DNA of 64,000 nucleotides, from the NCBI RefSeq assembly GCF_031195445.1, contig NZ_CP133480.1, positions 992,001-1,056,000 of the forward strand, given 5' to 3'. Shown here one piece after another: positions 1 to 64,000 of the stretch. Positions within the stretch are counted from its first letter, which is position 1. The number at the start of each line of letters is the position of its first letter. Origin of the DNA: Acuticoccus sp. MNP-M23. GTDB lineage: Bacteria; Pseudomonadota; Alphaproteobacteria; Rhizobiales; Amorphaceae. The notes under the pieces were generated by a model. The model had not been told where the DNA came from. It saw nothing but the letters and a program-made list of their open reading frames with translations, and ran no database searches. The position numbers and the translations under genes were made by a program.

Positions 1-831
1 GCCGGACAGCCGGACTTCCGTCACGGCGCCGTCTGCAATGTCGATCCCGAGCCGCAGCACGGCGCGGTGGCCCATCTCCACGCCCTGCAAAAAGGTGAGT
101 TCGTGCGTACCGTCTCCGGCACCGCCCCATTGCGCAAACAGCGCGGCAAACGCCACGGCAGCGGACCCCGTCGCCGGGTCTTCGTAGATGTTGTGCTCAG
201 GCGCGAACATCCGGCACTGAAAAGCCCCCTCGCCGGTGGGGGCAATCACGTAAAGGCTCTCATAGCCCGCACCCAGCGCCTTGATGGCGTTGGTATCGAG
301 CCGGATGGCCGCCAGCCGGTCGGCCGACGCAACAGGCGTCACCGTCCACCGCGGACCGCTAGTGGCGCGCACCGGTTTGTAGGCGCCGAAGCCGAGCTCC
401 GCTTCGTCCAGCCCCAGAACCCCGGCCAGAACGCTCGTGGAAACCACACCGTCTTCAAGCGCTGGAATTTGGGGCGCGACAACTGTCGCACCGCTGGCGT
501 CCGGCGCAATGGTGCAGCGGGTTACGCCGGCCGGCAGCTCCAGCGACACCGTGGCAAGGCCGCCGGCGCGCCGCGCAGCCGCCACCGCGCCGCCCACCGT
601 GGGGTGGCCGGCAAACGGCATTTCCATGGTTGGCGTGAAGATCCGCGCCTTGTGCGTGTTGGCCGCATCCTCGGGCGGCATGAGAAAGATCGTCTCGGAC
701 AGGTTGAAGGCCTTCGCAATCGCCTGCATCGCCTCGCCCGGCAGGTCGCCTGCGTCATAAACGACCGCGAGCGGGTTGCCCTCCAGCGGAGCAGACGCGA
801 ACACGTCAAAAATCTGATAGGAATGGGTCAT
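1..831 (-). CDS. PhzF family isomerase (3' end beyond the window)
   Basis: Reads leftwards from an ATG at 831 and stays open to base 1, giving 277 codons; the stop lies outside the window. The protein shows PhzF hallmarks: NLSETIFL near residue 45 (the Glu is the catalytic acid in PhzF), PFAGHPTVG, and DPATGSAAVAF towards the C-terminus. Family members are cytoplasmic dimers of two similar diaminopimelate-epimerase-like halves, about 260-300 aa, so little is missing. Only a few have known substrates (trans-2,3-dihydro-3-hydroxyanthranilate for PhzF itself), and no phenazine genes are nearby, so the substrate is unknown. It is divergent from the transglycosylase gene, with 48 bp between the two starts. 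Antisense frames here are long and open but carry no recognisable family. Confidence 0.88.
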   Translation of the reverse strand, partial: MTHSYQIFDVFASAPLEGNPLAVVYDAGDLPGEAMQAIAKAFNLSETIFLMPPEDAANTHKARIFTPTMEMPFAGHPTVGGAVAAARRAGGLATVSLELPAGVTRCTIAPDASGATVVAPQIPALEDGVVSTSVLAGVLGLDEAELGFGAYKPVRATSGPRWTVTPVASADRLAAIRLDTNAIKALGAGYESLYVIAPTGEGAFQCRMFAPEHNIYEDPATGSAAVAFAALFAQWGGAGDGTHELTFLQGVEMGHRAVLRLGIDIADGAVTEVRLSG

Positions 832-879
832 GGGAGCATTTGTCCTTGCAATGCTCTCCTCTGCGTCAGGGAAATTGTC

Positions 880-1695
880 ATGCGCAAGACCTTTTATCGT
901 GCGATCGCCGCGGGCTTTGTCACCGCCGTCCTTGCCACGCCGGTGGCCGCCGCGCCGTGCGGCAACACTTCAGCCGGCTTCAACGCCTGGCTGGCCGCCT
1001 TCAAGCAGGAGGCCGTGGCCAAGGGCATCCGCCCGTCCACCGTTGAATCCGCACTGGCAGGCGTCAAATATTCCAGCCGCGTGATCGGCTTCGACCGCAA
1101 CCAGAAATCGTTCAAGCTCTCGTTCGATCAGTTCTGGAAGCGCCGTGTTAACGACGCGATGATCCGGCGCGGCCGCAAGTACATTGCCGACAATGCCGCC
1201 ATGATGAACCGCATCGAGCAGCGCTTCGGCGTTCCCGCGGGGCTCGTGGTCGCGGTCTGGGCGCTGGAGAGCGGTTTCGGCCGCGATTCGGGCAACCTGC
1301 CGATCATCCGGTCGCTTGCAACGCTGTCCTATGATTGCCGCCGGAGCGAGTTCTTCACCACCGAGCTCATCGCCGCATTGAAGATCATCGACCGGGGCGA
1401 CATGCGGGCTGCCGACATGCGCGGCGCCTGGGCCGGTGAAATCGGGCAGACGCAATTCCTGGCCGAGCGCTATCTCAGCGACGCGGTGGATTTCGACGGC
1501 GATGGCCGGCGCGATCTCGTCAATTCCGTGCCCGATGTCCTGGCGTCCACGGCCAACTGGTTCGCCAAGCACGGCTGGCAGCGCGGCCAGCCATTCGGCC
1601 CCGGCACCGCCAATTATGCGGTGATCGGGCAGTGGAACAGAGCCACCGTGTACCAGCAGACCATCGCCCGCCTCGCTTCCGAGCTTGATTCGTAA
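880..1695 (+). CDS. MltB-type lytic murein transglycosylase
   Basis: A 271-aa periplasmic protein. It has a cleavable signal peptide (basic MRK start, hydrophobic 8-22, cleavage probably after VAA near 24) and then an SLT_2/MltB-like catalytic domain. The catalytic Glu is E130 in WALESGFG. GEIGQTQF near residue 195 and the aspartate-rich DFDGDGRRD stretch that follows are typical of MltB relatives. The enzyme would cleave the MurNAc-GlcNAc bond of peptidoglycan, leaving 1,6-anhydro-MurNAc. No C-terminal peptidoglycan-binding domain is present, so this is the short form. The ATG at 880 is chosen because the signal peptide starts there; a longer in-frame extension lies antisense to the PhzF gene and has no domain. 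Confidence 0.9.
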   Translation: MRKTFYRAIAAGFVTAVLATPVAAAPCGNTSAGFNAWLAAFKQEAVAKGIRPSTVESALAGVKYSSRVIGFDRNQKSFKLSFDQFWKRRVNDAMIRRGRKYIADNAAMMNRIEQRFGVPAGLVVAVWALESGFGRDSGNLPIIRSLATLSYDCRRSEFFTTELIAALKIIDRGDMRAADMRGAWAGEIGQTQFLAERYLSDAVDFDGDGRRDLVNSVPDVLASTANWFAKHGWQRGQPFGPGTANYAVIGQWNRATVYQQTIARLASELDS

Positions 1696-1807
1696 GCCCG
1701 GCGCAAGATTTAACCTCGCCCCGCCCTAGATGGAAAAAAAATAGGGCGGCGAACAGGACCTCGCGATGTGGGCGGGGCCTTGAGCCTTCATCACCGGAGT
1801 AGAGTTC

Positions 1808-2623
1808 ATGTTTCTGGAAGGGCTTTGCGTGACTTTGATGCTGTGCACCGCCACAGCGACTGCCGCCGACGAGATTTCGCGCGAGCAGATCATCGCCGAC
1901 AAGGGCTGCGCCGACTGCGACCTCGTTCTGCGCAGCCTTCGCGACCTCAATATCGAGAATGCGGATTTTTCCGAAGCGACCCTGCGCGAAGCCGACCTGA
2001 AGGCCGCCATGCTGCCCGGCGGCAAATTTCGCGAAGGTGACCTGCAGCGGACCGAAGCCGAAAAGGCCGTTTTCACCGCGGCGGACTTCACCCACGCCAA
2101 GATGCGCAACATCGACCTCGAAAAGGCCGTGCTGAAGGACGCGGTTCTGCACAAAGCAGACCTGCGCGACGCCGACCTGTCGGAGGCTGACCTGAGCGGG
2201 GCGGACCTGACCGACGCGGACCTGCGCGGCGCGCTTGTCCGCCGTGCGAGCCTCATGGGGGCGCGGCTGACTGACGTGCTGGCGCGCGATGCCGACTTCG
2301 AGCGCACGGATCTGGCCGGCGCCGTCCTCGTCGACGGGGACTTTCAGCGCTCCGATTTTGACAGGGCCGACTTGTCCGGCGCCGTTCTTTCCGGAGCAGA
2401 CCTCAGCGGCGGTCGCTTCACCAGCGCCAATTTCAGCGGTGCTGATTTTGGGAATGCCAACGTCGACGATGCCCTCCTCCGCCGCACGAACCTTGCCGGT
2501 GCGGACCTGTCGGACGTCCGCGGCTTGACCAAGACGCAGCTTCGGCTTGCCTGTGGCGACGACAAGACGCGGCTGCCTCGCGGGTTTACCATCGCCAAGT
2601 GTCCCGCCATCATGCTCGACTGA
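1808..2623 (+). CDS. Exported pentapeptide-repeat protein
   Basis: 271 aa. A hydrophobic N-terminus ending TATATAADE looks like a signal peptide. From about residue 45 to 235 the protein is a run of A(D/N)LxxA pentapeptide units (for example ADLSEADLSGADLTDADL), which fold as a right-handed quadrilateral beta-helix. Two Cys sit just before the repeats (GCADCDL) and two more near the C-terminus, possibly disulphide-bonded in the periplasm. A GGAG-like ribosome-binding site lies about 8 bases before the ATG. Pentapeptide proteins have many roles (DNA mimicry, scaffolding) and none can be assigned. The export signal argues against a Qnr-type gyrase protector. It is a single gene with 111-bp and 128-bp gaps on either side. 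Confidence 0.8.
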   Translation: MFLEGLCVTLMLCTATATAADEISREQIIADKGCADCDLVLRSLRDLNIENADFSEATLREADLKAAMLPGGKFREGDLQRTEAEKAVFTAADFTHAKMRNIDLEKAVLKDAVLHKADLRDADLSEADLSGADLTDADLRGALVRRASLMGARLTDVLARDADFERTDLAGAVLVDGDFQRSDFDRADLSGAVLSGADLSGGRFTSANFSGADFGNANVDDALLRRTNLAGADLSDVRGLTKTQLRLACGDDKTRLPRGFTIAKCPAIMLD

Positions 2624-2751
2624 CCGCGGCGCAAGGAATGCACAAACATACTTTCAGGTAACAATTCTTGCACCGGCCGGAAAAAGCACCAGATCAGTAC
2701 GGGACGCGGCGAGGACGCCGCTCATTCCCGCTTCAATCGAAGGGCAACGCC

Positions 2752-3000
2752 ATGAATGTTGTTAATGCCGCCCGTTCCGCTCTCGCGATCGTCGCTGTCA
2801 CGGCAGTGCTGATTGCCGCCTTTATGGTCGGCACGGTCGTTGCGATCTGTCTCGCCATTGTGGGTGGGGCTGCGATGCTTCTCTCGCCCCGGCGCGAGGA
2901 AGAGCCCGTCCGCGCCCGTGTTCACGCCACCCAGCGCCGCCCCGCGACGATCATCGATGGCGAATACGAAATTGTCTCCGGTCACCATCGTCAGGACTGA
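2752..3000 (+). CDS. Small inner-membrane protein of unknown function
   Basis: 82 aa. Residues 6-45 are strongly hydrophobic and make one long or two closely spaced transmembrane segments. The polar tail (RREEEPVRARVHATQRRP, then IIDGEYEI) is probably cytoplasmic by the positive-inside rule. The ATG at 2752 is preferred over an in-frame start at 2668, whose extra 28 residues are arginine-rich and featureless. I do not recognise a family. The IIDGEYEIV ending resembles short conserved tails seen in small alphaproteobacterial membrane proteins, but no role can be inferred. Confidence 0.55.
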   Translation: MNVVNAARSALAIVAVTAVLIAAFMVGTVVAICLAIVGGAAMLLSPRREEEPVRARVHATQRRPATIIDGEYEIVSGHHRQD

Positions 3001-3104
3001 TCTTTCAGCCGCGATTGCCGAAACCCTCTTCACAAGCGCACGGGTTTTGAAAGAGACATAGGTCTGCCACCGGGCGCATCCGCGCCCGTCATGGGAGATT
3101 GTGC

Positions 3105-4376
3105 GTGAACCCGTCGGACTTGCTCATTCTGGCGGGCGCCGTGCTCGCCTTTTCGCTGCTGTCGAAAAAAGCCGAGGACAGCCTCGTCACGCCGCCCATG
3201 GCGTTTGCAGCGCTTGGCGTTGTCGTCAGCGGTGCCGGCCTTGGACTGATCGAGCTGCCGGCGACCAGCGCACTCATCCACGCGCTGGCTGAAATCACCC
3301 TCATCCTGACGCTGTTCACCGATGCATCGCGCATCGACGTGACCGAGCTCAGCGTCCAGCACGCCATCCCCATCCGCCTCCTCCTGATCGGCTTGCCTCT
3401 GGCAATCATTGCCGGCACCGGCGCGGCCTGGCTGCTGTTTCCAGCGCTTGGCCTCTGGGGCGCTGCAATCCTTGGCGTCATCCTGGCACCGACGGATGCC
3501 GCGCTCGGTCAGTCCGTGGTGGCCAACCCGAGGGTGCCCCAGCGCATCCGCCAGGCCATCAACGTGGAAAGCGGCCTCAACGACGGCCTCGCCTTTCCGG
3601 CCTTGCTGGTGGTCGCCGCCCTTGCGCAGGCGAGCGTGGACAAGAGCACGGCCGACTTTGTCACCTTTGCCGCATTGCAGATCCTGCTCGGTCCGGCAGC
3701 GGGTGTTTTTGTGGGCTGGGCCGGGTCATGGGCGGCTGAGAAGGCGCTCGCCCATGACTGGATGGCTGAGATCTACCTCAAGATCGGGACACTGGCGCTG
3801 CCGCTGGTGGCCTACGGCGGCGCCGAGCTCATTGGCGGCAACGGCTTCATCGCGGCCTTTGCCTGCGGGCTGGTGGTGGCCGCCCGCTCCAATGCGGTGC
3901 GGGCCGCCGCAGGCGCGTTCGGGGAGGCCGAGGGCCAGCTTCTGACGCTGATCGTCTTCACCCTTTTCGGTGCTATCCTGCTGCCGGACATTGCGTCCGA
4001 CGTCGGCTGGCGCCATCTGCTCTACGCCGTGCTGTCGCTCACCGTTCTGCGGATGGTGCCGGTTGCGCTCAGCCTCGTTGGTGCACCGGTGCGGCCGGTC
4101 ACGGTGCTGTTCATCGGCTGGTTCGGCCCGCGGGGGCTCGCCTCGATCATCTACCTGCTTCTGGTGCTGGAGGAATACGACGTCGGCGACATGACCGATG
4201 TGAAGGCCACCGTCATTCTCACGGTCGCCCTGTCGATCATCCTCCACGGCATCAGCGCCAGTCCCCTCGCCAAGGCCTACGGCGCGAACGCTGATGAAGA
4301 CCACCCCGAGAGCCGTCCCCTGAAGGGCTTTGCGCTGCGCCTGCGCAGCCACGGCGGCAAGAAGCACCCGCGCTGA
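3105..4376 (+). CDS. CPA1-type cation/proton antiporter
   Basis: A 423-aa polytopic inner-membrane protein with about 12 hydrophobic segments. Around residues 150-165 it carries NVESGLNDGLAFP, the ESxxND motif of CPA1 Na+(K+)/H+ exchangers, whose Asp takes part in ion binding. It would exchange Na+ or K+ for protons across the inner membrane. The GTG at 3105 is chosen because a GGGAGA ribosome-binding site lies 6 bases before it; the TTG at 3099 would abut that site. The C-terminal tail is short and basic and no regulatory RCK or CNMP domain is visible. It ends 8 bp before the convergent TetR gene. Confidence 0.88.
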   Translation: MNPSDLLILAGAVLAFSLLSKKAEDSLVTPPMAFAALGVVVSGAGLGLIELPATSALIHALAEITLILTLFTDASRIDVTELSVQHAIPIRLLLIGLPLAIIAGTGAAWLLFPALGLWGAAILGVILAPTDAALGQSVVANPRVPQRIRQAINVESGLNDGLAFPALLVVAALAQASVDKSTADFVTFAALQILLGPAAGVFVGWAGSWAAEKALAHDWMAEIYLKIGTLALPLVAYGGAELIGGNGFIAAFACGLVVAARSNAVRAAAGAFGEAEGQLLTLIVFTLFGAILLPDIASDVGWRHLLYAVLSLTVLRMVPVALSLVGAPVRPVTVLFIGWFGPRGLASIIYLLLVLEEYDVGDMTDVKATVILTVALSIILHGISASPLAKAYGANADEDHPESRPLKGFALRLRSHGGKKHPR

Positions 4377-4384
4377 ACTGAAGG

Positions 4385-5032
4385 CTAGCGCAGATAGCTG
4401 AGGACCACGTCGGCGATGTGCTCGCGCCGTGCATCCAGCGCCTCCGGCGCATTGAGGTCGCGGACAAAGATGGTCGACAGGGTGTGGCGGTTGGAGAGGT
4501 AGAAGAACCCCAGCGCGGCGATGGAGATGTAGATCTGCACGGGGTCCACATCCTTTCGGAAGATGCCCTCCTCGGCGCCGCGCTTGAGAATGGTCGCAAT
4601 CATCCCCACCAGCGGCGAATGCATGTCCCGCACCCGCTCCGATTTTTGCAGGTGCTGCGCCTTGTGCATGTTTTCGGTGTTGAGAAGGCTGAGAAATTCC
4701 GGATGGGCGACAAAGTAGTCCCATGTGAAGAGGACGAGGCTCCGCATCGCTTCCACCGGCGGCAGGTGGCTGAGGCGGAGCTTGTTCTCGGCGCTGCGGA
4801 TGCCGGCGTAGGCCTCCTCCAGCACGGCGAGGTAGAGCCCCTCCTTGTTGCCGAAATAATGGTACAGCATCCGCTTGTTGATCTGTGCGCGGGCCGCAAC
4901 CTCGTTGACGCTGGCACCGGAAAATCCGTGTGACGTGAACTCGACGGTTGCCGCGGCAAGAATGGCGGCACGGGTCCGCTCGGCATCCCGCACCGGGGTT
5001 TTCTTCCGCGCGGCGGGGGTGGAAACGGACAA
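4385..5032 (-). CDS. TetR family transcriptional regulator
   Basis: 215 aa. The N-terminal helix-turn-helix spans about residues 16-65 (RTRAAILAAATVEF, then NEVAARAQINKRMLYHYFGNKEGLY), which matches the TetR pattern well. The remaining 150 residues form the all-helical ligand and dimerisation domain, in which HPEFLSLLNTEN resembles the TetR_C domain of amidase or pyrimidine-type regulators. It is divergent from the leucine-dehydrogenase-like gene, with 120 bp between starts that contain a near-palindrome, so it may repress that gene and itself. The inducer is unknown. Confidence 0.9.
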   Translation of the reverse strand: MSVSTPAARKKTPVRDAERTRAAILAAATVEFTSHGFSGASVNEVAARAQINKRMLYHYFGNKEGLYLAVLEEAYAGIRSAENKLRLSHLPPVEAMRSLVLFTWDYFVAHPEFLSLLNTENMHKAQHLQKSERVRDMHSPLVGMIATILKRGAEEGIFRKDVDPVQIYISIAALGFFYLSNRHTLSTIFVRDLNAPEALDARREHIADVVLSYLR

Positions 5033-5090
5033 CGGGCAACCTTCGCGACAGCGTCAGAGTGTATCAGCAACGGCTGCGCCGGTTGCCTGC

Positions 5091-5105
5091 GTACCGTCAC
5101 GTTAG
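5091..5105. promoter_or_regulatory. Candidate TetR operator (imperfect palindrome)
   Basis: The 15-bp sequence GTACCGTCACGTTAG matches its own reverse complement at most positions (TA.CGT.ACG.TA). It lies between the divergent TetR and amino-acid dehydrogenase genes, 58 bp before the TetR start and 47 bp before the dehydrogenase start, where a repressor could block both promoters. No binding data; prediction from symmetry and position only. Confidence 0.35.
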
Positions 5106-5152
5106 CACTTCATACTGCATCCGTTCGACCCAAAATCGGCGAGGCTGAGCCC

Positions 5153-6202
5153 ATGTTCGACAATCCCGCATTCGACGGACACGAGACCGTCGTTCACACC
5201 TACGACCAGAACAGCGGGCTTTGCGCCATCGTTGCGGTCCACAACACGCAGCGCGGCCCCTCGCTCGGCGGCGTGCGGGCGTGGACCTACGCCAACGCCA
5301 CCGGCGCACTGACCGACGCGCTGCGTCTCTCCCGCGCCATGACGTACAAGGCGGCCATGGCCGACCTGCCGCTGGGGGGCGGCAAGGCTGTGCTGATGCT
5401 TCCCGGCCGGGGCGCGAAGACGCCCGGCATGTTCGAGGCGCTGGGCGAGATGGTGGACGGTCTCGGCGGCCGCTACATCGCCGCAGAAGACATCGGCTCC
5501 ACGCCGGACGACATGAAGCGCATTGCCGCCCGCACCCGCCATGTGACCGGCCTTCCCCTGGCTGCCGGCGGCAGGGGCGACCCCTCCCCCGCAACGGCGG
5601 ACGGGGTGTTTGCTGGCGTTGCGGCCACCGCGCGCGCCATCGGGCGGGACCTCTGCAACCTTCACGTCACCATCCAGGGCCTCGGCAATGTGGGCTTCGG
5701 TCTGGCCGCGCGGCTGCGCGCTGCCGGGGCACGGCTCACCGTGGCGGACATCGACCGCACCGCAGTGCGCCGCGCCGTGGCCGAGCTTGGTGCCACTGTG
5801 GTGGACGTGCGCGACATTGCTGCCGTGGAGGCAGACATTTTCTCCCCCAACGCACTGGGCAGCGTCCTGAACCGGCAGACAATTGCGCAGCTGAAGGTCG
5901 CCGCCGTGGCGGGCGCTGCCAACAACCAGCTCGCGACACCTGAAGACGGTGAGTTCCTGCGCGCCCGCGGCATCCTCTACGCGCCGGACTACGTGCTGAA
6001 TGCCGGCGGCGTCATCAAGATGTGTGCGGACTATTTTGGCTGGGACGATGCGGCCGTCCGCTCACGGATCGACGGGATCGGCGACCGTCTGGAGGCCATC
6101 TTCGCGGAAGCCAGCCGCCGGAGCGAGCCCACTTCAGCCGTGGCGGACCGGATGGCGGAGGCCCGCTTCCAGCCGCCCCGGCTCCTCGCCCGCACCGGCT
6201 GA
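5153..6202 (+). CDS. Leucine-type amino acid dehydrogenase
   Basis: 349 aa, of the Glu/Leu/Phe/Val dehydrogenase family. MTYKAAMADLPLGGGKAVLM near residues 62-82 carries both lysines used by leucine and phenylalanine dehydrogenases (substrate-binding and catalytic). The Rossmann half follows with IQGLGNVGFGLA near 173-184. NNQLATPEDGEFLRARGI and YVLNAGGVI near the C-terminus are typical of the short LeuDH class (about 350-365 aa) rather than GDH. It would catalyse NAD-dependent reversible oxidative deamination of a branched-chain or aromatic amino acid in the cytoplasm. The divergent TetR gene is the likely regulator. The exact substrate cannot be read from sequence. Confidence 0.88.
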   Translation: MFDNPAFDGHETVVHTYDQNSGLCAIVAVHNTQRGPSLGGVRAWTYANATGALTDALRLSRAMTYKAAMADLPLGGGKAVLMLPGRGAKTPGMFEALGEMVDGLGGRYIAAEDIGSTPDDMKRIAARTRHVTGLPLAAGGRGDPSPATADGVFAGVAATARAIGRDLCNLHVTIQGLGNVGFGLAARLRAAGARLTVADIDRTAVRRAVAELGATVVDVRDIAAVEADIFSPNALGSVLNRQTIAQLKVAAVAGAANNQLATPEDGEFLRARGILYAPDYVLNAGGVIKMCADYFGWDDAAVRSRIDGIGDRLEAIFAEASRRSEPTSAVADRMAEARFQPPRLLARTG

Positions 6203-6235
6203 CAAACCCGGCGGTCCGCAAAAACGCCAGCCCGC

Positions 6236-6652
6236 CTAAAGCCTTTTGGCGAGGACGAGCCGCTCTTCCTCGCCATAGCCGAGAGCGCGGTAGAAAGCCG
6301 CCACGGCACGGTTTTCCGGCCGAACCATCAGGTTGAGCTTTGGCGCGCCGTGCAGGCGCAGCCACGCTTCCACGGCTGCCATCATCGCCGCGCCGTGCCC
6401 CGCTCGCTGGTGCCCGGGAGCAACCGCCATGTAGTAGACCGCGCCGCGATGCCCATCGTGGCCGACCATGGCGGTGGCCACAGTGTCCGCGCCAATCCGC
6501 CCCACCAGCAAGGCCGAGGCCGGCCCATTGACCGCACGGACAATATCCGCGCGCGGATCATTCCAGGCGCGTGTCAGACCGCACGCCTCCCACAGGGTGA
6601 CGATCGCGCCGATCTGCGCCTCATCCGGCGTGGAAAGCGGCGCGATCTCCAC
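6236..6652 (-). CDS. GNAT family N-acetyltransferase (YpeA-like)
   Basis: 138 aa, a single GNAT domain. The acetyl-CoA pyrophosphate loop is visible as VAPGHQRAGHGAAMM near residue 80 (Q/RxxGxG/A), and the C-terminal VRPENRAVAAFYRALGYGEEERL is typical of YpeA/RimI-like proteins. Substrate unknown. Its ATG lies 2 bp after the stop of the HisD-like gene on the same strand, so it is the last gene of the importer operon, where it might modify the imported compound or an intermediate. Confidence 0.85.
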   Translation of the reverse strand: MEIAPLSTPDEAQIGAIVTLWEACGLTRAWNDPRADIVRAVNGPASALLVGRIGADTVATAMVGHDGHRGAVYYMAVAPGHQRAGHGAAMMAAVEAWLRLHGAPKLNLMVRPENRAVAAFYRALGYGEEERLVLAKRL

Positions 6653-6654
6653 GC

Positions 6655-7980
6655 CTACTCTCCGTTGAACGCCTTTTCGCGCAGCGGCGACACCGCGTTG
6701 GCGTGGGCCTCGAAGCCTTCATACTCGGCAAAGCGGCGCACCTGCGGGGCGAGGCTGTCGTAGCCCTTCTTCGTCACGTGGGCGATGGATGTCAGCTTCA
6801 GATAATCGTGCACACCCAGCGGCGAACGGGTCATGGCGGTGGCGTTTGTGGGCAGCACAGCGTTGGGGCCCAGCGCGTAGTTGCCAAGGCAGATGGCGCT
6901 GTGCTCGCCCAGCAGGATCTCGCCGGCATTCTTCAACGCGCCGAGATAGTCGTAGGGGCTCTTGGAGTGCACCTGCAGGTGCTCGGGCGCATAATCGTTG
7001 GTGAAGGCGATGGCGTCCTCCATCGTCTCGCACACGACGATGCCGCCCCGCGCGCCGCACAGCACAGCCTGGCTGTAGCCGGTGCGCTCGTCGCCCATGT
7101 GCGCCCAGTAGCCCGGAATGGCGGCCAGAACCTCGTCGGCCACCCGCTGCGAATTGGTCACCAGATAGGCCGACGAGTCCGGGCCGTGCTCGCTCTCGTT
7201 GAGAAGATCCAGCGCGGCGACGCGGCCGTTGGCGGTCTCATCGGCCAGAACGATCGACTCTGACGGGCCGGCGGGGGGGCCGGGGTCGATCATGCCCGAC
7301 AGGAGCCGCTTGGCGGCAATCACCCACGGGCTGCCGGGGCCGACGAATTTTACGCACTTGGGCACGGTCTGCGTGCCGTACGCAACGGCGGCGACGGCCT
7401 GCGCCCCGCCGCACTTGAACACGCGCTCCACGCCCGCAAGACGCGCGGCGACCAGCGTTGCAGCGTCCACCTTCCCGTCCGGCCCTGGCGGCGTCACGAT
7501 GATCGGCAGCGGCACACCGGCCACCACCGCCGGCACCGCCGTCATGTTGACGACCGACGGGAACGAGCCCTTGCCGCGGGGCACGTAGCAGGCGACGGAC
7601 GGGATGGGGCTCGACCGCTCGCCGCAATGGATGCCGGGCGCCATCTCCTTCATCCACATTTCCGTCGGCATCTGCGCTTCGTGGAAACGGCGCACATTGT
7701 CGACGGCCATCTCCAGAACGTCGATCATCTCGCGCTCGACACTGTCGAACGCGGCATCGAAATCGGCCGGTGTTGCGGCGATCGCGTCTTCGGTGACGGG
7801 TGACTTGTCGAATTGCTGCGCAAAGCGGGCGAGCGCGGCGTCGCCTTCGGTGCGCACCGCCTCGATGATGGGAGCGGCCTTTTCCATGAACGGACCGAGG
7901 TCGCCCTCCACGCGGGTGAGAAGTTTTGCGCGGGCCTCCGCCGACAGGGATTTGAGGACGTGGACGCTGACTTCAGGCAT
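6655..7980 (-). CDS. HisD-family zinc dehydrogenase, probably not histidinol dehydrogenase
   Basis: 441 aa, full length for the histidinol dehydrogenase superfamily. GPGSPWV and the catalytic pair in YAPEHL are conserved. Other active-site residues are not (E. coli numbering, recalled). The zinc ligand Gln259 is Glu here (NESEHGPDS instead of SQAEHGPDS). The zinc ligand Asp360 is Asn and the histidinol contact His367 is Ala (LGNYALGPNAVLPT). His419 and Glu414 are kept. It sits at the end of an ABC importer operon with an SDR, not with his genes. The best-known HisD relative outside histidine synthesis is HpsN, which oxidises 2,3-dihydroxypropane-1-sulfonate to sulfolactate; this is a plausible but unproven identity. 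The start at 7980 (MPEVSVHV) is 8 bp after the permease stop. Confidence 0.8.
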   Translation of the reverse strand: MPEVSVHVLKSLSAEARAKLLTRVEGDLGPFMEKAAPIIEAVRTEGDAALARFAQQFDKSPVTEDAIAATPADFDAAFDSVEREMIDVLEMAVDNVRRFHEAQMPTEMWMKEMAPGIHCGERSSPIPSVACYVPRGKGSFPSVVNMTAVPAVVAGVPLPIIVTPPGPDGKVDAATLVAARLAGVERVFKCGGAQAVAAVAYGTQTVPKCVKFVGPGSPWVIAAKRLLSGMIDPGPPAGPSESIVLADETANGRVAALDLLNESEHGPDSSAYLVTNSQRVADEVLAAIPGYWAHMGDERTGYSQAVLCGARGGIVVCETMEDAIAFTNDYAPEHLQVHSKSPYDYLGALKNAGEILLGEHSAICLGNYALGPNAVLPTNATAMTRSPLGVHDYLKLTSIAHVTKKGYDSLAPQVRRFAEYEGFEAHANAVSPLREKAFNGE

Positions 7981-7988
7981 TGGCGGTT

Positions 7989-8783
7989 TCACTTCGATTT
8001 CAGAAAGATGTCGAGGCCGACGAGACGGTCGAGGAGCCACACGGCCACGAGTGCGATGAGAATGTATAGCACCGAGACGGCCGCAAGGTCGGGCGTGATG
8101 ACGCTGCGGATGGAATTGTAGATCTGCACTGGGAGCGTGACTGTGCGGCTGTCGGTCAGAAACAGGCTCACCAGAAACTCGTTGAACGCCAGAATGAACA
8201 TGAGGAGCGCGCCGGTGATGACGCCGGGCGCCACCGCGGGCAGCGTGACCGTGAGGAAGGCCGCCAGCGGCCCCGCGCCGCAATTGGCCGCGGCGTTCTC
8301 GATCTCGGGGTCGAGCGCGTTCACCGATGCGGCCACCGCCCAGATCATGAAGGGCAGGTTGATGATGCAAAGCCCCACCCCCACCGGCCAGAGCTGGCCC
8401 AGAATGCGGATCTCGCCGAACAGCAGCATCATCGCAATGCCAGAGACCACCAACGGAATGGTGAATGGCAGGAGCAGGTAGACCTGAATGGCGGTTCGCG
8501 CCCGGAAGCGGTAGCGCGCCAACGCGATTGCGGCCAGCGTGCCAGCTGGGATCGCCACCAGCGTGCAGATGATCGACACGTAAAAGGTGCGCCCCAGAGC
8601 CTGCTTGAAGCTGTCCAGCGCCCACATCTCGCCGTACCAGCGCAGTGACAGCCCGTCCGGCGGAAACGCGATGATATCGCCCGCCGTGAACGACGCGCCG
8701 ATGACGATGAGCGTCGGCAGGCTGAGCGTGATCAGCGAGAAGGCGGTGAGCGTCCACAGGACGATGGCTTTGGAAAGGTTCAT
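7989..8783 (-). CDS. ABC importer permease, PotC-like
   Basis: A 264-aa inner-membrane protein with about six transmembrane segments. The EAA-loop motif reads NALDPEIENAAANCGAGPLAAFLTVTLP (residues about 155-183), the contact site for the ATPase. It is closest in layout to PotC/PhnV-type permeases of spermidine/putrescine/opine importers. It pairs with the permease encoded just upstream on the same strand. The start at 8783 gives the usual N-terminus before the first membrane helix. Confidence 0.88.
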   Translation of the reverse strand: MNLSKAIVLWTLTAFSLITLSLPTLIVIGASFTAGDIIAFPPDGLSLRWYGEMWALDSFKQALGRTFYVSIICTLVAIPAGTLAAIALARYRFRARTAIQVYLLLPFTIPLVVSGIAMMLLFGEIRILGQLWPVGVGLCIINLPFMIWAVAASVNALDPEIENAAANCGAGPLAAFLTVTLPAVAPGVITGALLMFILAFNEFLVSLFLTDSRTVTLPVQIYNSIRSVITPDLAAVSVLYILIALVAVWLLDRLVGLDIFLKSK

Positions 8784-8874
8784 GGACAGCTTTAAGGTGA
8801 CGTGCCGGAACTATGCAGGTTTTTTGCCGGAATGTTGAGGGCGCGGATCGCCGCCCTTCCCCGTGCCGGCCCGC

Positions 8875-9750
8875 TCAATCGCTTTGCCTGAAGCCCAGCG
8901 TACCCGTCCCCGCCAGCGCAAAAACCAGCGCCACGATGAGGCTGCCGATCAGCGTGAGGACAATGGCTAGGGCAGCGCCGAGGCCGGAATTGGAAATCTG
9001 GAAGAACGCGTCGTAGATGGCGCTGGCGAAGAAATCCTGCGTGCCGCCACCCAGAATCTCCGGCATCGCGAAGTCGGTCAGCGTCAGCGTGAACACCACC
9101 ACGGATGCGCCGATGAGGCCGGGCCGCGCCATTGGCAGGACAACGTGCGCGAATGTGGCAACCCAGCTTGCGCCGAGCCCTTCGGACGCGCGCTCGATAT
9201 CTTCCGGGATGGCCGACAGCGCGGGGATGATGAGAAGCACCGCAAAGGGCAGCATGTACTGGATGAGGCCGAACAGGACCGTGCCGTAGGTGAACAGCAT
9301 TTCCTGCGGCGGCAGCCCGAGCCCGGTGAGCGCCGAATTTACCAGCCCCTCCCGGCCCAGAATGATGAGCCAGCCATAGGCGCGGACCACCTGTCCGATG
9401 AAGAAGGGCAGGAACAGCGCCACCAGCAGTGCCTTGCGCACCCCAGCCGAGGCGGTGCGCACAAGAAGATAGGCGTATGGGAAGGCAAGCAGCAGCGTGA
9501 CCGCGGTGACGATGGCAGCACCCGCCAGCGTGCGCGCCAGAATGCGCCACGTGACGCCGCGGCCAAGCGCCGTCTCGTAGTTGGCGAAGGTGTATTCGGG
9601 CTTCAGGCGGTAGGTGGAAATGTCGAGCTCGTGGAGCGACAGCTCCAGCATCCAGCCAAGGCCGATCAGAAGCACGCCCACCAGAAGGAGGGCCGGCGCC
9701 AGAAGGAGCCAGCCGGCGAAGCGGCGTTTGGTGGGCGTATCTGTGTTCAT
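8875..9750 (-). CDS. ABC importer permease, PotB-like
   Basis: 291 aa with six or more transmembrane segments. The EAA loop is SAIPEDIERASEGLGASWVATFAHVVLP near residues 185-212. The ATG at 9750 (MNTDTPTKRRFAGWL) is chosen; an open frame continues upstream antisense to the binding-protein gene but has no domain. It forms the second half of the transmembrane channel with the PotC-like permease, from whose start it is separated by 91 bp. That gap is the largest within the transporter part of the operon, and no terminator is evident in it. Confidence 0.88.
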   Translation of the reverse strand: MNTDTPTKRRFAGWLLLAPALLLVGVLLIGLGWMLELSLHELDISTYRLKPEYTFANYETALGRGVTWRILARTLAGAAIVTAVTLLLAFPYAYLLVRTASAGVRKALLVALFLPFFIGQVVRAYGWLIILGREGLVNSALTGLGLPPQEMLFTYGTVLFGLIQYMLPFAVLLIIPALSAIPEDIERASEGLGASWVATFAHVVLPMARPGLIGASVVVFTLTLTDFAMPEILGGGTQDFFASAIYDAFFQISNSGLGAALAIVLTLIGSLIVALVFALAGTGTLGFRQSD

Positions 9751-9790
9751 GTGCAAATGGAGGGGCCGCCGGGGTGGCGGCCCGCCCGGA

Positions 9791-10867
9791 TCAGCCCTGG
9801 AAGATTTCGGAGAATTTGGAGAACCAGATCGGCTGGTTTTCCACCAGGATCGGCGTCGGCACCGACACCAGATCGGCAAAATCCTCAGGCTTTGTGGGAT
9901 AGGACGGGTCGCCCACAAGGTCCGCCGGGGGCGCGATGCCGGGGTAGACCGGCGGCAGGCCAAGGGCGCCGCACCAGGCCTTCTGCGCTTCTTCGGTGAG
10001 GGCGTAGTTGACCAGTTCCTTGGCCCAGTGCTCCTCGTTGGCGGGCAGGCCCTTGGGGATCCACAGCCCGTCGGTGTCGACCTTGCAGCCTTCCTTGGGG
10101 ACGGTCCACTCCACGTTGATGCCGCTCTGCTTGGCCGCCCGCGCATTCACCGAGATAGTGCACGCAAGGTCGATCTCGCCATTCTGGAACCAGGACGTGA
10201 AGTCCGGATCTTCACCCAGAAGCGGCGCGTTGGCCTTCAGCTTGCGGTAGAATTCCCATGCGGGCTCCATGTTGCCCGGAATGTCGTCGAACGTGCCGCC
10301 ACCGGCAAGGACAGCAATGGGGTTGAAGCCGATCCCGTCGTCATACAGCGCGACCCGGCCCTTGAACTTGGGGTCCAGCATCACCGTCCAGCTGTCGGGC
10401 GGGCCATCGGGGAAGGCTTCCGGCCGGTACGCGCAGACATAGACATAGGCGTAGGTGTTGACGAGCGGGTAGCCTTCGAGGCCCACCGGCTTGGCAAGCG
10501 GCAGCAGACCCTTGAGGTTGGAGAGGTCCGACAGGTCCACCGTGACGCCGCGCAGCGCCGAGATGGTGGCGTTGGTGGAGGTGTCCCAGTTGACGTGGAT
10601 CGGCGGGATCCGGCCCTGGTCGACGGCGGCCCAGATCTTCGGCTTGATTTCGTTGTCCTCGGTAAAGTCGAGGCGGACGGGAACGCCGGTCTTTGCGGTG
10701 AAGGGATCGGTCACGCCGGACTTCAGCGCATCGCCCCAGGCACCGCCCCAGGCGCGGACGATCAGCTCGGAGGGCTTGTCCTGCGCCCGCAGGATGGACG
10801 GCATGGCCAGCACGGACGCGCCAGCGGCGGTCCCCGCAAGCACGGTACGACGGGTCAATTTGGTCAT
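9791..10867 (-). CDS. Periplasmic binding protein, PotD/opine type
   Basis: 358 aa. The N-terminus has a twin-arginine-type signal (MTKLTRRTVLAGTAAGASVL, cleavage probably after LRAQ), so the protein is probably exported folded through Tat. The mature part is an extracellular solute-binding domain of the PotD family (VRAWGGAWGDALKSG at the start, WFQNGEIDLACTIS in the middle). It would capture a small polar solute and hand it to the two permeases. Polyamines are the textbook ligands, but many relatives bind opines, phosphonates or organic acids, and the linked dehydrogenases suggest an alcohol-type ligand here. Confidence 0.88.
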   Translation of the reverse strand: MTKLTRRTVLAGTAAGASVLAMPSILRAQDKPSELIVRAWGGAWGDALKSGVTDPFTAKTGVPVRLDFTEDNEIKPKIWAAVDQGRIPPIHVNWDTSTNATISALRGVTVDLSDLSNLKGLLPLAKPVGLEGYPLVNTYAYVYVCAYRPEAFPDGPPDSWTVMLDPKFKGRVALYDDGIGFNPIAVLAGGGTFDDIPGNMEPAWEFYRKLKANAPLLGEDPDFTSWFQNGEIDLACTISVNARAAKQSGINVEWTVPKEGCKVDTDGLWIPKGLPANEEHWAKELVNYALTEEAQKAWCGALGLPPVYPGIAPPADLVGDPSYPTKPEDFADLVSVPTPILVENQPIWFSKFSEIFQG

Positions 10868-10886
10868 GTGATGCTCCTTGGTGTTT

Positions 10887-11969
10887 TCATTTTGGGAACG
10901 CGAACAGATGCGCCTTGTCGAAGCCCACGGTGACCGGGTCTCCGACGCTAAAGGGGGCATGGCTGGCGGGGTCGAGGTCGAACGCCTGCACCGATGGGCC
11001 GCCGAGCGCCGAGACGTCCACAATCAGCGCGGTGCGCTCGCCCTCGAACACCACCTGCGCCACGCGGCCGTGCAATTCGTTGTCCAGCCCCAGCGGGCCG
11101 TCTCCTGCCACAATGGTGACGTGCTCGGCACGGACCGCGCAGTCGACCTCTGCGCCTGCATCGGCGGCGCCCCGCGCCAGCAGCGTCGTCTCGCCGATGC
11201 GCACGCAGAGGCTTTCGCCGTCGGCCTTTTCGACCTTGCCCGGAAGCATCGAGGTAACGCCGAGGAACGTCGCGACAAAGCGGGTTTTGGGGGCGTGGTA
11301 GAGCGTGTGCGGGGTGTCGGTCTGCTGGATGCGGCCCTCATTCATCACCACAATCTTGTCGGACATCACCAGCGCTTCCCGCTGGTCGTGGGTCACGTTG
11401 ATGGTGGTGACGCCGAGGTCCTGCTGGATGCGGCGAAATTCCAGCTGCATGTCTTCGCGCAGCTTCTTGTCGAGCGCCGACAGCGGCTCGTCCAGAAGGA
11501 GAAGATCGGGCCGGAAGGAAAGCGCACGGGCAATGGCAATGCGCTGCTGCTGGCCGCCGGACAGCTCGTGCGGGCGCCTGTCGCCAAGGCCGGGGAGCCG
11601 CACAAGGTCCAGCATTTCGGCAACACGGGGGCCGATTTCGGCCTTGGGGTGGCCGCGCCGGCGCATGGGGTAGGCGATGTTTTCCGCGGCCGTCATGTGC
11701 GGAAACAGGGCAAGGCGCTGGAACACCATGCCGATGGCACGTTTGTGCGCCGGCACCGCCGAAACGTCGTCCCCGTTGATGCGAATGCTGCCGGCACTCG
11801 GCCGTTCGAACCCGGCGAGCATGCGGAGCAGCGTGGTCTTGCCGCAGCCGGACGGGCCGACAATCGTGAGGAACTTGCCGCGATCCAGCGTGAATGCGGC
11901 GTCCGCCACCGCTTCGAACGTGCCGAAGCGCTTGGTCACTCCGTCGATCGCAACCATTTCAGAACTCAT
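10887..11969 (-). CDS. ABC importer ATPase, PotA-like
   Basis: 360 aa. Walker A is GPSGCGKTT (38-46), the signature is LSGGQQQRIAIARAL near 136-150, Walker B is LLLLDEPLSALD, and the switch is NVTHDQ. A C-terminal TOBE-type regulatory domain follows (about 235-360). The ATG at 11969 overlaps the methyltransferase stop by four bases (ATGA), which fixes the start and indicates translational coupling. The gene order ATPase, binding protein, PotB-like, PotC-like is the usual one for this class. Confidence 0.9.
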   Translation of the reverse strand: MSSEMVAIDGVTKRFGTFEAVADAAFTLDRGKFLTIVGPSGCGKTTLLRMLAGFERPSAGSIRINGDDVSAVPAHKRAIGMVFQRLALFPHMTAAENIAYPMRRRGHPKAEIGPRVAEMLDLVRLPGLGDRRPHELSGGQQQRIAIARALSFRPDLLLLDEPLSALDKKLREDMQLEFRRIQQDLGVTTINVTHDQREALVMSDKIVVMNEGRIQQTDTPHTLYHAPKTRFVATFLGVTSMLPGKVEKADGESLCVRIGETTLLARGAADAGAEVDCAVRAEHVTIVAGDGPLGLDNELHGRVAQVVFEGERTALIVDVSALGGPSVQAFDLDPASHAPFSVGDPVTVGFDKAHLFAFPK

Positions 11970-12688
11970 GCGATCTGCCCTTCCGGCTTGGTCCACGCCA
12001 TGATCTGGAACCACGGCACCCGGCAATAGCGCGCCACGCGCGCCGGGTCACCGCCTGTGGGCACCGGTTCTTCAAATGCGCGCAGTATCAGCCCTCCGGC
12101 CAGAAAGGCGTGCATGTACTGGCCGAGCGGCCGGTGCCAGTTGCGCACGCGGATATCGTCCCACGCCACCCATTCGGCGCGCGGGGCCAGGTAGTCGTCC
12201 ACCGGCCAGATGCTGTTGCCGTCCGCCTCCACAAAGCCGTGGTGCGGGTTGGCAGTGACCATCGGCGCGAGGTTTGCCACCAGCAACGTGCCGCCGGGCG
12301 CAAGAACACGGATCATCTCGGCAATGGCGCGGTCGATGTCGTCAATGTCGATCAGGGTGAGGTAGCTCACCACAAGGTCGAACCGCCCGATCTCGAAGGG
12401 CAGGGCTTCCGCAGTGCCGATCACGTACTGGCCGAGCGTGTCGCGGGTGCGGGCCTCGTCAATCAGCGCGGGCGTGGGGTCGAGCCCGGTTGCCGCAATG
12501 CCGGCATTGGCGAGCATCCGGCAGAAGCGGCCCTCACCGCAGCCCACATCCAGCGCACGCCGGGGCGGCTTTGCCGTGGCGTGCGCCATCATCGGGCCGT
12601 CGAGCACGTGTTTGCGCGCAAAATCGCCGCCGCCCTGCTGCGCTGCGATCCATCCCGCGGCGGACGATGACCAACCGCTGGCGGTCAT
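11966..12688 (-). CDS. Class I SAM-dependent methyltransferase
   Basis: 240 aa from MTASGWSSSAAGW. The SAM-binding motif I is ALDVGCGEGRFCRML near residues 47-61, followed by the acidic GLDPTPALIDEA (motif II) and a Methyltransf_11-type core (FDLVVSYLTLIDIDDID, then VLAPGGTLLVANL). The substrate is unknown. An upstream in-frame GTG at 12739 would add 17 residues and sit 6 bp after the SDR stop; neither start has a clear ribosome-binding site. It lies between an SDR and the importer ATPase, overlapping the latter by 4 bp, so it belongs to the operon and probably modifies the imported compound or a product of it. Confidence 0.82.
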   Translation of the reverse strand: MTASGWSSSAAGWIAAQQGGGDFARKHVLDGPMMAHATAKPPRRALDVGCGEGRFCRMLANAGIAATGLDPTPALIDEARTRDTLGQYVIGTAEALPFEIGRFDLVVSYLTLIDIDDIDRAIAEMIRVLAPGGTLLVANLAPMVTANPHHGFVEADGNSIWPVDDYLAPRAEWVAWDDIRVRNWHRPLGQYMHAFLAGGLILRAFEEPVPTGGDPARVARYCRVPWFQIMAWTKPEGQIA

Positions 12689-12745
12689 TGCACACGCTGG
12701 GCGCTGGTGGCGACGGGTGGTTTCTTCGGGGTCGGACACATGGGT

Positions 12746-13519
12746 TCAGAGCGAAGCAAGAGTCCCGCCATCGACATAAATGATCTGCCCCGTCACATAC
12801 GCCGAAGCGTCGCTCACAAGGAAGACTGCAGCGCCGCTGAGGTCGTCCATCTGGCCAAAACGCCGCATGGGGATTTTCGCCCGCATCGCGTCCTGCCAGG
12901 CGGGATCGGCGTAAAACCCCTCCGTCATTGCGGTGCGGAAATAGCCCGGGCCGAGCGCATTGACGCGGATTGCGGGCGCCCATTCGGCCGCTAGTGCGCG
13001 CGTCATCCCCAGAATGCCGGATTTTGAGGCGGTGTACGGCGTTGCGGTGGGAATGCCGACGGCCGAACTCAGCGAGCCGAGGTTGAGGATGGCGCCGGCC
13101 TCGGTCTGCCGGGCGAACGCCTGCGCCACGAAGAATGCCGCCTTGAGGTTGGTGCCGACGATGGTGTCCCACTGCGCTTCCGTCACGTCGCGCGAGGGGG
13201 CGACGTCCTCGGTGCCGGCATTGTTGACGAGGATGGTGGGCGTCAGGCCGTCAGCCGCAAGGTCGGCGAACAGGCGGTCGATCCCGCCCGGCGCGGCAAG
13301 ATCGGCGGCCTTGGACACGCAGGTGCGCCCTGCCGCAGTGACCGCTTCGGCCGTCCGTTCAAGGCCATCTTGAGAGCGGGCGACGGCCACGATGTCTGCG
13401 CCCGCCTCGGCAAGGCCCACAGCGAGTGCCTGCCCGATCCCGCGGCTGGCTCCGGTGACAAGGGCAACGCGGCCGGCAAGACTGAAGCGATTGGTGATGG
13501 CGGAACCCCGGTCAAGCAT
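12746..13519 (-). CDS. SDR family oxidoreductase
   Basis: A 257-aa classical short-chain dehydrogenase. The NAD(P)-binding TGASRGIG is at 22-29, the NNAG motif follows, and the catalytic Ser and YTASK (Tyr and Lys) are in place near 145-165. The C-terminus ends in the usual IIYVDGGTL. It is the first gene of the minus-strand operon leading into the methyltransferase and importer. With the HisD-like protein it would give the operon two alcohol dehydrogenases, as in dihydroxypropanesulfonate pathways where an SDR interconverts isomers; this link is inference. The start at 13519 (MLDRGSAITN) is the first ATG giving a normal N-terminus. Confidence 0.87.
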   Translation of the reverse strand: MLDRGSAITNRFSLAGRVALVTGASRGIGQALAVGLAEAGADIVAVARSQDGLERTAEAVTAAGRTCVSKAADLAAPGGIDRLFADLAADGLTPTILVNNAGTEDVAPSRDVTEAQWDTIVGTNLKAAFFVAQAFARQTEAGAILNLGSLSSAVGIPTATPYTASKSGILGMTRALAAEWAPAIRVNALGPGYFRTAMTEGFYADPAWQDAMRAKIPMRRFGQMDDLSGAAVFLVSDASAYVTGQIIYVDGGTLASL

Positions 13520-13586
13520 ATTTGCCACGAGGTTATGCGACCGTCTCCCCCCCTGCAACGCCCCCGCGTTGAGGCGGCAGAGGCTG

Positions 13587-14090
13587 TCAGTGCGCGGCGG
13601 ACTGGTGCTCCGGTGCGACGGGAACCTGCAGCGTGCCCAGCTTTTTCTGCCAGGACGCAGCCAGAGAGCGCACGCTGTCCACCACGGACGCGAGGGACGC
13701 AACGTCGATGTTGCTGGCCATCTGGGCATAGCGGATGGTGCCGGCCGCGTTGATGAATGCGATCTGCTCGGCGGTGTAGTGGACGTAGGCCTTGCCGTTG
13801 CGCGAGTTGGCAACCGCCTGCTCGATGTTGCCGATGCTCTGGCGCAGGGTGTGCCCGCCAATTCGCTTCAGGAGGTTGCGGTCTTCCAGATAGACCGGGA
13901 TCCAGCCGCGCATGGGGTTGAAGCCCATGGGCACGCCGTGGACGTGGCGGTAGGCCGGCACGTCGCTCCGGTAGCCGCCGAGTTCGGAACGCGCCCAGTC
14001 CACAACGTCCATGTGGCCGGCGGCGTCGGCCGCCACCGCAAGCTCGGACAACACATGGACCAGCGAGGAAGACGGGTGCTCAGGCAACAT
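13587..14090 (-). CDS. AbiTii-like domain protein
   Basis: 167 aa with no signal peptide or membrane segment. The N-terminal half (SLVHVLSELAVAAD, then MDVVDWARSELGGYRSDVPAYR, then the VPMGF and IPVYLED strands) looks like the AbiTii domain, first noted in lactococcal abortive-infection protein AbiT and common as a short stand-alone or fused domain of unknown biochemistry. GGAG lies 6 bases before the ATG at 14090. It is a single gene 66 bp upstream of the SDR operon; no restriction, nuclease or toxin partner lies beside it. The family assignment is from recognition of the pattern, not from an alignment. Confidence 0.6.
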   Translation of the reverse strand: MLPEHPSSSLVHVLSELAVAADAAGHMDVVDWARSELGGYRSDVPAYRHVHGVPMGFNPMRGWIPVYLEDRNLLKRIGGHTLRQSIGNIEQAVANSRNGKAYVHYTAEQIAFINAAGTIRYAQMASNIDVASLASVVDSVRSLAASWQKKLGTLQVPVAPEHQSAAH

Positions 14091-14177
14091 GGCGGTACTC
14101 CGGGTTTTACGCCACCATTCACTACCCTGCCTATCCTGCACGGGCCTTGTTCGGCCCTTGCCCCTCCGTCTGGCCGG

Positions 14178-16688
14178 TCAGCCGCCAAACAGGCGGCGCA
14201 GGAAGCTGCCGCCCGCATTTTCCGGCTCGCCCGCCCAGCCGCGCGCGCCCCGCGCCACGCCGGCATCGGCCCCCGGCGGCGCGGTGCTGACGGCCGGTGC
14301 GTTCCACGGATCATCGGCCGGGATCACGTCCATCGCCAGCGTGGCGGCTGCAGCTTCCGGTGCGCCGGGCAGCTCGGCGGGGCGCATGCCCTCGTGCACA
14401 TTTTCCATCAGCTGCTTCCACAACACCGCCGGAAGCGTGCCGCCGGTGGCGCGCTTGGTGGGCGAATTGTCGTCGTTGCCGAGCCACACCCCCGCCGTAA
14501 AGAACGCCGTGTAGCCGACGAACCACGCGTCACGCCAATCCTGGCTGGTGCCGGTCTTGCCCGCCGCCTGCCACCCCGGCAGCTCCGCGCGCCGCGCCGT
14601 ACCGGATGTGACGGTCGCTGCCATCATCTGGTTCATCTGGCCGGCGTGCTCCAGCGTGAGCACCTCGCGCGAACCGCCATTGCTCCGCTCGTAAAGGAGG
14701 TTTCCTTCCGCCGTCTTGATCCGGCGGATCACATAGGGGACGACGCCGACCCCGCCGTTGGAAAACGGAACGTATGCGGTGGTCAGCTCCAGCAGCGTCA
14801 CTTCGCTGGTGCCGAGCGCGATGGACGCATTGGGCTGAAGGTTCGAGCGGACACCCAGCCTGTGCGCCGTGTCCACCACCGCCTGCGGGCCGACCTCCAT
14901 CGCCAGCTGCACCGCAATGGTGTTGAGCGACAGCGACAGCCCCGTCTGCAGCGAAACCGGGCCGCGATACTTCTTGTTGTAGTTCTGCGGCTTCCAGTTG
15001 CCGATCTGGAGGGGCTGGTCGATGCGCATGGTCTGCGGGCTCAGCCCGTCCTCCAGCGCCGCCAGATAGACGAACGGCTTGAACGCGGAGCCCGGCTGGC
15101 GGGCCGCGTCCACAGCGCGGTTGTACTGGCTGTCACCATATTTTCGCCCGCCAACCAGCGCCTTCACCGCGCCGCCGGAATCCAGCACCACGACGGCGCC
15201 CTGGCTGACACCCTTTGCCGCACCTTCGGTGTCGAGCGTGTCCTGCAGCGCAGCCTGCGCCAGATCCTGAAGCTCCAGGTCCACCGATGTCTCGACAATC
15301 ACGTCCTCGGTGATGGAGCCGACGAAGCCGGGAAGCACATCCGCCACCCAGTCCGCCACATAGCCGCCGGACGTGGCCACCTTTGGCGCGCGGACCGTTG
15401 CCGGGTTTTCCCGCGCCACCAGCGCGTCCATGTCCGTGATGTAGCCCTGCTCGCGCATTGCCTCGACCACGATGGCCGCGCGGGCCTGCGCCCGACCGAT
15501 GTTGTTGGTGGGCGCGTAGTAGGACGGGGCCTTCAGGAGGCCGGCCACCATGGCGGCCTCGGCAATCGTCAGATCCTCGGCCGGCTTGTCGAAATATTGC
15601 CGCGCTGCGCCATCCACGCCGTAAGCGCCTGCGCCCAGATAGACGCGGTTGAGATACATCGAGAGGATTTCGTCCTTCGAGTACTGGATCTCCAGCCAGA
15701 CGGCGAGGATCATCTCCTGGATCTTCCGCTCGATGGTGCGGGACGGGCTGAGGAACAAATTCTTCGCCAGCTGCTGGGAGAGAGTCGAGCCGCCCTGGCG
15801 CAACTGGCCGGACGAAAGGTTGGTCGCCATGGCGCGGGCAAGGCCGATGGGGTCCACGCCAGGGTGCGCGTAAAAGCGGCGGTCCTCGATGGCAATCACC
15901 GCCTGCGGCACATGGGCCGGGAGGCTCTCCAGCGTGACGGCACGGCCGCCGGTGTCGCCGCGGTTGGCGATCAAGGCGCCATCGTCGGCCAGAATGGCGA
16001 CGTTGGGCGGCCGCTCCGGCACGGCCCATTCGGCAATGGGCGGCATGGTGGCGGCGTAGTAGGCGATGATGCCCCCCACCGCGACGATCCCGAGAAGGGT
16101 GAGCGTGACACCCATGCGGAACACAAAGCGCACGAAGCTGAATTTCCGGCGCGGCTTCCGGCGCGGGGCCGGGGCTGCGGGGCGCGCCGGGGCGGCGCGG
16201 ACGGGCGCTCCGTCGGCACTGCTGCGGCGCGGGTTGGTCGCGCGCGACGACGCTGCCTTTTTCGGCGCTCCGGTGGCGGCTCTTGGCTGACCGCCGGCTG
16301 CCTTGCGCGGGCGCTCGCCGGACGCTGCATCCTGCGCGCTGCCAGCTTGCGGCCGCGCTGGTGCATTGGCCGCCGGGCGCAGCGGAACGGTCTTGGCGCC
16401 TGCTGCCCCGGCGCGGCGGGGCGCTGCCTTGCGGGACGCCTTTTCGCCCGTGGCAGCGGCAGGTTTGCGCGTCCCTTCGTTCGCTGCCGGTTCGCGCAGG
16501 GTGCGCGCGCCATCATCGGCGGCCCGTCCTGCGGGCTTTTTGGCGCGGGGCGCGTCCGCGGCCTGCCGCGGCGGCTGCGTCCGGCCTGCATTCTGCGGCG
16601 TTTCGGCGGGCGGTGTCCTGTCGCGCCGCGCATCCTTCGCGCGGTCGCCAGGCCTGATGCCAAGGCGGCCTTTGTCATCTGCCGGCAA
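14178..16688 (-). CDS. Penicillin-binding protein 1A (bifunctional)
   Basis: 836 aa. Residues 1-182 form a long Ala/Arg/Pro-rich cytoplasmic tail, 186-212 a transmembrane anchor. The GT51 glycosyltransferase follows (catalytic E268 in IAIEDRRFYAH, then GGSTLSQQLAKNLFL), then a transpeptidase with SAFK (SxxK), SLN (SxN) and KTGTSQD. It polymerises and cross-links peptidoglycan on the periplasmic face. No ATG is available: the frame opens after a stop and the first candidate is TTG at 16688, with GGAG seven bases before it, so TTG is the probable start. It is divergent from polA across 200 bp. The lack of an OB/ODD domain between the two catalytic domains separates it from enterobacterial PBP1A. 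Confidence 0.92.
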   Translation of the reverse strand: MPADDKGRLGIRPGDRAKDARRDRTPPAETPQNAGRTQPPRQAADAPRAKKPAGRAADDGARTLREPAANEGTRKPAAATGEKASRKAAPRRAGAAGAKTVPLRPAANAPARPQAGSAQDAASGERPRKAAGGQPRAATGAPKKAASSRATNPRRSSADGAPVRAAPARPAAPAPRRKPRRKFSFVRFVFRMGVTLTLLGIVAVGGIIAYYAATMPPIAEWAVPERPPNVAILADDGALIANRGDTGGRAVTLESLPAHVPQAVIAIEDRRFYAHPGVDPIGLARAMATNLSSGQLRQGGSTLSQQLAKNLFLSPSRTIERKIQEMILAVWLEIQYSKDEILSMYLNRVYLGAGAYGVDGAARQYFDKPAEDLTIAEAAMVAGLLKAPSYYAPTNNIGRAQARAAIVVEAMREQGYITDMDALVARENPATVRAPKVATSGGYVADWVADVLPGFVGSITEDVIVETSVDLELQDLAQAALQDTLDTEGAAKGVSQGAVVVLDSGGAVKALVGGRKYGDSQYNRAVDAARQPGSAFKPFVYLAALEDGLSPQTMRIDQPLQIGNWKPQNYNKKYRGPVSLQTGLSLSLNTIAVQLAMEVGPQAVVDTAHRLGVRSNLQPNASIALGTSEVTLLELTTAYVPFSNGGVGVVPYVIRRIKTAEGNLLYERSNGGSREVLTLEHAGQMNQMMAATVTSGTARRAELPGWQAAGKTGTSQDWRDAWFVGYTAFFTAGVWLGNDDNSPTKRATGGTLPAVLWKQLMENVHEGMRPAELPGAPEAAAATLAMDVIPADDPWNAPAVSTAPPGADAGVARGARGWAGEPENAGGSFLRRLFGG

Positions 16689-16888
16689 GAAACGTCTCCA
16701 TCGTTACGCAACACTACGGGGATCGCCGGCATCATTGCGGCACATCCCTCATTAACATCCGGTGAGTGCGCGGTGCGATGCGGCGCTGAACTCCGCCGGC
16801 CGCCCTGTTAACACGGGAGCGGCGCGCCGGGGAGGTTGATCGCATTGCGCGCGCCCGCCAATGTCGCGCTCCGCGAAGGAGAACCCCG

Positions 16889-19831
16889 ATGGCCGCCGCA
16901 AAGAAAGCACCTGGAATGCCCGGCAAGGGCGACACCGTCTTCCTGGTCGACGGCTCATCCTTTGTATTCCGCGCCTATTTCCAGTCGATGAACCAAGACC
17001 GGAAATACAATTATCGTGCGGACGGGCTTCCCACCGGGGCGGTGCGGCTGTTCTGCAACAAGATGTACCAGTTCATTCGGGACGGTGCGGCGGACCTCAA
17101 GCCCACCCACATCGCCATCATCTTCGACAAGTCCGAGAACACGTTTCGCAACGAGCTGTATCCCGAATACAAGGCCAACCGCTCCGCGCCGCCGGACGAC
17201 CTCATCCCCCAGTTCCCGCTGATGCGCGCGGCGGTGGAAGCGTTCGGCCTCATCCCCATCGAGAAAGCGGGTTTCGAGGCGGACGACATCATCGCCACCT
17301 ACGCCCGCCAGGCCGCCGCCAAGGGCGCCGACGTGGTGATCGTGTCCGCCGACAAGGATCTGATGCAGCTGGTGGACGAGCGCATCTCCATGTTCGACCC
17401 TGCCTCCGGCGAGGGCCGCAAGGCGGGCGCCAGCAAAATGGGCGTGCGGGCCGAGCGGCGCATCGGCGTCGACGAGGTGGTGGAGTATTTCGGCGTGGCG
17501 CCGGACAAGGTGGTGGACGTCCAGTCGCTGATCGGCGACGCGACCGACAACGTGCCCGGCGTCCCCGGCATCGGCAAGAAGACCGCGGCGCAGCTGATCG
17601 ACGAGTTCGGCGACCTCGACACGCTGCTCGCCGAAGCCAGCACCATCAAGCAGAACAAGCGGCGCGAGAATCTGATCGAGTTTGCCGATCAGGCGCGCCT
17701 GTCGCGCAAGCTCGTGACCCTCGACGACAAGGTGGACGTCGAGCACCCGCTGTCCTCCCTCACCATGAAGGCGATGGATGCCACGCCGCTGGTGGCGTTC
17801 TTCAAGGCGATGGATTTTTCCACCCTCACCCGCCGCATTGCCGAAGACTATGAGATCGACCACGCCAAGGTGGCGCCTGATGCGCGCTATCTGGCCGGCC
17901 CCGCCGAAGAAGACGCCCCCGCGGAGATTGCCGACGACAGCCCGAAGACGCCTGAAACGCTTGCCGCCCGCATGGAAGCGGCGCTGCGCGACGCCAGCTT
18001 CGACCTTGACGCCTACGAGACCATCACCGACCCCGAAACGCTGGCAGAGTGGCTGGCGGTGGCAGCAGAAACGGGCCAGCTCGGCATTGCGGTGCGGATG
18101 GTGGACGGGGCGCCGATGGTTTCCGAAATTGCGGGCATTGCCATTGCCATCGGCCCCAACAAGGCCGCCTACGTGCCGCTGAAGCACGCGATGCGCGACC
18201 TGATGGCCGAAAGCAACGGCATGCCGCCCGAGGAGGCGCTCCCCCTCCTCACCGCCGCGCTGAAGGCCCCCGGAATCGCCAAGATTTCCGGCGGCATGAA
18301 GCGTGACTTTCTGGCGCTCCAGCAGGCAGGCATCGAAGTGACGCCGCTGGACGACACGGGTCTCCTCTCCTACGCGGCCGAAGCCGGCGCCGGCCCCCAC
18401 GACCTTGCCACCCTGTCCAAGCGCTACCTCGGCCACACCCCGATTGAAGACCGCGATGTCATGGGCACCGGCAAGTCCCGCGTGCCGTTTGGCGATGTTT
18501 CGCTGGATGCCGCCACCCGGCACGCCGCCGAGGAGGCCGACATTGCCCTGCGCCTGGCGCCGCTCCTGCGCCAGCGCCTCGTCGCAAGCAACGTCACCAC
18601 GGTCTACCAGACGCTGGAGCGGCCGCTGCTGCCCGTTCTGGCGCGGATGGAGGCAGCCGGCATTCTGGTCGACCGCAACGTCCTGTCACGCATGTCGAGC
18701 GACTTTGCGCAGACGCTCGCCCGCATCGAGGTGGAGATCTACGAGCTGGCGGGGGAGCGCTTCAACATCGGCTCCACCAAGCAGCTGTCGGAAATCCTGT
18801 TCGACAAGCTCGGCTACCCCGGCGGCAAGAAGACCAAGAAGGGCGCATGGTCCACCGGCGCGCAGGTGCTGGACGAACTGGCTGCCGAAGGCTTCCCGCT
18901 GCCCGTCAAACTCCTCGAATGGCGCCAGCTTACCAAGTTGATGAACACCTACACCGACGCGTTGCAGGAAGACATCAACGCCGAAACCGGGCGGGTCCAC
19001 ACCACGTTTTCCATGGCGGCGACCACCACGGGCCGCCTGTCCTCCACCGACCCGAACCTCCAGAACATCCCCATCCGCACCGAGGAAGGCCGCAAGATCC
19101 GCACCGCCTTCGTCGCCGCGCCGGGCACCAAGCTGATTGCGGCGGACTACGGGCAGATCGAGCTGCGGGTGCTGGCCCACATGGCCGACATTCCGCAGTT
19201 GCGGCAGGCCTTTGCCGACGGGCTCGACATTCATGCAATGACGGCGTCCGAGATGTTCGGCGTGCCGGTGAAGGGGATGGACCCCTCGGTGCGCCGCCGG
19301 GCGAAGGCCATCAATTTCGGCATCATCTACGGCATTTCGGCGTTCGGTCTTGCCAACCAGCTGGCCATCCCGCGCGAGGAGGCGAGCGCCTACATCAAGC
19401 GCTACTTCGAGCGCTTCCCCGGCATCCGCGACTATATGGACGCCATGAAAAATTTCGTGCGCGAGCATGGCTACGTGACGACGCTGTTCGGCCGCCGCGC
19501 CCATTATCCCGAGATCGGCACGAGCAACCCCTCGCTGCGCGCATTTTACGAGCGCGCGGCAATCAATGCGCCGATCCAGGGGTCGGCGGCGGACATCATC
19601 CGCCGGGCCATGGTGCGGATCGAGCCTGCGCTGGCCGAGGCGGGCCTGTCGACAAGAATGCTGCTGCAGGTCCACGACGAACTTCTGTTCGAGGCCCCGG
19701 AAAGCGAAACGGACAAGGCCATCGACATCATCCGCAGCGTGATGGTCGGTGCCGCAGCGCCCGCGGTTCAGCTTGCCGTGCCGCTGGAGGTGGATGCGAG
19801 AGCCGGCAAGAGCTGGGCCGAAGCGCACTGA
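16889..19831 (+). CDS. polA: DNA polymerase I
   Basis: 980 aa. It has a 5'-nuclease domain (LVDGSSFVFRAYF at the N-terminus, EADDIIATYA, DKDLMQLV) to about residue 290, an exonuclease-like domain (about 360-560), and the polymerase. Motif A is DYGQIELRVLAH (Gly where Ser is usual), motif B RRRAKAINFGIIYG, motif C QVHDELLFE. The exonuclease domain lacks the ExoI DxE (near residue 394), has GGMKRD in place of the ExoII N-LK-D pattern (about 467), and HAAEE for YAAED in ExoIII (about 544), so proofreading is probably lost. It fills gaps and removes RNA primers. The start at 16889 follows AAGGAGAA. Confidence 0.95.
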   Translation: MAAAKKAPGMPGKGDTVFLVDGSSFVFRAYFQSMNQDRKYNYRADGLPTGAVRLFCNKMYQFIRDGAADLKPTHIAIIFDKSENTFRNELYPEYKANRSAPPDDLIPQFPLMRAAVEAFGLIPIEKAGFEADDIIATYARQAAAKGADVVIVSADKDLMQLVDERISMFDPASGEGRKAGASKMGVRAERRIGVDEVVEYFGVAPDKVVDVQSLIGDATDNVPGVPGIGKKTAAQLIDEFGDLDTLLAEASTIKQNKRRENLIEFADQARLSRKLVTLDDKVDVEHPLSSLTMKAMDATPLVAFFKAMDFSTLTRRIAEDYEIDHAKVAPDARYLAGPAEEDAPAEIADDSPKTPETLAARMEAALRDASFDLDAYETITDPETLAEWLAVAAETGQLGIAVRMVDGAPMVSEIAGIAIAIGPNKAAYVPLKHAMRDLMAESNGMPPEEALPLLTAALKAPGIAKISGGMKRDFLALQQAGIEVTPLDDTGLLSYAAEAGAGPHDLATLSKRYLGHTPIEDRDVMGTGKSRVPFGDVSLDAATRHAAEEADIALRLAPLLRQRLVASNVTTVYQTLERPLLPVLARMEAAGILVDRNVLSRMSSDFAQTLARIEVEIYELAGERFNIGSTKQLSEILFDKLGYPGGKKTKKGAWSTGAQVLDELAAEGFPLPVKLLEWRQLTKLMNTYTDALQEDINAETGRVHTTFSMAATTTGRLSSTDPNLQNIPIRTEEGRKIRTAFVAAPGTKLIAADYGQIELRVLAHMADIPQLRQAFADGLDIHAMTASEMFGVPVKGMDPSVRRRAKAINFGIIYGISAFGLANQLAIPREEASAYIKRYFERFPGIRDYMDAMKNFVREHGYVTTLFGRRAHYPEIGTSNPSLRAFYERAAINAPIQGSAADIIRRAMVRIEPALAEAGLSTRMLLQVHDELLFEAPESETDKAIDIIRSVMVGAAAPAVQLAVPLEVDARAGKSWAEAH

Positions 19832-19892
19832 GGTTCTTCGGGCCGGGCGGCGGTCTGCTTAGCGGTTCACGCCGCACACGGGGCGTCGCCCG

Positions 19893-21455
19893 TCAGGGGC
19901 AGCCCTGCTCGGCCCAGGTTCGGATCGCCTGTTTGAACTCGCCGCCATAGGGGTGCTGTTTCTTCAGCATCGCGGCGCGTTCCGGCGTCAGATAGCTCTT
20001 GCCCTGGTCGCAAAGGTTGGCCCGCTCCCACTGGTGGCACCCCGAACAGGTGCGCGTTGCCCAGAAACTCTCCGGCAAACCCTCGATCGGGGGATAGACC
20101 GGATGGCCCTCGATCAGCGTTTCGAGTGACTTGCCGCCAATTTCCGGAAGGGCTGCGGCAAGCGGGCTGTCGAAGGTGATTTCGCCGCTGGTGTCAGTGG
20201 TTTCTGCAACGTCCGGCGGCGGCAGTGCGGAAAATTCGATGCCCGGCGCATCGGCGGCCGGGGGCGGCGCCGGCGCAGCGTCCGCCAGTGCCGCAATTTC
20301 GGCGCGCGCCAGGCTGGCAAACACGCCAGCCGGATAGGCGGCAAGGTAGGCCTCGTAGTCAGCGCGCAGACCGCTTTCTTGTGCTCTTGCCAGAAGGGTC
20401 TCTTCCGGTTCGCTGGGGATGACCGGGGCGGCCGCGGGCGGCGCGGGGGTCACGTTCAAAGCACGCTCTGCATCGGGTGCCAGCGCGGCGACCTCGGGCG
20501 GTGCGAGCTCGGCCCGCAGCAACCGTGCCGCATCGGCAAACCGTCCGCTGGGATATGCGCTCAGAAACAGGTCGATCTGCGCAAGGTCGCGCTGGGCCGA
20601 GACACTGGCCCAGAACCGCTCCTCCGCCAGCGCGGCGGGGTCCACCGGTGCTTCCTCCACAAAGGTGAACTCGCGGGTGAGCGAGGACGTATCCCACGGG
20701 GTCTGCCGGCCGCCTGTCGTCTCGATCACCTTGATGCGCACGTTGCGGAACACCTCCTCGATGGGTGCGCCGGGCTCGATCATTTCTTCGGCCAGCGCCG
20801 CGGTGAACGGGCTGTTGTCGCCCGCACCGTCGAACGCGACCGCGCCCGGTGCCGTCGCAAAGGCGAGAAACGAGCCGGTGGGCGCCCGCATTTCGGCAAG
20901 GCCGTTGTCGTCGAACGCCGGAATGGCGGAAAACGGGTTGTTGCGGCACGCGTCGAGAATGAAGATGTTGGTGCGGTTTCGCGCCGAACTCATCTGCCTC
21001 AGGATGGAATTGGCCTCCACCGCCACAAGGTCGAGGTCGGCCGCGTCGGCAATATCGGTCTCGACCGGCAGGAGGTAGTTGGCGCCGAACGACTGGACGG
21101 CGTGGCCGGCATAGTAGAACAGCCCCGTCGCATCCGGCCCCGCACGGCGCAGTGCCCGGCCGAATTCAGCCACGGCCCACTTGAACCGCACCAGCTGCGC
21201 ATCCTGCACCAGCGTCACGTCAAAGCCTGACGCGCGCAGGCGTTCGGCCACCAGCGACGCATCGCGCGCCGGATTTTCAAGCTCCGGCACAGGGCCGGCT
21301 GCATAGGCCGAGTTGCCGACCACCAGCGCAATGCGCACCGGTGGTTCCGCGGCAACCGCGCTCGGCTGGCCGCACATTAACAACGCGATCGAGCAGACAA
21401 TGCCTGCAAAAACTGAATTTTGGATCATGGCGTCTACTTTATGGACAGCTTTCAT
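19893..21455 (-). CDS. Caspase-like (peptidase C14) exported protein with CXXCH motif
   Basis: 520 aa. A signal peptide (hydrophobic stretch ending SAVAA) precedes a caspase p20-like domain with IALVVGNSAY and the catalytic dyad His in YYAGHA and Cys in ILDACRNNP. A Pro/Ala-rich middle contains two similar segments (IDLFLSAYPSGRFADAA and YEAYLAAYPAGVFASLA). The last 51 residues begin with CSGCH, formally a c-type haem site, and include two more Cys. The enzyme would be an exported metacaspase-like protease; substrates are unknown. The start is uncertain: 21455 (MKAVHKV) is used, and 21428 and 21491 are also open. Confidence 0.82.
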   Translation of the reverse strand: MKAVHKVDAMIQNSVFAGIVCSIALLMCGQPSAVAAEPPVRIALVVGNSAYAAGPVPELENPARDASLVAERLRASGFDVTLVQDAQLVRFKWAVAEFGRALRRAGPDATGLFYYAGHAVQSFGANYLLPVETDIADAADLDLVAVEANSILRQMSSARNRTNIFILDACRNNPFSAIPAFDDNGLAEMRAPTGSFLAFATAPGAVAFDGAGDNSPFTAALAEEMIEPGAPIEEVFRNVRIKVIETTGGRQTPWDTSSLTREFTFVEEAPVDPAALAEERFWASVSAQRDLAQIDLFLSAYPSGRFADAARLLRAELAPPEVAALAPDAERALNVTPAPPAAAPVIPSEPEETLLARAQESGLRADYEAYLAAYPAGVFASLARAEIAALADAAPAPPPAADAPGIEFSALPPPDVAETTDTSGEITFDSPLAAALPEIGGKSLETLIEGHPVYPPIEGLPESFWATRTCSGCHQWERANLCDQGKSYLTPERAAMLKKQHPYGGEFKQAIRTWAEQGCP

Positions 21456-21638
21456 CTTACCCGATCCAGTTGGACACATCAAAAACAGCAATGCGTGACG
21501 CTTGTCACCACGTGGCCGATGTTCGAAACTTCAAGCCTCGCAGGTAAGCGACAGGGCCTTCATATTCCACCGCAGAATGAAAACACGGCTGGGGGTCCAC
21601 CCATCTGTGACGCGCTCGTTATTTATAGGAGGAAATTG

Positions 21639-22742
21639 ATGTCACATCGTATTTTTGCCGGAGTTGTTGCGGCTGCGCTGGCGTTTGCGGCACCCGCATC
21701 AGCGGCAACGCCGTTCGAAGGCGGGTGGACGCTGGATGCCGCCAGCTCCGGGCTGCGCTTCCAGTCGGTCAAGAACGAGACGAAGGTGGAGACCAGCTCG
21801 TTTGCCACCCTTCAGGGCGCTATCGACGAGAGCGGCACGGCCACGGTCACCGTCTTTCTGGATTCGGTGGACACCAAGGTGGACCTGCGCAACGTGCGCA
21901 TGCGGTTCCTCCTGTTCGAGACCTACCAGTTTCCCGAAGCCAGGGTGACGGTGGAGATCGACCCCGCAATGCTGGACGATCTGCCGCAGGTGCGCCGCAA
22001 GGTGATCGAAGTGGACTACACGCTCGATCTTCACGGCCTCCAGAAAGAGCTTCAGACGGAAATTGCGGTGACCCTTCTGTCCGACGACATGGTCTCCGTC
22101 GCCTCCCATGCGCCCATCTCGATCGCCACATCGGACTTCGGGATGGACCTCGGCGTCACCAAGCTGGAGGAGGCGGCCAGCGTCGAGATCATCCCGTCGG
22201 CCAGCGTGAGCTTCGACTTCATCTTCCGCCGCAGCGGACCTGCGCAGGAAGAGCCCCAGGTTGCGGCGGCAACGCGCGGCCAGCCGTCCGGCGCGGTAGT
22301 CACCCCTGTGGCCGCCGCAGCGTCGCCCGCGGCACAGCCGGCCTCCCTTGCGCTGGAAGCCGAAGGGAATTTCTCGCCAGAGGCCTGCATCGGCCGCTTC
22401 GAGGTGATGAGCGAGGCCAACGACATCTACTTTGCCGTCGGCAGTGCCCGTCTTCAGGCCAAGAGCCGCCCGTTCCTGGACAGCATCGTCGCCATTGTGG
22501 AGCGCTGTCCGGGCATGAATCTGGAAGTGGCCGGCCACACCGATTCAGACGGCAGCGCCGCCAAGAACCAGACGCTTTCGGAAAACCGGGCCGCCTCCGT
22601 GCGGCGCTATTTCACCGACAGCGGGATTGCACCGGAGCGGATCCTGACCGTGGGCTACGGCGAGACCAGACCCGCCTTCCCCAACAACACGAAGCGCAAC
22701 AAGTGGCGCAACCGGCGGATCGAGTTCACCGCCCTCCAGTAA
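21639..22742 (+). CDS. YceI-like and OmpA-like fusion lipocalin/peptidoglycan-binding protein
   Basis: 367 aa. Signal peptide 1-22 (ending PASAA). Residues 25-195 match YceI (WTLDAASSGLRFQSVKN at the start, FPEARVTVEID in the middle), a periplasmic lipocalin-like barrel that binds isoprenoid-type lipids in known cases. After an Ala/Pro linker comes an OmpA C-terminal domain (IYFAVGSARL, then LEVAGHTDSDGSAAKNQTLSENRA, then VGYGETRP), which binds peptidoglycan. It would be a wall-tethered lipid-binding protein. AGGAGG lies 7 bases before the ATG, a strong site that decides the start. It is divergent from the caspase-like gene and convergent with hisN. Confidence 0.85.
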   Translation: MSHRIFAGVVAAALAFAAPASAATPFEGGWTLDAASSGLRFQSVKNETKVETSSFATLQGAIDESGTATVTVFLDSVDTKVDLRNVRMRFLLFETYQFPEARVTVEIDPAMLDDLPQVRRKVIEVDYTLDLHGLQKELQTEIAVTLLSDDMVSVASHAPISIATSDFGMDLGVTKLEEAASVEIIPSASVSFDFIFRRSGPAQEEPQVAAATRGQPSGAVVTPVAAAASPAAQPASLALEAEGNFSPEACIGRFEVMSEANDIYFAVGSARLQAKSRPFLDSIVAIVERCPGMNLEVAGHTDSDGSAAKNQTLSENRAASVRRYFTDSGIAPERILTVGYGETRPAFPNNTKRNKWRNRRIEFTALQ

Positions 22743-22770
22743 GCGCACCTCGGCTGGCCGGGCCTTGCGG

Positions 22771-23577
22771 TCAGGCCAGCGCCGCCACCAGCGCTTCGGC
22801 CAGCGACGGGTCGCCCACGGCAAATCCGTCGCCCTTGTAGCCAGACAGGATTGTCGGCTCGATGTCTGCCCCATGGCGGTCGATCAGCGCGCCGCCCGCC
22901 TCCCGCACAATGGGCACGAACGGGGCAATGTCGTAGGGCTTCAGCCCCGTGTCGATCACGATGTCCACCAGCCCGGCGGCCAGCAACGCGTACCCGTAAC
23001 AATCGGTCCCGTAGCGGACCATGCGCACGGTATCGGTCAGCGCCTGCATCTGCCGCGCGATGGCCGGGTCGAAGTTTTTCGGGCTGGTGCAGGCGACAAT
23101 GGCCTCCGACAGGTTGGCGCAGCGGCGGGTCCGGAGCGCAGTGGTGCCCCGCACCCCGTCCAGGAACGCGCCGTCGCGCGAGGCATAGAAGCGCTCGCCC
23201 ACGAAGGGTTGTGCCATCATGCCAAGGTCGACCCGCCCGCCCGCGCCGAGAGCGATCAGCACGCCCCATGTGGGAAGGCCCGCCATGAAGCCGCGGGTGC
23301 CGTCGATCGGATCGAGCACCCATGTGCGGCCGCTGGTGCCGTCCACGCCGGCAAACTCCTCACCCAGAATGCCGTCGTCCGGCCGCTCGGCCTGCAATCT
23401 GGACCGGATGGCCTTTTCCGCGGCCCGGTCTGCGACCGTCACCGGGTCGAAGCCCGCCGCGTCCTTGTTCTCCACCTCCGGCAGGGCACGAAAGTGGGGC
23501 AGGATCACATGGCCGGCGTCATCGGCGAGCAAATGGGTAAGTTCGAGGTCGTTTTCTGAAGTGTGCATACGTGCCAT
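22771..23577 (-). CDS. hisN: Histidinol-phosphatase of the inositol monophosphatase family
   Basis: 268 aa. It has the IMPase metal motifs: GEE near residue 72, WVLDPIDGT near 86-94 (DPIDGT), and PYDIAPFVPIVREAGG (WDxxA-type) near the C-terminus. The sequence pattern and length match the HisN subgroup used for L-histidinol-phosphate dephosphorylation in actinobacteria and many alphaproteobacteria; a general inositol or sugar phosphatase role cannot be excluded. ATGs at 23577 and 23568 are both possible. It is convergent with the YceI-OmpA gene, 28 bp apart, with no clear terminator. Confidence 0.8.
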   Translation of the reverse strand: MARMHTSENDLELTHLLADDAGHVILPHFRALPEVENKDAAGFDPVTVADRAAEKAIRSRLQAERPDDGILGEEFAGVDGTSGRTWVLDPIDGTRGFMAGLPTWGVLIALGAGGRVDLGMMAQPFVGERFYASRDGAFLDGVRGTTALRTRRCANLSEAIVACTSPKNFDPAIARQMQALTDTVRMVRYGTDCYGYALLAAGLVDIVIDTGLKPYDIAPFVPIVREAGGALIDRHGADIEPTILSGYKGDGFAVGDPSLAEALVAALA

Positions 23578-23779
23578 GCGTTTGATGCAAATGGGAAATA
23601 TTAGGCGGCGCGTTGATAGCCCGCCATTTCAGGCGCTTGATTTTACTTTCATTTTTTTGGTCGCAAATTAAATCGCCCGCTTTTCGACCTTGATTGCCTG
23701 CCATGCAGGCAGAAAGACGCAATGTTCACGAAAGCGGCGGCTTGACGATCGCGGCTCACGGGGCCAATTGTTGCAGCGC

Positions 23780-23863
23780 GGCACGACGGTTGTTGTGTCG
23801 CTGCCCTCCTTGGGCGTTTCCTCCCTAGACTTCGGGCCGCTCTTCGGAGCGGCCTTTTTTTTG
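23780..23863 (+). ncRNA. Candidate trans-acting sRNA of the alpha-r8 (MmgR) type
   Basis: It lies in a 328-bp gap between two minus-strand genes but points the other way. At 23818-23827 it has TTTCCTCCCT, the 10-mer I recall as strictly conserved in the alpha-r8/MmgR sRNAs of rhizobia. Next comes a strong hairpin GGCCGCTC-TTCG-GAGCGGCC (23836-23855) and eight T. A TTGACG box at 23742 with a weak -10 (CAATTG near 23766) would start RNA near 23778, giving about 85 nt against 77 nt for S. meliloti MmgR. MmgR limits polyhydroxybutyrate granules. The CU-rich 10-mer can pair with ribosome-binding sites. The 5' end is an estimate. Confidence 0.65.
23836..23863 (+). terminator. Rho-independent terminator of the candidate sRNA
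   Basis: Perfect 8-bp GC stem with a TTCG tetraloop followed directly by eight T. It serves no protein-coding gene on this strand, which supports a short RNA upstream of it. Confidence 0.85.
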
Positions 23864-23905
23864 CCCGATAAAAGAAAGCCGGGTAAGAAGGTGCAGCGGA
23901 CGCCC

Positions 23906-24811
23906 CTACTCCGCCGCCAGCGGCCAGTCGGCATCCGACGAGCCGCGCCGCCTGAACACATCCATCACCGTTTCGCACACTGCCGTCATCTGGTCCTGCA
24001 TCCGCCCGAAGGATCTGGAGCGGGTGTAGTACGCCTCGTCCATATAAAGGGCGCGGTTGATCTCCAGTTGCACCGCGTGGACCAGCGGCGGCCGCCCGTA
24101 GTGCTCGGTGATAAAGCCGCCCGCATAGGGCCGGTTGCGGCCCACCACAAAGCCCACTTCGCGCAAGGCGGCAGCCAGCGCATCGGTCAGCTCCGGCGCG
24201 CAGCTGGTGCCGAACCTGTCGCCGAGGATCACGTCGGGCCGGGGACCGGCGCCCTCCCCCATTGCCCGCACGGCGCCCGATGGCATCGAGTGGCAGTCGA
24301 CCAGCACGCATGCGCCGAAATCGTCCACGGTGGACTCGATCAGCTGCTCCAGCGCGTGGTGGTATGGGTCGTACAGCGTCGCGATCCGTGCGCTGGCCTC
24401 GGACGCCGGCAGCTTGGCGCCGTAAATTTCCTGCCGCTCGCCCACGATGCGGGCAATCACGCCGAGCCCGCCGGCCACGCGCGGACTGTCCACCGCCACG
24501 GCGAGATCCAGCGGCGCGTCGAACATCTCCGGGTCGAGTTCGTTGGCAGCGCGGTTGAGATCCACGTAGACGCGCGGAAAATTCGCCTTCAGCATCGGCG
24601 CGCCCAGCTCGATCACCCCGGCGAACAGGCCGTCGACAAACGTATCCTCGGAGCGGCGGATGGTGTGCCGGTCCAGCCGCGAGCTTCGGATGAGGCTGCG
24701 CGGATAGGCATTGCCCGAGTGCGGCGCATTGAAAACAAAGGGCGATGTCCGGCGCGCCGGTTCCAGAATCTCGAACGGGGGGATCTGCGTGTAATCGTCG
24801 ACGAGCCTCAT
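23906..24811 (-). CDS. N-formylglutamate amidohydrolase
   Basis: 301 aa, of the FGase family (COG3741/HutG-like). FVFNAPHSGNAYPR (residues 25-38), RRSEDTFVDGL, CVLVDCHSMPSG (His and Asp metal ligands) and NRPYAGGFITEHYGRP with VQLEINRALYM are family hallmarks. It hydrolyses N-formyl-L-glutamate (last step of one histidine degradation route) or related N-formyl amino acids, using a metal. No hut genes are adjacent, so this may be a general deformylase. 193 bp separate it from divergent cpdR. Confidence 0.85.
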   Translation of the reverse strand: MRLVDDYTQIPPFEILEPARRTSPFVFNAPHSGNAYPRSLIRSSRLDRHTIRRSEDTFVDGLFAGVIELGAPMLKANFPRVYVDLNRAANELDPEMFDAPLDLAVAVDSPRVAGGLGVIARIVGERQEIYGAKLPASEASARIATLYDPYHHALEQLIESTVDDFGACVLVDCHSMPSGAVRAMGEGAGPRPDVILGDRFGTSCAPELTDALAAALREVGFVVGRNRPYAGGFITEHYGRPPLVHAVQLEINRALYMDEAYYTRSRSFGRMQDQMTAVCETVMDVFRRRGSSDADWPLAAE

Positions 24812-25004
24812 GGGCCTCCCTTCCAGCCGCGGCCTGCCGCGTTATGTGACTCTAATGTAGGGCAGGCGTGACCGAACAGCATCGATTTTGATCGAAGCCG
24901 GTAAGCGACGCTTTAGCGACCTTCCACACGGCGGTTTCATACCCCCTCCCCATTAATGTGCGCCTGACATTGAGGAGGCGCGGGACCGATCTCGCGAAAA
25001 CGCC

Positions 25005-25364
25005 GTGCGCATTTTACTGGCTGAAGACGATGGCGACATGCGTCGCTTCCTGGAGCGGGCGCTGGAACGGGCGGGCTACGACGTGGTGGCGGTCGGCGAC
25101 GGCCAGGCGGCCTACGAGCGACTGCGCGAAGAACCGTTCTCGCTCCTCCTGACCGACATCGTGATGCCGGAGATGAACGGCGTGGAGCTTGCCCGCCGCG
25201 CCACCCGGCTCGACCCCGACCTTGCGGTGATGTTCATCACCGGTTTTGCCGCCGTGGCGCTGGACGGCGACGACGCTGCGCCGCGCGGTTCGAAGATCCT
25301 GTCCAAGCCCTTCCACCTGCGCGAACTGGTGCGTGAAGTGGGCCGGATGCTGGAGTACGCATAA
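25005..25364 (+). CDS. cpdR: CpdR-type single-domain response regulator
   Basis: 119 aa, one receiver domain. The acidic pocket is EDD (7-9), the phosphoacceptor Asp is in LLLTDIVMPEMNGVEL near 51, Thr in MFITGFAAVAL, and Lys in ILSKPFHLRELV. TGFAAVAL and the length match CpdR closely. In its unphosphorylated form CpdR docks cell-cycle substrates to ClpXP; phosphate comes through the CckA-ChpT relay. The start is GTG; a GAGGAGG lies too far upstream (about 25 bases) to serve. It stands alone, followed by tRNA-Val. Confidence 0.88.
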   Translation: MRILLAEDDGDMRRFLERALERAGYDVVAVGDGQAAYERLREEPFSLLLTDIVMPEMNGVELARRATRLDPDLAVMFITGFAAVALDGDDAAPRGSKILSKPFHLRELVREVGRMLEYA

Positions 25365-25381
25365 TCGATGCGAAACGGCGC

Positions 25382-25410
25382 TTGCAGTTGGCGGCGAACC
25401 CTTTTATACG
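25382..25410 (+). promoter_or_regulatory. Probable promoter of tRNA-Val
   Basis: TTGCAG (25382-25387), a 17-base spacer, then TATACG (25405-25410), with transcription expected about 15 bases before the tRNA. Prediction from box similarity and spacing. Confidence 0.5.
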
Positions 25411-25431
25411 GGCCGCTCCCTGCACGGTTTC

Positions 25432-25506
25432 GGGCGGTTAGCTCAGCGGGAGAGCACTTCGTTGACATCGAAGGGGTCACTGGTTCAATCCCAGTACCGC
25501 CCACCA
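25432..25506 (+). tRNA. tRNA-Val (GAC)
   Basis: 75 nt including an encoded CCA. Acceptor GGGCGGT pairs with ACCGCCC. The D-arm GCTC...GAGC is present, the anticodon stem CTTCG/CGAAG encloses TTGACAT (anticodon GAC, reads GUC), and the T-loop is GGTTCAATCC. No variable-arm or intron oddity. Confidence 0.95.
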
Positions 25507-25611
25507 TTTTCCCAAAAGTGCTGCTGTTGTCCTCAACTTGGCTGCTTTCAGTGGTCCACGGCTTAGCGGCTTCCCCAGTACAGCTTGTGGCAGTTGTGGC
25601 ATCATAGTCCG

Positions 25612-26028
25612 ATGCCGCTTAAATTTCCGCCCAAGCTCGGCCAGCTCTTGATCTGTGATTTTGATAAAGGCGGATTTCTACCGCCGGAGATGGTCAAGCG
25701 GCGCCCTGCGGTCGTGGTATCGCCCCGTCTTCGCAGCAGAACGCTCATCACGACCGTGGTTCCGCTATCGACGACGCCACCAGACCCCCCGGAGCCGTTT
25801 GTCGTTGAATTGAATTTCGACGAACCGCTGGCGAAGCGCTTCAGGGCGACAACCATGTGGGCCAAATGCGACATGATCGCCGCCGTATCTCTCGCGCGAC
25901 TTGACCTGTTTCGCGTCGGCACCGACGCGCAGACCGGCAAGCGACGCTATTCTGACCGGACGTTGTCGCCGCAAGAGTTCGCCGCTGTGAGAGCTGGAAT
26001 CATCGCCGCAATCGGCGAGGTGCGTTGA
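25612..26028 (+). CDS. PemK/MazF-like protein, no antitoxin seen
   Basis: 138 aa, a single PemK/MazF-fold domain. The start P-x-LGQLLICDFDKGG and KRRPAVVVSPRLRSRTLITTVVPLST resemble the conserved beta-barrel of endoribonuclease toxins, and the C-terminal SPQEFAAVRAGIIAAIGE helix is usual. Such toxins cut mRNA in the cytoplasm and are normally next to a small antitoxin. Here the 105 bp between tRNA-Val and the ATG holds no plausible antitoxin, and nothing follows. It may be a domesticated or solitary member. The start at 25612 is preferred over an in-frame 25585. Confidence 0.75.
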   Translation: MPLKFPPKLGQLLICDFDKGGFLPPEMVKRRPAVVVSPRLRSRTLITTVVPLSTTPPDPPEPFVVELNFDEPLAKRFRATTMWAKCDMIAAVSLARLDLFRVGTDAQTGKRRYSDRTLSPQEFAAVRAGIIAAIGEVR

Positions 26029-26053
26029 CGGGGCGCCCGCATCGCACCATATT
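26025..26053 (+). promoter_or_regulatory. Candidate sRNA promoter at the end of the PemK-like gene
   Basis: TTGACG (26025-26030) overlaps the last codon and stop of the upstream gene. A 17-base spacer leads to CATATT (26048-26053). RNA would start near 26060, upstream of a strong terminator at 26149. Confidence 0.45.
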
Positions 26054-26059
26054 CACAGT

Positions 26060-26149
26060 GTTGCTCGCGGGCATAAGTCCGCCGAGCCTTAGACCTCCCC
26101 TTGCGGGAGGCGACCCCGCCGAGGCCATCGCAAGCCTGGCGGGGTTTTT
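26060..26149 (+). ncRNA. Candidate sRNA, about 90 nt, unknown family
   Basis: Between a plausible promoter and a rho-independent terminator lie about 90 bases without a reading frame. A hairpin CCTCCC-loop-GGGAGG (26094-26110) is followed by the terminator stem CCCCGCC/GGCGGGG (26114-26144). The first hairpin sequesters a CCUCCC stretch able to pair with Shine-Dalgarno sites. It could instead be only the 3' UTR and terminator of the PemK-like gene. I do not recognise a family. Confidence 0.45.
26114..26149 (+). terminator. Rho-independent terminator
   Basis: CCCCGCC pairs with GGCGGGG, extended inside by AGGC/GCCT, followed by TTTTTGTTT. It closes either the PemK-like transcript or the candidate sRNA. 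Confidence 0.8.
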
Positions 26150-26185
26150 GTTTGCCCAAATTTCCGTCAACGGATCGTGCGCTGA

Positions 26186-26228
26186 TTGACTCCCCCGAAT
26201 CGCGCCCATAATGTAACCGCATGGTTAC
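26186..26228 (+). promoter_or_regulatory. Promoter and perfect-palindrome operator of the tct catabolic operon
   Basis: TTGACT (26186-26191), 17 bases, TAATGT (26209-26214), then a perfect 16-base palindrome GTAACC-GCAT-GGTTAC (26213-26228) covering the end of the -10 box and the likely start point. This is where a LacI- or GntR-type repressor would bind. The first gene starts at 26282. No regulator gene of these classes lies within the operon. Confidence 0.55.
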
Positions 26229-26281
26229 TCCCGTAGCGACGCAAGATCGCGCGGGCTTCGGGAGGTTCGAGGAAGGCGAGA

Positions 26282-27475
26282 ATGACAGAGCACGCGCACA
26301 CCGCGGCAGCCGATAAAGGCCTGCCCACCCCCACCCGGCTCGGCATCGTGATGCACGGCATCACCGGCCGCATGGGCATGAACCAGCATCTCATCCGCTC
26401 CATCGCGGCAATCCGCGCCGATGGCGGCGTCGTGATGCCGGACGGATCGCGCGTCATGCCCGACCCCATCCTCGTCGGCCGCAATGCCGAAAAGCTCGCG
26501 ACCCTTGCCGCCGAACACAACATCGAGCGCTGGTCGACCGACCTTGAAGGCGCGCTCGCCAACCCGGACGACACCGTCTTCTTCGATGCCGGCACCACGC
26601 TCATGCGCCTCTCCCTGCTGGAGAAGGCAATCAATGCCGGCAAGCACGTCTACTGCGAAAAGCCCATCGCCGACGATATGGACGAGGCGCTGAAGATCGC
26701 CCGCCTTGCCCGCGAAAAGGGCGTCAAGAACGGCGTGGTGCAGGACAAGCTTTACCTGCCCGGCCTTCGCAAGCTGAAGCGGCTGATCGATGCCGGCTAT
26801 TTCGGCAAGATCCTTTCGGTGCGCGGCGAGTTCGGCTACTGGGTGTTCGAAGGCGACTGGATGCCCGCACAGCGCCCGTCGTGGAACTACCGCACGGCCG
26901 ATGGCGGCGGCATCATCCTCGATATGCTGTGCCACTGGCGCTACGTGCTCGACAACCTGTTCGGCGACGTGAAGTCCGTCTCCTGCCTCGGCGCCACCCA
27001 CATTCCGACAAGGTGGGACGAGAACGGCAAGCCCTACGACGCCACCGCCGACGATGCCGCCTACGCCACGTTCGAGCTTGAAGGCGGCGCCATCGCCCAC
27101 ATCAACTCCTCCTGGGCCGTGCGGCCCCGGCGCGACGATCTCGTCACCTTCCAGGTGGACGGCACGGAGGCTTCCGCCGTCGCGGGGCTGACCGAGTGCT
27201 GGACCCAGCACCGCGCCAACACGCCAAAACCCGTCTGGAACCCGGACGTGCCGCAGACCATCGACTTTTACGACACCTGGGCCAAGGTGCCGGACAACGA
27301 GGTCTACCCCAACGGTTTCCGCGCGCAGTGGGAGGACTTCATCCGCCACATCGTCGCCGATACGCCGTGGAAGTTCGACCTGATGGAGGGCGTGAAGGGC
27401 GTGCAGCTTGCCCAGCTCGGCCTCCAGAGCTGGAAAGAGCGCCGCTGGCTCGACGTTCCGGCCGTCTCCGCATGA
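26282..27475 (+). CDS. Gfo/Idh/MocA family oxidoreductase
   Basis: 397 aa. An NAD(P)-binding Rossmann fold at the N-terminus (LGIVMHGITGRMGM, residues 20-33) is followed by the family EKP motif (YCEKPIADDMDEAL, near 124) and a C-terminal substrate domain (GEFGYWVFEGDW, then GGGIILDMLCHWRYVLD). The enzymes oxidise or epimerise sugar or inositol hydroxyls. It is the first gene of a seven-gene plus-strand operon; its stop overlaps the cupin start by four bases. A promoter and palindromic operator lie just upstream. It probably oxidises the imported sugar or sugar acid; the exact compound is unknown. Confidence 0.88.
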   Translation: MTEHAHTAAADKGLPTPTRLGIVMHGITGRMGMNQHLIRSIAAIRADGGVVMPDGSRVMPDPILVGRNAEKLATLAAEHNIERWSTDLEGALANPDDTVFFDAGTTLMRLSLLEKAINAGKHVYCEKPIADDMDEALKIARLAREKGVKNGVVQDKLYLPGLRKLKRLIDAGYFGKILSVRGEFGYWVFEGDWMPAQRPSWNYRTADGGGIILDMLCHWRYVLDNLFGDVKSVSCLGATHIPTRWDENGKPYDATADDAAYATFELEGGAIAHINSSWAVRPRRDDLVTFQVDGTEASAVAGLTECWTQHRANTPKPVWNPDVPQTIDFYDTWAKVPDNEVYPNGFRAQWEDFIRHIVADTPWKFDLMEGVKGVQLAQLGLQSWKERRWLDVPAVSA

Positions 27476-27828
27476 CCACAGCATCGGCCACCCGCTTCCG
27501 CGTGGCCGATGTGCCCGCGCTGCCGGGCGTCCCCTGCCCGTGCGGCACCGCGCGCCGTGCGTTTGGCGATGTGCCGGGCGGCGTCGCGACATTGCACCAG
27601 ACCACCATCAGCGCGGACAGCCGCACCCACTACCACCGGCGGATGACCGAGCTTTATTATGTGCTGGAAGGCGAAGGGACGATGGAGCTGGACGATGAGC
27701 GCGTGCCGCTCCGCCCCGGCATCAGCGTCTACATCGCGCCGCAATGCCGGCACCGCGCCGTCGGCGATCTCAAGGTGATGATCGTCGCAATCCCCCAGTT
27801 CGACCCTGAAGACGAGTATTTCGACTGA
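27472..27828 (+). CDS. Cupin-domain protein
   Basis: A 118-aa single small cupin barrel. The metal-binding motifs are visible: HYHRRMTELYYVLEGEG (first His cluster with Glu, near 53-69) and the second motif GISVYIAPQCRHRAV near 85. It could be an isomerase, a lyase or a ligand-binding accessory; nothing fixes this. ATGA overlaps on the left and TGATG on the right show translational coupling with the oxidoreductase and the DUF993 gene. Confidence 0.82.
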   Translation: MTTASATRFRVADVPALPGVPCPCGTARRAFGDVPGGVATLHQTTISADSRTHYHRRMTELYYVLEGEGTMELDDERVPLRPGISVYIAPQCRHRAVGDLKVMIVAIPQFDPEDEYFD

Positions 27829-28997
27829 TGGCGACCATCGACCTCCCCACTCCCGAGCGGACCCTTGCCCCCTACACCACCGGCGAGCCGCTGGACTTTG
27901 CAGCGCTGGTGAACGGCAAGCACGACTTCAACCGCGTTGCCTTCGCCGCGGCGCACGTCGTCGCCGACCCCTATGCGGCCAACGATCCGTGGCTCACCCC
28001 GGCGATCGACTGGGAACGCACCATGGCGTTCCGCGAATACCTCTGGGACCTCGGCCTCGGCATTGCCGAAGCGATGGACACCGCCCAGCGCGGCATGGGC
28101 CTCAGCTGGGAGGATGCGCAGGATCTGATCCGCCACGCCGCCGCCGCCTCGAAGGCGCGCGAGGGCGCGCTGATCGCGTTCGGCGCCGGCACGGACCATC
28201 TGGCGCCGGGGCCGGACGTCACCATCGACGACATCATCCGTGCCTACGAGGAGCAGTTCGCCTTTGTGGAAGGCGAAGGCGGCCGCATCATCCTGATGGC
28301 GTCGCGCGCCCTCGCCAAGGCCGCGAAGGGTCCGGACGATTATGCCCGCGTCTACGACCGGCTGCTGTCGCAGGTGAAGGAGCCCGTCATCATCCACTGG
28401 CTGGGCGAAATGTTCGACCCGGCGCTGGAAGGCTACTGGGGCCATGCCGACCACATGGAGGCGATGAAGGTCTCGCTCGACGTCATCAAGGCCAATGCCG
28501 CCAAGGTGGACGGCGTGAAGGTCTCGCTCCTGTCCAAGGAGAAGGAAGTGTCGATGCGCCGCCGCCTGGCCGAAGGCGTGCGCATGTATACCGGCGACGA
28601 CTTCAACTACGCCGAGCTGATTGCCGGCGACGCGGAAGGCCACTCCGACGCGCTCCTCGGCATCTTCGACGCCATTGCCCCGGCCGCATCGGCGGCGCTT
28701 GGTGCGCTGGCCGAAGGTTCGGACAACCGCTTCTTCGACATTCTGGCGCCGACCGTGCCGCTGTCGCGCCACATCTTCGCGGCGCCGACGCGGTTCTACA
28801 AGACGGGCGTCGTCTTTGTGGCCTACCTCAACGGCCTCCAGGACCACTTCACCATGGTGGGCGGCCAGCAGTCGGCCCGCTCGATCCAGCACCTTTCCGA
28901 GCTTTTCCGCCTTGCCGACAAGGCGCGCATCCTGCGCGACCCGGACGATGCGGCAATGCGGATGAAGAAGGTTCTCGCCGTCCACGGGATGGCCTAG
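27828..28997 (+). CDS. DUF993 dihydrodipicolinate-synthase-like protein
   Basis: 389 aa, matching the DUF993 family of class I aldolase-like TIM barrels. GVKVSLL near residue 227 is where the Schiff-base lysine of DHDPS relatives would sit, and PVIIHWLGEMFDP occupies the position of the PVILYN strand. The C-terminal region is longer than in DapA. It would cleave or condense a keto-sugar acid, but no member to my knowledge has a proven reaction. The start overlaps the cupin stop by one base. Confidence 0.78.
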   Translation: MATIDLPTPERTLAPYTTGEPLDFAALVNGKHDFNRVAFAAAHVVADPYAANDPWLTPAIDWERTMAFREYLWDLGLGIAEAMDTAQRGMGLSWEDAQDLIRHAAAASKAREGALIAFGAGTDHLAPGPDVTIDDIIRAYEEQFAFVEGEGGRIILMASRALAKAAKGPDDYARVYDRLLSQVKEPVIIHWLGEMFDPALEGYWGHADHMEAMKVSLDVIKANAAKVDGVKVSLLSKEKEVSMRRRLAEGVRMYTGDDFNYAELIAGDAEGHSDALLGIFDAIAPAASAALGALAEGSDNRFFDILAPTVPLSRHIFAAPTRFYKTGVVFVAYLNGLQDHFTMVGGQQSARSIQHLSELFRLADKARILRDPDDAAMRMKKVLAVHGMA

Positions 28998-29055
28998 ATT
29001 TTTCACGCGGCAAGCGCACGGCAGAGGCGCGCCGCTCAACACGGGAGGAACTATA

Positions 29056-30051
29056 ATGAAGCTCGTTCTCGGTCTCGCGGCCGCAACCCTGATGGCCGCC
29101 CCCGCGGTCGCGCAGGACTGGCAGCCCGACAAGCCCATCAACATCATCGTGCCCTGGTCCGCCGGCGGTTCGACCGATCAGGTCACCCGCGTCGTCGCCC
29201 CGCTTCTGGAAGAGGCGCTCGGGCAGACGGTCGTCGTGGTCAACCAGCCGGGTGCGTCCGGCTCCATCGGCACCAAGGCTGCGCTGGATGCCCCGCGTGA
29301 CGGCTACACCTGGACCGCCAACGCCATCGCCAACAACGCCACCTACTCGGTGACCGGCCTCGTCCCCGACACGTCCATCGACGACTACCGCGTCTATCTC
29401 CACATCGCGAACGTGCCCGTCGTCTCGGTGAACCCGGACAGCGACATCAAGACGTTCGAGGATTTCCTTGCCAAGATGAAGTCGGGCGACCTCAACGTCG
29501 CGACGGCCGGCATCAACTCCTCCGGCGGCATGGCGCTTGCGGCGCTGAAAGAAGCCTCCGGTGAGACCGGCGGCCGGATGATTGCTTATGATGGCGGCAA
29601 CCCCGCCGTGCTGGCAGCAGCGTCGGGCGAAGCGCAGGCGACCACGCAGCTTGCCTCCGAACAGGCCGAGCTGATCCGCGCCGGGCGTCTGCGCCCGCTG
29701 GTGGCCCTGTCGTCATCGCCGCTGGAGATCGAGGGGATCGACGCCATCCCGCCGATCACCAACTATCTGGAAATGGACGTTGCGCCTGACTATTTCGGCG
29801 TCTTCATCCCCACCGGCGCGCCGCAGGAAGTCTACGACACCGTGGACAAGATCTGGCAGGACAAGGTCATGAACGCGCAGGCGCTGAAGGACTACGCCAA
29901 GAACCGCGGCGCAACCTTCCAGCCCGCCTACGGCGACGATGCCAAGGCGATGGCGATGCCCGTCGTGATCTCCGAGGCTTGCGCCAAGGTGTCCCGCAAG
30001 GAAGCGGTGATCGACCCGTCCGAAATCGGCATCACCTGCCCGGCCGAATAA
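29056..30051 (+). CDS. TctC-type periplasmic binding protein
   Basis: 331 aa. Signal peptide 1-19 (ending PAVAQ), then a Bug/TctC domain (WQPDKPINIIVPWSAGGSTD, then NQPGASGSIGTKAALD). Bug proteins bind carboxylates or small aromatic and amide solutes through the loop around the conserved PGG/PGA-type segment. GGAGG lies about 7 bases before the ATG. A 10-bp hairpin follows the stop, as expected where the binding protein must be made in excess over the membrane subunits. Confidence 0.9.
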   Translation: MKLVLGLAAATLMAAPAVAQDWQPDKPINIIVPWSAGGSTDQVTRVVAPLLEEALGQTVVVVNQPGASGSIGTKAALDAPRDGYTWTANAIANNATYSVTGLVPDTSIDDYRVYLHIANVPVVSVNPDSDIKTFEDFLAKMKSGDLNVATAGINSSGGMALAALKEASGETGGRMIAYDGGNPAVLAAASGEAQATTQLASEQAELIRAGRLRPLVALSSSPLEIEGIDAIPPITNYLEMDVAPDYFGVFIPTGAPQEVYDTVDKIWQDKVMNAQALKDYAKNRGATFQPAYGDDAKAMAMPVVISEACAKVSRKEAVIDPSEIGITCPAE

Positions 30052-30067
30052 GCCTCACTGCGAAAAC

Positions 30068-30090
30068 CGGGGGCAGCCATGCTGCCCCCG
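30068..30090 (+). promoter_or_regulatory. Intercistronic hairpin after tctC
   Basis: CGGGGGCAGC, loop CAT, GCTGCCCCCG: a perfect 10-bp stem with a 3-base loop and no T run, so not a terminator. Such hairpins protect the upstream message from 3' exonucleases and raise binding-protein output relative to downstream genes. Confidence 0.55.
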
Positions 30091-30135
30091 CCCATCGCGG
30101 CCCAACCATCTCCCTGACCGGAAAGGCGAACGCGC

Positions 30136-30651
30136 TTGAGCGCTGATCCTGTGAGTCCCGCCGGCACAAAGCCGGCCCGCGCCGACCTGTTCACCGGCGT
30201 CCTGTTTCTGGCGCTCGGCCTTGCCATGCTTTACGGCGGCTACACCATGGACCGGCTGACCATCCGCCAGATCCACCCCATGTCCTTTCCGGGCATGGTG
30301 CCGATGGCACTGGGTGCCGCGCTCGCCATCTGCGCGCTCGTTCTCATGCAGGGCGCCATCAGGTCTGGCGGCCTCAGGGCCGGTTTCCACTTCGGCCATC
30401 CAAGTGGCCTTGCCCGGCTCGCCATCGCGCTGGGGCTCTGCCTTGCCTACCCGCTCGTTCTCATCGGGCTTCTGCCGTTCTGGCTCGCAACCGCGCTGTT
30501 CGTCACCGTTTTCATCGCCTTTTTCGAATGGACGGCACGCCCGCCCGCGCGCCACGCCATCGCCCTTGCCACCGCGCTGTTGCAAGGCGTTTTGATCGGC
30601 GTCGTCATTGCCTACGTGTTTTCCGAACTCTTTCTGGTCCGCCTGCCATGA
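30136..30651 (+). CDS. TctB-type small membrane subunit
   Basis: 171 aa with four hydrophobic segments (about 17-37, 52-72, 95-115, 130-165), the usual TctB layout. It starts at TTG (30136) with AAAGG about 7 bases before it. It forms the membrane part of a tripartite tricarboxylate-family transporter with TctA. Sequence conservation in TctB is low, so the call leans on size, topology and position between tctC and tctA. Confidence 0.85.
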   Translation: MSADPVSPAGTKPARADLFTGVLFLALGLAMLYGGYTMDRLTIRQIHPMSFPGMVPMALGAALAICALVLMQGAIRSGGLRAGFHFGHPSGLARLAIALGLCLAYPLVLIGLLPFWLATALFVTVFIAFFEWTARPPARHAIALATALLQGVLIGVVIAYVFSELFLVRLP

Positions 30652-30681
30652 TCGCCAACACAACCCGGCAGGAGCGCTGAC

Positions 30682-32187
30682 ATGCAGGGCCTCGAAATGC
30701 TGGCATCGGGCCTCCTGAGCCTGATGAGCTTCACCACGCTCTTCAACGTGGCGTGGGCAACCGTGCTTGGGATCATCGTCGGGTCGCTGCCGGGGCTGAC
30801 GGCCACCATGGGCGTCGCCCTCCTCACCACGCTCACCTACAAGCTGCCGCAGGAACAGGCGATCCTGATCCTCCTTTGCATGTACGTCGGCGCCATCTAC
30901 GGCGGCTCGCGCTCGGCAATCCTCCTCAACATTCCGGGCACCCCCGCCAACGCGGCAACCGCGCTCGACGGCTTCCCCCTCGCCAGGCAGGGCCGCGCCG
31001 GATACGCCATGGGGATCGCCACCACGTCGTCCGCCATCGGGACCCTGATCGGCATTGTCGCGCTGGCCATCGTCGCGCCGCTTCTGGCCGAAGTCGCGCT
31101 GGACTTCGGCTCCTACGAATTCTTCTGGCTTGCCCTCTTCGGCGTTGTCATCTCCGGCCAGCTCACCGCCTCCGGCCAGCCGATCAAGGGCTACATTGCC
31201 GGCATCCTGGGGCTGATGGTGGCGATGGTCGGCATGGAGGGGCTCCATGCCCACGTCCGCTTCACCTTCGGCATTCCGGAAATGAACGGCGGCATCGGCC
31301 TCATCCCGGCCATGGTCGGCGCCTTCGGCTTCGCCGAGGTGCTGACGGTGATGTACGACAAGCGCGCCCAGATGGTTTCCACCGCGGTGGACCGGATCAT
31401 CCCGCGTTTTGTCGATGTCTGGCGCTACAAGATCACCGCGCTGCGCTCAGGCATCGTCGGCACGTTCATCGGCGTGATCCCCGGCGTGGGCGAAGATATC
31501 GGCGCCTGGGCGTCCTATGCGCTCGCAAAACGCACCTCCCGGGAGAAGGACCAGTTCGGCAAGGGCTCCATTGAGGGACTGACGGCGGCGGAGACCGGCA
31601 ACAGCGCGGTGGTACCCGGTGCACTGATCCCGGCGCTGACGCTTGCCGTCCCCGGCTCGGCCCCCGCGGCGGTGCTGATTGCCGCCCTCTTCATCCATGG
31701 CGTGCGGCCCGGCCCGATGATCATGATCGAGCAGCCGCAGTTCGTGTACCTCGTTGTCGCGATGATGCTTCTCGCCACCATCGCTGTCACCATATTCGGG
31801 CTGATGCTGGCCCGGCCGCTCCTTCTGGTGCTGCGCATCTCGCGCGAGCGGCTGATGCCGGTGGTGTTCGTCCTTTGCGTCATCGGCCCCTATGCCATCA
31901 CCCAGCGGATGTTCGACGTGTGGGTGATGCTGTTCTTCGGCGTCTTCGGTTTCCTCCTGCGCAAGATGGACTACCCCATGGCGCCGCTGGTGCTCGGCAT
32001 CATCCTCGGCGACCTGCTGGACAAGAACCTGCGACGCGGGCTCACCTTGTCGGACGGGGAATTCTCGCCCTTCTTCACCCGTCCGATCAGCGCCGTGTTC
32101 TGCGGGCTGATCGTCCTTACCATCATGGCTTCCATCCCGACCGTGCGCCGCAGCGCCGCCCGCCTCCTGAAACCGAAGACCGCATGA
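30682..32187 (+). CDS. TctA-type large membrane subunit
   Basis: 501 aa with about 12 transmembrane segments. TctA hallmarks are GSLPGLTATMGVALLTTLTY near residue 34, YGGSRSAILLNIPGTP near 74, and IGVIPGVGEDIGAW near 265 (the second copy of the GxxPG motif). It is an ion-driven secondary transporter that takes the solute from the binding protein. The ATG at 30682 follows AGGAGCG. It overlaps the TIM-barrel gene by 4 bp (ATGA). Confidence 0.93.
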   Translation: MQGLEMLASGLLSLMSFTTLFNVAWATVLGIIVGSLPGLTATMGVALLTTLTYKLPQEQAILILLCMYVGAIYGGSRSAILLNIPGTPANAATALDGFPLARQGRAGYAMGIATTSSAIGTLIGIVALAIVAPLLAEVALDFGSYEFFWLALFGVVISGQLTASGQPIKGYIAGILGLMVAMVGMEGLHAHVRFTFGIPEMNGGIGLIPAMVGAFGFAEVLTVMYDKRAQMVSTAVDRIIPRFVDVWRYKITALRSGIVGTFIGVIPGVGEDIGAWASYALAKRTSREKDQFGKGSIEGLTAAETGNSAVVPGALIPALTLAVPGSAPAAVLIAALFIHGVRPGPMIMIEQPQFVYLVVAMMLLATIAVTIFGLMLARPLLLVLRISRERLMPVVFVLCVIGPYAITQRMFDVWVMLFFGVFGFLLRKMDYPMAPLVLGIILGDLLDKNLRRGLTLSDGEFSPFFTRPISAVFCGLIVLTIMASIPTVRRSAARLLKPKTA

Positions 32188-32999
32188 CCCTTTCGATCAA
32201 TTTCGCGACCATCCGTGAACAGTGCGACATGCGTGAGGCCGTCGACGTGTGCCTCAAGCACGGCATCACCGCCATTGCCCCCTGGCGTGACCAGGTGGCC
32301 AAGATCGGCCTTGCCGAAGCCGCCAGGCTCGTGCGCGAAAACGGCCTTCAGGTAACGGGCCTTTGCCGCGGCGGCATGTTCCCGGCTGCCGACGGCACCG
32401 GCATCAAGGCAGCGCTCGAAGACAACCGCCGCGCGCTGGAAGAAGCCGCCGAGCTTTCGGCGGACTGCCTCGTGCTGGTGGTCGGCGGGCTGCCGGAGGG
32501 CTCGAAGGACATCAAGGGCGCCCGCCAGATGGTCGAGGACGGCATTGCCGCGCTCACCGAAGACTCGCGCGCCATGCGCATCCCGCTCGCGATCGAGCCG
32601 CTGCACCCGATGTATGCTGCCGACCGGGCGTGCGTGAACACACTGGGGCAGGCGCTCGACATCTGCGACAGGGTCGGCGTCGGTGTCGGCGTGGCGGTGG
32701 ACGTCTACCACGTCTGGTGGGACCCGGATCTTGAGACGCAGATCGCACGGGCCGGCTCGCGCATCCTTGCCCACCATATCTGCGACTGGCTGGTGCCGAC
32801 CACCGACCTTCTGCTCGACCGCGGGATGATGGGCGACGGCGTGATCGACCTTCCCGCCATCCGCCGTATGGTGGAAGCCGCCGGCTTCGACGGCCCGCAG
32901 GAGGTGGAGATCTTTTCCGCAAACAACTGGTGGAAGAAGCCGGCCGACGCGGTGATCGCCACCTGCAAGGACCGCTACGAGCGCCTCTGCCAGGCCTGA
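32184..32999 (+). CDS. TIM-barrel sugar isomerase/epimerase
   Basis: 271 aa, of the xylose-isomerase-like TIM-barrel (AP endonuclease 2) superfamily. Metal ligand positions fit: Glu in IPLAIEPLHPMYA (near 134), Asp/His in VAVDVYHVWWDPD, His in AHHICDW, Glu near the C-terminus in QEVEIFS. It would isomerise or epimerise a ketose-type intermediate. It is the last gene of the tct operon, coupled to tctA, and completes a set of oxidoreductase, cupin, aldolase-like protein, transporter and isomerase. The substrate is unknown. Confidence 0.85.
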   Translation: MTLSINFATIREQCDMREAVDVCLKHGITAIAPWRDQVAKIGLAEAARLVRENGLQVTGLCRGGMFPAADGTGIKAALEDNRRALEEAAELSADCLVLVVGGLPEGSKDIKGARQMVEDGIAALTEDSRAMRIPLAIEPLHPMYAADRACVNTLGQALDICDRVGVGVGVAVDVYHVWWDPDLETQIARAGSRILAHHICDWLVPTTDLLLDRGMMGDGVIDLPAIRRMVEAAGFDGPQEVEIFSANNWWKKPADAVIATCKDRYERLCQA

Positions 33000-33018
33000 C
33001 GGACACCGCCGCGCGGGT

Positions 33019-34107
33019 TCAGCCGGCCAGCACGACCACATCCTCGGGCGGCACGGCAAATGCCTTCAAGACGGCAAAGCAGGGGCTGCCCGGCGCAAGA
33101 CCCAGCGTGCGCACCGACCGCTGGGTCAGCCGCGCCATGATGCGGTCCTCCCCCACCGCCAGCGACACCAGCGCGCCCGGACCGTCACCGGCCACAATGC
33201 CCTCCACCACCGCAGGCAGCACGTTGCGCGTGGAAAGCCCGCCCGGCGGCTCCAGCGCGACGATAACCTCGCTCGCCCGCAGCCTGATGCGAACCGGGGT
33301 GCCCGCCGGCGCGTCAATCGCGGGCAGCACCAGCCGGCAGGCCGAGAGCGCCACTTCGGTCAGCCCGTCGGCGGGGTCGTGGGCGAAGACGCGCCCGGTC
33401 AGAAGTGCGCCGGCATCGCGGAACCCCATGACGGCGGCGGCCTCCACGTCGGTGAACACCGTGCTCACGGCGCCTGTGGCAACGCTCCGTCCGCTCCGCA
33501 TCAGGACCACGCGGTCCGCCAGCCGGGCCACCTCCGGCAACGCATGGCTGACATAGAGGATCGGCATCGACGCATCGCGCGCCAGACGCTCCAGATAGGG
33601 CATGATCTCGGCCTTGCGCGCGTCGTCGAGCGCGGCGAGCGGCTCATCCAGCAGCAACGCATCGGGCTCAGACAGGAGCGCGCGGGCGATGGCAACGCGC
33701 TGCTTCTCCCCGCCGGAAAGCATGGCCGGGCGCCGGGTAAGAAGCGCCTCAAGCCCCAGAAGCGCAATCAGCCGCTCCCTCTGGGTCGCAGGGCGCGCGG
33801 CAAAACGCTCGGCAAATTTGAGGTTGCCGAGAACACTCATGTGCGGGAACAGGCGCCCGTCCTGAAACACGGTACCGATCCGGCGCCTGGCCGGCGCCAG
33901 GTTCACGCCGCTGGCCGCGTCGAACAGAACCCGGCCGCCCGCCACGATGCGGCCCTCCTGCGGCGTCATCAGGCCGGCAATGGCGCTGAGCACCGTGGTC
34001 TTGCCCGCGCCGGACCGCCCGAACAGCGCCGTAACCCCGGCCGGCGCCTCGAACGCAACGTCGATCACCGTATCCTCGAAGGCGTGGCGGACGCGAACCT
34101 CGATCAT
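33019..34107 (-). CDS. modC: Molybdate ABC transporter ATPase
   Basis: 362 aa. Walker A GRSGAGKTT (30-38), signature LSGGEKQRVAIARAL, Walker B LLLDEPLAALD, then a ModC-type C-terminal region with an Mop/TOBE domain (about 290-350: LRASEVIVALEPPGGLSTRN), which binds molybdate oxyanions. The ATG overlaps the modB stop by 4 bp. With modB and modA it forms a complete importer for molybdate. Confidence 0.92.
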   Translation of the reverse strand: MIEVRVRHAFEDTVIDVAFEAPAGVTALFGRSGAGKTTVLSAIAGLMTPQEGRIVAGGRVLFDAASGVNLAPARRRIGTVFQDGRLFPHMSVLGNLKFAERFAARPATQRERLIALLGLEALLTRRPAMLSGGEKQRVAIARALLSEPDALLLDEPLAALDDARKAEIMPYLERLARDASMPILYVSHALPEVARLADRVVLMRSGRSVATGAVSTVFTDVEAAAVMGFRDAGALLTGRVFAHDPADGLTEVALSACRLVLPAIDAPAGTPVRIRLRASEVIVALEPPGGLSTRNVLPAVVEGIVAGDGPGALVSLAVGEDRIMARLTQRSVRTLGLAPGSPCFAVLKAFAVPPEDVVVLAG

Positions 34108-34787
34108 CGGCCCGCCACCCAGCGCGCAATCCGCCGGGACACCAGCTCCGCCGCAAACAGCGCCACCAGCGAGAAGGCGACGGCCACCAGCACCAGCCGC
34201 CCCGCCGCCGCCTCGCCGCCGGGGATCTGGAGCGCAGTGTAGATGGCCAAGGGCACGGTCTGCGTTTCGCCTTCGATGTTGGAGACGAATGTTATGGTGG
34301 CGCCGAACTCGCCCAGCGCCTTGGCAAATGCGAGGATCGCGCCCGCCAGGATGCCCGGCGCAATGAGCGGCAGCGTCACCCATGCAAAGGTCGCGATCCG
34401 CCCGGCGCCAAGGCTTTGCGCGGCGCCTTCCAGCCGCGGGTCCACAGCCTCGATGGACAGCCGCATGGCCCGCACCATCAGCGGAAACGCCATGACACCG
34501 GCCGCCACCGCAGCGCCCGTCCAGTTGAAGGCGAAGACGATGCCGAACTGGTCGAGCCAGCTGCCGACGGCACCGCGCCGGCCGAGGAGCAGAAGAAGCG
34601 CGTAGCCCGTCACCACCGGCGGCAGGATGAGCGGCATGTGGACGAGACCGTCAAGCAGGATGCGGCCCGGAAAGCGGCAGCGCGCCAATAGCATCGCCGT
34701 GGCAAGGCCGAACGGGAGCGTCACCAGCGTTGCCCAGAACGCCACCTTCAGGGACAGGAGGATCGCGGTCCATTCGGCAGCAGTCAT
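34104..34787 (-). CDS. modB: Molybdate ABC transporter permease
   Basis: 227 aa with five transmembrane segments. ModB hallmarks are HMPLILPPVVTGYALL near residue 50 and the EAA-type loop SLGAGRIATFAWVTLPLIAPGI near 140, followed by KALGEFGATITFVSN. The ATG at 34787 (MTAAEWTAIL) gives the normal N-terminus; longer open frame upstream is not conserved-looking. Confidence 0.92.
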   Translation of the reverse strand: MTAAEWTAILLSLKVAFWATLVTLPFGLATAMLLARCRFPGRILLDGLVHMPLILPPVVTGYALLLLLGRRGAVGSWLDQFGIVFAFNWTGAAVAAGVMAFPLMVRAMRLSIEAVDPRLEGAAQSLGAGRIATFAWVTLPLIAPGILAGAILAFAKALGEFGATITFVSNIEGETQTVPLAIYTALQIPGGEAAAGRLVLVAVAFSLVALFAAELVSRRIARWVAGR

Positions 34788-34851
34788 GACGGGTGCGGTC
34801 GGTCCTGTGGTGTGGGCTGGCGCAGGCGGCGCGCGCCGGCGCCTTGCGCGC

Positions 34852-35643
34852 CTAGTCGCCGTCCCCCGGGGCAGAGGCAAAGCCGTAGCGCGCAAACGTC
34901 GCCTGTGCGGGCGCGGACTGCAAGATCTTTAACAGGTCGCGCGCTGCCGCCGTATCCCCATCGGCGACGATGGCAGCGGGATAGACGATGGGCGGGTGGG
35001 TTTCGGCCGGGAATGGACCGACCAGCGCAACGCCGGGCTCCAGCGCGGCATCCGTTGCGTAGACGATGCCGAAGGGCGCTTCGCCGCGGGCAACCAGCGC
35101 CAGCGCGCTGCGCACATTATCGGTCTGCACCACCTGGGACGCCAGCGTGTCCCACAGGCCGAAGCTGATGAGGGCGGCCTTGCCGTAAAGGCCGGCGGGA
35201 ACCGCGTCCACCAGCGCCATGGCAAGCCGTTCGGCCCCCACAGCGCCTTGCACGGCATCCGCCGTCAGCGGGGCCGGTGGCAGATCCCATGCAGCGGCCA
35301 CCAGCACCAGCCGGTTGCGCAACAGGTCGACTCTGCTGCTGGCGATAACGTCGCCGTCGGCAGCGAGAGCGTCCATCCAGCCGACATTGGCACTGATGAA
35401 GATGTTGGCCGGGGCGCCAGCGCTGATCTGCCGGGCCAGAGCAGAGCTCCCGGCGTAGCTGACGCGCGCGGTGACGCCTGCTTCGTCCAGCACGGCGTCC
35501 AGCGCACCGCGCAGACTGGCGGCGGCCAGAACGGTCAGCGGTTCAGCACGCGCGGCGGGCGGTGAAAGAAAGGCGCACACCAGCACCGACGCCAGACAAA
35601 CGAAAACCGCGCCCTTCCGGGCGCGGCCAGAAAGCATGGTCAT
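34852..35643 (-). CDS. modA: Molybdate-binding periplasmic protein
   Basis: 263 aa. Signal peptide of about 32 residues (ends ARA before EPLTVLAAASL). LTVLAAASLRGALDAV and SYAGSSALARQISAGAPANIFISANVGWMD hold the Ser residues that bind the oxyanion, and VDAVPAGLYGKAAL is the usual third binding segment. Starts 10 bp after the rpoH stop on the same strand, so modABC may receive read-through from rpoH. I see no Mo-riboswitch or ModE box in this short gap. Confidence 0.9.
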   Translation of the reverse strand: MTMLSGRARKGAVFVCLASVLVCAFLSPPAARAEPLTVLAAASLRGALDAVLDEAGVTARVSYAGSSALARQISAGAPANIFISANVGWMDALAADGDVIASSRVDLLRNRLVLVAAAWDLPPAPLTADAVQGAVGAERLAMALVDAVPAGLYGKAALISFGLWDTLASQVVQTDNVRSALALVARGEAPFGIVYATDAALEPGVALVGPFPAETHPPIVYPAAIVADGDTAAARDLLKILQSAPAQATFARYGFASAPGDGD

Positions 35644-35653
35644 GCGCAGCGCA

Positions 35654-36520
35654 TCAATTGACGAAGACAGCCTGCTCATGATCGCGCAACAGCGCCGAGC
35701 GCAGCTTCTGCAAGGCGCGATTTTCGATCTGGCGCACCCGCTCTTTGGAGATCCCGAGCTTCTCGCCCAGCGATTCCAGCGTGGCACCTTCTTCGCTCAG
35801 GCGGCGTTCGCGCACGATGCGCAGCTCGCGCTCGTTCAGCTCGTGCAGCGCCCTTTCCAGCCACCGGCTGCGGCGGGCCGTGTCGATGTGTTCCGATACG
35901 GTCTGGTCCTGCAGCGGCTGGGCGCAGGGGATGAAATCCTGCCGGTCGGCGGCCCCGGCATCGCCTTCGACCACCGGCGCGCTGAGCGACGTATCGGGCG
36001 CGGAAAGGCGGGAGTTCATGAGCTCAACATCGGCCTTGGAGACGCCGATGGCTGCCGCAATCTCGCTGTACATGGCCTGATCGGGCGCCGCTGCGCCGTT
36101 GCGGGACATCTTGGCCCGCAGTCGGCGCAGGTTGAAGAACAGTGCCTTCTGCGTGGACGACGTACCGCCGCGCACGATCGACCAGTTGCGCAGGATGTAA
36201 TCCTGAATGGACGCGCGGATCCACCATGTGGCGTAGGTGGAGAAACGAACCAGACGCTCAGGTTCGAACCGGGCAGCCGCCTCCAGGAGGCCGACATGAC
36301 CTTCCTGAATAAGGTCCCCCATCGGCAGACCGAAGTGCCGGAAGCGGGCAGCAATGGAAATGACGAGACGCATGTGCGACGCGGTCAGCTTAGACAGCGC
36401 CTTCTCACATTTGTTGTTGCGCCAATCTAGCGCCAGCTGGTGTTCTTCTTCCCGTTCGAGGTAGGGGGCTTTCATAGCGGCCTTGACAAAGTGCCGCGGC
36501 GATCCATTTTCACCAGCCAT
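35654..36520 (-). CDS. rpoH: Heat-shock sigma factor
   Basis: 288 aa. Region 2.1-2.4 is present (HMRLVISIAARFRHFGLPMGDLIQEGHVGLLEAAARFEPE, then RFSTYATWWIRASIQDYI), then the RpoH box (QKALFFNLRRLR, near 120-131), which separates sigma-32 from RpoD. Region 4.2 ends it (ESLGEKLGISKERVRQIE). It directs RNA polymerase to heat-shock promoters. The second in-frame ATG (MAGENGSP, 36520) is chosen because GGGGG lies five bases before it; the first ATG at 36538 has no such site. Alphaproteobacteria often have two rpoH copies; only this one is in the window. Confidence 0.92.
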   Translation of the reverse strand: MAGENGSPRHFVKAAMKAPYLEREEEHQLALDWRNNKCEKALSKLTASHMRLVISIAARFRHFGLPMGDLIQEGHVGLLEAAARFEPERLVRFSTYATWWIRASIQDYILRNWSIVRGGTSSTQKALFFNLRRLRAKMSRNGAAAPDQAMYSEIAAAIGVSKADVELMNSRLSAPDTSLSAPVVEGDAGAADRQDFIPCAQPLQDQTVSEHIDTARRSRWLERALHELNERELRIVRERRLSEEGATLESLGEKLGISKERVRQIENRALQKLRSALLRDHEQAVFVN

Positions 36521-36849
36521 ATCATCCCCCAATTTCATCGTGGTCTTGGCGAGGCAACACGTCGGTCTGCTTTTTGGTTCCGTTCGGGCGCCGAGCGGCG
36601 ATGAACTTTTTTGACGCAGATTAAAATCCGGGCATTTATTGCCGTGCGCGCCACTGACGACCCAACCGCATCACGCGTGGCTTGCACGCCGCTGTCCGGC
36701 CGCCTCGGATCATCCGGCGCGATGCGGTCAGCATGGTTGCCGGACCCGTCATCCCGTGCCGCGGCACACGTGGACACGCTTTCCGATCGGACGCGGGCAG
36801 GCAGCGTATTTTTGTTGGCATTCGCCGGCGCGGGTCTCGCGACCGGCGC
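36521..36849. other. Gap upstream of rpoH
   Basis: About 330 bp with no supportable gene; the short frames on both strands have no family resemblance. It is AT-richer around 36600-36645 (ATTTTAATC-type stretch on the minus strand), where the rpoH promoter probably lies, but no convincing -35/-10 pair could be fixed by eye. Confidence 0.5.
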
Positions 36850-36880
36850 AAAAAAAAGGCCGCAGCGCTGGGCTGCGGCC
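36850..36880 (-). terminator. Rho-independent terminator of rpsA
   Basis: On the minus strand GGCCGCAGC, loop of five, GCTGCGGCC, followed by seven or eight T. It lies about 60 bp after the rpsA stop. Confidence 0.9.
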
Positions 36881-36941
36881 TCGTTGTGGTGGACACCAAT
36901 GGTCCGGAAGGGCAGCGCCGTGAGGCGCTGACCCAGCCGAC

Positions 36942-38654
36942 TTACTGGTCGGTGTTGCGGGCGCGGAGGGCCGCGCCGAGGATATCGCCCAGCGATGCAC
37001 CGGAGTCGGTGGAACCGTACTGATCGACGGCTTCCTTCTCTTCGGCAATTTCCAGTGCCTTGATCGAGACCTGCACCCGGCGCGCCTTGCGGTCGAACTG
37101 GGTGACGCGGACGTCGAACTTGTCACCAACCGAGAAGCGGCTCGGCTGCTGGTCGTTGCGCTCACGGGCAAGCTCGGAGCGGCGCATGAAAGTCGAAAGC
37201 TCGGTGCCGACGATCTGCACTTCCAGACCGGCTTCCTTCACTTCCTTCACTTCGCAGGTGACGATCGCACCGCGGCGGACTTCAGAGCCGCCAGCACCTT
37301 CGGCTGCATCCGTGAACGGATCGGAGCCGAGCTGCTTGATGCCGAGCGAAATGCGCTCCTTGTCGGGATCGACTTCAAGCACGACCGCCTTGACGGTTTC
37401 GCCCTTGTTGTAGTCTTCCATCGCCTCTTCGCCCGGACGGTTCCAGTCGAGGTCGGAGAGGTGGACCATGCCGTCGATGTCGGACTCGAGGCCGATGAAC
37501 AGGCCGAACTCGGTCTTGTTCTTGACTTCGCCTTCGACGGTGGTGCCCGGAGGATTGGCGTCGAGGAACGCTTCCCAGGGGTTGTCCATGACCTGCTTGA
37601 GACCAAGCGAGATGCGGCGCTTCTGAGCGTCCACTTCCAGGATCATCACGGTGACTTCCTGAGAGGTCGCCACGATCTTGCCCGGATGGACGTTCTTCTT
37701 GGTCCAGCTCATCTCGGAGACGTGGATCAGGCCTTCGATGCCCGGCTCCAGCTCCACGAACGCACCATAGTCAGTGATGTTCGTGACACGGCCGGTGAAG
37801 CGCGCGTCGATCGGGTACTTGGCTTCGATGCCTTCCCACGGGTCGGACTGAAGCTGCTTCATGCCGAGCGAGATGCGGTGCGTCTCCTGGTTCACCCGGA
37901 TGACCTGCACTTTGACCGACTGGCCGATGGACAGGATCTCGGTCGGGTGATTGACGCGGCGCCATGCCATGTCGGTGACGTGGAGGAGGCCGTCGATGCC
38001 GCCAAGGTCAACGAACGCACCATAATCGGTGATGTTCTTGACCACGCCTTCGATGATCTGGCCTTCCTCGAGGGATTGCACGATCTCGTGGCGCTGCTCG
38101 GCGCGGGTCTCTTCCAGGACGACGCGGCGGGAGACGACGATGTTGCCGCGGCGCTTGTCCATCTTCAGGATCTGGAACGGCTGCGGGGTGTTCATCAGCG
38201 GCGACACGTCGCGCACCGGGCGGATGTCCACCTGCGAGCGCGGCAGGAACGCCACGGCGCCGTCGAGGTCGACGGTGAAGCCGCCCTTGACCTGGTTGAA
38301 GATCTTGCCGGTCACCTTATCGTTCTTCTCGAACGCGGCTTCCAGGCGGATCCACGACTCTTCGCGGCGTGCCTTCTCGCGGCTGAGGACAGCCTCACCG
38401 AGCGCATTCTCGACGCGCTCCAGGTAGACTTCGACCTCGTCGCCGATGGCAATGTTTTCTTCGCCCGGCCGGCCGCCGAACTCTTTGAGGGGGATGCGCC
38501 CCTCGACCTTCAAGCCGACGTCGATGACGGCGAGGTCCTTCTCGAATCCGACGACGGTCCCCTTGATAACGGAACCTTCAACCATTTCTGTCTGGTTGAG
38601 CGAAGCTTCGAGAAGCGCCGCGAAATCTTCACGGGTTGGTGTTGCTAAAGACAT
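36942..38654 (-). CDS. rpsA: 30S ribosomal protein S1
   Basis: 570 aa with six S1 (OB-fold) domains. Repeats 3-5 are plain from the recurring (V/T)DYGAFV(D/E)L and ISLG(M/L)KQ segments. The last repeat ends ALEIAEEKEAVDQYGS. S1 holds mRNA on the 30S subunit and unfolds structured leaders. GGAG lies six bases before the ATG at 38654. Placed after aroA and cmk on the same strand, the common order in proteobacteria; 156 bp separate it from cmk, so it has its own promoter as well. Confidence 0.96.
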   Translation of the reverse strand: MSLATPTREDFAALLEASLNQTEMVEGSVIKGTVVGFEKDLAVIDVGLKVEGRIPLKEFGGRPGEENIAIGDEVEVYLERVENALGEAVLSREKARREESWIRLEAAFEKNDKVTGKIFNQVKGGFTVDLDGAVAFLPRSQVDIRPVRDVSPLMNTPQPFQILKMDKRRGNIVVSRRVVLEETRAEQRHEIVQSLEEGQIIEGVVKNITDYGAFVDLGGIDGLLHVTDMAWRRVNHPTEILSIGQSVKVQVIRVNQETHRISLGMKQLQSDPWEGIEAKYPIDARFTGRVTNITDYGAFVELEPGIEGLIHVSEMSWTKKNVHPGKIVATSQEVTVMILEVDAQKRRISLGLKQVMDNPWEAFLDANPPGTTVEGEVKNKTEFGLFIGLESDIDGMVHLSDLDWNRPGEEAMEDYNKGETVKAVVLEVDPDKERISLGIKQLGSDPFTDAAEGAGGSEVRRGAIVTCEVKEVKEAGLEVQIVGTELSTFMRRSELARERNDQQPSRFSVGDKFDVRVTQFDRKARRVQVSIKALEIAEEKEAVDQYGSTDSGASLGDILGAALRARNTDQ

Positions 38655-38810
38655 TCGTTCTCCGGGTGCAGCGTCTCACGACGCTTGCGGCGTGGGTTTG
38701 ATGTTGGTCGCACACGATGAGGAGCGGCCTGCCGCCCGTCGCCCGTCACCGCGCTTTTCATGCAACGAAAGCGGGATCGGCAATGCCGGACCCCGTTGCA
38801 GAGGCCTTAT

Positions 38811-41257
<2,447 letters not shown>

Positions 41258-41309
41258 GCGCCAAATCCGATCGCGTTTCAAAAAAATTGGGACGACGCGC
41301 GATCGGGGT

Positions 41310-41337
41310 TTGCATCGCGGGAGATTTGGTCTATCTC
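41310..41337 (+). promoter_or_regulatory. Probable promoter of tRNA-Ala
   Basis: TTGCAT (41310-41315), 16 bases, TATCTC (41332-41337); start point expected a few bases before the tRNA at 41351. Weak -10 box. Confidence 0.4.
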
Positions 41338-41350
41338 CCCCGAACGGAAC

Positions 41351-41426
41351 GGGGCCTTAGCTCAGCTGGGAGAGCGCCTGCATGGCATGCAGGAGGTCAG
41401 CGGTTCGATCCCGCTAGGCTCCACCA
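41351..41426 (+). tRNA. tRNA-Ala (GGC)
   Basis: 76 nt with encoded CCA. Acceptor GGGGCCT pairs with AGGCTCC (one G-T pair), the anticodon stem CCTGC/GCAGG encloses ATGGCAT (anticodon GGC), and the T-loop is GGTTCGATCC. Its last 17 bases are the left part of the duplicated attachment site, so the gene is intact and reads across the island junction. Confidence 0.96.
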
Positions 41427-41436
41427 CCCGTTTTCC
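41410..41436 (+). repeat. attL: left copy of the 27-bp island repeat
   Basis: Starts CCCGCTAGGCTCCACCA, covering the T-arm end, acceptor strand and CCA of tRNA-Ala, and runs ten bases into the flank (CCCGTTTTCC). An identical 27-bp copy lies at 51479-51505. Duplicated tRNA 3' ends are the usual footprint of tyrosine-integrase insertion. Confidence 0.9.
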
Positions 41437-41448
41437 ACCCGGAAAGAA

Positions 41449-41469
41449 TCAATGATTTTAAATCGTTGA
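41449..41469. repeat. Near-perfect AT-rich palindrome inside the island's left end
   Basis: TCAATGATTT-T-AAATCGTTGA: ten-base arms around a central T with one non-complementary pair, 12 bp inside attL. Placement fits an integrase arm site or an excisionase site, but a simple regulatory palindrome is equally possible. Confidence 0.35.
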
Positions 41470-41656
41470 CTCTGACCGAAGACCGGGTGCGTACTGAAAA
41501 GCACCAGATTGGTTTGGCTTTTTCGTCAGAGGATTTGCCTCTGCCGTGCCGACCGGTTCTGTTCTCCCTACGAAAATCCATGCTGCTTTGATCCGTGCCT
41601 TTTCGGCGTCTTGACCGCTTCGCAGCCCTCCCCCTTGTCAAAACTGAGGATGGCCC

Positions 41657-41839
41657 ATGAGCGACCATTTCCTCGTCGTGACGGGCGGCCCCGGTGCGGG
41701 CAAGACCAGCCTGATCACCGAGCTTGCCCGTCGCGGCTTTTACACAATCCCCGAATCCGGCCGAGCGATCATTCGCAAGGAGATCGCCAGCGGCGGGGGC
41801 GCCCTCCCTTGGGGGATCGCATGGCCTATGCCGAGCGAC
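41657..41839 (+). pseudogene. AAA-type ATPase fragment, frameshifted and cut by the IS3 element
   Basis: The first 61 codons read MSDHFLVVTGGPGAGKTSL with a Walker A motif (GGPGAGKTS) and PESGRAIIRKEIASGGGALPWG, the start of a known family of about 180-aa P-loop proteins of unknown role. Just after ALPWG the expected continuation GDRMAYAERL is in another frame (a run of G suggests a one-base insertion), and the gene then stops at the left inverted repeat of the IS3 element at 41840. No remainder is found on the other side of the insertion, so the gene is lost. Confidence 0.7.
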
Positions 41840-41902
41840 TGGCCTGCTGCCGGTTCCGTGGACACGAAGATAAGACCGTGACCATGGAACTGGAGAGTGG
41901 AT

Positions 41903-42193
41903 ATGACGAGACGGAAGTTCAGCCGCGAGTTGAAGATCGAGGCGGCGAAGCTGGTGACCGAGCGAGGCGTTTCGGTCGCCCAAGCGTGCCGTGATCTGGA
42001 CCTGGCAGAGAGCGTGCTGCGACGCAGGATGCGGGAATTGACGGCAGCGCCTGCTGCAGCCTTTCCCGGGAACGGGCAGATGGGAGCTGATCTGGCCGAG
42101 ATTGCAGCGCTGAAGAAAGAGGTCGCCCCGCTCCGGGCGGAGCGTGATATCCTCAAGAAAGCGGCGGCGTTTTTTGCGCGTGAGGCGACATGA
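41903..42193 (+). CDS. IS3-family transposase OrfA
   Basis: 96 aa. An N-terminal helix-turn-helix (MTRRKFSRELKIEAAKLVTERGVSVAQACRDLDL) of the HTH_Tnp_1 type is followed by a leucine-zipper-like segment (EIAALKKEVAPLRAERDILKKA). It binds the element ends. GGAGAG lies five bases before the ATG at 41903. It overlaps orfB by four bases (ATGA). It looks intact, but its partner is dead. Confidence 0.88.
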   Translation: MTRRKFSRELKIEAAKLVTERGVSVAQACRDLDLAESVLRRRMRELTAAPAAAFPGNGQMGADLAEIAALKKEVAPLRAERDILKKAAAFFAREAT

Positions 42194-42991
42194 GGTTCGC
42201 CTTCATTGCCAGACACCGACATATCTGGCCAGTGAGTTGGCTTTGTGAGGTGATGGAGGTCTCGCGTTCAGGCTTTCATGCTTGGCTCCATCGTCCGGTC
42301 AGCGACCGCACCTATGGCGCCCGTCGTGTCTGGCGCGATGTGCTCGAAGACGGGCTTGCCTGCGGGTTGCACCGGATCAAACGCCTGATGCGGTCGAACG
42401 CCATGAGGGCGCGGCCGAAGCGGCGCGGGAAGCCCAAGGACGATGGCGAACGGTCGATCATCGCCGACAAGATCCTCGACCGCGACTTCGAGGCCGACCG
42501 TCCAAACCAGAAGTGGCTGGCCGACTTTACCTAAATCTGGACCGCCCAAGGCTGGCTCTATGTCGGAGTTGTGCTGGACCTGTTTTCCAGGCGCGTTGTC
42601 CGCTGGTCCATGAAGGCTGATCGGGATGCCACGCTGGTCATGGATGCCCTGATGATGGCTGTCTGGCGCCGCGCCAAGGCCGACGCGCTGTTGCACCATT
42701 CAGATCAGGGATCGCAATATACCAGTGAGCAGTTCCAAACCCCTGCTGCTCGACAATGGCATCACCTGTTCGATGAGCCGAGCCGGCAACGTCTGGGACA
42801 ATTCGGCGATGGAGAGCTTCTTCTCGTCGTTGAAGACCGAACGGATAGCCCGCAAGGTCTACCGCACACGCGACGCGGCCCGTGCCGACGTGTTCGACTA
42901 CATTGAGCGCTTCTACAATCCGCGACGACGTCATTCGAAGCTGGGCTATACAAGCCCCATGGCGTTCGACGCCCGCGCTATGAAACCTTAA
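42190..42991 (+). pseudogene. IS3-family transposase OrfB, nonsense and frameshift mutations
   Basis: The three catalytic DDE positions can be found: Asp in WLADFT, Asp in HHSDQGSQY, Glu in SAMESFFSSLKTE. Two lesions split the frame: TAA at 42532-42534, where relatives have Tyr (ADFTYIW), and a frameshift near 42740 between SEQFQ and LLDNGITCSMSRAG. Downstream the frame resumes to YTSPMAFDARAMKP and a stop at 42991. The catalytic protein cannot be made, so the copy moves only if complemented. Confidence 0.88.
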
Positions 42992-43021
42992 CCCGGTGTC
43001 CACGGAACCGGCAGCAGGCCA

Positions 43022-43686
43022 GATCGCGAGCCCGTCGTATGTGGCGGTCGACGGCAGCCACATACGGGTATCGGCGGCGCAGGACCATTGCGTCGCGGCC
43101 GTCAGCGAGCTCCCCGGCGCGGATTGCGCCTCGCGCGCCGTGCGCGAATACCTGAGCGATCTCGACGAGGCCTCCTCGGATCTGGAAGCCGTGTGCCGTT
43201 CTGCGGTCAAGCGCGTGTTGTTGACCGACCCGGCTGCCGCCCTCAGCCGTAAGCACGGCAAGGCGCGGTTCGCCGATGGCATGAACGCGCTCGTTGACAC
43301 CGGATCAGGCGTCGTTCTGGGCGTCCAGGCGGCACCGGAGCGCTTTGCCGACGAACCCGAAGCCGCCCGCCGGATGGTCGAGCGGCTGCGCGTTCGGCAC
43401 AGTGCGGTCCCCGAGATCCTCACCGCGGACAAGGCCTACGGATTGGGCCCCTTCCTGGCGTGGATCGAGGAGCGCGGGATCGAGGCGCATGTTCCCATCA
43501 TTGATCGCACGCACCAGACCGCCGGACGGATGCGTGAAGCACAACGATGGTCTCCACCGCCTTCAGCTCCGCGGCCTGCGCGGCGCCGACGAGCAATTCG
43601 TGCTCGCGGCCACGGCGCAGAACCTGAAGCGGATGACGAGGCTCCTCGCCACAGGGGGACCGAGGATTGGAATGGTGGCAGCGTGA
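43022..43686 (+). pseudogene. IS1182-family transposase, C-terminal part with internal deletion
   Basis: Two blocks in different frames. The first, to about 43535, covers the central catalytic part of an IS1182 (DDE) transposase. The second, about 43545-43686, is its C-terminus and ends RIGMVAA. The segment between DRTHQTAGR and the C-terminal block, which normally holds about 100 residues with a Cys cluster, is missing and the frame shifts there. The N-terminus is gone. Non-functional. Confidence 0.82.
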
Positions 43687-43803
43687 ACCCGCCTGAGGAC
43701 TACCGGAAGAGCCCACGCCAACGCTCGCGCACCGAGGGGTGCGGTGCCGGTAGACCGGAACCGCCAATAAGCGGCCCGACCAACGGTGTTTTTCAACAGC
43801 CTC
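43022..43803 (+). mobile_element. IS1182-like element remnant, 3' part
   Basis: Begins abruptly at the IS3 right end inside a transposase (YVAVDGSHIRVSA) and runs to a terminal repeat TTCAACAGCCTC ending at 43803. The pieces LSRKHGKARFADGMNALVDTGSGVVLGVQA, EERGIEAHVPIIDRTHQTAGR and, in another frame, LRGADEQFVLAATAQNLKRM are IS1182-family segments. The 5' half is missing. Confidence 0.82.
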
Positions 43804-44133
43804 GTCCGTTTTCGAGACTAAGCATGTCCGCTTTTCGGTGCCGATTCAACCGATGCTCGTTTGAGAACAAAGCGGCTATTCGTTGCGGTGGTCTATCAGA
43901 TTTAGAGCCCGTTTGAGAATGGTGGGCGGCTCCGATTTTTCTTTCCGTTGGCCGGTGACCGGCTCGAAGGGGCGCGATTGTTCTGGCTGCGAACGACGTG
44001 GCCACGCCAAAATTACCGAGATTGGCGTTGCTCAAAAGGACTTTTGAGAGCACCAAATTTCGCATGGTTATTTGACCCCAAAAACCTTCTTAAAGAAATA
44101 TCTCTTCGCTCTTTGAATGCTTTAGTTTCCGAT
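43804..44133. other. Gene-free stretch between the IS1182 end and the sulfotransferase gene
   Basis: About 330 bp, shifting from normal GC to visibly AT-rich towards 44133. No reading frame has a recognisable product. Composition change marks the start of foreign cargo. Confidence 0.5.
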
Positions 44134-44790
44134 TTAATTTCTAGAATTCAAGAACACCCGCGTTTCTTCTTCGGGGAGATTTACCCCCATAGCGATCAAT
44201 AGTTCTCTGACCACCGAACGGCTATAGTTAACAACTTCAACATCGCCAAATTCGTCCCGATAAACTTTCTCCAATTCTTCATACTTGAGCAGCCATGTGT
44301 CGGACTCAACGTAGAGCGCGGAGTCTGGATCCGATGAAGGCATTCGACCAGGTTTCTTCAAAATCTGAGCGCGGTACGATGCCAAAAAGTCAATTTTGTT
44401 TCGGAGAGCAAGAAGTATCTTGAACTTGTGCTGATCCCCAAAAAGTAACTTCAGGGCGCGAACCTCTGAGGGTGTGCGCAACAAACTGAGTCCCTCACAA
44501 CTAAATATCAAACGATCGCACGAGCTTTCATTGATGAACTGTTGAACATCAGCCTTTACAACGCCATACGTCACATTATGCCGTGGATTAGCGGAGAGCC
44601 TGCCAAATGTCTCCACTCTTTTTCTCAAGGTTACTAGGTATAGTTCAATATGGTTGTTCTCATTAATGGACCCAAAGTAGTAGTCTTTGCCTTGACGTCG
44701 CAGCTCGATGCGGCTGGAACCCAGTATTGACTGAAGCGACGTCGAGCCCGTTTTGTGTGTTCCAATATGGATATGGATTTCTTTTTCCAT
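44134..44790 (-). CDS. Sulfotransferase-like P-loop protein
   Basis: 218 aa. The N-terminal HIHIGTHKTGSTSLQSIL (residues 6-23) has the PAPS 5'-phosphosulfate loop (GTHKTGSTS), and RLIFSCEGLSLL near 92 is the usual 3'-phosphate-binding Ser region. At 218 aa it is somewhat short. It would move a sulfate group from PAPS to a sugar, lipid or peptide. The gene is much richer in A and T than its surroundings and uses codons such as AAA, ATA and TTA freely, so it was acquired recently from another source. It is a single gene inside the composite segment. Confidence 0.72.
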   Translation of the reverse strand: MEKEIHIHIGTHKTGSTSLQSILGSSRIELRRQGKDYYFGSINENNHIELYLVTLRKRVETFGRLSANPRHNVTYGVVKADVQQFINESSCDRLIFSCEGLSLLRTPSEVRALKLLFGDQHKFKILLALRNKIDFLASYRAQILKKPGRMPSSDPDSALYVESDTWLLKYEELEKVYRDEFGDVEVVNYSRSVVRELLIAMGVNLPEEETRVFLNSRN

Positions 44791-44965
44791 TTATTTGCTC
44801 GCTCTTTGATGCGCGACTGTCGCAAAACGGAACGTTTTTGCGATGCCGGCCAGGGACCACGGAACGGTTCGTTTACGCGGGGCCCGACAGGGGTCACGAA
44901 ATGGCTGGAGCGATCAAAGTTCCTCCGCAAACCCTCGAATCCCGCGTTGGTGCCGCTTCGCGCCT

Positions 44966-47900
44966 CTATGCCTTCGGCTCGGCCGCCGTGTTATCGGGAG
45001 ATGCGTTGTCGATCGTGATCGTCAGCTCGCAGTGGAGGCCGTGTTCGTGGAAGCTGCGGGTGAGGTTGATCTCGCGGCGGGTCTCGATCGCCCGTAAGAG
45101 CTTCGAGCCGGCGCCCTCTGCCCCCACCGCGGCAATCGGGTTTGGCGACTGTTCATTCCAGACCATGCGCACGGTGCCGCCTTCGCTCTCCAACGCGATC
45201 TCGACCGTGCCGCCGTCCTGGCCGAGCGCGCCGTGCTTCACGGCGTTGGTCACGAGTTCGTGGATCAGCAGCGAAACGTCGATCGAGAGGTTGGGTGACA
45301 GCCTGGCCGTGGACTGGCCTTCGACCCGGATGTTTTTGCCGGTCGGGTCGTAGGGCTTCAATTGGGTCGCGATAAGCTCGCGGATGTCGACCTTGTCGTC
45401 GTCGCGGCGGAAGTTGAGGTCGTGGGACAGCGCAAGCGAGCGCAGGCGATGCGTGATCCGTTCGACAGTCTCGTCGCCGACGCCACCGTCGCGCAGGGAG
45501 AACCTCACCACCGACTGGACAACCGCGAGGGTATTCTTGACCCTGTGGCGCAACTCGTCGAGGAGCAGGCGTTTTTGCGTATCGGCTGCATCCCTGCGAA
45601 TGGTGGCGGCGAGAATGTTCGCAACCGTCTCCAGGAAGGAGATGTCGTCCTGGGTGAACTCGTAGAAGCCGCGGTCGTGAACACCGATCACGCCAAGCGG
45701 CTCGCGCGGTGATCCGACGATCACGCTCATCCCGCTGCGGATGTTCTCATCGGTCAGGATGGACGGGCCGCTGAAACGCGTCTCCGTGTTGAGATCCCGC
45801 ACGATGACCGGCTCCTTGACGTTGAGCGTATAGCCGGCCTGGCTGTCGGAGCCGATGTCGACCGTGCTGCCGATGGGTGCGCTGAAGGCGTAGGCGGCGG
45901 CAAGTTCCAGGCTCCCGTCGTCGCGCAGGATGAGAACCTTCGCAAAATCGGTCTGCAGGAGCGTGGCAAGCTCTTCCGGCAACAACTCGATCATCTCGCG
46001 CGCGGAAAGCCCCGCGACGCCGCGCCGGCCGAGGCGGGCGACAAATTCGTGCTCTTCCGCACGGCGTTCCGACAGATGACGCGCGTGGGTGAGCGGCGTG
46101 ATGTCGACAAATGTCGCCACCGTCCCCTCGATCACGTTGGCCGCCGAACGGTAAGGCAGGATGCGCATCATGAAGGTGCTCGATCCGTCGCGCGCCGTCA
46201 CCTCCCGTTCGATGGGCTTCAGGTTCTCCAGCACCTGCGCAACATCGGACTCCATGTCGATGTCCACCACCCGGGTGGAGATGTCGTCGATGCGGCGTCC
46301 GAGGTCCGTCTCGATAAGGTTGAAGACCTGTCGCGCCACGGGCGTGAAGCGGCGCACACGGCCATCGGCATCGAGGAACAGTGTCGCGATCTCGGTGCTG
46401 GAGAGAAAGTTGGTCAGGTCCGCATTGGTACGGCTCAGTTCCTCCACCTTGTTGATGAGCTCGGCGTTCACCGTTTCCAGCTCTTCGTTGATGGACTGCA
46501 GCTCCTCCTTGGAGGTCTCCAGTTCTTCGTTGGAGCTTTGCAGCTCCTCGTTCATGCTCATCAGCTCTTCGTTGGCCGACTGCAGCTCTTCGTTGGAGGA
46601 TTCCAGCTCCTCCGTGGTGGTCTGGAGAAGCTCCCGCGTTGCCTTGAGCTCCACCTCCAGCGCATTGATACCGAGATCCCCGTCGCCCTCGGTCCCGTCG
46701 CCGTCCAGCTCTGCCCGCACCGTGCCGAGATCGTGGAATGCGATGAGGAAATGCTGCTGGCTGCCCTCCAGCTCCAGCGGCCTGCCAATGATGCGCACGA
46801 TCGCCGTCGTCTCACCTTGCCGGAAGGTGACCGGATCGCGAACCACCGGCTTGGCGTCCGTGGTCAGGCGGTGCCACAGCGAGCGCACCTCCATGCGCAG
46901 GTCCGGGTGCAGGAGGTTGAAGAAGTCGAGCGAGGCCTGGCCCTGCACCATTTTGAGGTAGGTGCCGATGGCACCGCCCGAGAAAATCAGCTCCCGGTTG
47001 ACATCCACCACCGCGAAGGCGGGGCTGAGGTCGGCCAGCACCACCGTCTGCGCCGCTTTGACGTAAGCGGCAATACCGCCTCGCGTGCCCTTGGGAGCGG
47101 CGGCGCGGCTTTGAGAGGAGGCCGCAAGGCCCATCAGGGGAAACCGCGGCTGCGTATTGGGCACGCTCGGCCGCCTGCGGAACAACCGCCAACGCTGGTT
47201 GATGGTGTCGAACAGCGCTTCATGCCCGGTGACGCTCTCGGAGGGTCCAAGGAGCAGGCATCCGTCCGGCTGCAGCGCGTAATGGAAGATCGGCAGGACG
47301 CGCTCCTGCATCTCCGGCTTCAGGTAGATGAGGACGTTGCGGCAGGACAGGAGGTCGAGCCTTGAAAAGGGCGGGTCCTTGACGAGGCTCTGGGTGGAGA
47401 AGATGCACATTTCGCGGATTTCTTCCGCAATCTGATACTCTTGGTGGTTCTTGCGGAAGTAGCGCCGGAGATAGCGCTGCGGCACGTAGGCCTCGATGGG
47501 CTCCGGGTAGATCGCGCGCCGGGCGGTGGCGAGGGCGCCCTCGTCGATGTCGGTCGCGAAGATCTGGATGCGCGGCGGGTTCGGCAATACGCCGGTCTTC
47601 TCCGACAGGAGGATCGCCAGCGAGTAGGCCTCCTCCCCCGTGGCGCACCCGGCGACCCAGACGCGCACCGGCTCGCCCGGCTGCTTGCGGGCGAGAATTT
47701 CGTCGACCGCGGTCTCCAGCGCCTCGAATGCGTCCGGGTCGCGAAAGAACGCGGTCACAGAGATCAGCAGTTCGCGGAAGAGGTGGCCGGCCTCGTCGCG
47801 GTCGTCGCGCAGGCGGTCGGCGTAGTCTGACAGGTTCTCGATGGACAGAACCTGCATCCGGCGCTGCACCCGCCGGCGCATCGTCGGCTCCTTGTAGTGG

Positions 47901-48598
47901 CGGAAGTCGTGCCCTGTCGCGAGCTTGAGGTGCTGGCAGATGCGTCCGATCTGGCGTTCCGCCTCGGCGGCTTCGGTCCGGTCCACGGGGCCGCCGGAGA
48001 CGAGTTGCGCAAGGTAGGTCTTGATCGCGGCCGGGATTTCACCTGGCGGCAAGACCTTGTCGATCAGCCCGGTGGCGATGGCGTTGCGCGGCATGGAATC
48101 GTAGGCGGCCGATTCCGGCTCCTGCGCGATCAGGAAGCCGCCGGTTTCCTTGATGAGCCTCGCGCCCTGGGTCCCGTCGCTACCCGTGCCCGACAGGATG
48201 ATCGCCACCATGTCCTCGCCGCGTTCCGTCGCCAGGGAGCGGAAGAACGTGTCGATCGGCGTGCGCACCGCACGCGGCGGTGCCGGGCGTTCGACCTTGA
48301 ATGCACCGTGCTCGACGGTGAGCGTGGCGTCTTCCGGGATCACCACGATGGTGCCTGCGGCCGGGATCATGCCGTCCTGCGCCACCGTCACCGGCAGTTC
48401 GGTGGAGCGGCTGAGAAGCTCGGTCAGAAGGCTCTTGTGAGTCGGATCGAGGTGCTGGACGACGACGAAGCAGGCCCGCGTGTCGGTCGAGAGCGCGCCG
48501 AACATGGTGCGCAGCGCGTCAAGCCCGCCAGCAGACGCGCCAATTCCGACCAGCGGCACAGTGCTGGTGCGCGGTTCTGGTGCCGTCACTTGATCCAT
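44966..48598 (-). CDS. CheB-CheR-PAS-GAF HWE histidine kinase fusion
   Basis: 1210 aa, cytoplasmic, no membrane segment. In order: CheB methylesterase (GIGASAGGLDAL, VQHLDPTH, LSGTGSDG hold the Ser-His-Asp triad) to about 200; CheR methyltransferase (MRRRVQRRM, AGCATGEEAYSLAI, LLSCRNVLIYL) to about 480; a PAS-like region; a coiled coil of repeated EELxSxNEEL units; a PAS domain (FLDADGRVRRFTPVA); a GAF domain (SREPLGVIGVHDRG); and an HWE kinase (ELRHRVKNTLAVVQ with the phospho-His, LIHELVTNAVKHGAL, VWNEQ as the WxE motif). There is no receiver in the protein; the REC protein encoded nearby is the likely partner. The signal is unknown. ATG 48598. Confidence 0.9.
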   Translation of the reverse strand: MDQVTAPEPRTSTVPLVGIGASAGGLDALRTMFGALSTDTRACFVVVQHLDPTHKSLLTELLSRSTELPVTVAQDGMIPAAGTIVVIPEDATLTVEHGAFKVERPAPPRAVRTPIDTFFRSLATERGEDMVAIILSGTGSDGTQGARLIKETGGFLIAQEPESAAYDSMPRNAIATGLIDKVLPPGEIPAAIKTYLAQLVSGGPVDRTEAAEAERQIGRICQHLKLATGHDFRHYKEPTMRRRVQRRMQVLSIENLSDYADRLRDDRDEAGHLFRELLISVTAFFRDPDAFEALETAVDEILARKQPGEPVRVWVAGCATGEEAYSLAILLSEKTGVLPNPPRIQIFATDIDEGALATARRAIYPEPIEAYVPQRYLRRYFRKNHQEYQIAEEIREMCIFSTQSLVKDPPFSRLDLLSCRNVLIYLKPEMQERVLPIFHYALQPDGCLLLGPSESVTGHEALFDTINQRWRLFRRRPSVPNTQPRFPLMGLAASSQSRAAAPKGTRGGIAAYVKAAQTVVLADLSPAFAVVDVNRELIFSGGAIGTYLKMVQGQASLDFFNLLHPDLRMEVRSLWHRLTTDAKPVVRDPVTFRQGETTAIVRIIGRPLELEGSQQHFLIAFHDLGTVRAELDGDGTEGDGDLGINALEVELKATRELLQTTTEELESSNEELQSANEELMSMNEELQSSNEELETSKEELQSINEELETVNAELINKVEELSRTNADLTNFLSSTEIATLFLDADGRVRRFTPVARQVFNLIETDLGRRIDDISTRVVDIDMESDVAQVLENLKPIEREVTARDGSSTFMMRILPYRSAANVIEGTVATFVDITPLTHARHLSERRAEEHEFVARLGRRGVAGLSAREMIELLPEELATLLQTDFAKVLILRDDGSLELAAAYAFSAPIGSTVDIGSDSQAGYTLNVKEPVIVRDLNTETRFSGPSILTDENIRSGMSVIVGSPREPLGVIGVHDRGFYEFTQDDISFLETVANILAATIRRDAADTQKRLLLDELRHRVKNTLAVVQSVVRFSLRDGGVGDETVERITHRLRSLALSHDLNFRRDDDKVDIRELIATQLKPYDPTGKNIRVEGQSTARLSPNLSIDVSLLIHELVTNAVKHGALGQDGGTVEIALESEGGTVRMVWNEQSPNPIAAVGAEGAGSKLLRAIETRREINLTRSFHEHGLHCELTITIDNASPDNTAAEPKA

Positions 48599-48710
48599 TT
48601 TGAACGATCTATGGCCTGAGGGCGTTTCAACCAGAGTAAACCAAGAGCGCAGCGCTCCGTAACCCCACACGTCAGCGCTTTGAGCCATCTTCAGGGATTG
48701 CCAGGCACCG

Positions 48711-49727
48711 ATGGAGTATATGGCCCAGCAACTGGATTGGCGGAACAGAAATATCGTCGTAATCGGCGGGTCGGCCGGTTCGCTGGACGCATTGTCGCAG
48801 ATCGTGCGCCACCTTCCGGGCGATTTCCCGGCAGCGGTGCTGTTCGTCCAGCACCTGCCGGCGACCCACACCTCCGCGCTTCCAGACATCCTTGCCCAAC
48901 GCACTGCCCTCACAGTGCGCGAGGCGACCGACGGCGCGTCACTCACGGCCGGAACCCTGTCCACGTGCGTGCCCGATTACCATCTCGTGCTCAGCGAAGC
49001 GAACATGCACCTCACCAGGGGGCCGCGCGAGAACCACTCGCGCCCGGCGATTGACACCCTGTTCCGCTCAGCGGCGCGGCACTATCGCGGCCGCGTCGTC
49101 GCGGTGCTGCTCAGCGGCTACCTGTCGGACGGGCTTGCGGGCCTGTCTGCCGTGCGCCGGTGTGGCGGCCTCACCGTGGTGCAGGACCCCGCGGACGCCA
49201 GCGTCGCCGACATGCCGCAGAACGCACTCGACCGCCATGAGGCGGACTTTGTCGCGGACGCGCGGCGCATCGGCGATCTCTTGCGCGAAATCGTCACCCA
49301 GCCGGCGCCGAGTGATCCCGATGTGCCGGACGACGTGATCCTCGAAACCGAAATGACCGTTGGCAGACGCATGACCATACGATCAGAAGACCGCATCGGC
49401 GAGCTCACCCCCTTCGCCTGCCCGGACTGCAGCGGCAACCTGTGGCGCGTCCACGACGACGTGTTGCGGTTTCGCTGCCATGTGGGCCACGCCTACACCG
49501 CGGCCGACTTTGCCGCCGCCGAACAGGAAAAGCTTGAAGAGGCGCTGTGGACCGCGTTGCGGGGCCTGCGCGAGCGCGCCGAACTCCTGGCCACCATGGC
49601 GTCCGACGCCAGGGCCGCAAAGCGCAGCGCCAGCGCCGACCGCTTTGCGGCCAACGCCAGCGAGATCGAGGAGCAGGCCAACAGGCTCCAGGACTTCATC
49701 ATGACGCGGACGAGCGTTTATGCGTGA
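48711..49727 (+). CDS. Stand-alone CheB-like methylesterase with zinc-ribbon tail
   Basis: 338 aa. A CheB domain without receiver: Ser in VIGGSAGSLDAL (near 19-30), His in VQHLPATHTS, Asp in LLSGYLSDGLAG. A linker is followed by CPDCSGNLWRVHDDVLRFRCHVGHAYT, a four-Cys/His ribbon, and a helical C-terminus. CheB removes methyl groups from receptor glutamates; without chemoreceptors nearby, the target is uncertain. Divergent from the kinase fusion (112 bp) and overlapping the response regulator gene by 8 bp, so co-expressed. An internal ATG at 48720 is a poorer start. Confidence 0.87.
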   Translation: MEYMAQQLDWRNRNIVVIGGSAGSLDALSQIVRHLPGDFPAAVLFVQHLPATHTSALPDILAQRTALTVREATDGASLTAGTLSTCVPDYHLVLSEANMHLTRGPRENHSRPAIDTLFRSAARHYRGRVVAVLLSGYLSDGLAGLSAVRRCGGLTVVQDPADASVADMPQNALDRHEADFVADARRIGDLLREIVTQPAPSDPDVPDDVILETEMTVGRRMTIRSEDRIGELTPFACPDCSGNLWRVHDDVLRFRCHVGHAYTAADFAAAEQEKLEEALWTALRGLRERAELLATMASDARAAKRSASADRFAANASEIEEQANRLQDFIMTRTSVYA

Positions 49728-50115
49728 TGGCGGCGCGGGCATCCCGCCGCGTGTTCTGGTGGTGGAAGACAACACGCTGATCGCCATGGAGCTGACGTTA
49801 ATTCTGGAGGAGGCGGGCTACCTTCCGGTGGGGCCGGCGAGCGACGCTGCGACCGCGCTCTCCCTCATCGACAAATCGGCACCCCACTGCGCCGTGCTCG
49901 ACATCAACCTCGGCCCGGCCCTGACCTCCGCCCCCATCGCGCGGCGCCTCAACGCCCTTGCGATCCCGTTCGTCTACCTGTCAGGCTACACCGAGACGTA
50001 CAGCCCGGACGAGCTGCCCGCTGGAACGATCCTGCCCAAGCCCGTTGAACCCGACACGCTTGCGGCCGCCCTCGCCGCCCTCACCGAAGCCACCTCCGAG
50101 TCCGAATGCCCCTAG
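49720..50115 (+). CDS. Single-domain response regulator
   Basis: 131 aa, one receiver domain. VLVVEDN (acidic pair), Asp in CAVLDINLG, Ser/Thr in FVYLSGYTE, Lys in ILPKPVEP. No output domain. Receivers of this kind pair with HWE kinases and act as phosphate sinks or connectors. The start overlaps the CheB-like gene by 8 bp. Confidence 0.87.
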   Translation: MRDGGAGIPPRVLVVEDNTLIAMELTLILEEAGYLPVGPASDAATALSLIDKSAPHCAVLDINLGPALTSAPIARRLNALAIPFVYLSGYTETYSPDELPAGTILPKPVEPDTLAAALAALTEATSESECP

Positions 50116-50602
50116 AGTAGGATTCTGCAGAAACTCCCACGCAGCACCGAAAAAAATGGAAGCGCTGGCTCATCCTCGGGGGCGGCGGATTCCGCGCTGA
50201 CGGACTCCAGCTGAAGCGGATTGCGTTTTTGCCTTAACTGGACGAACGGCAGGGGCAGGTCAGTTGGCCAGGGCCACCAGATGCTGCTCCGCCTGCGGCG
50301 TAATCGATTTAGTGACCACGTTCATAACCCGCCCCGCAGGAACCCTTCTTGTTCGCATGAGCATTTCACGTAAATCGCAAATAATGCGATGATGACCAAC
50401 AACTTGAATATGACTGACAATCATTCAAGGGCCGCATTCTCAGCTCTAACCAATATTTCGCGCCTGTGAAATGAAGTGTTTTATTGCAGTGTTGATATAT
50501 TGATGGGGTTCTCTAGCCGCGTCTAACAACCGGTTTCGAGCCCTTCAGATGGCAGCTTTGCGTCTCTGCCATTGCGTGTGGGTCTGGATCTCGAAAATAC
50601 TT
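50116..50602. other. Gene-free, AT-richer stretch before the right IS1182 copy
   Basis: About 490 bp with no supportable gene. 50360-50510 is clearly AT-rich (for example TTATTGCAGTGTTGATATATTG) and resembles decayed foreign DNA. No terminator with a T run is evident after the response regulator. Confidence 0.5.
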
Positions 50603-50930
50603 GAGGCTGTTGAACAACATCGTCGGACGATGGCCGCCGGGCTCCTCATCTGGATCGATGCTCCGCCGGTAAGCGAAAACGGAGCAACGCAATGATGGAT
50701 CGGAAGATCGGGCAAGCATCACTGTTCTACGAGTTCAATTTGGAGGATCGGGTGCCGGCCGGCCATCTCATTCGAAGGGTCGATGCGGTTCTCGACCTCA
50801 GCTCCAGCTTCGCACCACCGCATCAACGCCGCTATGGTCCGCTCGTCGTCCGCCCGGGTGCGCGCCTTCACCTGACGCTCTGCGAGGAATTGTGGGTGGT
50901 GAAGAAGGATCGGTGTCGCCATACCGCGCG
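50603..50930 (+). mobile_element. IS1182-like element remnant, 5' part
   Basis: Starts with the terminal repeat GAGGCTGTTGAACAAC at 50603, which is the inverted counterpart of the end at 43803 (22 of the first 27 bases agree). An AGCGAAAAC-GGAG leader and the first codons of an IS1182 transposase follow. The element breaks off near 50930. Same orientation as the left remnant. Confidence 0.8.
50692..50930 (+). pseudogene. IS1182-family transposase, N-terminal fragment
   Basis: MMDRKIGQASLFYEFNLEDRVPAGHLIRRVDAVLDLS is the standard start of IS1182-type transposases. After about residue 40 the sequence jumps to a degraded version of the SERRLCEE region (LHLTLCEELW) and loses similarity, so there is an internal deletion. 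GGAG lies seven bases before the ATG. Non-functional. Confidence 0.78.
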
Positions 50931-51017
50931 CGATGCGGACAAACTACCAGCATTGCGAGAACGCACAGTGTCACAGCGAGGCATCATTTCGCCACTCGGA
51001 TGGTAGTACTCTCCTAC

Positions 51018-51402
51018 CTATCCACCAAGGAGTTGATCCGCGATGATGTCGATATCGTCGATGGCCTTCTCGTGCTCCTCATCCGTCTGTGCGGATCGAA
51101 GCGCCTCGCGAAGGTCCAAGGCAAGCGCCAAAATAGGGTCTTCGATACCCCCCGTCCGCTCTTTGTTGATCCGGTCTCTTAGCTCGGCAATCACTCGCCA
51201 CTTGAGCCGGTTCGCAACGGTAAGGCTGTCCGTACTCAGGGACTGCTTCAGGTTTGTCGGAAGCCTTGTCGTGAAGCTCGCGGGGGACGGGGACCACAAC
51301 ACGCCACTTGGCGCCATCGCGTTCGAGGAATCCTTTATCGTTATCGAAAGATCGAGCGATGTTAGCCCAACCAAAACTCAAGCAGCGTAACCAGTAACGC
51401 AC
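51018..51402 (-). pseudogene. Tyrosine recombinase (phage-type integrase) N-terminal remnant
   Basis: The first frame from 51402 reads SFDNDKGFLERDGAKWRVVVPVPRELHDK, and after a shift near 51260 the other frame continues TNLKQSLSTDSLTVANRLKWRVIAELRDRI. Together they make the SAM-like/arm-binding N-terminus of integrases of the DUF6538 or phage-integrase type. The frame stops at 51018 and the catalytic Arg-His-Tyr domain is absent, replaced by the IS1182 remnant. It lies 77 bp from attR and reads into the island, the normal place for the island integrase. Confidence 0.72.
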
Positions 51403-51478
51403 CCACTTTGCGCATCCAGCGCCGGAAAAAACGAGAGATTACAGATATGTATGGAACTTTCAGACAGGTAAAAGAGGC

Positions 51479-51505
51479 CCCGCTAGGCTCCACCACCCGT
51501 TTTCC
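51479..51505 (+). repeat. attR: right copy of the 27-bp island repeat
   Basis: Identical over 27 bases to 41410-41436, the 3' end of tRNA-Ala plus ten flanking bases. There is no tRNA body before it, so this is the displaced end created by integration. Confidence 0.9.
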
Positions 51506-51602
51506 TGAAAATCATTCAGCATTGGCCAAGGCCAGCCCGGCCTGACCATCAGGCAGCGCCGCCGCCGGCGCGTCCGCTGGCGGCCGGACGATGCGCCCGC
51601 CA

Positions 51603-52361
51603 TTAGTCACCGCTGTAGATCTCGCAGCCCGTTGGGTCGAACTCCTTTTGGGCCTTGGCGTGTGTCTCCTTCGAGACGACCAATCCATCAATATCGGCAA
51701 GGCGCGCCACCGCGAACGAGGACACCGCCCCCAGCTTCTCGGGCGATGCCAGCACGATCGCTGATCCCGACTTCGCGATGACGGCCCGCTTCACTTCGGC
51801 CTCTTCACTGTCCCCGGTGGTGATGCCCTCCGCCGTGTGAACGCCGGTTGCGCCGATGAAGCAGATGTCGGGCCGGTATCGGTCCAGCCAGGCGAGCGTG
51901 GCTGCCCCCGTGGTCACGACCGAGTGCCGGAACAGCCTGCCGCCCACGATCTCGATGGTCAGGCCCTCGTGCTCCAGCAGCGCCATCGCCACGTTCGGGC
52001 TGTGGGTGATGACCGTGGCCGCAAGGCGCGGCGCGAGATGCCGCACAAGCTGCAACGCCGTCGTGCCACCATCGACGAACACCACCTGACCGGGCTCCAC
52101 CATGCGCGCTGCGCGTTTGCCGATGGCAACCTTTTCGGGGCTGGCGATGGCGACGCGGCTCGGGAACGGCGCATTGGCTGCGGCCAGCGGAACCGCACCG
52201 CCGTGGACGCGCTTCAGCAGCCCGTCCCGCGCCAGTTCCCGCAGGTCGCGTCGGATCGTGTCCTCCGAAAGGCCGAGATCGCGGCTGACATCCTTGGCCA
52301 CCACGCTGCCGGTGGCCGCCAGAAGGGAGAGGAGATGCGCTTTTCGGTCGTGGGTCAGCAT
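51603..52361 (-). CDS. DeoR family transcriptional regulator
   Basis: 252 aa. An N-terminal DeoR helix-turn-helix (residues 6-58: KAHLLSLLAATGSVVAKDVS, then SEDTIRRDLRELARDGLLKRVHGGA) is followed by a DeoRC sensor domain (VFVDGGTTALQLVRHL, then TGDSEEAEVKRAVI). Such repressors sense a phosphorylated sugar or nucleoside. Divergent from the Nudix gene with 67 bp between starts, so that is its probable target. It is the first chromosomal gene after the island's right end. Confidence 0.9.
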   Translation of the reverse strand: MLTHDRKAHLLSLLAATGSVVAKDVSRDLGLSEDTIRRDLRELARDGLLKRVHGGAVPLAAANAPFPSRVAIASPEKVAIGKRAARMVEPGQVVFVDGGTTALQLVRHLAPRLAATVITHSPNVAMALLEHEGLTIEIVGGRLFRHSVVTTGAATLAWLDRYRPDICFIGATGVHTAEGITTGDSEEAEVKRAVIAKSGSAIVLASPEKLGAVSSFAVARLADIDGLVVSKETHAKAQKEFDPTGCEIYSGD

Positions 52362-52428
52362 TGCACGCTATTTCTTGACTCTGCATGTTTTTGCACGATA
52401 CGGCCATTCATGCACTGGAGCAATGCAA

Positions 52429-53025
52429 ATGACCGAAAACACCGTGTTTCGCCCGATCTCGACAGAAGTCCTTTCGGACAACTGGGGGATTCTGACCCGG
52501 CACGAATACGAGCTGCGGCGCCGCAATGGCGCGTGGCAGCGGATGACCCGCGAAACTTATGATCGGGGCAATGGCGCAACCTGCCTTCTTCACAACCCGG
52601 ACACTGATTGCGTGCTTCTCACCCGTCAGTTCCGGCTCCCCGTGTTTCTGAATGGTGGGCTGGACTCTCTGGTGGAAACGCCGGCCGGGCTGCTGGACGG
52701 GGCCGGCGCGGCCGAACGCATGCGCTGCGAGCTGGTGGAGGAAACCGGGTATGAGATCGAAGCCCTCACCCACCTCTTCGATGTCTACATGAGCCCCGGC
52801 TCGGTCACCGAATATCTGGCCTTCTTCGCAGGGTCCTACGGCGTGAAGGATCAGACCTCCGAAGGTGGCGGCAGCTATGAGGAAGGCGAGGACATCGAGG
52901 TCATGCATGTCCCGCTGCCGGAGGCGATGGCCATGATTGCGCGCGGCGAAATCCGCGATGCCAAGACCATCATCCTCCTCCAGCACCTGACCATCTCGAA
53001 AATGAAAAAAGCCACCTGGGGGTAG
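52429..53025 (+). CDS. NudK-type Nudix hydrolase
   Basis: 198 aa. The Nudix box is visible as AGLLDGAGAAERMRCELVEETGYEI (near residues 82-106), with the REUxEE-type acidic core ELVEETG. Length and the C-terminal FFAGSYGVKDQTSEGG segment match NudK, which hydrolyses GDP-mannose and related sugar nucleotides. The ATG at 52429 has GGAG eight bases before it; the ATG at 52423 is too close. DeoR is divergent. Confidence 0.85.
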   Translation: MTENTVFRPISTEVLSDNWGILTRHEYELRRRNGAWQRMTRETYDRGNGATCLLHNPDTDCVLLTRQFRLPVFLNGGLDSLVETPAGLLDGAGAAERMRCELVEETGYEIEALTHLFDVYMSPGSVTEYLAFFAGSYGVKDQTSEGGGSYEEGEDIEVMHVPLPEAMAMIARGEIRDAKTIILLQHLTISKMKKATWG

Positions 53026-53081
53026 CGCCGGCGTCGGGTTTCACTTGCACCAATTGCCGCAATATGAAGTATCCAACCCGG

Positions 53082-54245
53082 ATGAACACCTCATCAGACT
53101 TCGCCGACCTTGATGTCGGCTACGATGTGCCGGCCCGCCCCGGCATGGACGAATCCGAGATCCAGACACCCTGCCTTGTCCTGGACCTCGACGCGCTGGA
53201 GCGTAACATCCGCAAGATGGGTGATTATGCGCGTGCCCACGGCATGAAGCATCGCGTCCATGGCAAGATGCACAAGTCGGTGGATGTGGCGAAGCTGCAG
53301 GAGGACATCGGCGGGGCCGTCGGCGTCTGCTGCCAGAAGGTGTCGGAGGCCGAGGCCTTCGTGCGCGGCGGCATCAAGGATGTGCTGATCTCCAACCAGG
53401 TGCGCGACCCGGCCAAGATCGACCGGCTCGCCCGCCTGCCGCTGATTGGCGCCCGCACCATCGTCTGCGTCGACGACATCGACAACGTGGCCGAGCTTTC
53501 GGCCGCCGCAGTCCGCCATGCCACCGAGATCGAGTGCCTGATCGAGATCGACTGCGGCGCCGACCGCTGCGGCGTGACCGATCCCGCAGATGTCGTCGCC
53601 ATTGCCAAAGCCATCGATGCGGCGCCGGGGCTGACCTTCACCGGCATCCAGGCCTACCAGGGCGCAATGCAGCATCTGGACAGTTTTGCGGCCCGCAAGG
53701 AGAAGCTGGACATTGCCATTGCGCAGGTGAAGGAAACCGCCGCCGCGCTGGAGGCAGAGGGCCTTCCGCCGAGCCTCATCTCGGGCGGCGGCACCGGCTC
53801 CTACCAGTTCGAGAGCAATTCGGGCGTCTACAACGAGCTGCAATGCGGCTCATATGCGTTCATGGACGCCGACTACGGGCGCATTCTGGACGAGGACGGC
53901 AACCGCATCGACAAGAGCGAGTGGGAAAATGCGCTGTTCCTTCTCACCAGCATCATGAGCCACGCCAAGCCTGACATGGCGGTGTGCGATGCGGGGCTGA
54001 AGGCCCAGTCGGTGGACAGCGGCCTGCCCGTGGTCTTCGGCCGCGACGACGTGAAATATCTCAAATGCTCCGACGAGCACGGCGTGATCGCCGACCCGGA
54101 CGGCGCCTTGAAGATCAACGAAAAGCTGCGCCTGGTGCCGGGCCATTGCGACCCCACCTGCAACCTGCACGACTGGTATGTGGGCGTGCGGGCCGGCAAG
54201 GTGGAAACCGTCTGGCCGGTTTCCGCGCGCGGCAAGGCATACTGA
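53082..54245 (+). CDS. D-threonine-aldolase-like PLP enzyme (DSD1 family)
   Basis: 387 aa. The fold III (alanine-racemase-like) N-terminus binds PLP through Lys in HRVHGKMHKS (near residue 57). The C-terminal region has the metal site PGHCDPTCNLHD, whose His-x-Asp spacing fits D-threonine aldolase or 3-hydroxy-D-aspartate aldolase rather than the His-x-Cys of D-serine dehydratase. It would split a D-beta-hydroxy amino acid into glycine and an aldehyde, or dehydrate it. An ATG at 53064 adds six residues. It precedes the SDR by 247 bp, with the dipeptide-type importer after that. Confidence 0.83.
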   Translation: MNTSSDFADLDVGYDVPARPGMDESEIQTPCLVLDLDALERNIRKMGDYARAHGMKHRVHGKMHKSVDVAKLQEDIGGAVGVCCQKVSEAEAFVRGGIKDVLISNQVRDPAKIDRLARLPLIGARTIVCVDDIDNVAELSAAAVRHATEIECLIEIDCGADRCGVTDPADVVAIAKAIDAAPGLTFTGIQAYQGAMQHLDSFAARKEKLDIAIAQVKETAAALEAEGLPPSLISGGGTGSYQFESNSGVYNELQCGSYAFMDADYGRILDEDGNRIDKSEWENALFLLTSIMSHAKPDMAVCDAGLKAQSVDSGLPVVFGRDDVKYLKCSDEHGVIADPDGALKINEKLRLVPGHCDPTCNLHDWYVGVRAGKVETVWPVSARGKAY

Positions 54246-54492
54246 CCGGCTGCGGCAATTCCATTGCCTTGCGGCAGCCCGCCGGCCGGAGACATTCGCC
54301 AGCTTTTTGGCCGCCATTCGCCTGCAATTGTTTGAAACTAAATTGCTATTGCGCCCTCGACACGGGCGCAATTGATGCTCCAATCTGCACCGGATGGGCA
54401 AATTTCTGGCAACCGGAGTGGTCAATCATTCTGGGTGTCATCTCACGAAGGCCCTTCGGCACGCAGCGTCTGCGGTGCCATGAGGAGATGAT

Positions 54493-55275
54493 GTGAGCGT
54501 ACTCGACCGGTTTCGTCTTGATGGCAAACGCGCTCTCGTCACGGGCGCCAGCCGCGGCCTCGGCCGCGAAATGGCGCTGGGCCTGGCAAGCGCCGGCGCC
54601 GATGTGGCGGTGGTGGCCCGCCCCTCTGCCGAACTCGACGCCACGGCCGATGCCATCCGCGCCCTCGGCCGCACGGTGTGGACCTTCGAAGGTGACGTCG
54701 GCGTGCCCGAAACCGCCGAAGACATCGCAGCCCGCGCCCTCACCGAAGCCGGCGGCATCGACATCCTCATCAACAATGTTGGCGGCCGGCGCGAGAGCAT
54801 TCCCGTAGAGGACGTCGCGCTGGACGACTGGCGCAGGCTGATGGACCTCAACCTCACCAGCGCTGTGGCCTGCACCAAGGTGATCGGCGGCGCGATGATC
54901 AAGGCAGGCCGCGGCGGCCGGATCATCAACATCGCCTCCGTCAATGCCATGATTGCCGGCAAGGGGATCAACGGACGGCACTATGAGGCGGCCAAGGCCG
55001 GGCTGGTGCAGTTCACCCGCGCGGTCGCAGTCGACTGGGCGCCCCACGCCATCACCGCCAACGCCATCTGCCCCGGCCTTTTCATGACCGAACCCAACCA
55101 GCGCTGGGAGCGGGAAAAGCCGGAGGTCATCGAGAACGTGGTCTCGATGATCCCGCTCGGCCACGCCGGCGCGCCGGAAGATCTCGGCCCGCTCGCAGTC
55201 TACCTCGCCTCAGATGCATCGCGCTTCATGACGGGCGCGACACTGGTCATCGACGGCGGCTCGACGTGCTGGTGA
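54493..55275 (+). CDS. SDR family oxidoreductase
   Basis: 260 aa, classical SDR. TGASRGLG (17-24), NNVGG in place of NNAG (near 93), Ser in NIASVNAM, YEAAK (Tyr and Lys, near 160), and VIDGGST at the end. Starts at GTG 54493 after GAGGAG. Likely to oxidise or reduce the aldehyde or hydroxy acid linked to the neighbouring PLP enzyme. It is 43 bp before the importer binding-protein gene. Confidence 0.87.
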   Translation: MSVLDRFRLDGKRALVTGASRGLGREMALGLASAGADVAVVARPSAELDATADAIRALGRTVWTFEGDVGVPETAEDIAARALTEAGGIDILINNVGGRRESIPVEDVALDDWRRLMDLNLTSAVACTKVIGGAMIKAGRGGRIINIASVNAMIAGKGINGRHYEAAKAGLVQFTRAVAVDWAPHAITANAICPGLFMTEPNQRWEREKPEVIENVVSMIPLGHAGAPEDLGPLAVYLASDASRFMTGATLVIDGGSTCW

Positions 55276-55318
55276 TCTGAACCAACCACAAAATGAACAA
55301 GAACCAACGAGGGATGAG

Positions 55319-56869
55319 ATGACAAAGAACCGTCCGACCCGGTCTCTTCTGGCCGGTGCCGCTCTTGCGATCACGCTTGCTGCCGGCATCGGCGCAGCGC
55401 CTGCGATGGCGGAGACAATGCGCTACGCCACCATCGGCGAGCCGCCCAGCCTTGATTCGCAGATGGGCACGGCCAACGTCGCCACCATCGTCTCCCAGCA
55501 CATGTTCGAGCCGCTCTACGCGCTGGACTCCAAGTCCCTGCCGCAGCCGCTTCTGGCCGAAAGTGACAGCGTCTCGGACGACGAGAAGACCATCACCATC
55601 AAGCTGCGTGAGGGCGTGCCCTTCCACAACGGCGACACCATGAACGCCGAGGACGTGGTCGCCTCCCTCACCCGCTGGGCCGAATACGGCGCCAGAGGCG
55701 GCACGCTGAACCTCGACAAGGCCGAGGCCACCGGCGAATACGAAGTCACGCTCACGCTCAACGAGCCGAACGGCGCGTGGAAGCAGATGCTCTCCTACGT
55801 CAACGGCGGCGGCGTGATCTACCCGGCGGAAATCGTCACCGCAGCCGGCGGCGAGCCGATCAAGCCGGAAAACTATGTGGGCACCGGGCCCTACAAGTTC
55901 GGCGAATGGCGCCCCAACCGCTACGTGGAAGTGGTGAAGTTCGACGACTACGCGTCGCGCGAAGAGCCGTCCGACGGCTGGGCCGGCAAGCGCGAGGCGA
56001 TCTTCGACAAGATCCAGTTCGTGCCCGTGCCTGACGTCGGCACCCGCGTCAGCGGCGTGCAGGCCGGCGACTACGACTACGCCGAGTACATCTCCGGCGA
56101 CCTCTACGGCCTCCTCAAGGACGACGCGTCGATCAAGCCGTACATCAGCGCCGGTCCGATCTTCGGGCTGATGTTCATGAACTCGTCGGACGGCATCCTG
56201 AAGGACAACTACGCCCTTCGCCGCGCCATCCTCGAAGCGCTGAACATGACCGAGGCGCTCCAGGTCTCCGTCGGCGACCCCGAGCTGTTCGACGCGCAGG
56301 GCTCGTTCTTCACCGAAGGCTCAGTCTGGCATTCGGACGCCGGCACCGAGCACTACAACCAGGGCAACGCCGAGAAGGCTGCCGAGATGGCCAAGGCTGC
56401 CGGCTACAACGGCGAGCCGATCAGCCTTCTGGTCTCCACCAACTATCAGCAGCACTTCGACCAGGCCAACGTCTTCAAGCGGCAGCTTGCCGATGCCGGC
56501 ATCAACCTCGAACTCAACGTGGTCGACTGGGCGACGCTCCTGAAGCAGCGCGCCGACCCTGCGGCGTGGGACATGTTCATGACCCACCACAGCACGCTGC
56601 CCGAGCCTGCCCTCCTCACCTTCATGAACGAGAACTACCCCGGCTGGTGGACCTCGCCGGAAAAGAAGGCGCTGGCCGCCGAGCTGATCGGCACGTCGGA
56701 CATGGAAAAGCGGACCGCAGCATGGGCCAAGCTCCAGGCGCTCGCCTATGAGCAGGTTCCGGCCGTAAAGGTTGGCGACGTCTACTCCTTCGACATCGCG
56801 GCGCCGGGCCTTGAAACCCCGTGGGAGAAGGCACCCACCTTCGCCTACTTCTGGGGCGCATCGAAATAG
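55319..56869 (+). CDS. Dipeptide/opine-type ABC binding protein
   Basis: 516 aa. Signal peptide of about 31 residues (ends APAMAE), then an SBP_bac_5 domain (TIGEPPSLDSQMG, then LREGVPFHNGDTMNAEDVVASL, then GTGPYKFGEW). These proteins capture di- or oligopeptides, nickel, glutathione or opines. First gene of a DppABCDF-type set on the plus strand. Confidence 0.9.
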   Translation: MTKNRPTRSLLAGAALAITLAAGIGAAPAMAETMRYATIGEPPSLDSQMGTANVATIVSQHMFEPLYALDSKSLPQPLLAESDSVSDDEKTITIKLREGVPFHNGDTMNAEDVVASLTRWAEYGARGGTLNLDKAEATGEYEVTLTLNEPNGAWKQMLSYVNGGGVIYPAEIVTAAGGEPIKPENYVGTGPYKFGEWRPNRYVEVVKFDDYASREEPSDGWAGKREAIFDKIQFVPVPDVGTRVSGVQAGDYDYAEYISGDLYGLLKDDASIKPYISAGPIFGLMFMNSSDGILKDNYALRRAILEALNMTEALQVSVGDPELFDAQGSFFTEGSVWHSDAGTEHYNQGNAEKAAEMAKAAGYNGEPISLLVSTNYQQHFDQANVFKRQLADAGINLELNVVDWATLLKQRADPAAWDMFMTHHSTLPEPALLTFMNENYPGWWTSPEKKALAAELIGTSDMEKRTAAWAKLQALAYEQVPAVKVGDVYSFDIAAPGLETPWEKAPTFAYFWGASK

Positions 56870-56903
56870 GCGCGATCGGCCTCCAACGAGGACCTTGCCG
56901 CTG

Positions 56904-57851
56904 ATGTGGGGCTATGTCCTGAAACGCACGGGTGCGGCGCTGGCGACGCTGGTCGCCGCATCCGTCATCATCTTCATCTTCATCCACCTCATTCCGGGCG
57001 ACCCGGTGTTCGTCATGCTGGGCGATCAGGCGACGCCCGAGCAGGTGGCGAAGCTGCGCACGCGGCTCGGCCTCGATGAGCCGCTGGTGCTGCAATATTT
57101 CTACTGGGCCGGTTCCGCGCTCCAGGGCGATCTCGGCCGCTCGATCTTCTTCGACCAGCCTGTCACCGAAGTCATCGCCGACGGCGCCGAGACGAGCTTG
57201 CTGCTCGCCGCCATCACCATGGTCTGGGTGATCCTGATCGGCGTGCCGGTCGGCGTCATCGCTGCCGTGAAGCGCGGCACGTGGCTGGACCAGACGCTGT
57301 CGGGCGCGGCCATGCTGCTTGCCTCCGTGCCCACCTTCTGGGTCGGCCTCTATCTCATTTTGGTGTTCGCGGCGCAGCTCGGCTGGCTGCCGTCGTCCGG
57401 CTACCCGTCCATCTTCGAGGAAGGGGGCCTGTCCAACTTGCGCTACCTGCTCCTGCCGAGCTTCGCGCTCGCCGCGCCCAACGCGGCGCTGATCCTGCGG
57501 CTGACCCGTGCGTCCATGCTGGATGTGTCGAAGGAGGACTACATCCGCACAGCGCGCGCCAAGGGCATCAGCCCGCGCCGCGTGGTGCTGCGGCACACCT
57601 TGCGCAACGCGCTTCTGGTGGTGGTGTCCGCGTTCGGCTTCACCCTCGCCGCGCTGATTTCCGAGGCTGTCGTCACCGAAACGGTGTTCGCGCTGCCGGG
57701 CGTCGGGCGGACGGTCGTCCAGTCGATCCTGCGCCGGGACTATCCTGTCATCCAGGGCGTGATCCTCGTGATCGTGTGCCTTTATCTGGTGATCAACCTC
57801 TTGGTCGACATTTCCTATCGCTTCCTCGATCCGCGCGTGGAACTCCAGTGA
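56904..57851 (+). CDS. Dipeptide-type ABC permease, DppB-like
   Basis: 315 aa with six transmembrane segments. The N-terminal MWGYVLKRTGAALATLVAAS, PGDPVFVMLGDQATPEQV and the EAA loop (EDYIRTARAKGISPRRVVLRHTLRNA) are standard for DppB/OppB. ATG at 56904; the longer frame upstream overlaps the binding-protein gene and is not real. Its stop overlaps the next start (GTGA). Confidence 0.92.
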   Translation: MWGYVLKRTGAALATLVAASVIIFIFIHLIPGDPVFVMLGDQATPEQVAKLRTRLGLDEPLVLQYFYWAGSALQGDLGRSIFFDQPVTEVIADGAETSLLLAAITMVWVILIGVPVGVIAAVKRGTWLDQTLSGAAMLLASVPTFWVGLYLILVFAAQLGWLPSSGYPSIFEEGGLSNLRYLLLPSFALAAPNAALILRLTRASMLDVSKEDYIRTARAKGISPRRVVLRHTLRNALLVVVSAFGFTLAALISEAVVTETVFALPGVGRTVVQSILRRDYPVIQGVILVIVCLYLVINLLVDISYRFLDPRVELQ

Positions 57852-58704
57852 GCGTCTCCACCCGCCGCATCCTTGAGCCAATCGCCAGGCGCCCGCTGAC
57901 CGCGGCGGGGCTCGTCTTCCTGGCGGTGGTGATCGTGTTCGCCCTCGCCTCGCCGCTGATCGCGCCTTACGCCCCGCTGGACATTGCGCCGACCGAGCGG
58001 CTGCAACCGCCCAACGCGGTCCACTGGTTCGGCACCGACCACTTTGGCCGCGACACCTTCTCGCGCATCGTCTACGGCGCGCGGCTGGCGCTGATGATCG
58101 GCATCGGCGTGGTGGGCTTCGCGCTGGCGACGGGCATTCCCATCGGCGTCCTCTCCGCGCTCTACCCGCGCCTTGGCCGGGTGCTGATGCGGCTGGTGGA
58201 CGTGCTGATGGCCTTCCCGTCGCTCCTTCTGGCGCTTGGGCTCATCGTCATCCTCGGCCGCGGCGTGGAGAACGCCATCCTTGCCATAGGTGTCGTCTAC
58301 CTCACCACCACCGCGCGCATCGTCTACGGCGTGGCGCTGCGGCTGCGCGAAGAAACCTATGTGGAGGCCTCCCAATCCATGGGGGCGGGCACCTTCTGGA
58401 TGATCCGCAAGCACATTTTGCCCAACATGATCTCGCCGCTTCTGGTGCAGGCGAGCTTCGTGTTCGCATTTGCGCAGCTGGGCGCCGCCTCGCTGGACTT
58501 TCTGGGCCTCGGCACGCCGCCGGATGTGCCCTCCTGGGGCAACATGCTGGCCGAATCGCGCATCTACATCACCCGCGCGCCGTGGCTCCTGTTCTTTCCG
58601 GGCGCAATGATCGCGCTCACGGCCTTTTCCCTCAACCTCACCGGCGACGCACTGCGCGACCACATGGACCCGCGCTTCCGCGAAGCCATGGGCAACCGGA
58701 GGAA

Positions 58705-58708
<4 letters not shown>
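57848..58708 (+). CDS. Dipeptide-type ABC permease, DppC-like
   Basis: 286 aa with six transmembrane segments. The start is GTG at 57848, overlapping the stop of the previous gene. [21 protein letters not shown] (near 60-80) and the EAA loop [26 protein letters not shown] are DppC signatures. The stop overlaps the next ATG by four bases. Confidence 0.92.
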
Positions 58709-59672
<964 letters not shown>

Positions 59673-59676
<4 letters not shown>

Positions 59677-60647
59677 CCGATGCAACGGCCACCTCCGAAC
59701 CGATCCTCTCGCTGCGGGACGTCTCGAAAAGCTTCAGCGCCAAGCGGAAGGGGCAGCGATACAAGGTCAAGGCCGTCAACGCGGTATCGCTGGACGTGAC
59801 GCGCGGCGAGGTGCTCGGCATTGTCGGCGAATCCGGTTGTGGCAAGACCACGGTGGGGCGGATCGTGACTGGCCTCACCGATGCCGACGGCGGCGAAGTG
59901 ATGTTCGGCGGCGGAGACCTTCTGAAAGCGCGGGGCGGCCGGCTGAAGACCGCGCGGCTCAAGCTGCGCATGGTCTTCCAGGACCCCTACGCCTCACTCA
60001 ACCCGCGCCGCTCGGTCGGCGACTCGGTGGCGGAAACCGGCGACATCCACCGCATCTTCAACGGCCGGCAGGACCGTGCGGCGAAGGTCGGCGAAGCGCT
60101 GACGCAGGTGGGCCTCGACCCCTCCTACGCGCCGCGCTTCCCGCACGAGCTGTCAGGCGGCCAGCGCCAGCGCGTCGGCATTGCGCGCGCGATCCTGCCC
60201 GTGCCGGACCTCATCATCGCCGACGAGCCGGTCTCCGCGCTCGACGTGTCGATCCAGGCGCAGGTGCTCAACCTTCTGGCCGACCTCAAGGCGCGGCTCG
60301 GCCTCACGATGATGTTCATTTCGCACGACCTCGGCGTGGTCGCGAAGATCTCCGACCGGGTGGCCGTCCTCTACATGGGCCATGTGGTCGAGATCGGCGA
60401 CGGGCCGTCGCTGTTCGAAGATCCGCAGCACCCCTATACGCAGATGCTGATTGCCTCGGTGCCGCGGCTGGATGTGAGCCGCCGCGTCACCGGCGCCGTG
60501 GAGCGCGGCGAGCCGCCGAGCCGGTTCCGCCAGCTCGAAGGCTGCCCCTTCCAGGACCGCTGCCCCAGGCGGACGGATGTGTGTGAGACCATGCCGCCGC
60601 TGCGCGCAACCACCCAGAACCGCCGCGTCGCCTGCCACAATCTGTGA
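59673..60647 (+). CDS. Dipeptide-type ABC ATPase, DppF-like
   Basis: 324 aa. Walker [10 protein letters not shown], signature [15 protein letters not shown], Walker [13 protein letters not shown], and the C-terminal oligo_HPY region ([12 protein letters not shown], then [14 protein letters not shown]). With DppD it forms the ATPase heterodimer. Convergent with the amidohydrolase gene, 9 bp apart. Confidence 0.92.
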
Positions 60648-60656
60648 GGCGCCGGC

Positions 60657-61805
60657 CTACGCCGGTTCGGCGCCGTCGCTCCACCATTTGCCGCCGATGA
60701 CGGTGCCGACACAGGCAAGCCGCTGGCTGCCGGTGAGTTTCTCGCCCACAACGTCGGTGTGCTCCACGGTCTCGTCACGCAATTCGATCACCGTTGCATC
60801 GCCGGGGGTGCCGGCGGCAAGGCCGCCAAGTTCCGGCCGGCGGATGATCTTTGCCGGATTCTCGGTGACGCAGCGCACCACGTCGTTGAGGTCCATGCCC
60901 AGCGCCAGAAATTTGGACATGACGGCCAGAAGATCGTGCGCCGGACCCTCGACGCACAGGACATGCACGTCGCTGGAGATGGCGTCCGGCAGGATGCCCT
61001 CGGCGACCATTGCCCGGCAGGAGGCGAACGAGAAGCCGCCCTGCCCGTGGCCGATGTCGAAATAGACGCCGCGCTCCTTGGCGGCCAGCACCTCGGCGCG
61101 CACGTTGCGGTTGGCGTCCACCGGCGCGTTGGGCCAGGGACGGAAACAATGGGTCAGCACGTCGCCCGGCCGCAGGATCTCGATCACGTCCTTCTGGCTG
61201 GGGGGTCGGCTGTCGATATGGGCCATCACCGGGAGGTCCAGCATGTCCGCCACCTCGATGGCGAGCTGCAGCGGCGCAATACCCGACGCGCCGCCCGCCT
61301 TGGCCCCGATCCGGCACTTGATGCCGACGACGAGATCCTTGTTGGCCTTCGCGGCGGCCATGCACTCGTCGGGATTCACGAGGCGCATGTCGCCGCATTC
61401 GCCGACCATCACGTTCTTCGAGAAGCCGAAGATGCCGGCATAGGAGATATTGACGTAGGCGAGGATCCGCGGCTCGGTCCGCTCGATCACATGGGCGCGA
61501 AAGCCCGGAAAATTGCCGGCGCCGGCGCTGCCCGCGTCCACGAATGTGGTGGTGCCGGAGCGTTTGGCGATGGTTGGCGCATCCACGCCGAGCGACGTGC
61601 CGCCCCAGTAGACGTGGGTGTGCAGGTCGATCAGGCCGGGGGTCACGATCTTGCCGGAGACGTCGCGGATCTCGGTGCCGGCGCTCTGCGCAAGGTCGGG
61701 GCCGACGGCGGCGATCTTGCCGTCCTCGAAGGCGACGTCCGTCACCGCGTCGAGGCCGGCCGCCGGGTCGAGGACCCGTCCACCGCGCAGGATTAGATCA
61801 ACCAT
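60657..61805 (-). CDS. Amidohydrolase/deacetylase family metallohydrolase
   Basis: 382 aa. TIM-barrel amidohydrolase with IVTPGLIDLHTHVYWGG (HxH metal pair, near 56-58), Lys in VGIKCRIGA (carbamylated bridging ligand position), MAHIDSRP and THCFRPWPN (His ligands), and SSDVHV (catalytic Asp). This layout matches the EF_0837/AHA_3915 deacetylase group, members of which hydrolyse N-acyl or O-acyl hydroxy and amino acids. It faces the importer operon and may process the same imported compound. GAAAGG lies eight bases before the ATG at 61805. Confidence 0.86.
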   Translation of the reverse strand: MVDLILRGGRVLDPAAGLDAVTDVAFEDGKIAAVGPDLAQSAGTEIRDVSGKIVTPGLIDLHTHVYWGGTSLGVDAPTIAKRSGTTTFVDAGSAGAGNFPGFRAHVIERTEPRILAYVNISYAGIFGFSKNVMVGECGDMRLVNPDECMAAAKANKDLVVGIKCRIGAKAGGASGIAPLQLAIEVADMLDLPVMAHIDSRPPSQKDVIEILRPGDVLTHCFRPWPNAPVDANRNVRAEVLAAKERGVYFDIGHGQGGFSFASCRAMVAEGILPDAISSDVHVLCVEGPAHDLLAVMSKFLALGMDLNDVVRCVTENPAKIIRRPELGGLAAGTPGDATVIELRDETVEHTDVVGEKLTGSQRLACVGTVIGGKWWSDGAEPA

Positions 61806-61997
61806 CTGACAGCCCTTTCGATTGTGCCATGTGCCGTGTGCGTTCGGTCTGCGAACCGATGCTCGGCCCATGAACAATGTGAACTGCAAACTGCATTTTA
61901 TTTGCAAGTCTATTTGCGAGCCTGCGCAGCGCAATGGCCGCGAAGGAGAGCGTCCGCCCACGCCGCAACGGGTGGGCGCGCCGCGTGAAGCTTTGGC

Positions 61998-63164
61998 TCA
62001 GCTGTTTTTCACCACAACGCAAGGGGCGAGCGCCCTGGCGATGCGGCGGCAGAGCGCCTGCGCTTCGCCGCGGCTCGGTGCGGCAAACTGGACAGCGTGG
62101 ATCGGCAACCGGCCGCGGGCGGCGAAGCGGCGCACGACGACGCTTGGCCCCTTGGCCACCAGATCGCCGGGAAGGCGCGACTTGAGACGTGCATACTGGC
62201 GCATCGCGATGCTGCGCTTGGGGTGGCCGGCCACCTGCGCGCCCCATGGTGTCCATCCGCCACCGGTCGGCGGCCGCACATCGCGCGCACGGCCCAGCCG
62301 GGCAATGAGATCCGGGCAATCCACGGCCTGCGGCCTGTATTCCGGCCGGGCGGGCGGCGGGTAGGCCAGCGCCACCTCCACCGCCTGCACGGGCGGTCCG
62401 GCACGTTCCGGCACAGAGGGCGCCGGCGGCCCCGCCGTCTCCGTCAGCACGGCGTCTGGTTTTGCCGGGGCTGGTGCGGCAAGGTCACCGCTGCGGCGCC
62501 ATGCGGTCACAACGGGCGGACGGTCCGGCAGGCCGTTGGCGCGAATGGCCCAGTGCTTTGCCGTGCGCCCGGTGATGGAATAGACGTAGTCGATGGTTTC
62601 GTAGGGAAGGCTCCCCTCGCCGGCCACAAAGCGGGGAATCCGGTTCGGCCCGCCATTATACCCGGCCGCCGCGAGCCCCCACGAACCAAGCTCCGCCTTC
62701 AGATCCGCCAGAAATGACGCAGAGGCGAACAGCGCCTCCTCCCGGTCGAACGGGTTCTTCAACCCACGCAGCCGCGCCGTGCCCGGCATGAACTGCGCAA
62801 TCCCCTGTGCCCCCACGGGGCTGACTGCACCGGCGTTGAAGCGGCTTTCCTTCCAGATCAGGCGAATGAAGAATTCGTGCGGCACGCCGTGCGCATCTGC
62901 CGCTGCGGAAAGAAGGGTGCAAAGCTCGGCGGTTTCCTTCGCCTTCTTTTCGGCAGGGGACATTGTCTTCGGTTCGGGCGGCTTGGTGGCGGCCTCGGTC
63001 GCGGGCACTTCAGGCGCGCCGGCAGCGTGCGGTGGCGCGACGTCGTCCTGCGCAGCAAGCGGCGACACTGCGGCGCTGGCGGCCAGAAGGACCGCGGCCG
63101 TCAGCGCGCGGCAAATCGAACCGCTTGCGGTTGCATTGATGCGGCACAGGTGAAATGGCGGCAT
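61998..63164 (-). CDS. Soluble lytic transglycosylase (SLT domain)
   Basis: 388 aa. Signal peptide from MPPFHLCRINATASG to about residue 39 (ends PLAAQ). The SLT domain follows: catalytic Glu in LIWKESRFNAGAVSPVGAQG, then IAQFMPGTA, then AAGYNGGPNRI. A Pro-rich stretch leads to a C-terminal segment (IHAVQFAAPSRGEAQALCRRI, ACVVV) of the SPOR-like type that binds denuded glycan. ATG 63164 has GGAG six bases upstream; a longer start at 63224 would add 20 residues without a signal. It cleaves peptidoglycan in the periplasm. Confidence 0.87.
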   Translation of the reverse strand: MPPFHLCRINATASGSICRALTAAVLLAASAAVSPLAAQDDVAPPHAAGAPEVPATEAATKPPEPKTMSPAEKKAKETAELCTLLSAAADAHGVPHEFFIRLIWKESRFNAGAVSPVGAQGIAQFMPGTARLRGLKNPFDREEALFASASFLADLKAELGSWGLAAAGYNGGPNRIPRFVAGEGSLPYETIDYVYSITGRTAKHWAIRANGLPDRPPVVTAWRRSGDLAAPAPAKPDAVLTETAGPPAPSVPERAGPPVQAVEVALAYPPPARPEYRPQAVDCPDLIARLGRARDVRPPTGGGWTPWGAQVAGHPKRSIAMRQYARLKSRLPGDLVAKGPSVVVRRFAARGRLPIHAVQFAAPSRGEAQALCRRIARALAPCVVVKNS

Positions 63165-63313
63165 TCCGGGCTCCGGCACTGAAATGATGTCGTTCTGGAA
63201 ACTTGCGCGTCCGAGACGCCACATATTATCGCAAAGTGCACTGCAGATAGCACGCCGCGGTTGCGCTCGGGCTCCAACAACCCCATCAACAGAGAAACCG
63301 CAGCGAGTTTCCC

Positions 63314-63928
63314 TTGACGATACGCTTTCACCAGCGCGACCTGCCAGCCCCGATTACTGGCATAGCGTCCATTGCCATCGACACCGAGGCAATGGGTCTC
63401 AACAACACCCGCGACCGTTTGTGCGTGGTGCAGATGTCCACCGGCGACGGCACGGCCGATCTGGTGCAGATCGAGCGCGGCCAGACCGAGGCGCCCAATC
63501 TCGCCGCCATGCTGGCCGACCCGTCCATCGAGAAGCTGTTCCACTTCGGCCGGTTCGACATGGCGCTGCTGGCGCATACGCTCGGCGTCATGCCCGCGCC
63601 GGTCTACTGCACCAAGATCGCGTCCAAGCTTGCCCGCACCTACACCGACCGGCATGGCCTGAAGGAGCTGTCGCGCGAACTGATTGGCGAGGATATTTCC
63701 AAGCAGCAGCAGAGCAGCGACTGGGGCGCCCCTGCCCTGACCGACGCGCAGAAAGCCTATGCCGCGTCCGACGTTCTGTATCTCCACCGCATCCGCGAAA
63801 AGCTTGACGCGATGCTGGAGCGCGAAGGCCGTGCCGAGCTGGCACATGCGGTGTTCGAAGCCCTTCCCACACGTGTCCGCCTCGATCTGGCGGGCTGGGA
63901 AAACGTCGACATCTTCGCGCACTCGTGA
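63314..63928 (+). CDS. Ribonuclease D, short form
   Basis: 204 aa, a DEDD exonuclease domain only. The catalytic acids are Asp and Glu in AIDTEAMG (near 22-25), Asp in HFGRFDMALL and Asp in YAASDVLYLHRI. It lacks the HRDC domains of E. coli RNase D, as is normal for the alphaproteobacterial version found upstream of the lpt genes. Trims 3' ends of tRNA and other RNAs. The start is TTG at 63314; no ATG or GTG is available upstream and the ribosome-binding site is weak (GAG 9 bases before). Confidence 0.87.
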   Translation: MTIRFHQRDLPAPITGIASIAIDTEAMGLNNTRDRLCVVQMSTGDGTADLVQIERGQTEAPNLAAMLADPSIEKLFHFGRFDMALLAHTLGVMPAPVYCTKIASKLARTYTDRHGLKELSRELIGEDISKQQQSSDWGAPALTDAQKAYAASDVLYLHRIREKLDAMLEREGRAELAHAVFEALPTRVRLDLAGWENVDIFAHS

Positions 63929-64000
63929 TGGGCAAGGCCGCCATCTCCGCCGCAGCCGCCGTCCATGGCGGCGAGGCCCTGCCGCCCGCGCGGCGGGTGG
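63928..64000 (+). CDS. Start of an unidentified CDS, probably lptC
   Basis: The ATG overlaps the RNase D stop by one base (TGATG) and the frame (MGKAAISAAAAVHGGEALPP) stays open to the window edge. In many Hyphomicrobiales RNase D is followed by lptC, lptA, lptB and rpoN, so this is probably lptC; the 24 visible residues alone do not prove it. Confidence 0.45.
   Translation, partial: MGKAAISAAAAVHGGEALPPARRV

Follow-up and report, generated by a model that had tools for sequence, protein, structure and literature searches.

A short intergenic region in the window (i.e. the whole 64 kb stretch of Acuticoccus DNA that was analysed) raises the question of whether it encodes a small RNA and, if so, to which family this RNA belongs, how it is controlled and on what it acts. 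An earlier note had proposed an MmgR/alpha-r8 sRNA, transcribed against both neighbouring genes and ending in an ideal terminator with a TTCG loop. The locus contains the following features:

22771 to 23577, minus strand: gene of the inositol monophosphatase family (hisN/suhB-like), running divergently from mmgR (Pfam PF00459, E 2e-47)
23796 to 23869, plus strand: RF00519 suhB/mmgR match (covariance-model search, 77.2 bits)
23834 to 23862, plus strand: rho-independent terminator with a TTCG loop and T8 (terminator scan and fold)
23906 to 24811, minus strand: N-formylglutamate amidohydrolase (FGase) gene (Pfam PF05013, E 7e-75)

The proposed arrangement was found as described, with a plus-strand unit lying between two minus-strand genes. 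Reading of the sequence placed TTGACG at 23742-23747 and the 10-mer TTTCCTCCCT at 23817-23826, both on the plus strand; the letters of the 10-mer were those given by the earlier note, whilst its position is one base to the left of the 23818-23827 reported there. The terminator consists of a 9-pair stem (23834-23855) with the TTCG loop at 23843-23846, followed by T8 at 23855-23862. The T-run of this hairpin is present on the plus strand only, indicating that it does not serve either flanking gene as an ordinary intrinsic terminator, in agreement with the claim that neither gene needs it.

The Rfam family RF00519 is suhB, now described as mmgR, and represents the alpha-r8 family; MmgR is a regulatory sRNA known from alphaproteobacteria and tied to carbon storage. 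The covariance search that the earlier note had proposed returned a full-length match (model positions 1-77) with a score of 77.2 bits, as compared to a gathering score of 41 bits, and an E-value of 3e-14 for the 64 kb window, thereby upholding the proposed identity. The sequence UUUCCUCCCU is identical to the published 10-mer that defines the alpha-r8 family, as the earlier note had stated, and adjacency to the FGase gene, observed both in the window and in relatives, is the typical location of this family (PMC12559287). Only one RF00519 copy above the cut-off was present in the 5.16-Mb genome. Copies above the cut-off were detected in 47 of 61 genomes, a set made up of the own genome together with relatives at the level of genus, family and order (the host genus Acuticoccus belongs to the Hyphomicrobiales), and the whole unit was near-identical in an alignment of six Acuticoccus congeners. 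On these sequence comparisons, the unit is clearly a sound, ordinary member of the known MmgR (alpha-r8, RF00519) family. No earlier family member was found for the genus Acuticoccus in the literature covered. Elsewhere, in Bosea and Ancylobacter (L061, L094 and L106), three mmgR copies with differing PhaR-box patterns were observed within ~1.3 kb beside the FGase gene.

The predicted transcript and its parts are as follows:

23777 to 23862, plus strand: predicted MmgR transcript of ~86 nt with three stem-loops (promoter spacing, fold and conserved 5' hairpin; both ends predicted)
23778 to 23801, plus strand: 5' stem-loop, variable in sequence and conserved in structure (fold, pairing count and shuffles)
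23802 to 23816, plus strand: conserved second hairpin UGCCCUCCUUGGGCG (covariance match, fold and alignment)
23817 to 23826, plus strand: invariant single-stranded 10-mer seed, anti-Shine-Dalgarno (sequence, fold and alignment)

From the predicted start, the fold runs through the 5' hairpin, the second hairpin and an open stretch to the terminator, such that the 10-mer is unpaired between the conserved hairpin and the terminator, in keeping with the family pattern of a single-stranded 10-mer behind a weak hairpin. The fold energy of 23777-23862 was 5.4 s.d. below that of dinucleotide shuffles. From the second hairpin through the terminator, the seven Acuticoccus copies were almost identical in the alignment. 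In the 5' hairpin, 97% of cells were paired among these copies with one GC/CG compensatory pair, covariation counts that are too few to decide, and across 109 copies in the order the 5' segment had a mean z of -3.1 relative to mononucleotide shuffles. Because the 5' hairpin keeps its pairing while its sequence varies, and because the promoter spacing fits as well, these analyses suggest a predicted transcription start near 23777.

Possible targets were sought through complementarity to the seed. The 10-mer of Caulobacter SisA pairs with the ribosome-binding sites of its targets and represses them, including a TonB-receptor mRNA, whilst no direct base-pairing target is known for S. meliloti MmgR and its mode of controlling PHB is described as an open question (PMC12559287). 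The exact complement of the 10-mer (i.e. AGGGAGGAAA) preceded the ATG of two genes only in the Acuticoccus genome, both encoding transporter binding proteins, and of the 28 genes that carry it across the genus and family, about 22 were, by eye, also binding-protein genes. Using a home-made gene caller on a 1.64-Mb systematic sample of the genome, at least 8 nt of seed complement were observed before the start codon in 12 of 53 binding-protein genes as compared to 7 of 1167 others (odds ratio 48, p 5e-13). Together with the repression of a TonB-receptor gene by SisA, these counts favour a reading in which MmgR here mainly represses TRAP/ABC solute-binding proteins, replacing a missing AbcR. The signal was, however, equal in genomes lacking mmgR (i.e. 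those with no copy found even under relaxed filters), where 18 of 27 DctP genes had at least 7 nt of complement as compared to 34 of 60 in genomes with mmgR, indicating that the purine-rich site is a general trait of binding-protein genes that needs another cause and that sequence alone cannot identify MmgR targets. Shine-Dalgarno controls with other purine sites did not reveal this generality. A transporter regulon inferred from seed matches was thus withdrawn, and a mainly transporter-directed function is possible, though we consider it somewhat doubtful. Across the Hyphomicrobiales, TRAP and other transporter binding-protein genes (L306-L415) carry an unusual GGGAGGA(A) Shine-Dalgarno sequence, with or without mmgR. 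Near mmgR itself, a YceI-OmpA fusion gene (start 21642, ORF 21420-22742, plus strand) has the Shine-Dalgarno sequence TAGGAGGAAATTG, an 8-nt match to the complement of the MmgR seed.

Genes of PHB metabolism were compared in the same manner. The Shine-Dalgarno sequence of phaB in the window genome is AGGGAGGA, and at least 7 nt of seed complement were present in 16 of 36 phaB genes from 36 genomes as compared to 3 of 26 phaA genes. Divided by the presence of mmgR, the phaB counts were 15/31 with and 1/5 without; phaB is put forward as a candidate direct MmgR target at the level of a hypothesis only, because the match was found after the fact and only five phaB genes were available from genomes without mmgR. 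A GGGAGG ribosome-binding site was observed in 17 of 36 phaB genes and in 2 of 26 neighbouring phaA genes (L336-L355 and L416-L435). The phasin mRNA was rejected as a direct seed target, as the 10-mer pairs only with GGAGG and the gene ranks 500 of 1220; the hairpin loop CCUCCUU could pair with this mRNA, yet pairs well with many genes.

Control of the gene was examined in the promoter region, which comprises:

23742 to 23747, plus strand: -35 element TTGACG of the mmgR promoter (sequence; TTGACG(AT) invariant in six congeners)
23752 to 23760, plus strand: upstream PhaR box (box A) in the spacer between -35 and -10, decayed to CGGCTCACG (alignment and motif scan)
23765 to 23770, plus strand: probable -10 element CAATTG with a 17-bp spacer, CATTTG in most congeners (judged from sequence and alignment)
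23772 to 23780, plus strand: downstream PhaR-type box (box B), intact with the sequence TGCAGCGCG and located over the predicted start (motif scan; fits YGCRNYGCR)

In S. meliloti, PhaR (AniA) represses mmgR through the motif YGCRNYGCR, with gel shifts showing promoter binding (PMC12542648), and AniA/NtrC control is said to depend on a dyad between -35 and -10 (PMC8401924). Box A occupies the position of this dyad. A scan for YGCRNYGCR in 110 distinct mmgR promoters from relatives across the order found at least one box in 106 and at least two in 77, counts that are not independent as the copies are related; in random control stretches from the same loci, one or more boxes occurred in 5.2% and two boxes in 0.3%. 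Usually, box A lies in the spacer and is followed ~20 bp downstream by box B, around the start. No mention of a second PhaR box at mmgR promoters was found in the literature covered, with the primary MmgR papers outside its scope, and the second box is not claimed as a discovery.

The window departs from this pattern. Both boxes are kept in the six congeners, whereas box B alone is intact in the window, where box A reads CGGCTCACG in place of the TGCRCCGCR found in all six. The S. meliloti dyad between -35 and -10 is thus absent in intact form, and its decay may have weakened or abolished control by PhaR. Loss of PhaR control in this species through loss of the upstream operator, with the family member itself retained, is nevertheless rather unlikely: box B is intact, several other copies (L016, L029, L031 and L074) also keep box B alone, and the phasin promoter of the same genome has a perfect PhaR box (L118:2055). 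The reverse state, with box A alone, was observed in several Rhizobiaceae and related copies. Membership of the RNA family does not depend on sharing the regulatory circuit that MmgR has in S. meliloti.

The genome contains phaR, phaC and one Phasin_2 gene. Among the 61 genomes, phaR was present in 45 of 47 with mmgR as compared to 6 of 14 without (Fisher p 4e-5); these genomes are related, and phylogeny was corrected for only to the extent of taking one complete genome per family, which gave 34/35 with and 4/10 without mmgR (p 2e-4). This co-occurrence supports a lasting functional link between the two genes, as judged from gene content, and is not a test of mechanism. The S. meliloti circuit includes a negative effect of MmgR on PHB and phasins. 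A role of MmgR in PHB storage in Acuticoccus would be transferred from S. meliloti, with indirect support from the PhaR boxes and from the co-occurrence with phaR.

Two further readings concern the identity of the unit and are both practically refuted. Membership of the AbcR (alpha-r15) family of anti-Shine-Dalgarno sRNAs could be argued from the anti-Shine-Dalgarno stretches of AbcR and its partial similarity to suhB (PMC7143759), but RF02345 (ar15/AbcR) had no match at E <= 0.001 in the own genome or in nine genus and family relatives, AbcR adjoins lsrB and not the FGase gene (PMC8844928), and the covariance models decide against it, given 77 bits over the full length of RF00519. A chance terminator beside a pyrimidine stretch, as exemplified by a sub-threshold RF00519 match at 36843-36920 on the minus strand (32 bits) that lacks the 10-mer, is the rpsA terminator and is no second copy, is refuted by the score, invariant core, conserved promoter and synteny of the unit.

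We are therefore left with a single MmgR (alpha-r8, RF00519) gene with a sigma-70-type promoter, a predicted RNA of ~86 nt, an anti-Shine-Dalgarno block probably on Hfq and probable repression by PhaR, which as a whole is very probably the best explanation of the locus. By analogy with S. meliloti and Caulobacter, the promoter at 23742-23770 would drive the transcript with its three stem-loops; the exposed 10-mer would pair, probably on Hfq, with purine-rich ribosome-binding sites, and this pairing would block translation. PhaR, as a PHB-sensing repressor, would probably silence the promoter via the box at 23772-23780, and binding of PhaR by PHB granules would release it. A broader proposal joins three parts, namely that mmgR of the Hyphomicrobiales is controlled by a pair of PhaR operators spaced by about two helical turns, with the downstream one over the start, that MmgR affects PHB storage through a block on the translation of phaB (acetoacetyl-CoA reductase) and that the upstream operator was lost in the window; it is speculative and quite unlikely to hold in full.

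With MmgR of S. meliloti the Acuticoccus unit shares the 10-mer, three stem-loops, the terminator, a PhaR-type promoter site and a single copy per genome. It differs in length (~86 nt predicted as compared to 77 nt reported) and in the decay of the spacer dyad, with the second box over the start being kept. SisA-D of Caulobacter crescentus (alpha-R8) share the 10-mer seed, and SisA also adjoins the FGase gene, but that species has four copies as compared to one and the SisA-D promoters have no common motif. AbcR1/AbcR2 (alpha-r15, RF02345) share the logic of an anti-Shine-Dalgarno seed, whilst differing in structure, seeds and neighbours, and gave no match in the window genome.

The gene adds one well-supported member, in Acuticoccus, to the known alpha-r8 family; the two-box promoter is a small addition, as is the loss of box A in this copy. 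As the failed transporter test warns, a seed match to a purine-rich Shine-Dalgarno site is not in itself enough to identify a target of an anti-Shine-Dalgarno sRNA. The two-box promoter, the co-occurrence with phaR and the phaB candidate lead to short, cheap tests of how MmgR controls PHB.

Follow-up and report, generated by a model that had tools for sequence, protein, structure and literature searches.

The window analysed here is a stretch of 64,000 nucleotides from Acuticoccus sp. MNP-M23 (genome G000 in the sample used below). A tRNA-Ala(GGC) gene lies in its right-hand part, and the final 17 nt of this gene together with the 10 bp beyond it form the 27-mer CCCGCTAGGCTCCACCACCCGTTTTCC, which begins at tRNA position 60 and recurs exactly, in direct orientation, 10,069 bp downstream (start to start). 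The features between and including the two copies, termed attL and attR, are listed in Table 1.

Table 1. Features of the tRNA-Ala(GGC) locus, in positions of the window.
Feature	Position	Strand	Basis or remark
tRNA-Ala(GGC), integration target	41351..41426	+	ARAGORN
attL	41410..41436	+	last 17 nt of tRNA gene + 10 bp
AAA_28 ATPase gene, 5' piece, cut by IS3	41658..41838	+	Pfam AAA_28, E 1.1e-12
IS3-family insertion sequence, interrupted orfB	41839..43026	+	36-nt terminal inverted repeats (89%)
IS1182, C-terminal part and right end	43027..43814	+	aligned to the copy on G000:C4
218-aa AT-rich ORF	44134..44790	-	sulfotransferase-like motif only
CheB-CheR-PAS-GAF-HWE histidine kinase fusion, 1211 aa	44966..48601	-	domain search
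Second CheB-type methylesterase, stand-alone	48711..49727	+	domain search
Single-domain response regulator	49720..50115	+	domain search
IS1182, left end and N-terminal part	50603..51006	+	orientation as piece at 43027
DUF6538 tyrosine integrase N-terminal relic	51021..51402	-	~106 aa, one frameshift, without catalytic domain
attR	51479..51505	+	second 27-bp repeat copy

The perfect recurrence, already pointed out in a preliminary description of this locus, was confirmed. The two copies agree at 27/27 positions and their identity ends abruptly on either side; no third copy was found within the window, and two matches to the repeat occurred in 0/100 shuffles, even with 3 mismatches allowed. Genome-wide, one further near-copy was detected (2 mismatches; G000:C1:465030-465056, minus strand), at a site with no tRNA-Ala. 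Among the 396 other genomes in a sample of 397 from the order, no site with up to 2 mismatches was present, and neither the exact att pattern nor the exact tRNA pattern had a match in viral contigs. tRNA sequences are conserved and partial copies of them occur, which might allow a repeat of this kind to arise by chance or as a vestigial tRNA duplication; that origin is hardly credible here, as it is refuted by the shuffles, by an identity that includes 10 bp beyond the gene, by the lack of similar sites in the other genomes and by the same geometry in six intact elements described below.

The far boundary of the segment is thus marked by a direct repeat of the tRNA 3' end, and an integrase remnant stands beside it, as in tRNA-integrated islands. 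DUF6538 is an N-terminal domain in one class of tyrosine recombinases. The integrase fragment that had been placed 77 bp from the right copy proved real: its ORF starts at this distance, and with one frameshift bridged the relic scores 30.5 bits on Pfam DUF6538 (cut-off 27). Homology to integrases covers 51021-51339 on the minus strand, 140 bp from the right repeat. The relic aligns over its whole length with intact integrases, and ends after ~106 aa without an intact catalytic domain. It had no match in PHROGs, and DUF6538 was unmentioned in the literature searched. Most of the integrase has been lost, and excision of the island would require a related integrase supplied in trans.

The broken ATPase and the insertion sequences named earlier were likewise recovered. 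The AAA_28 gene is cut by the IS3-family element, at which no target duplication was evident. Both IS1182 pieces align to a single element on contig C4 of the same genome, relative to which the left-hand piece has a ~300-bp internal deletion. They do not constitute the two complete flanking copies of a composite transposon, both being partial with their inner ends kept. The adjacent 218-aa ORF had been called an AT-rich sulfotransferase; the AT-richness stands (G+C of 0.485 around the ORF). No match was found in Pfam, NCBIfam or PHROGs, and the start of the predicted protein, HIGTHKTGSTSLQ, is only suggestive as a sulfotransferase sign. Phage structural and replication genes, by which a prophage would be recognized, were absent among the scanned ORFs.

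The chemotaxis-like sensor module was confirmed by its domains. Its composition bears on the claim that everything between the repeats is accessory, for which a k-mer comparison inside and outside the island had been proposed. Tetranucleotide composition is strongly deviant at 42.5-46.5 kb and around 49.5-51.5 kb, and both island ends and the region around 43-46 kb are atypical; over most of 46.0-50.5 kb, however, in the kinase/CheB/regulator segment, it is near that of the host, and it is host-like from 51.5 kb onward. Furthermore, kinases 63-64% identical to that of the window occur at other loci in two congeners (G004 and G007), beside a similar single-domain regulator. Because of the near-host composition and these related kinases elsewhere, the segment is better matched by a genus-typical signalling module, which may have become enclosed in the island, than by foreign cargo. 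With its HWE kinase beside a regulator, it could be likened to alphaproteobacterial HWE/HisKA2 kinase and single-domain regulator modules of the general stress response type, from which it differs in having CheB and CheR fused to the kinase and an extra CheB. A role of HWE/HisKA2 kinases in the general stress response of alphaproteobacteria is described in an excerpt of PMC12148442, and the hub of this response can be a single-domain regulator, according to an excerpt of PMC5964349.

The relic was used as a query against the 397 genomes of the order. Full-length integrases of ~470-540 aa were found in other families of the order; intact homologues of 470-511 aa, 41-48% identical over the relic stretch, were present in 8 other genomes. 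The surrounding element was readable end to end in six of them, from four families (G240, G272, G332, G094, G106 and G136). In all six, the tRNA-Ala is directed into the element, an inward-reading integrase occupies the opposite end, and a perfect 18-26-bp repeat begins at tRNA position 59-60; the anticodon is GGC in three cases and CGC in three. The integrase match begins 128-137 bp inside the far repeat, as compared with 140 bp in the window, and the lengths of the elements (8.0, 8.4, 13.4, 13.7, 17.5 and 20.0 kb) bracket the 10.1 kb of the window island. The latter thus carries the same kind of integrase, reading inward at the distal end, at a closely similar distance from a repeat that begins at position 60. 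As G240/G272 and G106/G136 are related pairs, the six elements amount to approximately four independent cases. Inspection by eye indicated a reverse-complement tRNA-Ala 3' end upstream of several full-length integrases, an apparent tRNA-Ser end upstream of two more distant ones, and another tRNA end in G214.

In gene content, the six elements have in common a serine recombinase gene, whose resolvase domain was confirmed in the G332 copy. Type I restriction-modification genes occur in the G240 and G272 elements, with HsdM confirmed for G240. Four of the six also share a 430-490-aa protein, the G332 copy of which had no match in Pfam, NCBIfam or PDB. The G332 integrase had no match in phage records. 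The AAA_28 fragment was considered as a hallmark of the elements and rejected, being absent from all six. In contrast to these elements, with their full-length integrases bearing catalytic motifs, the window island has no counterpart of the serine resolvase gene among its ORFs, and lacks the 430-490-aa protein and the restriction-modification genes as well. Since the resolvase and other common genes are missing here, kinship rests on the integrase N-terminus and the att geometry, and the absence of the resolvase gene is the reason for calling the island a decayed relative rather than a functional member. In more general terms, it resembles tRNA-targeting tyrosine-integrase islands in its tRNA 3'-end target, its direct repeats, the regenerated intact tRNA and the position of the integrase by one end; it differs from them in that the integrase is cut down and no conjugation, resolvase or phage genes are left.

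We therefore consider it very probable that the segment 41437-51505 (10,069 bp, one att copy included) is a decayed integrative element, inserted into the 3' end of tRNA-Ala(GGC) by a DUF6538-type tyrosine recombinase. Site-specific integration, as initially proposed, is borne out by the finding that intact integrases related to the relic occupy tRNA-Ala elements laid out in the same way. On the sequence evidence, the island appears to be a decayed relative of the six intact elements, rearranged by IS3 and IS1182. The tRNA would have stayed intact because attP recombined with an attB of the same sequence. Insertions of IS3 and IS1182, along with deletions, would later have eliminated the genes proper to the element and the greater part of its integrase, and a sensor kinase/CheB/regulator module now stands at the centre, flanked by two IS1182 remnants. 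About a quarter of the segment consists of IS3 and IS1182 pieces, which bound the cargo, as might be expected had insertion sequences alone built it, with a tRNA 3'-end fragment copied to 51479 by recombination and no site-specific integration. Such an assembly is very unlikely, given that the repeat shares its starting point in the tRNA with those of the six intact elements and that the integrase relic agrees with them in spacing and direction. The integrative element at this locus is thereby linked to a set of intact elements whose integrases repeatedly use tRNA-Ala 3' ends, and this usage provides a rule for finding more of them.

The upstream block aroA-FYDLN-tRNA-Ala is kept in nine genus or family relatives, with cmk and rpsA also in place where the contig allows (gene order rpsA-cmk-aroA-FYDLN-tRNA-Ala), while the downstream side varies. 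The genes from 41.4 to 51.5 kb are not conserved between tRNA-Ala and the DeoR gene: in 8/8 relatives with readable downstream sequence, other genes follow the tRNA and DeoR is not among them (G001 was left out of this count, its contig ending ~250 bp past the tRNA). The congeners are distant from G000, about 66-70% identical in AroA/Cmk; an AroA-Cmk tree recovers the genus as a single clade in which G000 branches near the base. In three congeners (G006, G005 and G004), DUF6538 or integrase relics lie directly after tRNA-Ala, that of G004 being a short conserved stretch only. Because these genomes bear other integrase relics there, the tRNA-Ala site is an integration hotspot.

The right flank presents a different picture. 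The segment 53.08-61.8 kb is a conserved block in G004, G006 and G007, and partly in G005, at loci far from tRNA-Ala; DeoR and the nudix gene are outside this block. A joined-flank search for an empty site in 60 relatives recovered both halves in G000 alone, and no true empty site occurred among the sampled relatives, none of which has both flanks together. As the right flank sits elsewhere, without DeoR and nudix, these relatives do not reveal the original empty site, and the right outer limit is uncertain. The 27-bp repeat may accordingly delimit one layer of a larger nested accessory region, in which the foreign segment extends beyond 51505 to take in DeoR and the nudix gene at the least, and a separate rearrangement placed the block starting at 53.08 kb beside tRNA-Ala. 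The absence of DeoR and nudix from the block in G004, G006 and G007, its remoteness from tRNA-Ala in congeners and further integrase matches 24-38 kb to the right speak for this extension; the lack of additional att copies up to 40 kb beyond the window and the host-like composition from 51.5 kb on speak against it, and we regard it as plausible but somewhat improbable. It concerns the outer limit and is compatible with the integrative element at tRNA-Ala. One of the matches farther right on the same chromosome is a further degraded DUF6538 relic with an internal stop (G000:C1:1081755-1081859), ~38 kb right of attR. A 48-kb island bounded by a genus-type tRNA end near this relic was considered and rejected, no genus-type repeat being found there.

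The tRNA gene itself is intact, as had been stated, but is not the version that congeners carry at the locus. A 76-nt tRNA-Ala(GGC) is identical in seven congeners, a Prosthecomicrobium and two Rhizobiaceae genomes at this position, and the G000 gene differs from the type common to the 7/7 congeners at 11/76 positions. Six of the 11 differences constitute three compensating stem pairs (7-66, 28-42 and 31-39), and others are in the T arm. In contrast, resemblance to several congeners can still be recognised immediately upstream, and the tRNA-Val and tRNA-Phe of G000, used as controls, each match those of two congeners at 100% identity. At 76/76 positions the G000 tRNA-Ala(GGC) gene agrees with tRNA-Ala genes on Ruegeria, Tritonibacter and Novosphingobium replicons; a GGC anticodon was verified in those of Ruegeria and Novosphingobium. 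No second tRNA-Ala(GGC) gene was found in G000. Intragenomic conversion by tRNA-Ala(TGC) was rejected, the genus TGC gene (67/76) not being a sufficient donor.

Both att copies, as well as the 465-kb near-copy, carry the foreign tRNA type. Judging from these alignments, the tRNA-Ala(GGC) gene seems to have been swapped before the island was inserted, since in each att copy the sequence on either side of the crossover region is of the G000 type. Possible routes are short-segment transfer with recombination, an earlier element, or convergence. In one version, which we consider unlikely, an earlier integrative element of this kind replaced the entire body of the host's only detected tRNA-Ala(GGC) gene, and not its 3' end alone, by a foreign version; the 3' end thus acquired, with the adjoining 10 bp, was afterwards used as attB by the present island. 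The island is ordinary as a kind; the tRNA swap is the part worth follow-up. That an essential tRNA gene has apparently been swapped where the locus is otherwise conserved, and before the insertion, raises the question of whether entire host tRNA genes are exchanged by mobile elements.

Several minor observations were made at other sites. The idea that the native downstream DNA had been moved by an inversion, with the tRNA and the 465-kb near-copy as its ends, was rejected, no DNA homology being found. The near-copy lies 212 bp inside the end of a small island in tRNA-Phe(GAA) (G000:C1:461561-465324; L113 6561-10324). In this island, a 490-aa ORF with a DUF6538 domain adjoins the tRNA, and the last 17 nt of the gene plus 40 bp are repeated, at 89% identity, at 465268-465324. 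In G009 (L111), a 25-bp perfect repeat of the stretch from tRNA position 71 to 19 bp past the gene is located ~140 bp after the tRNA-Ala end.
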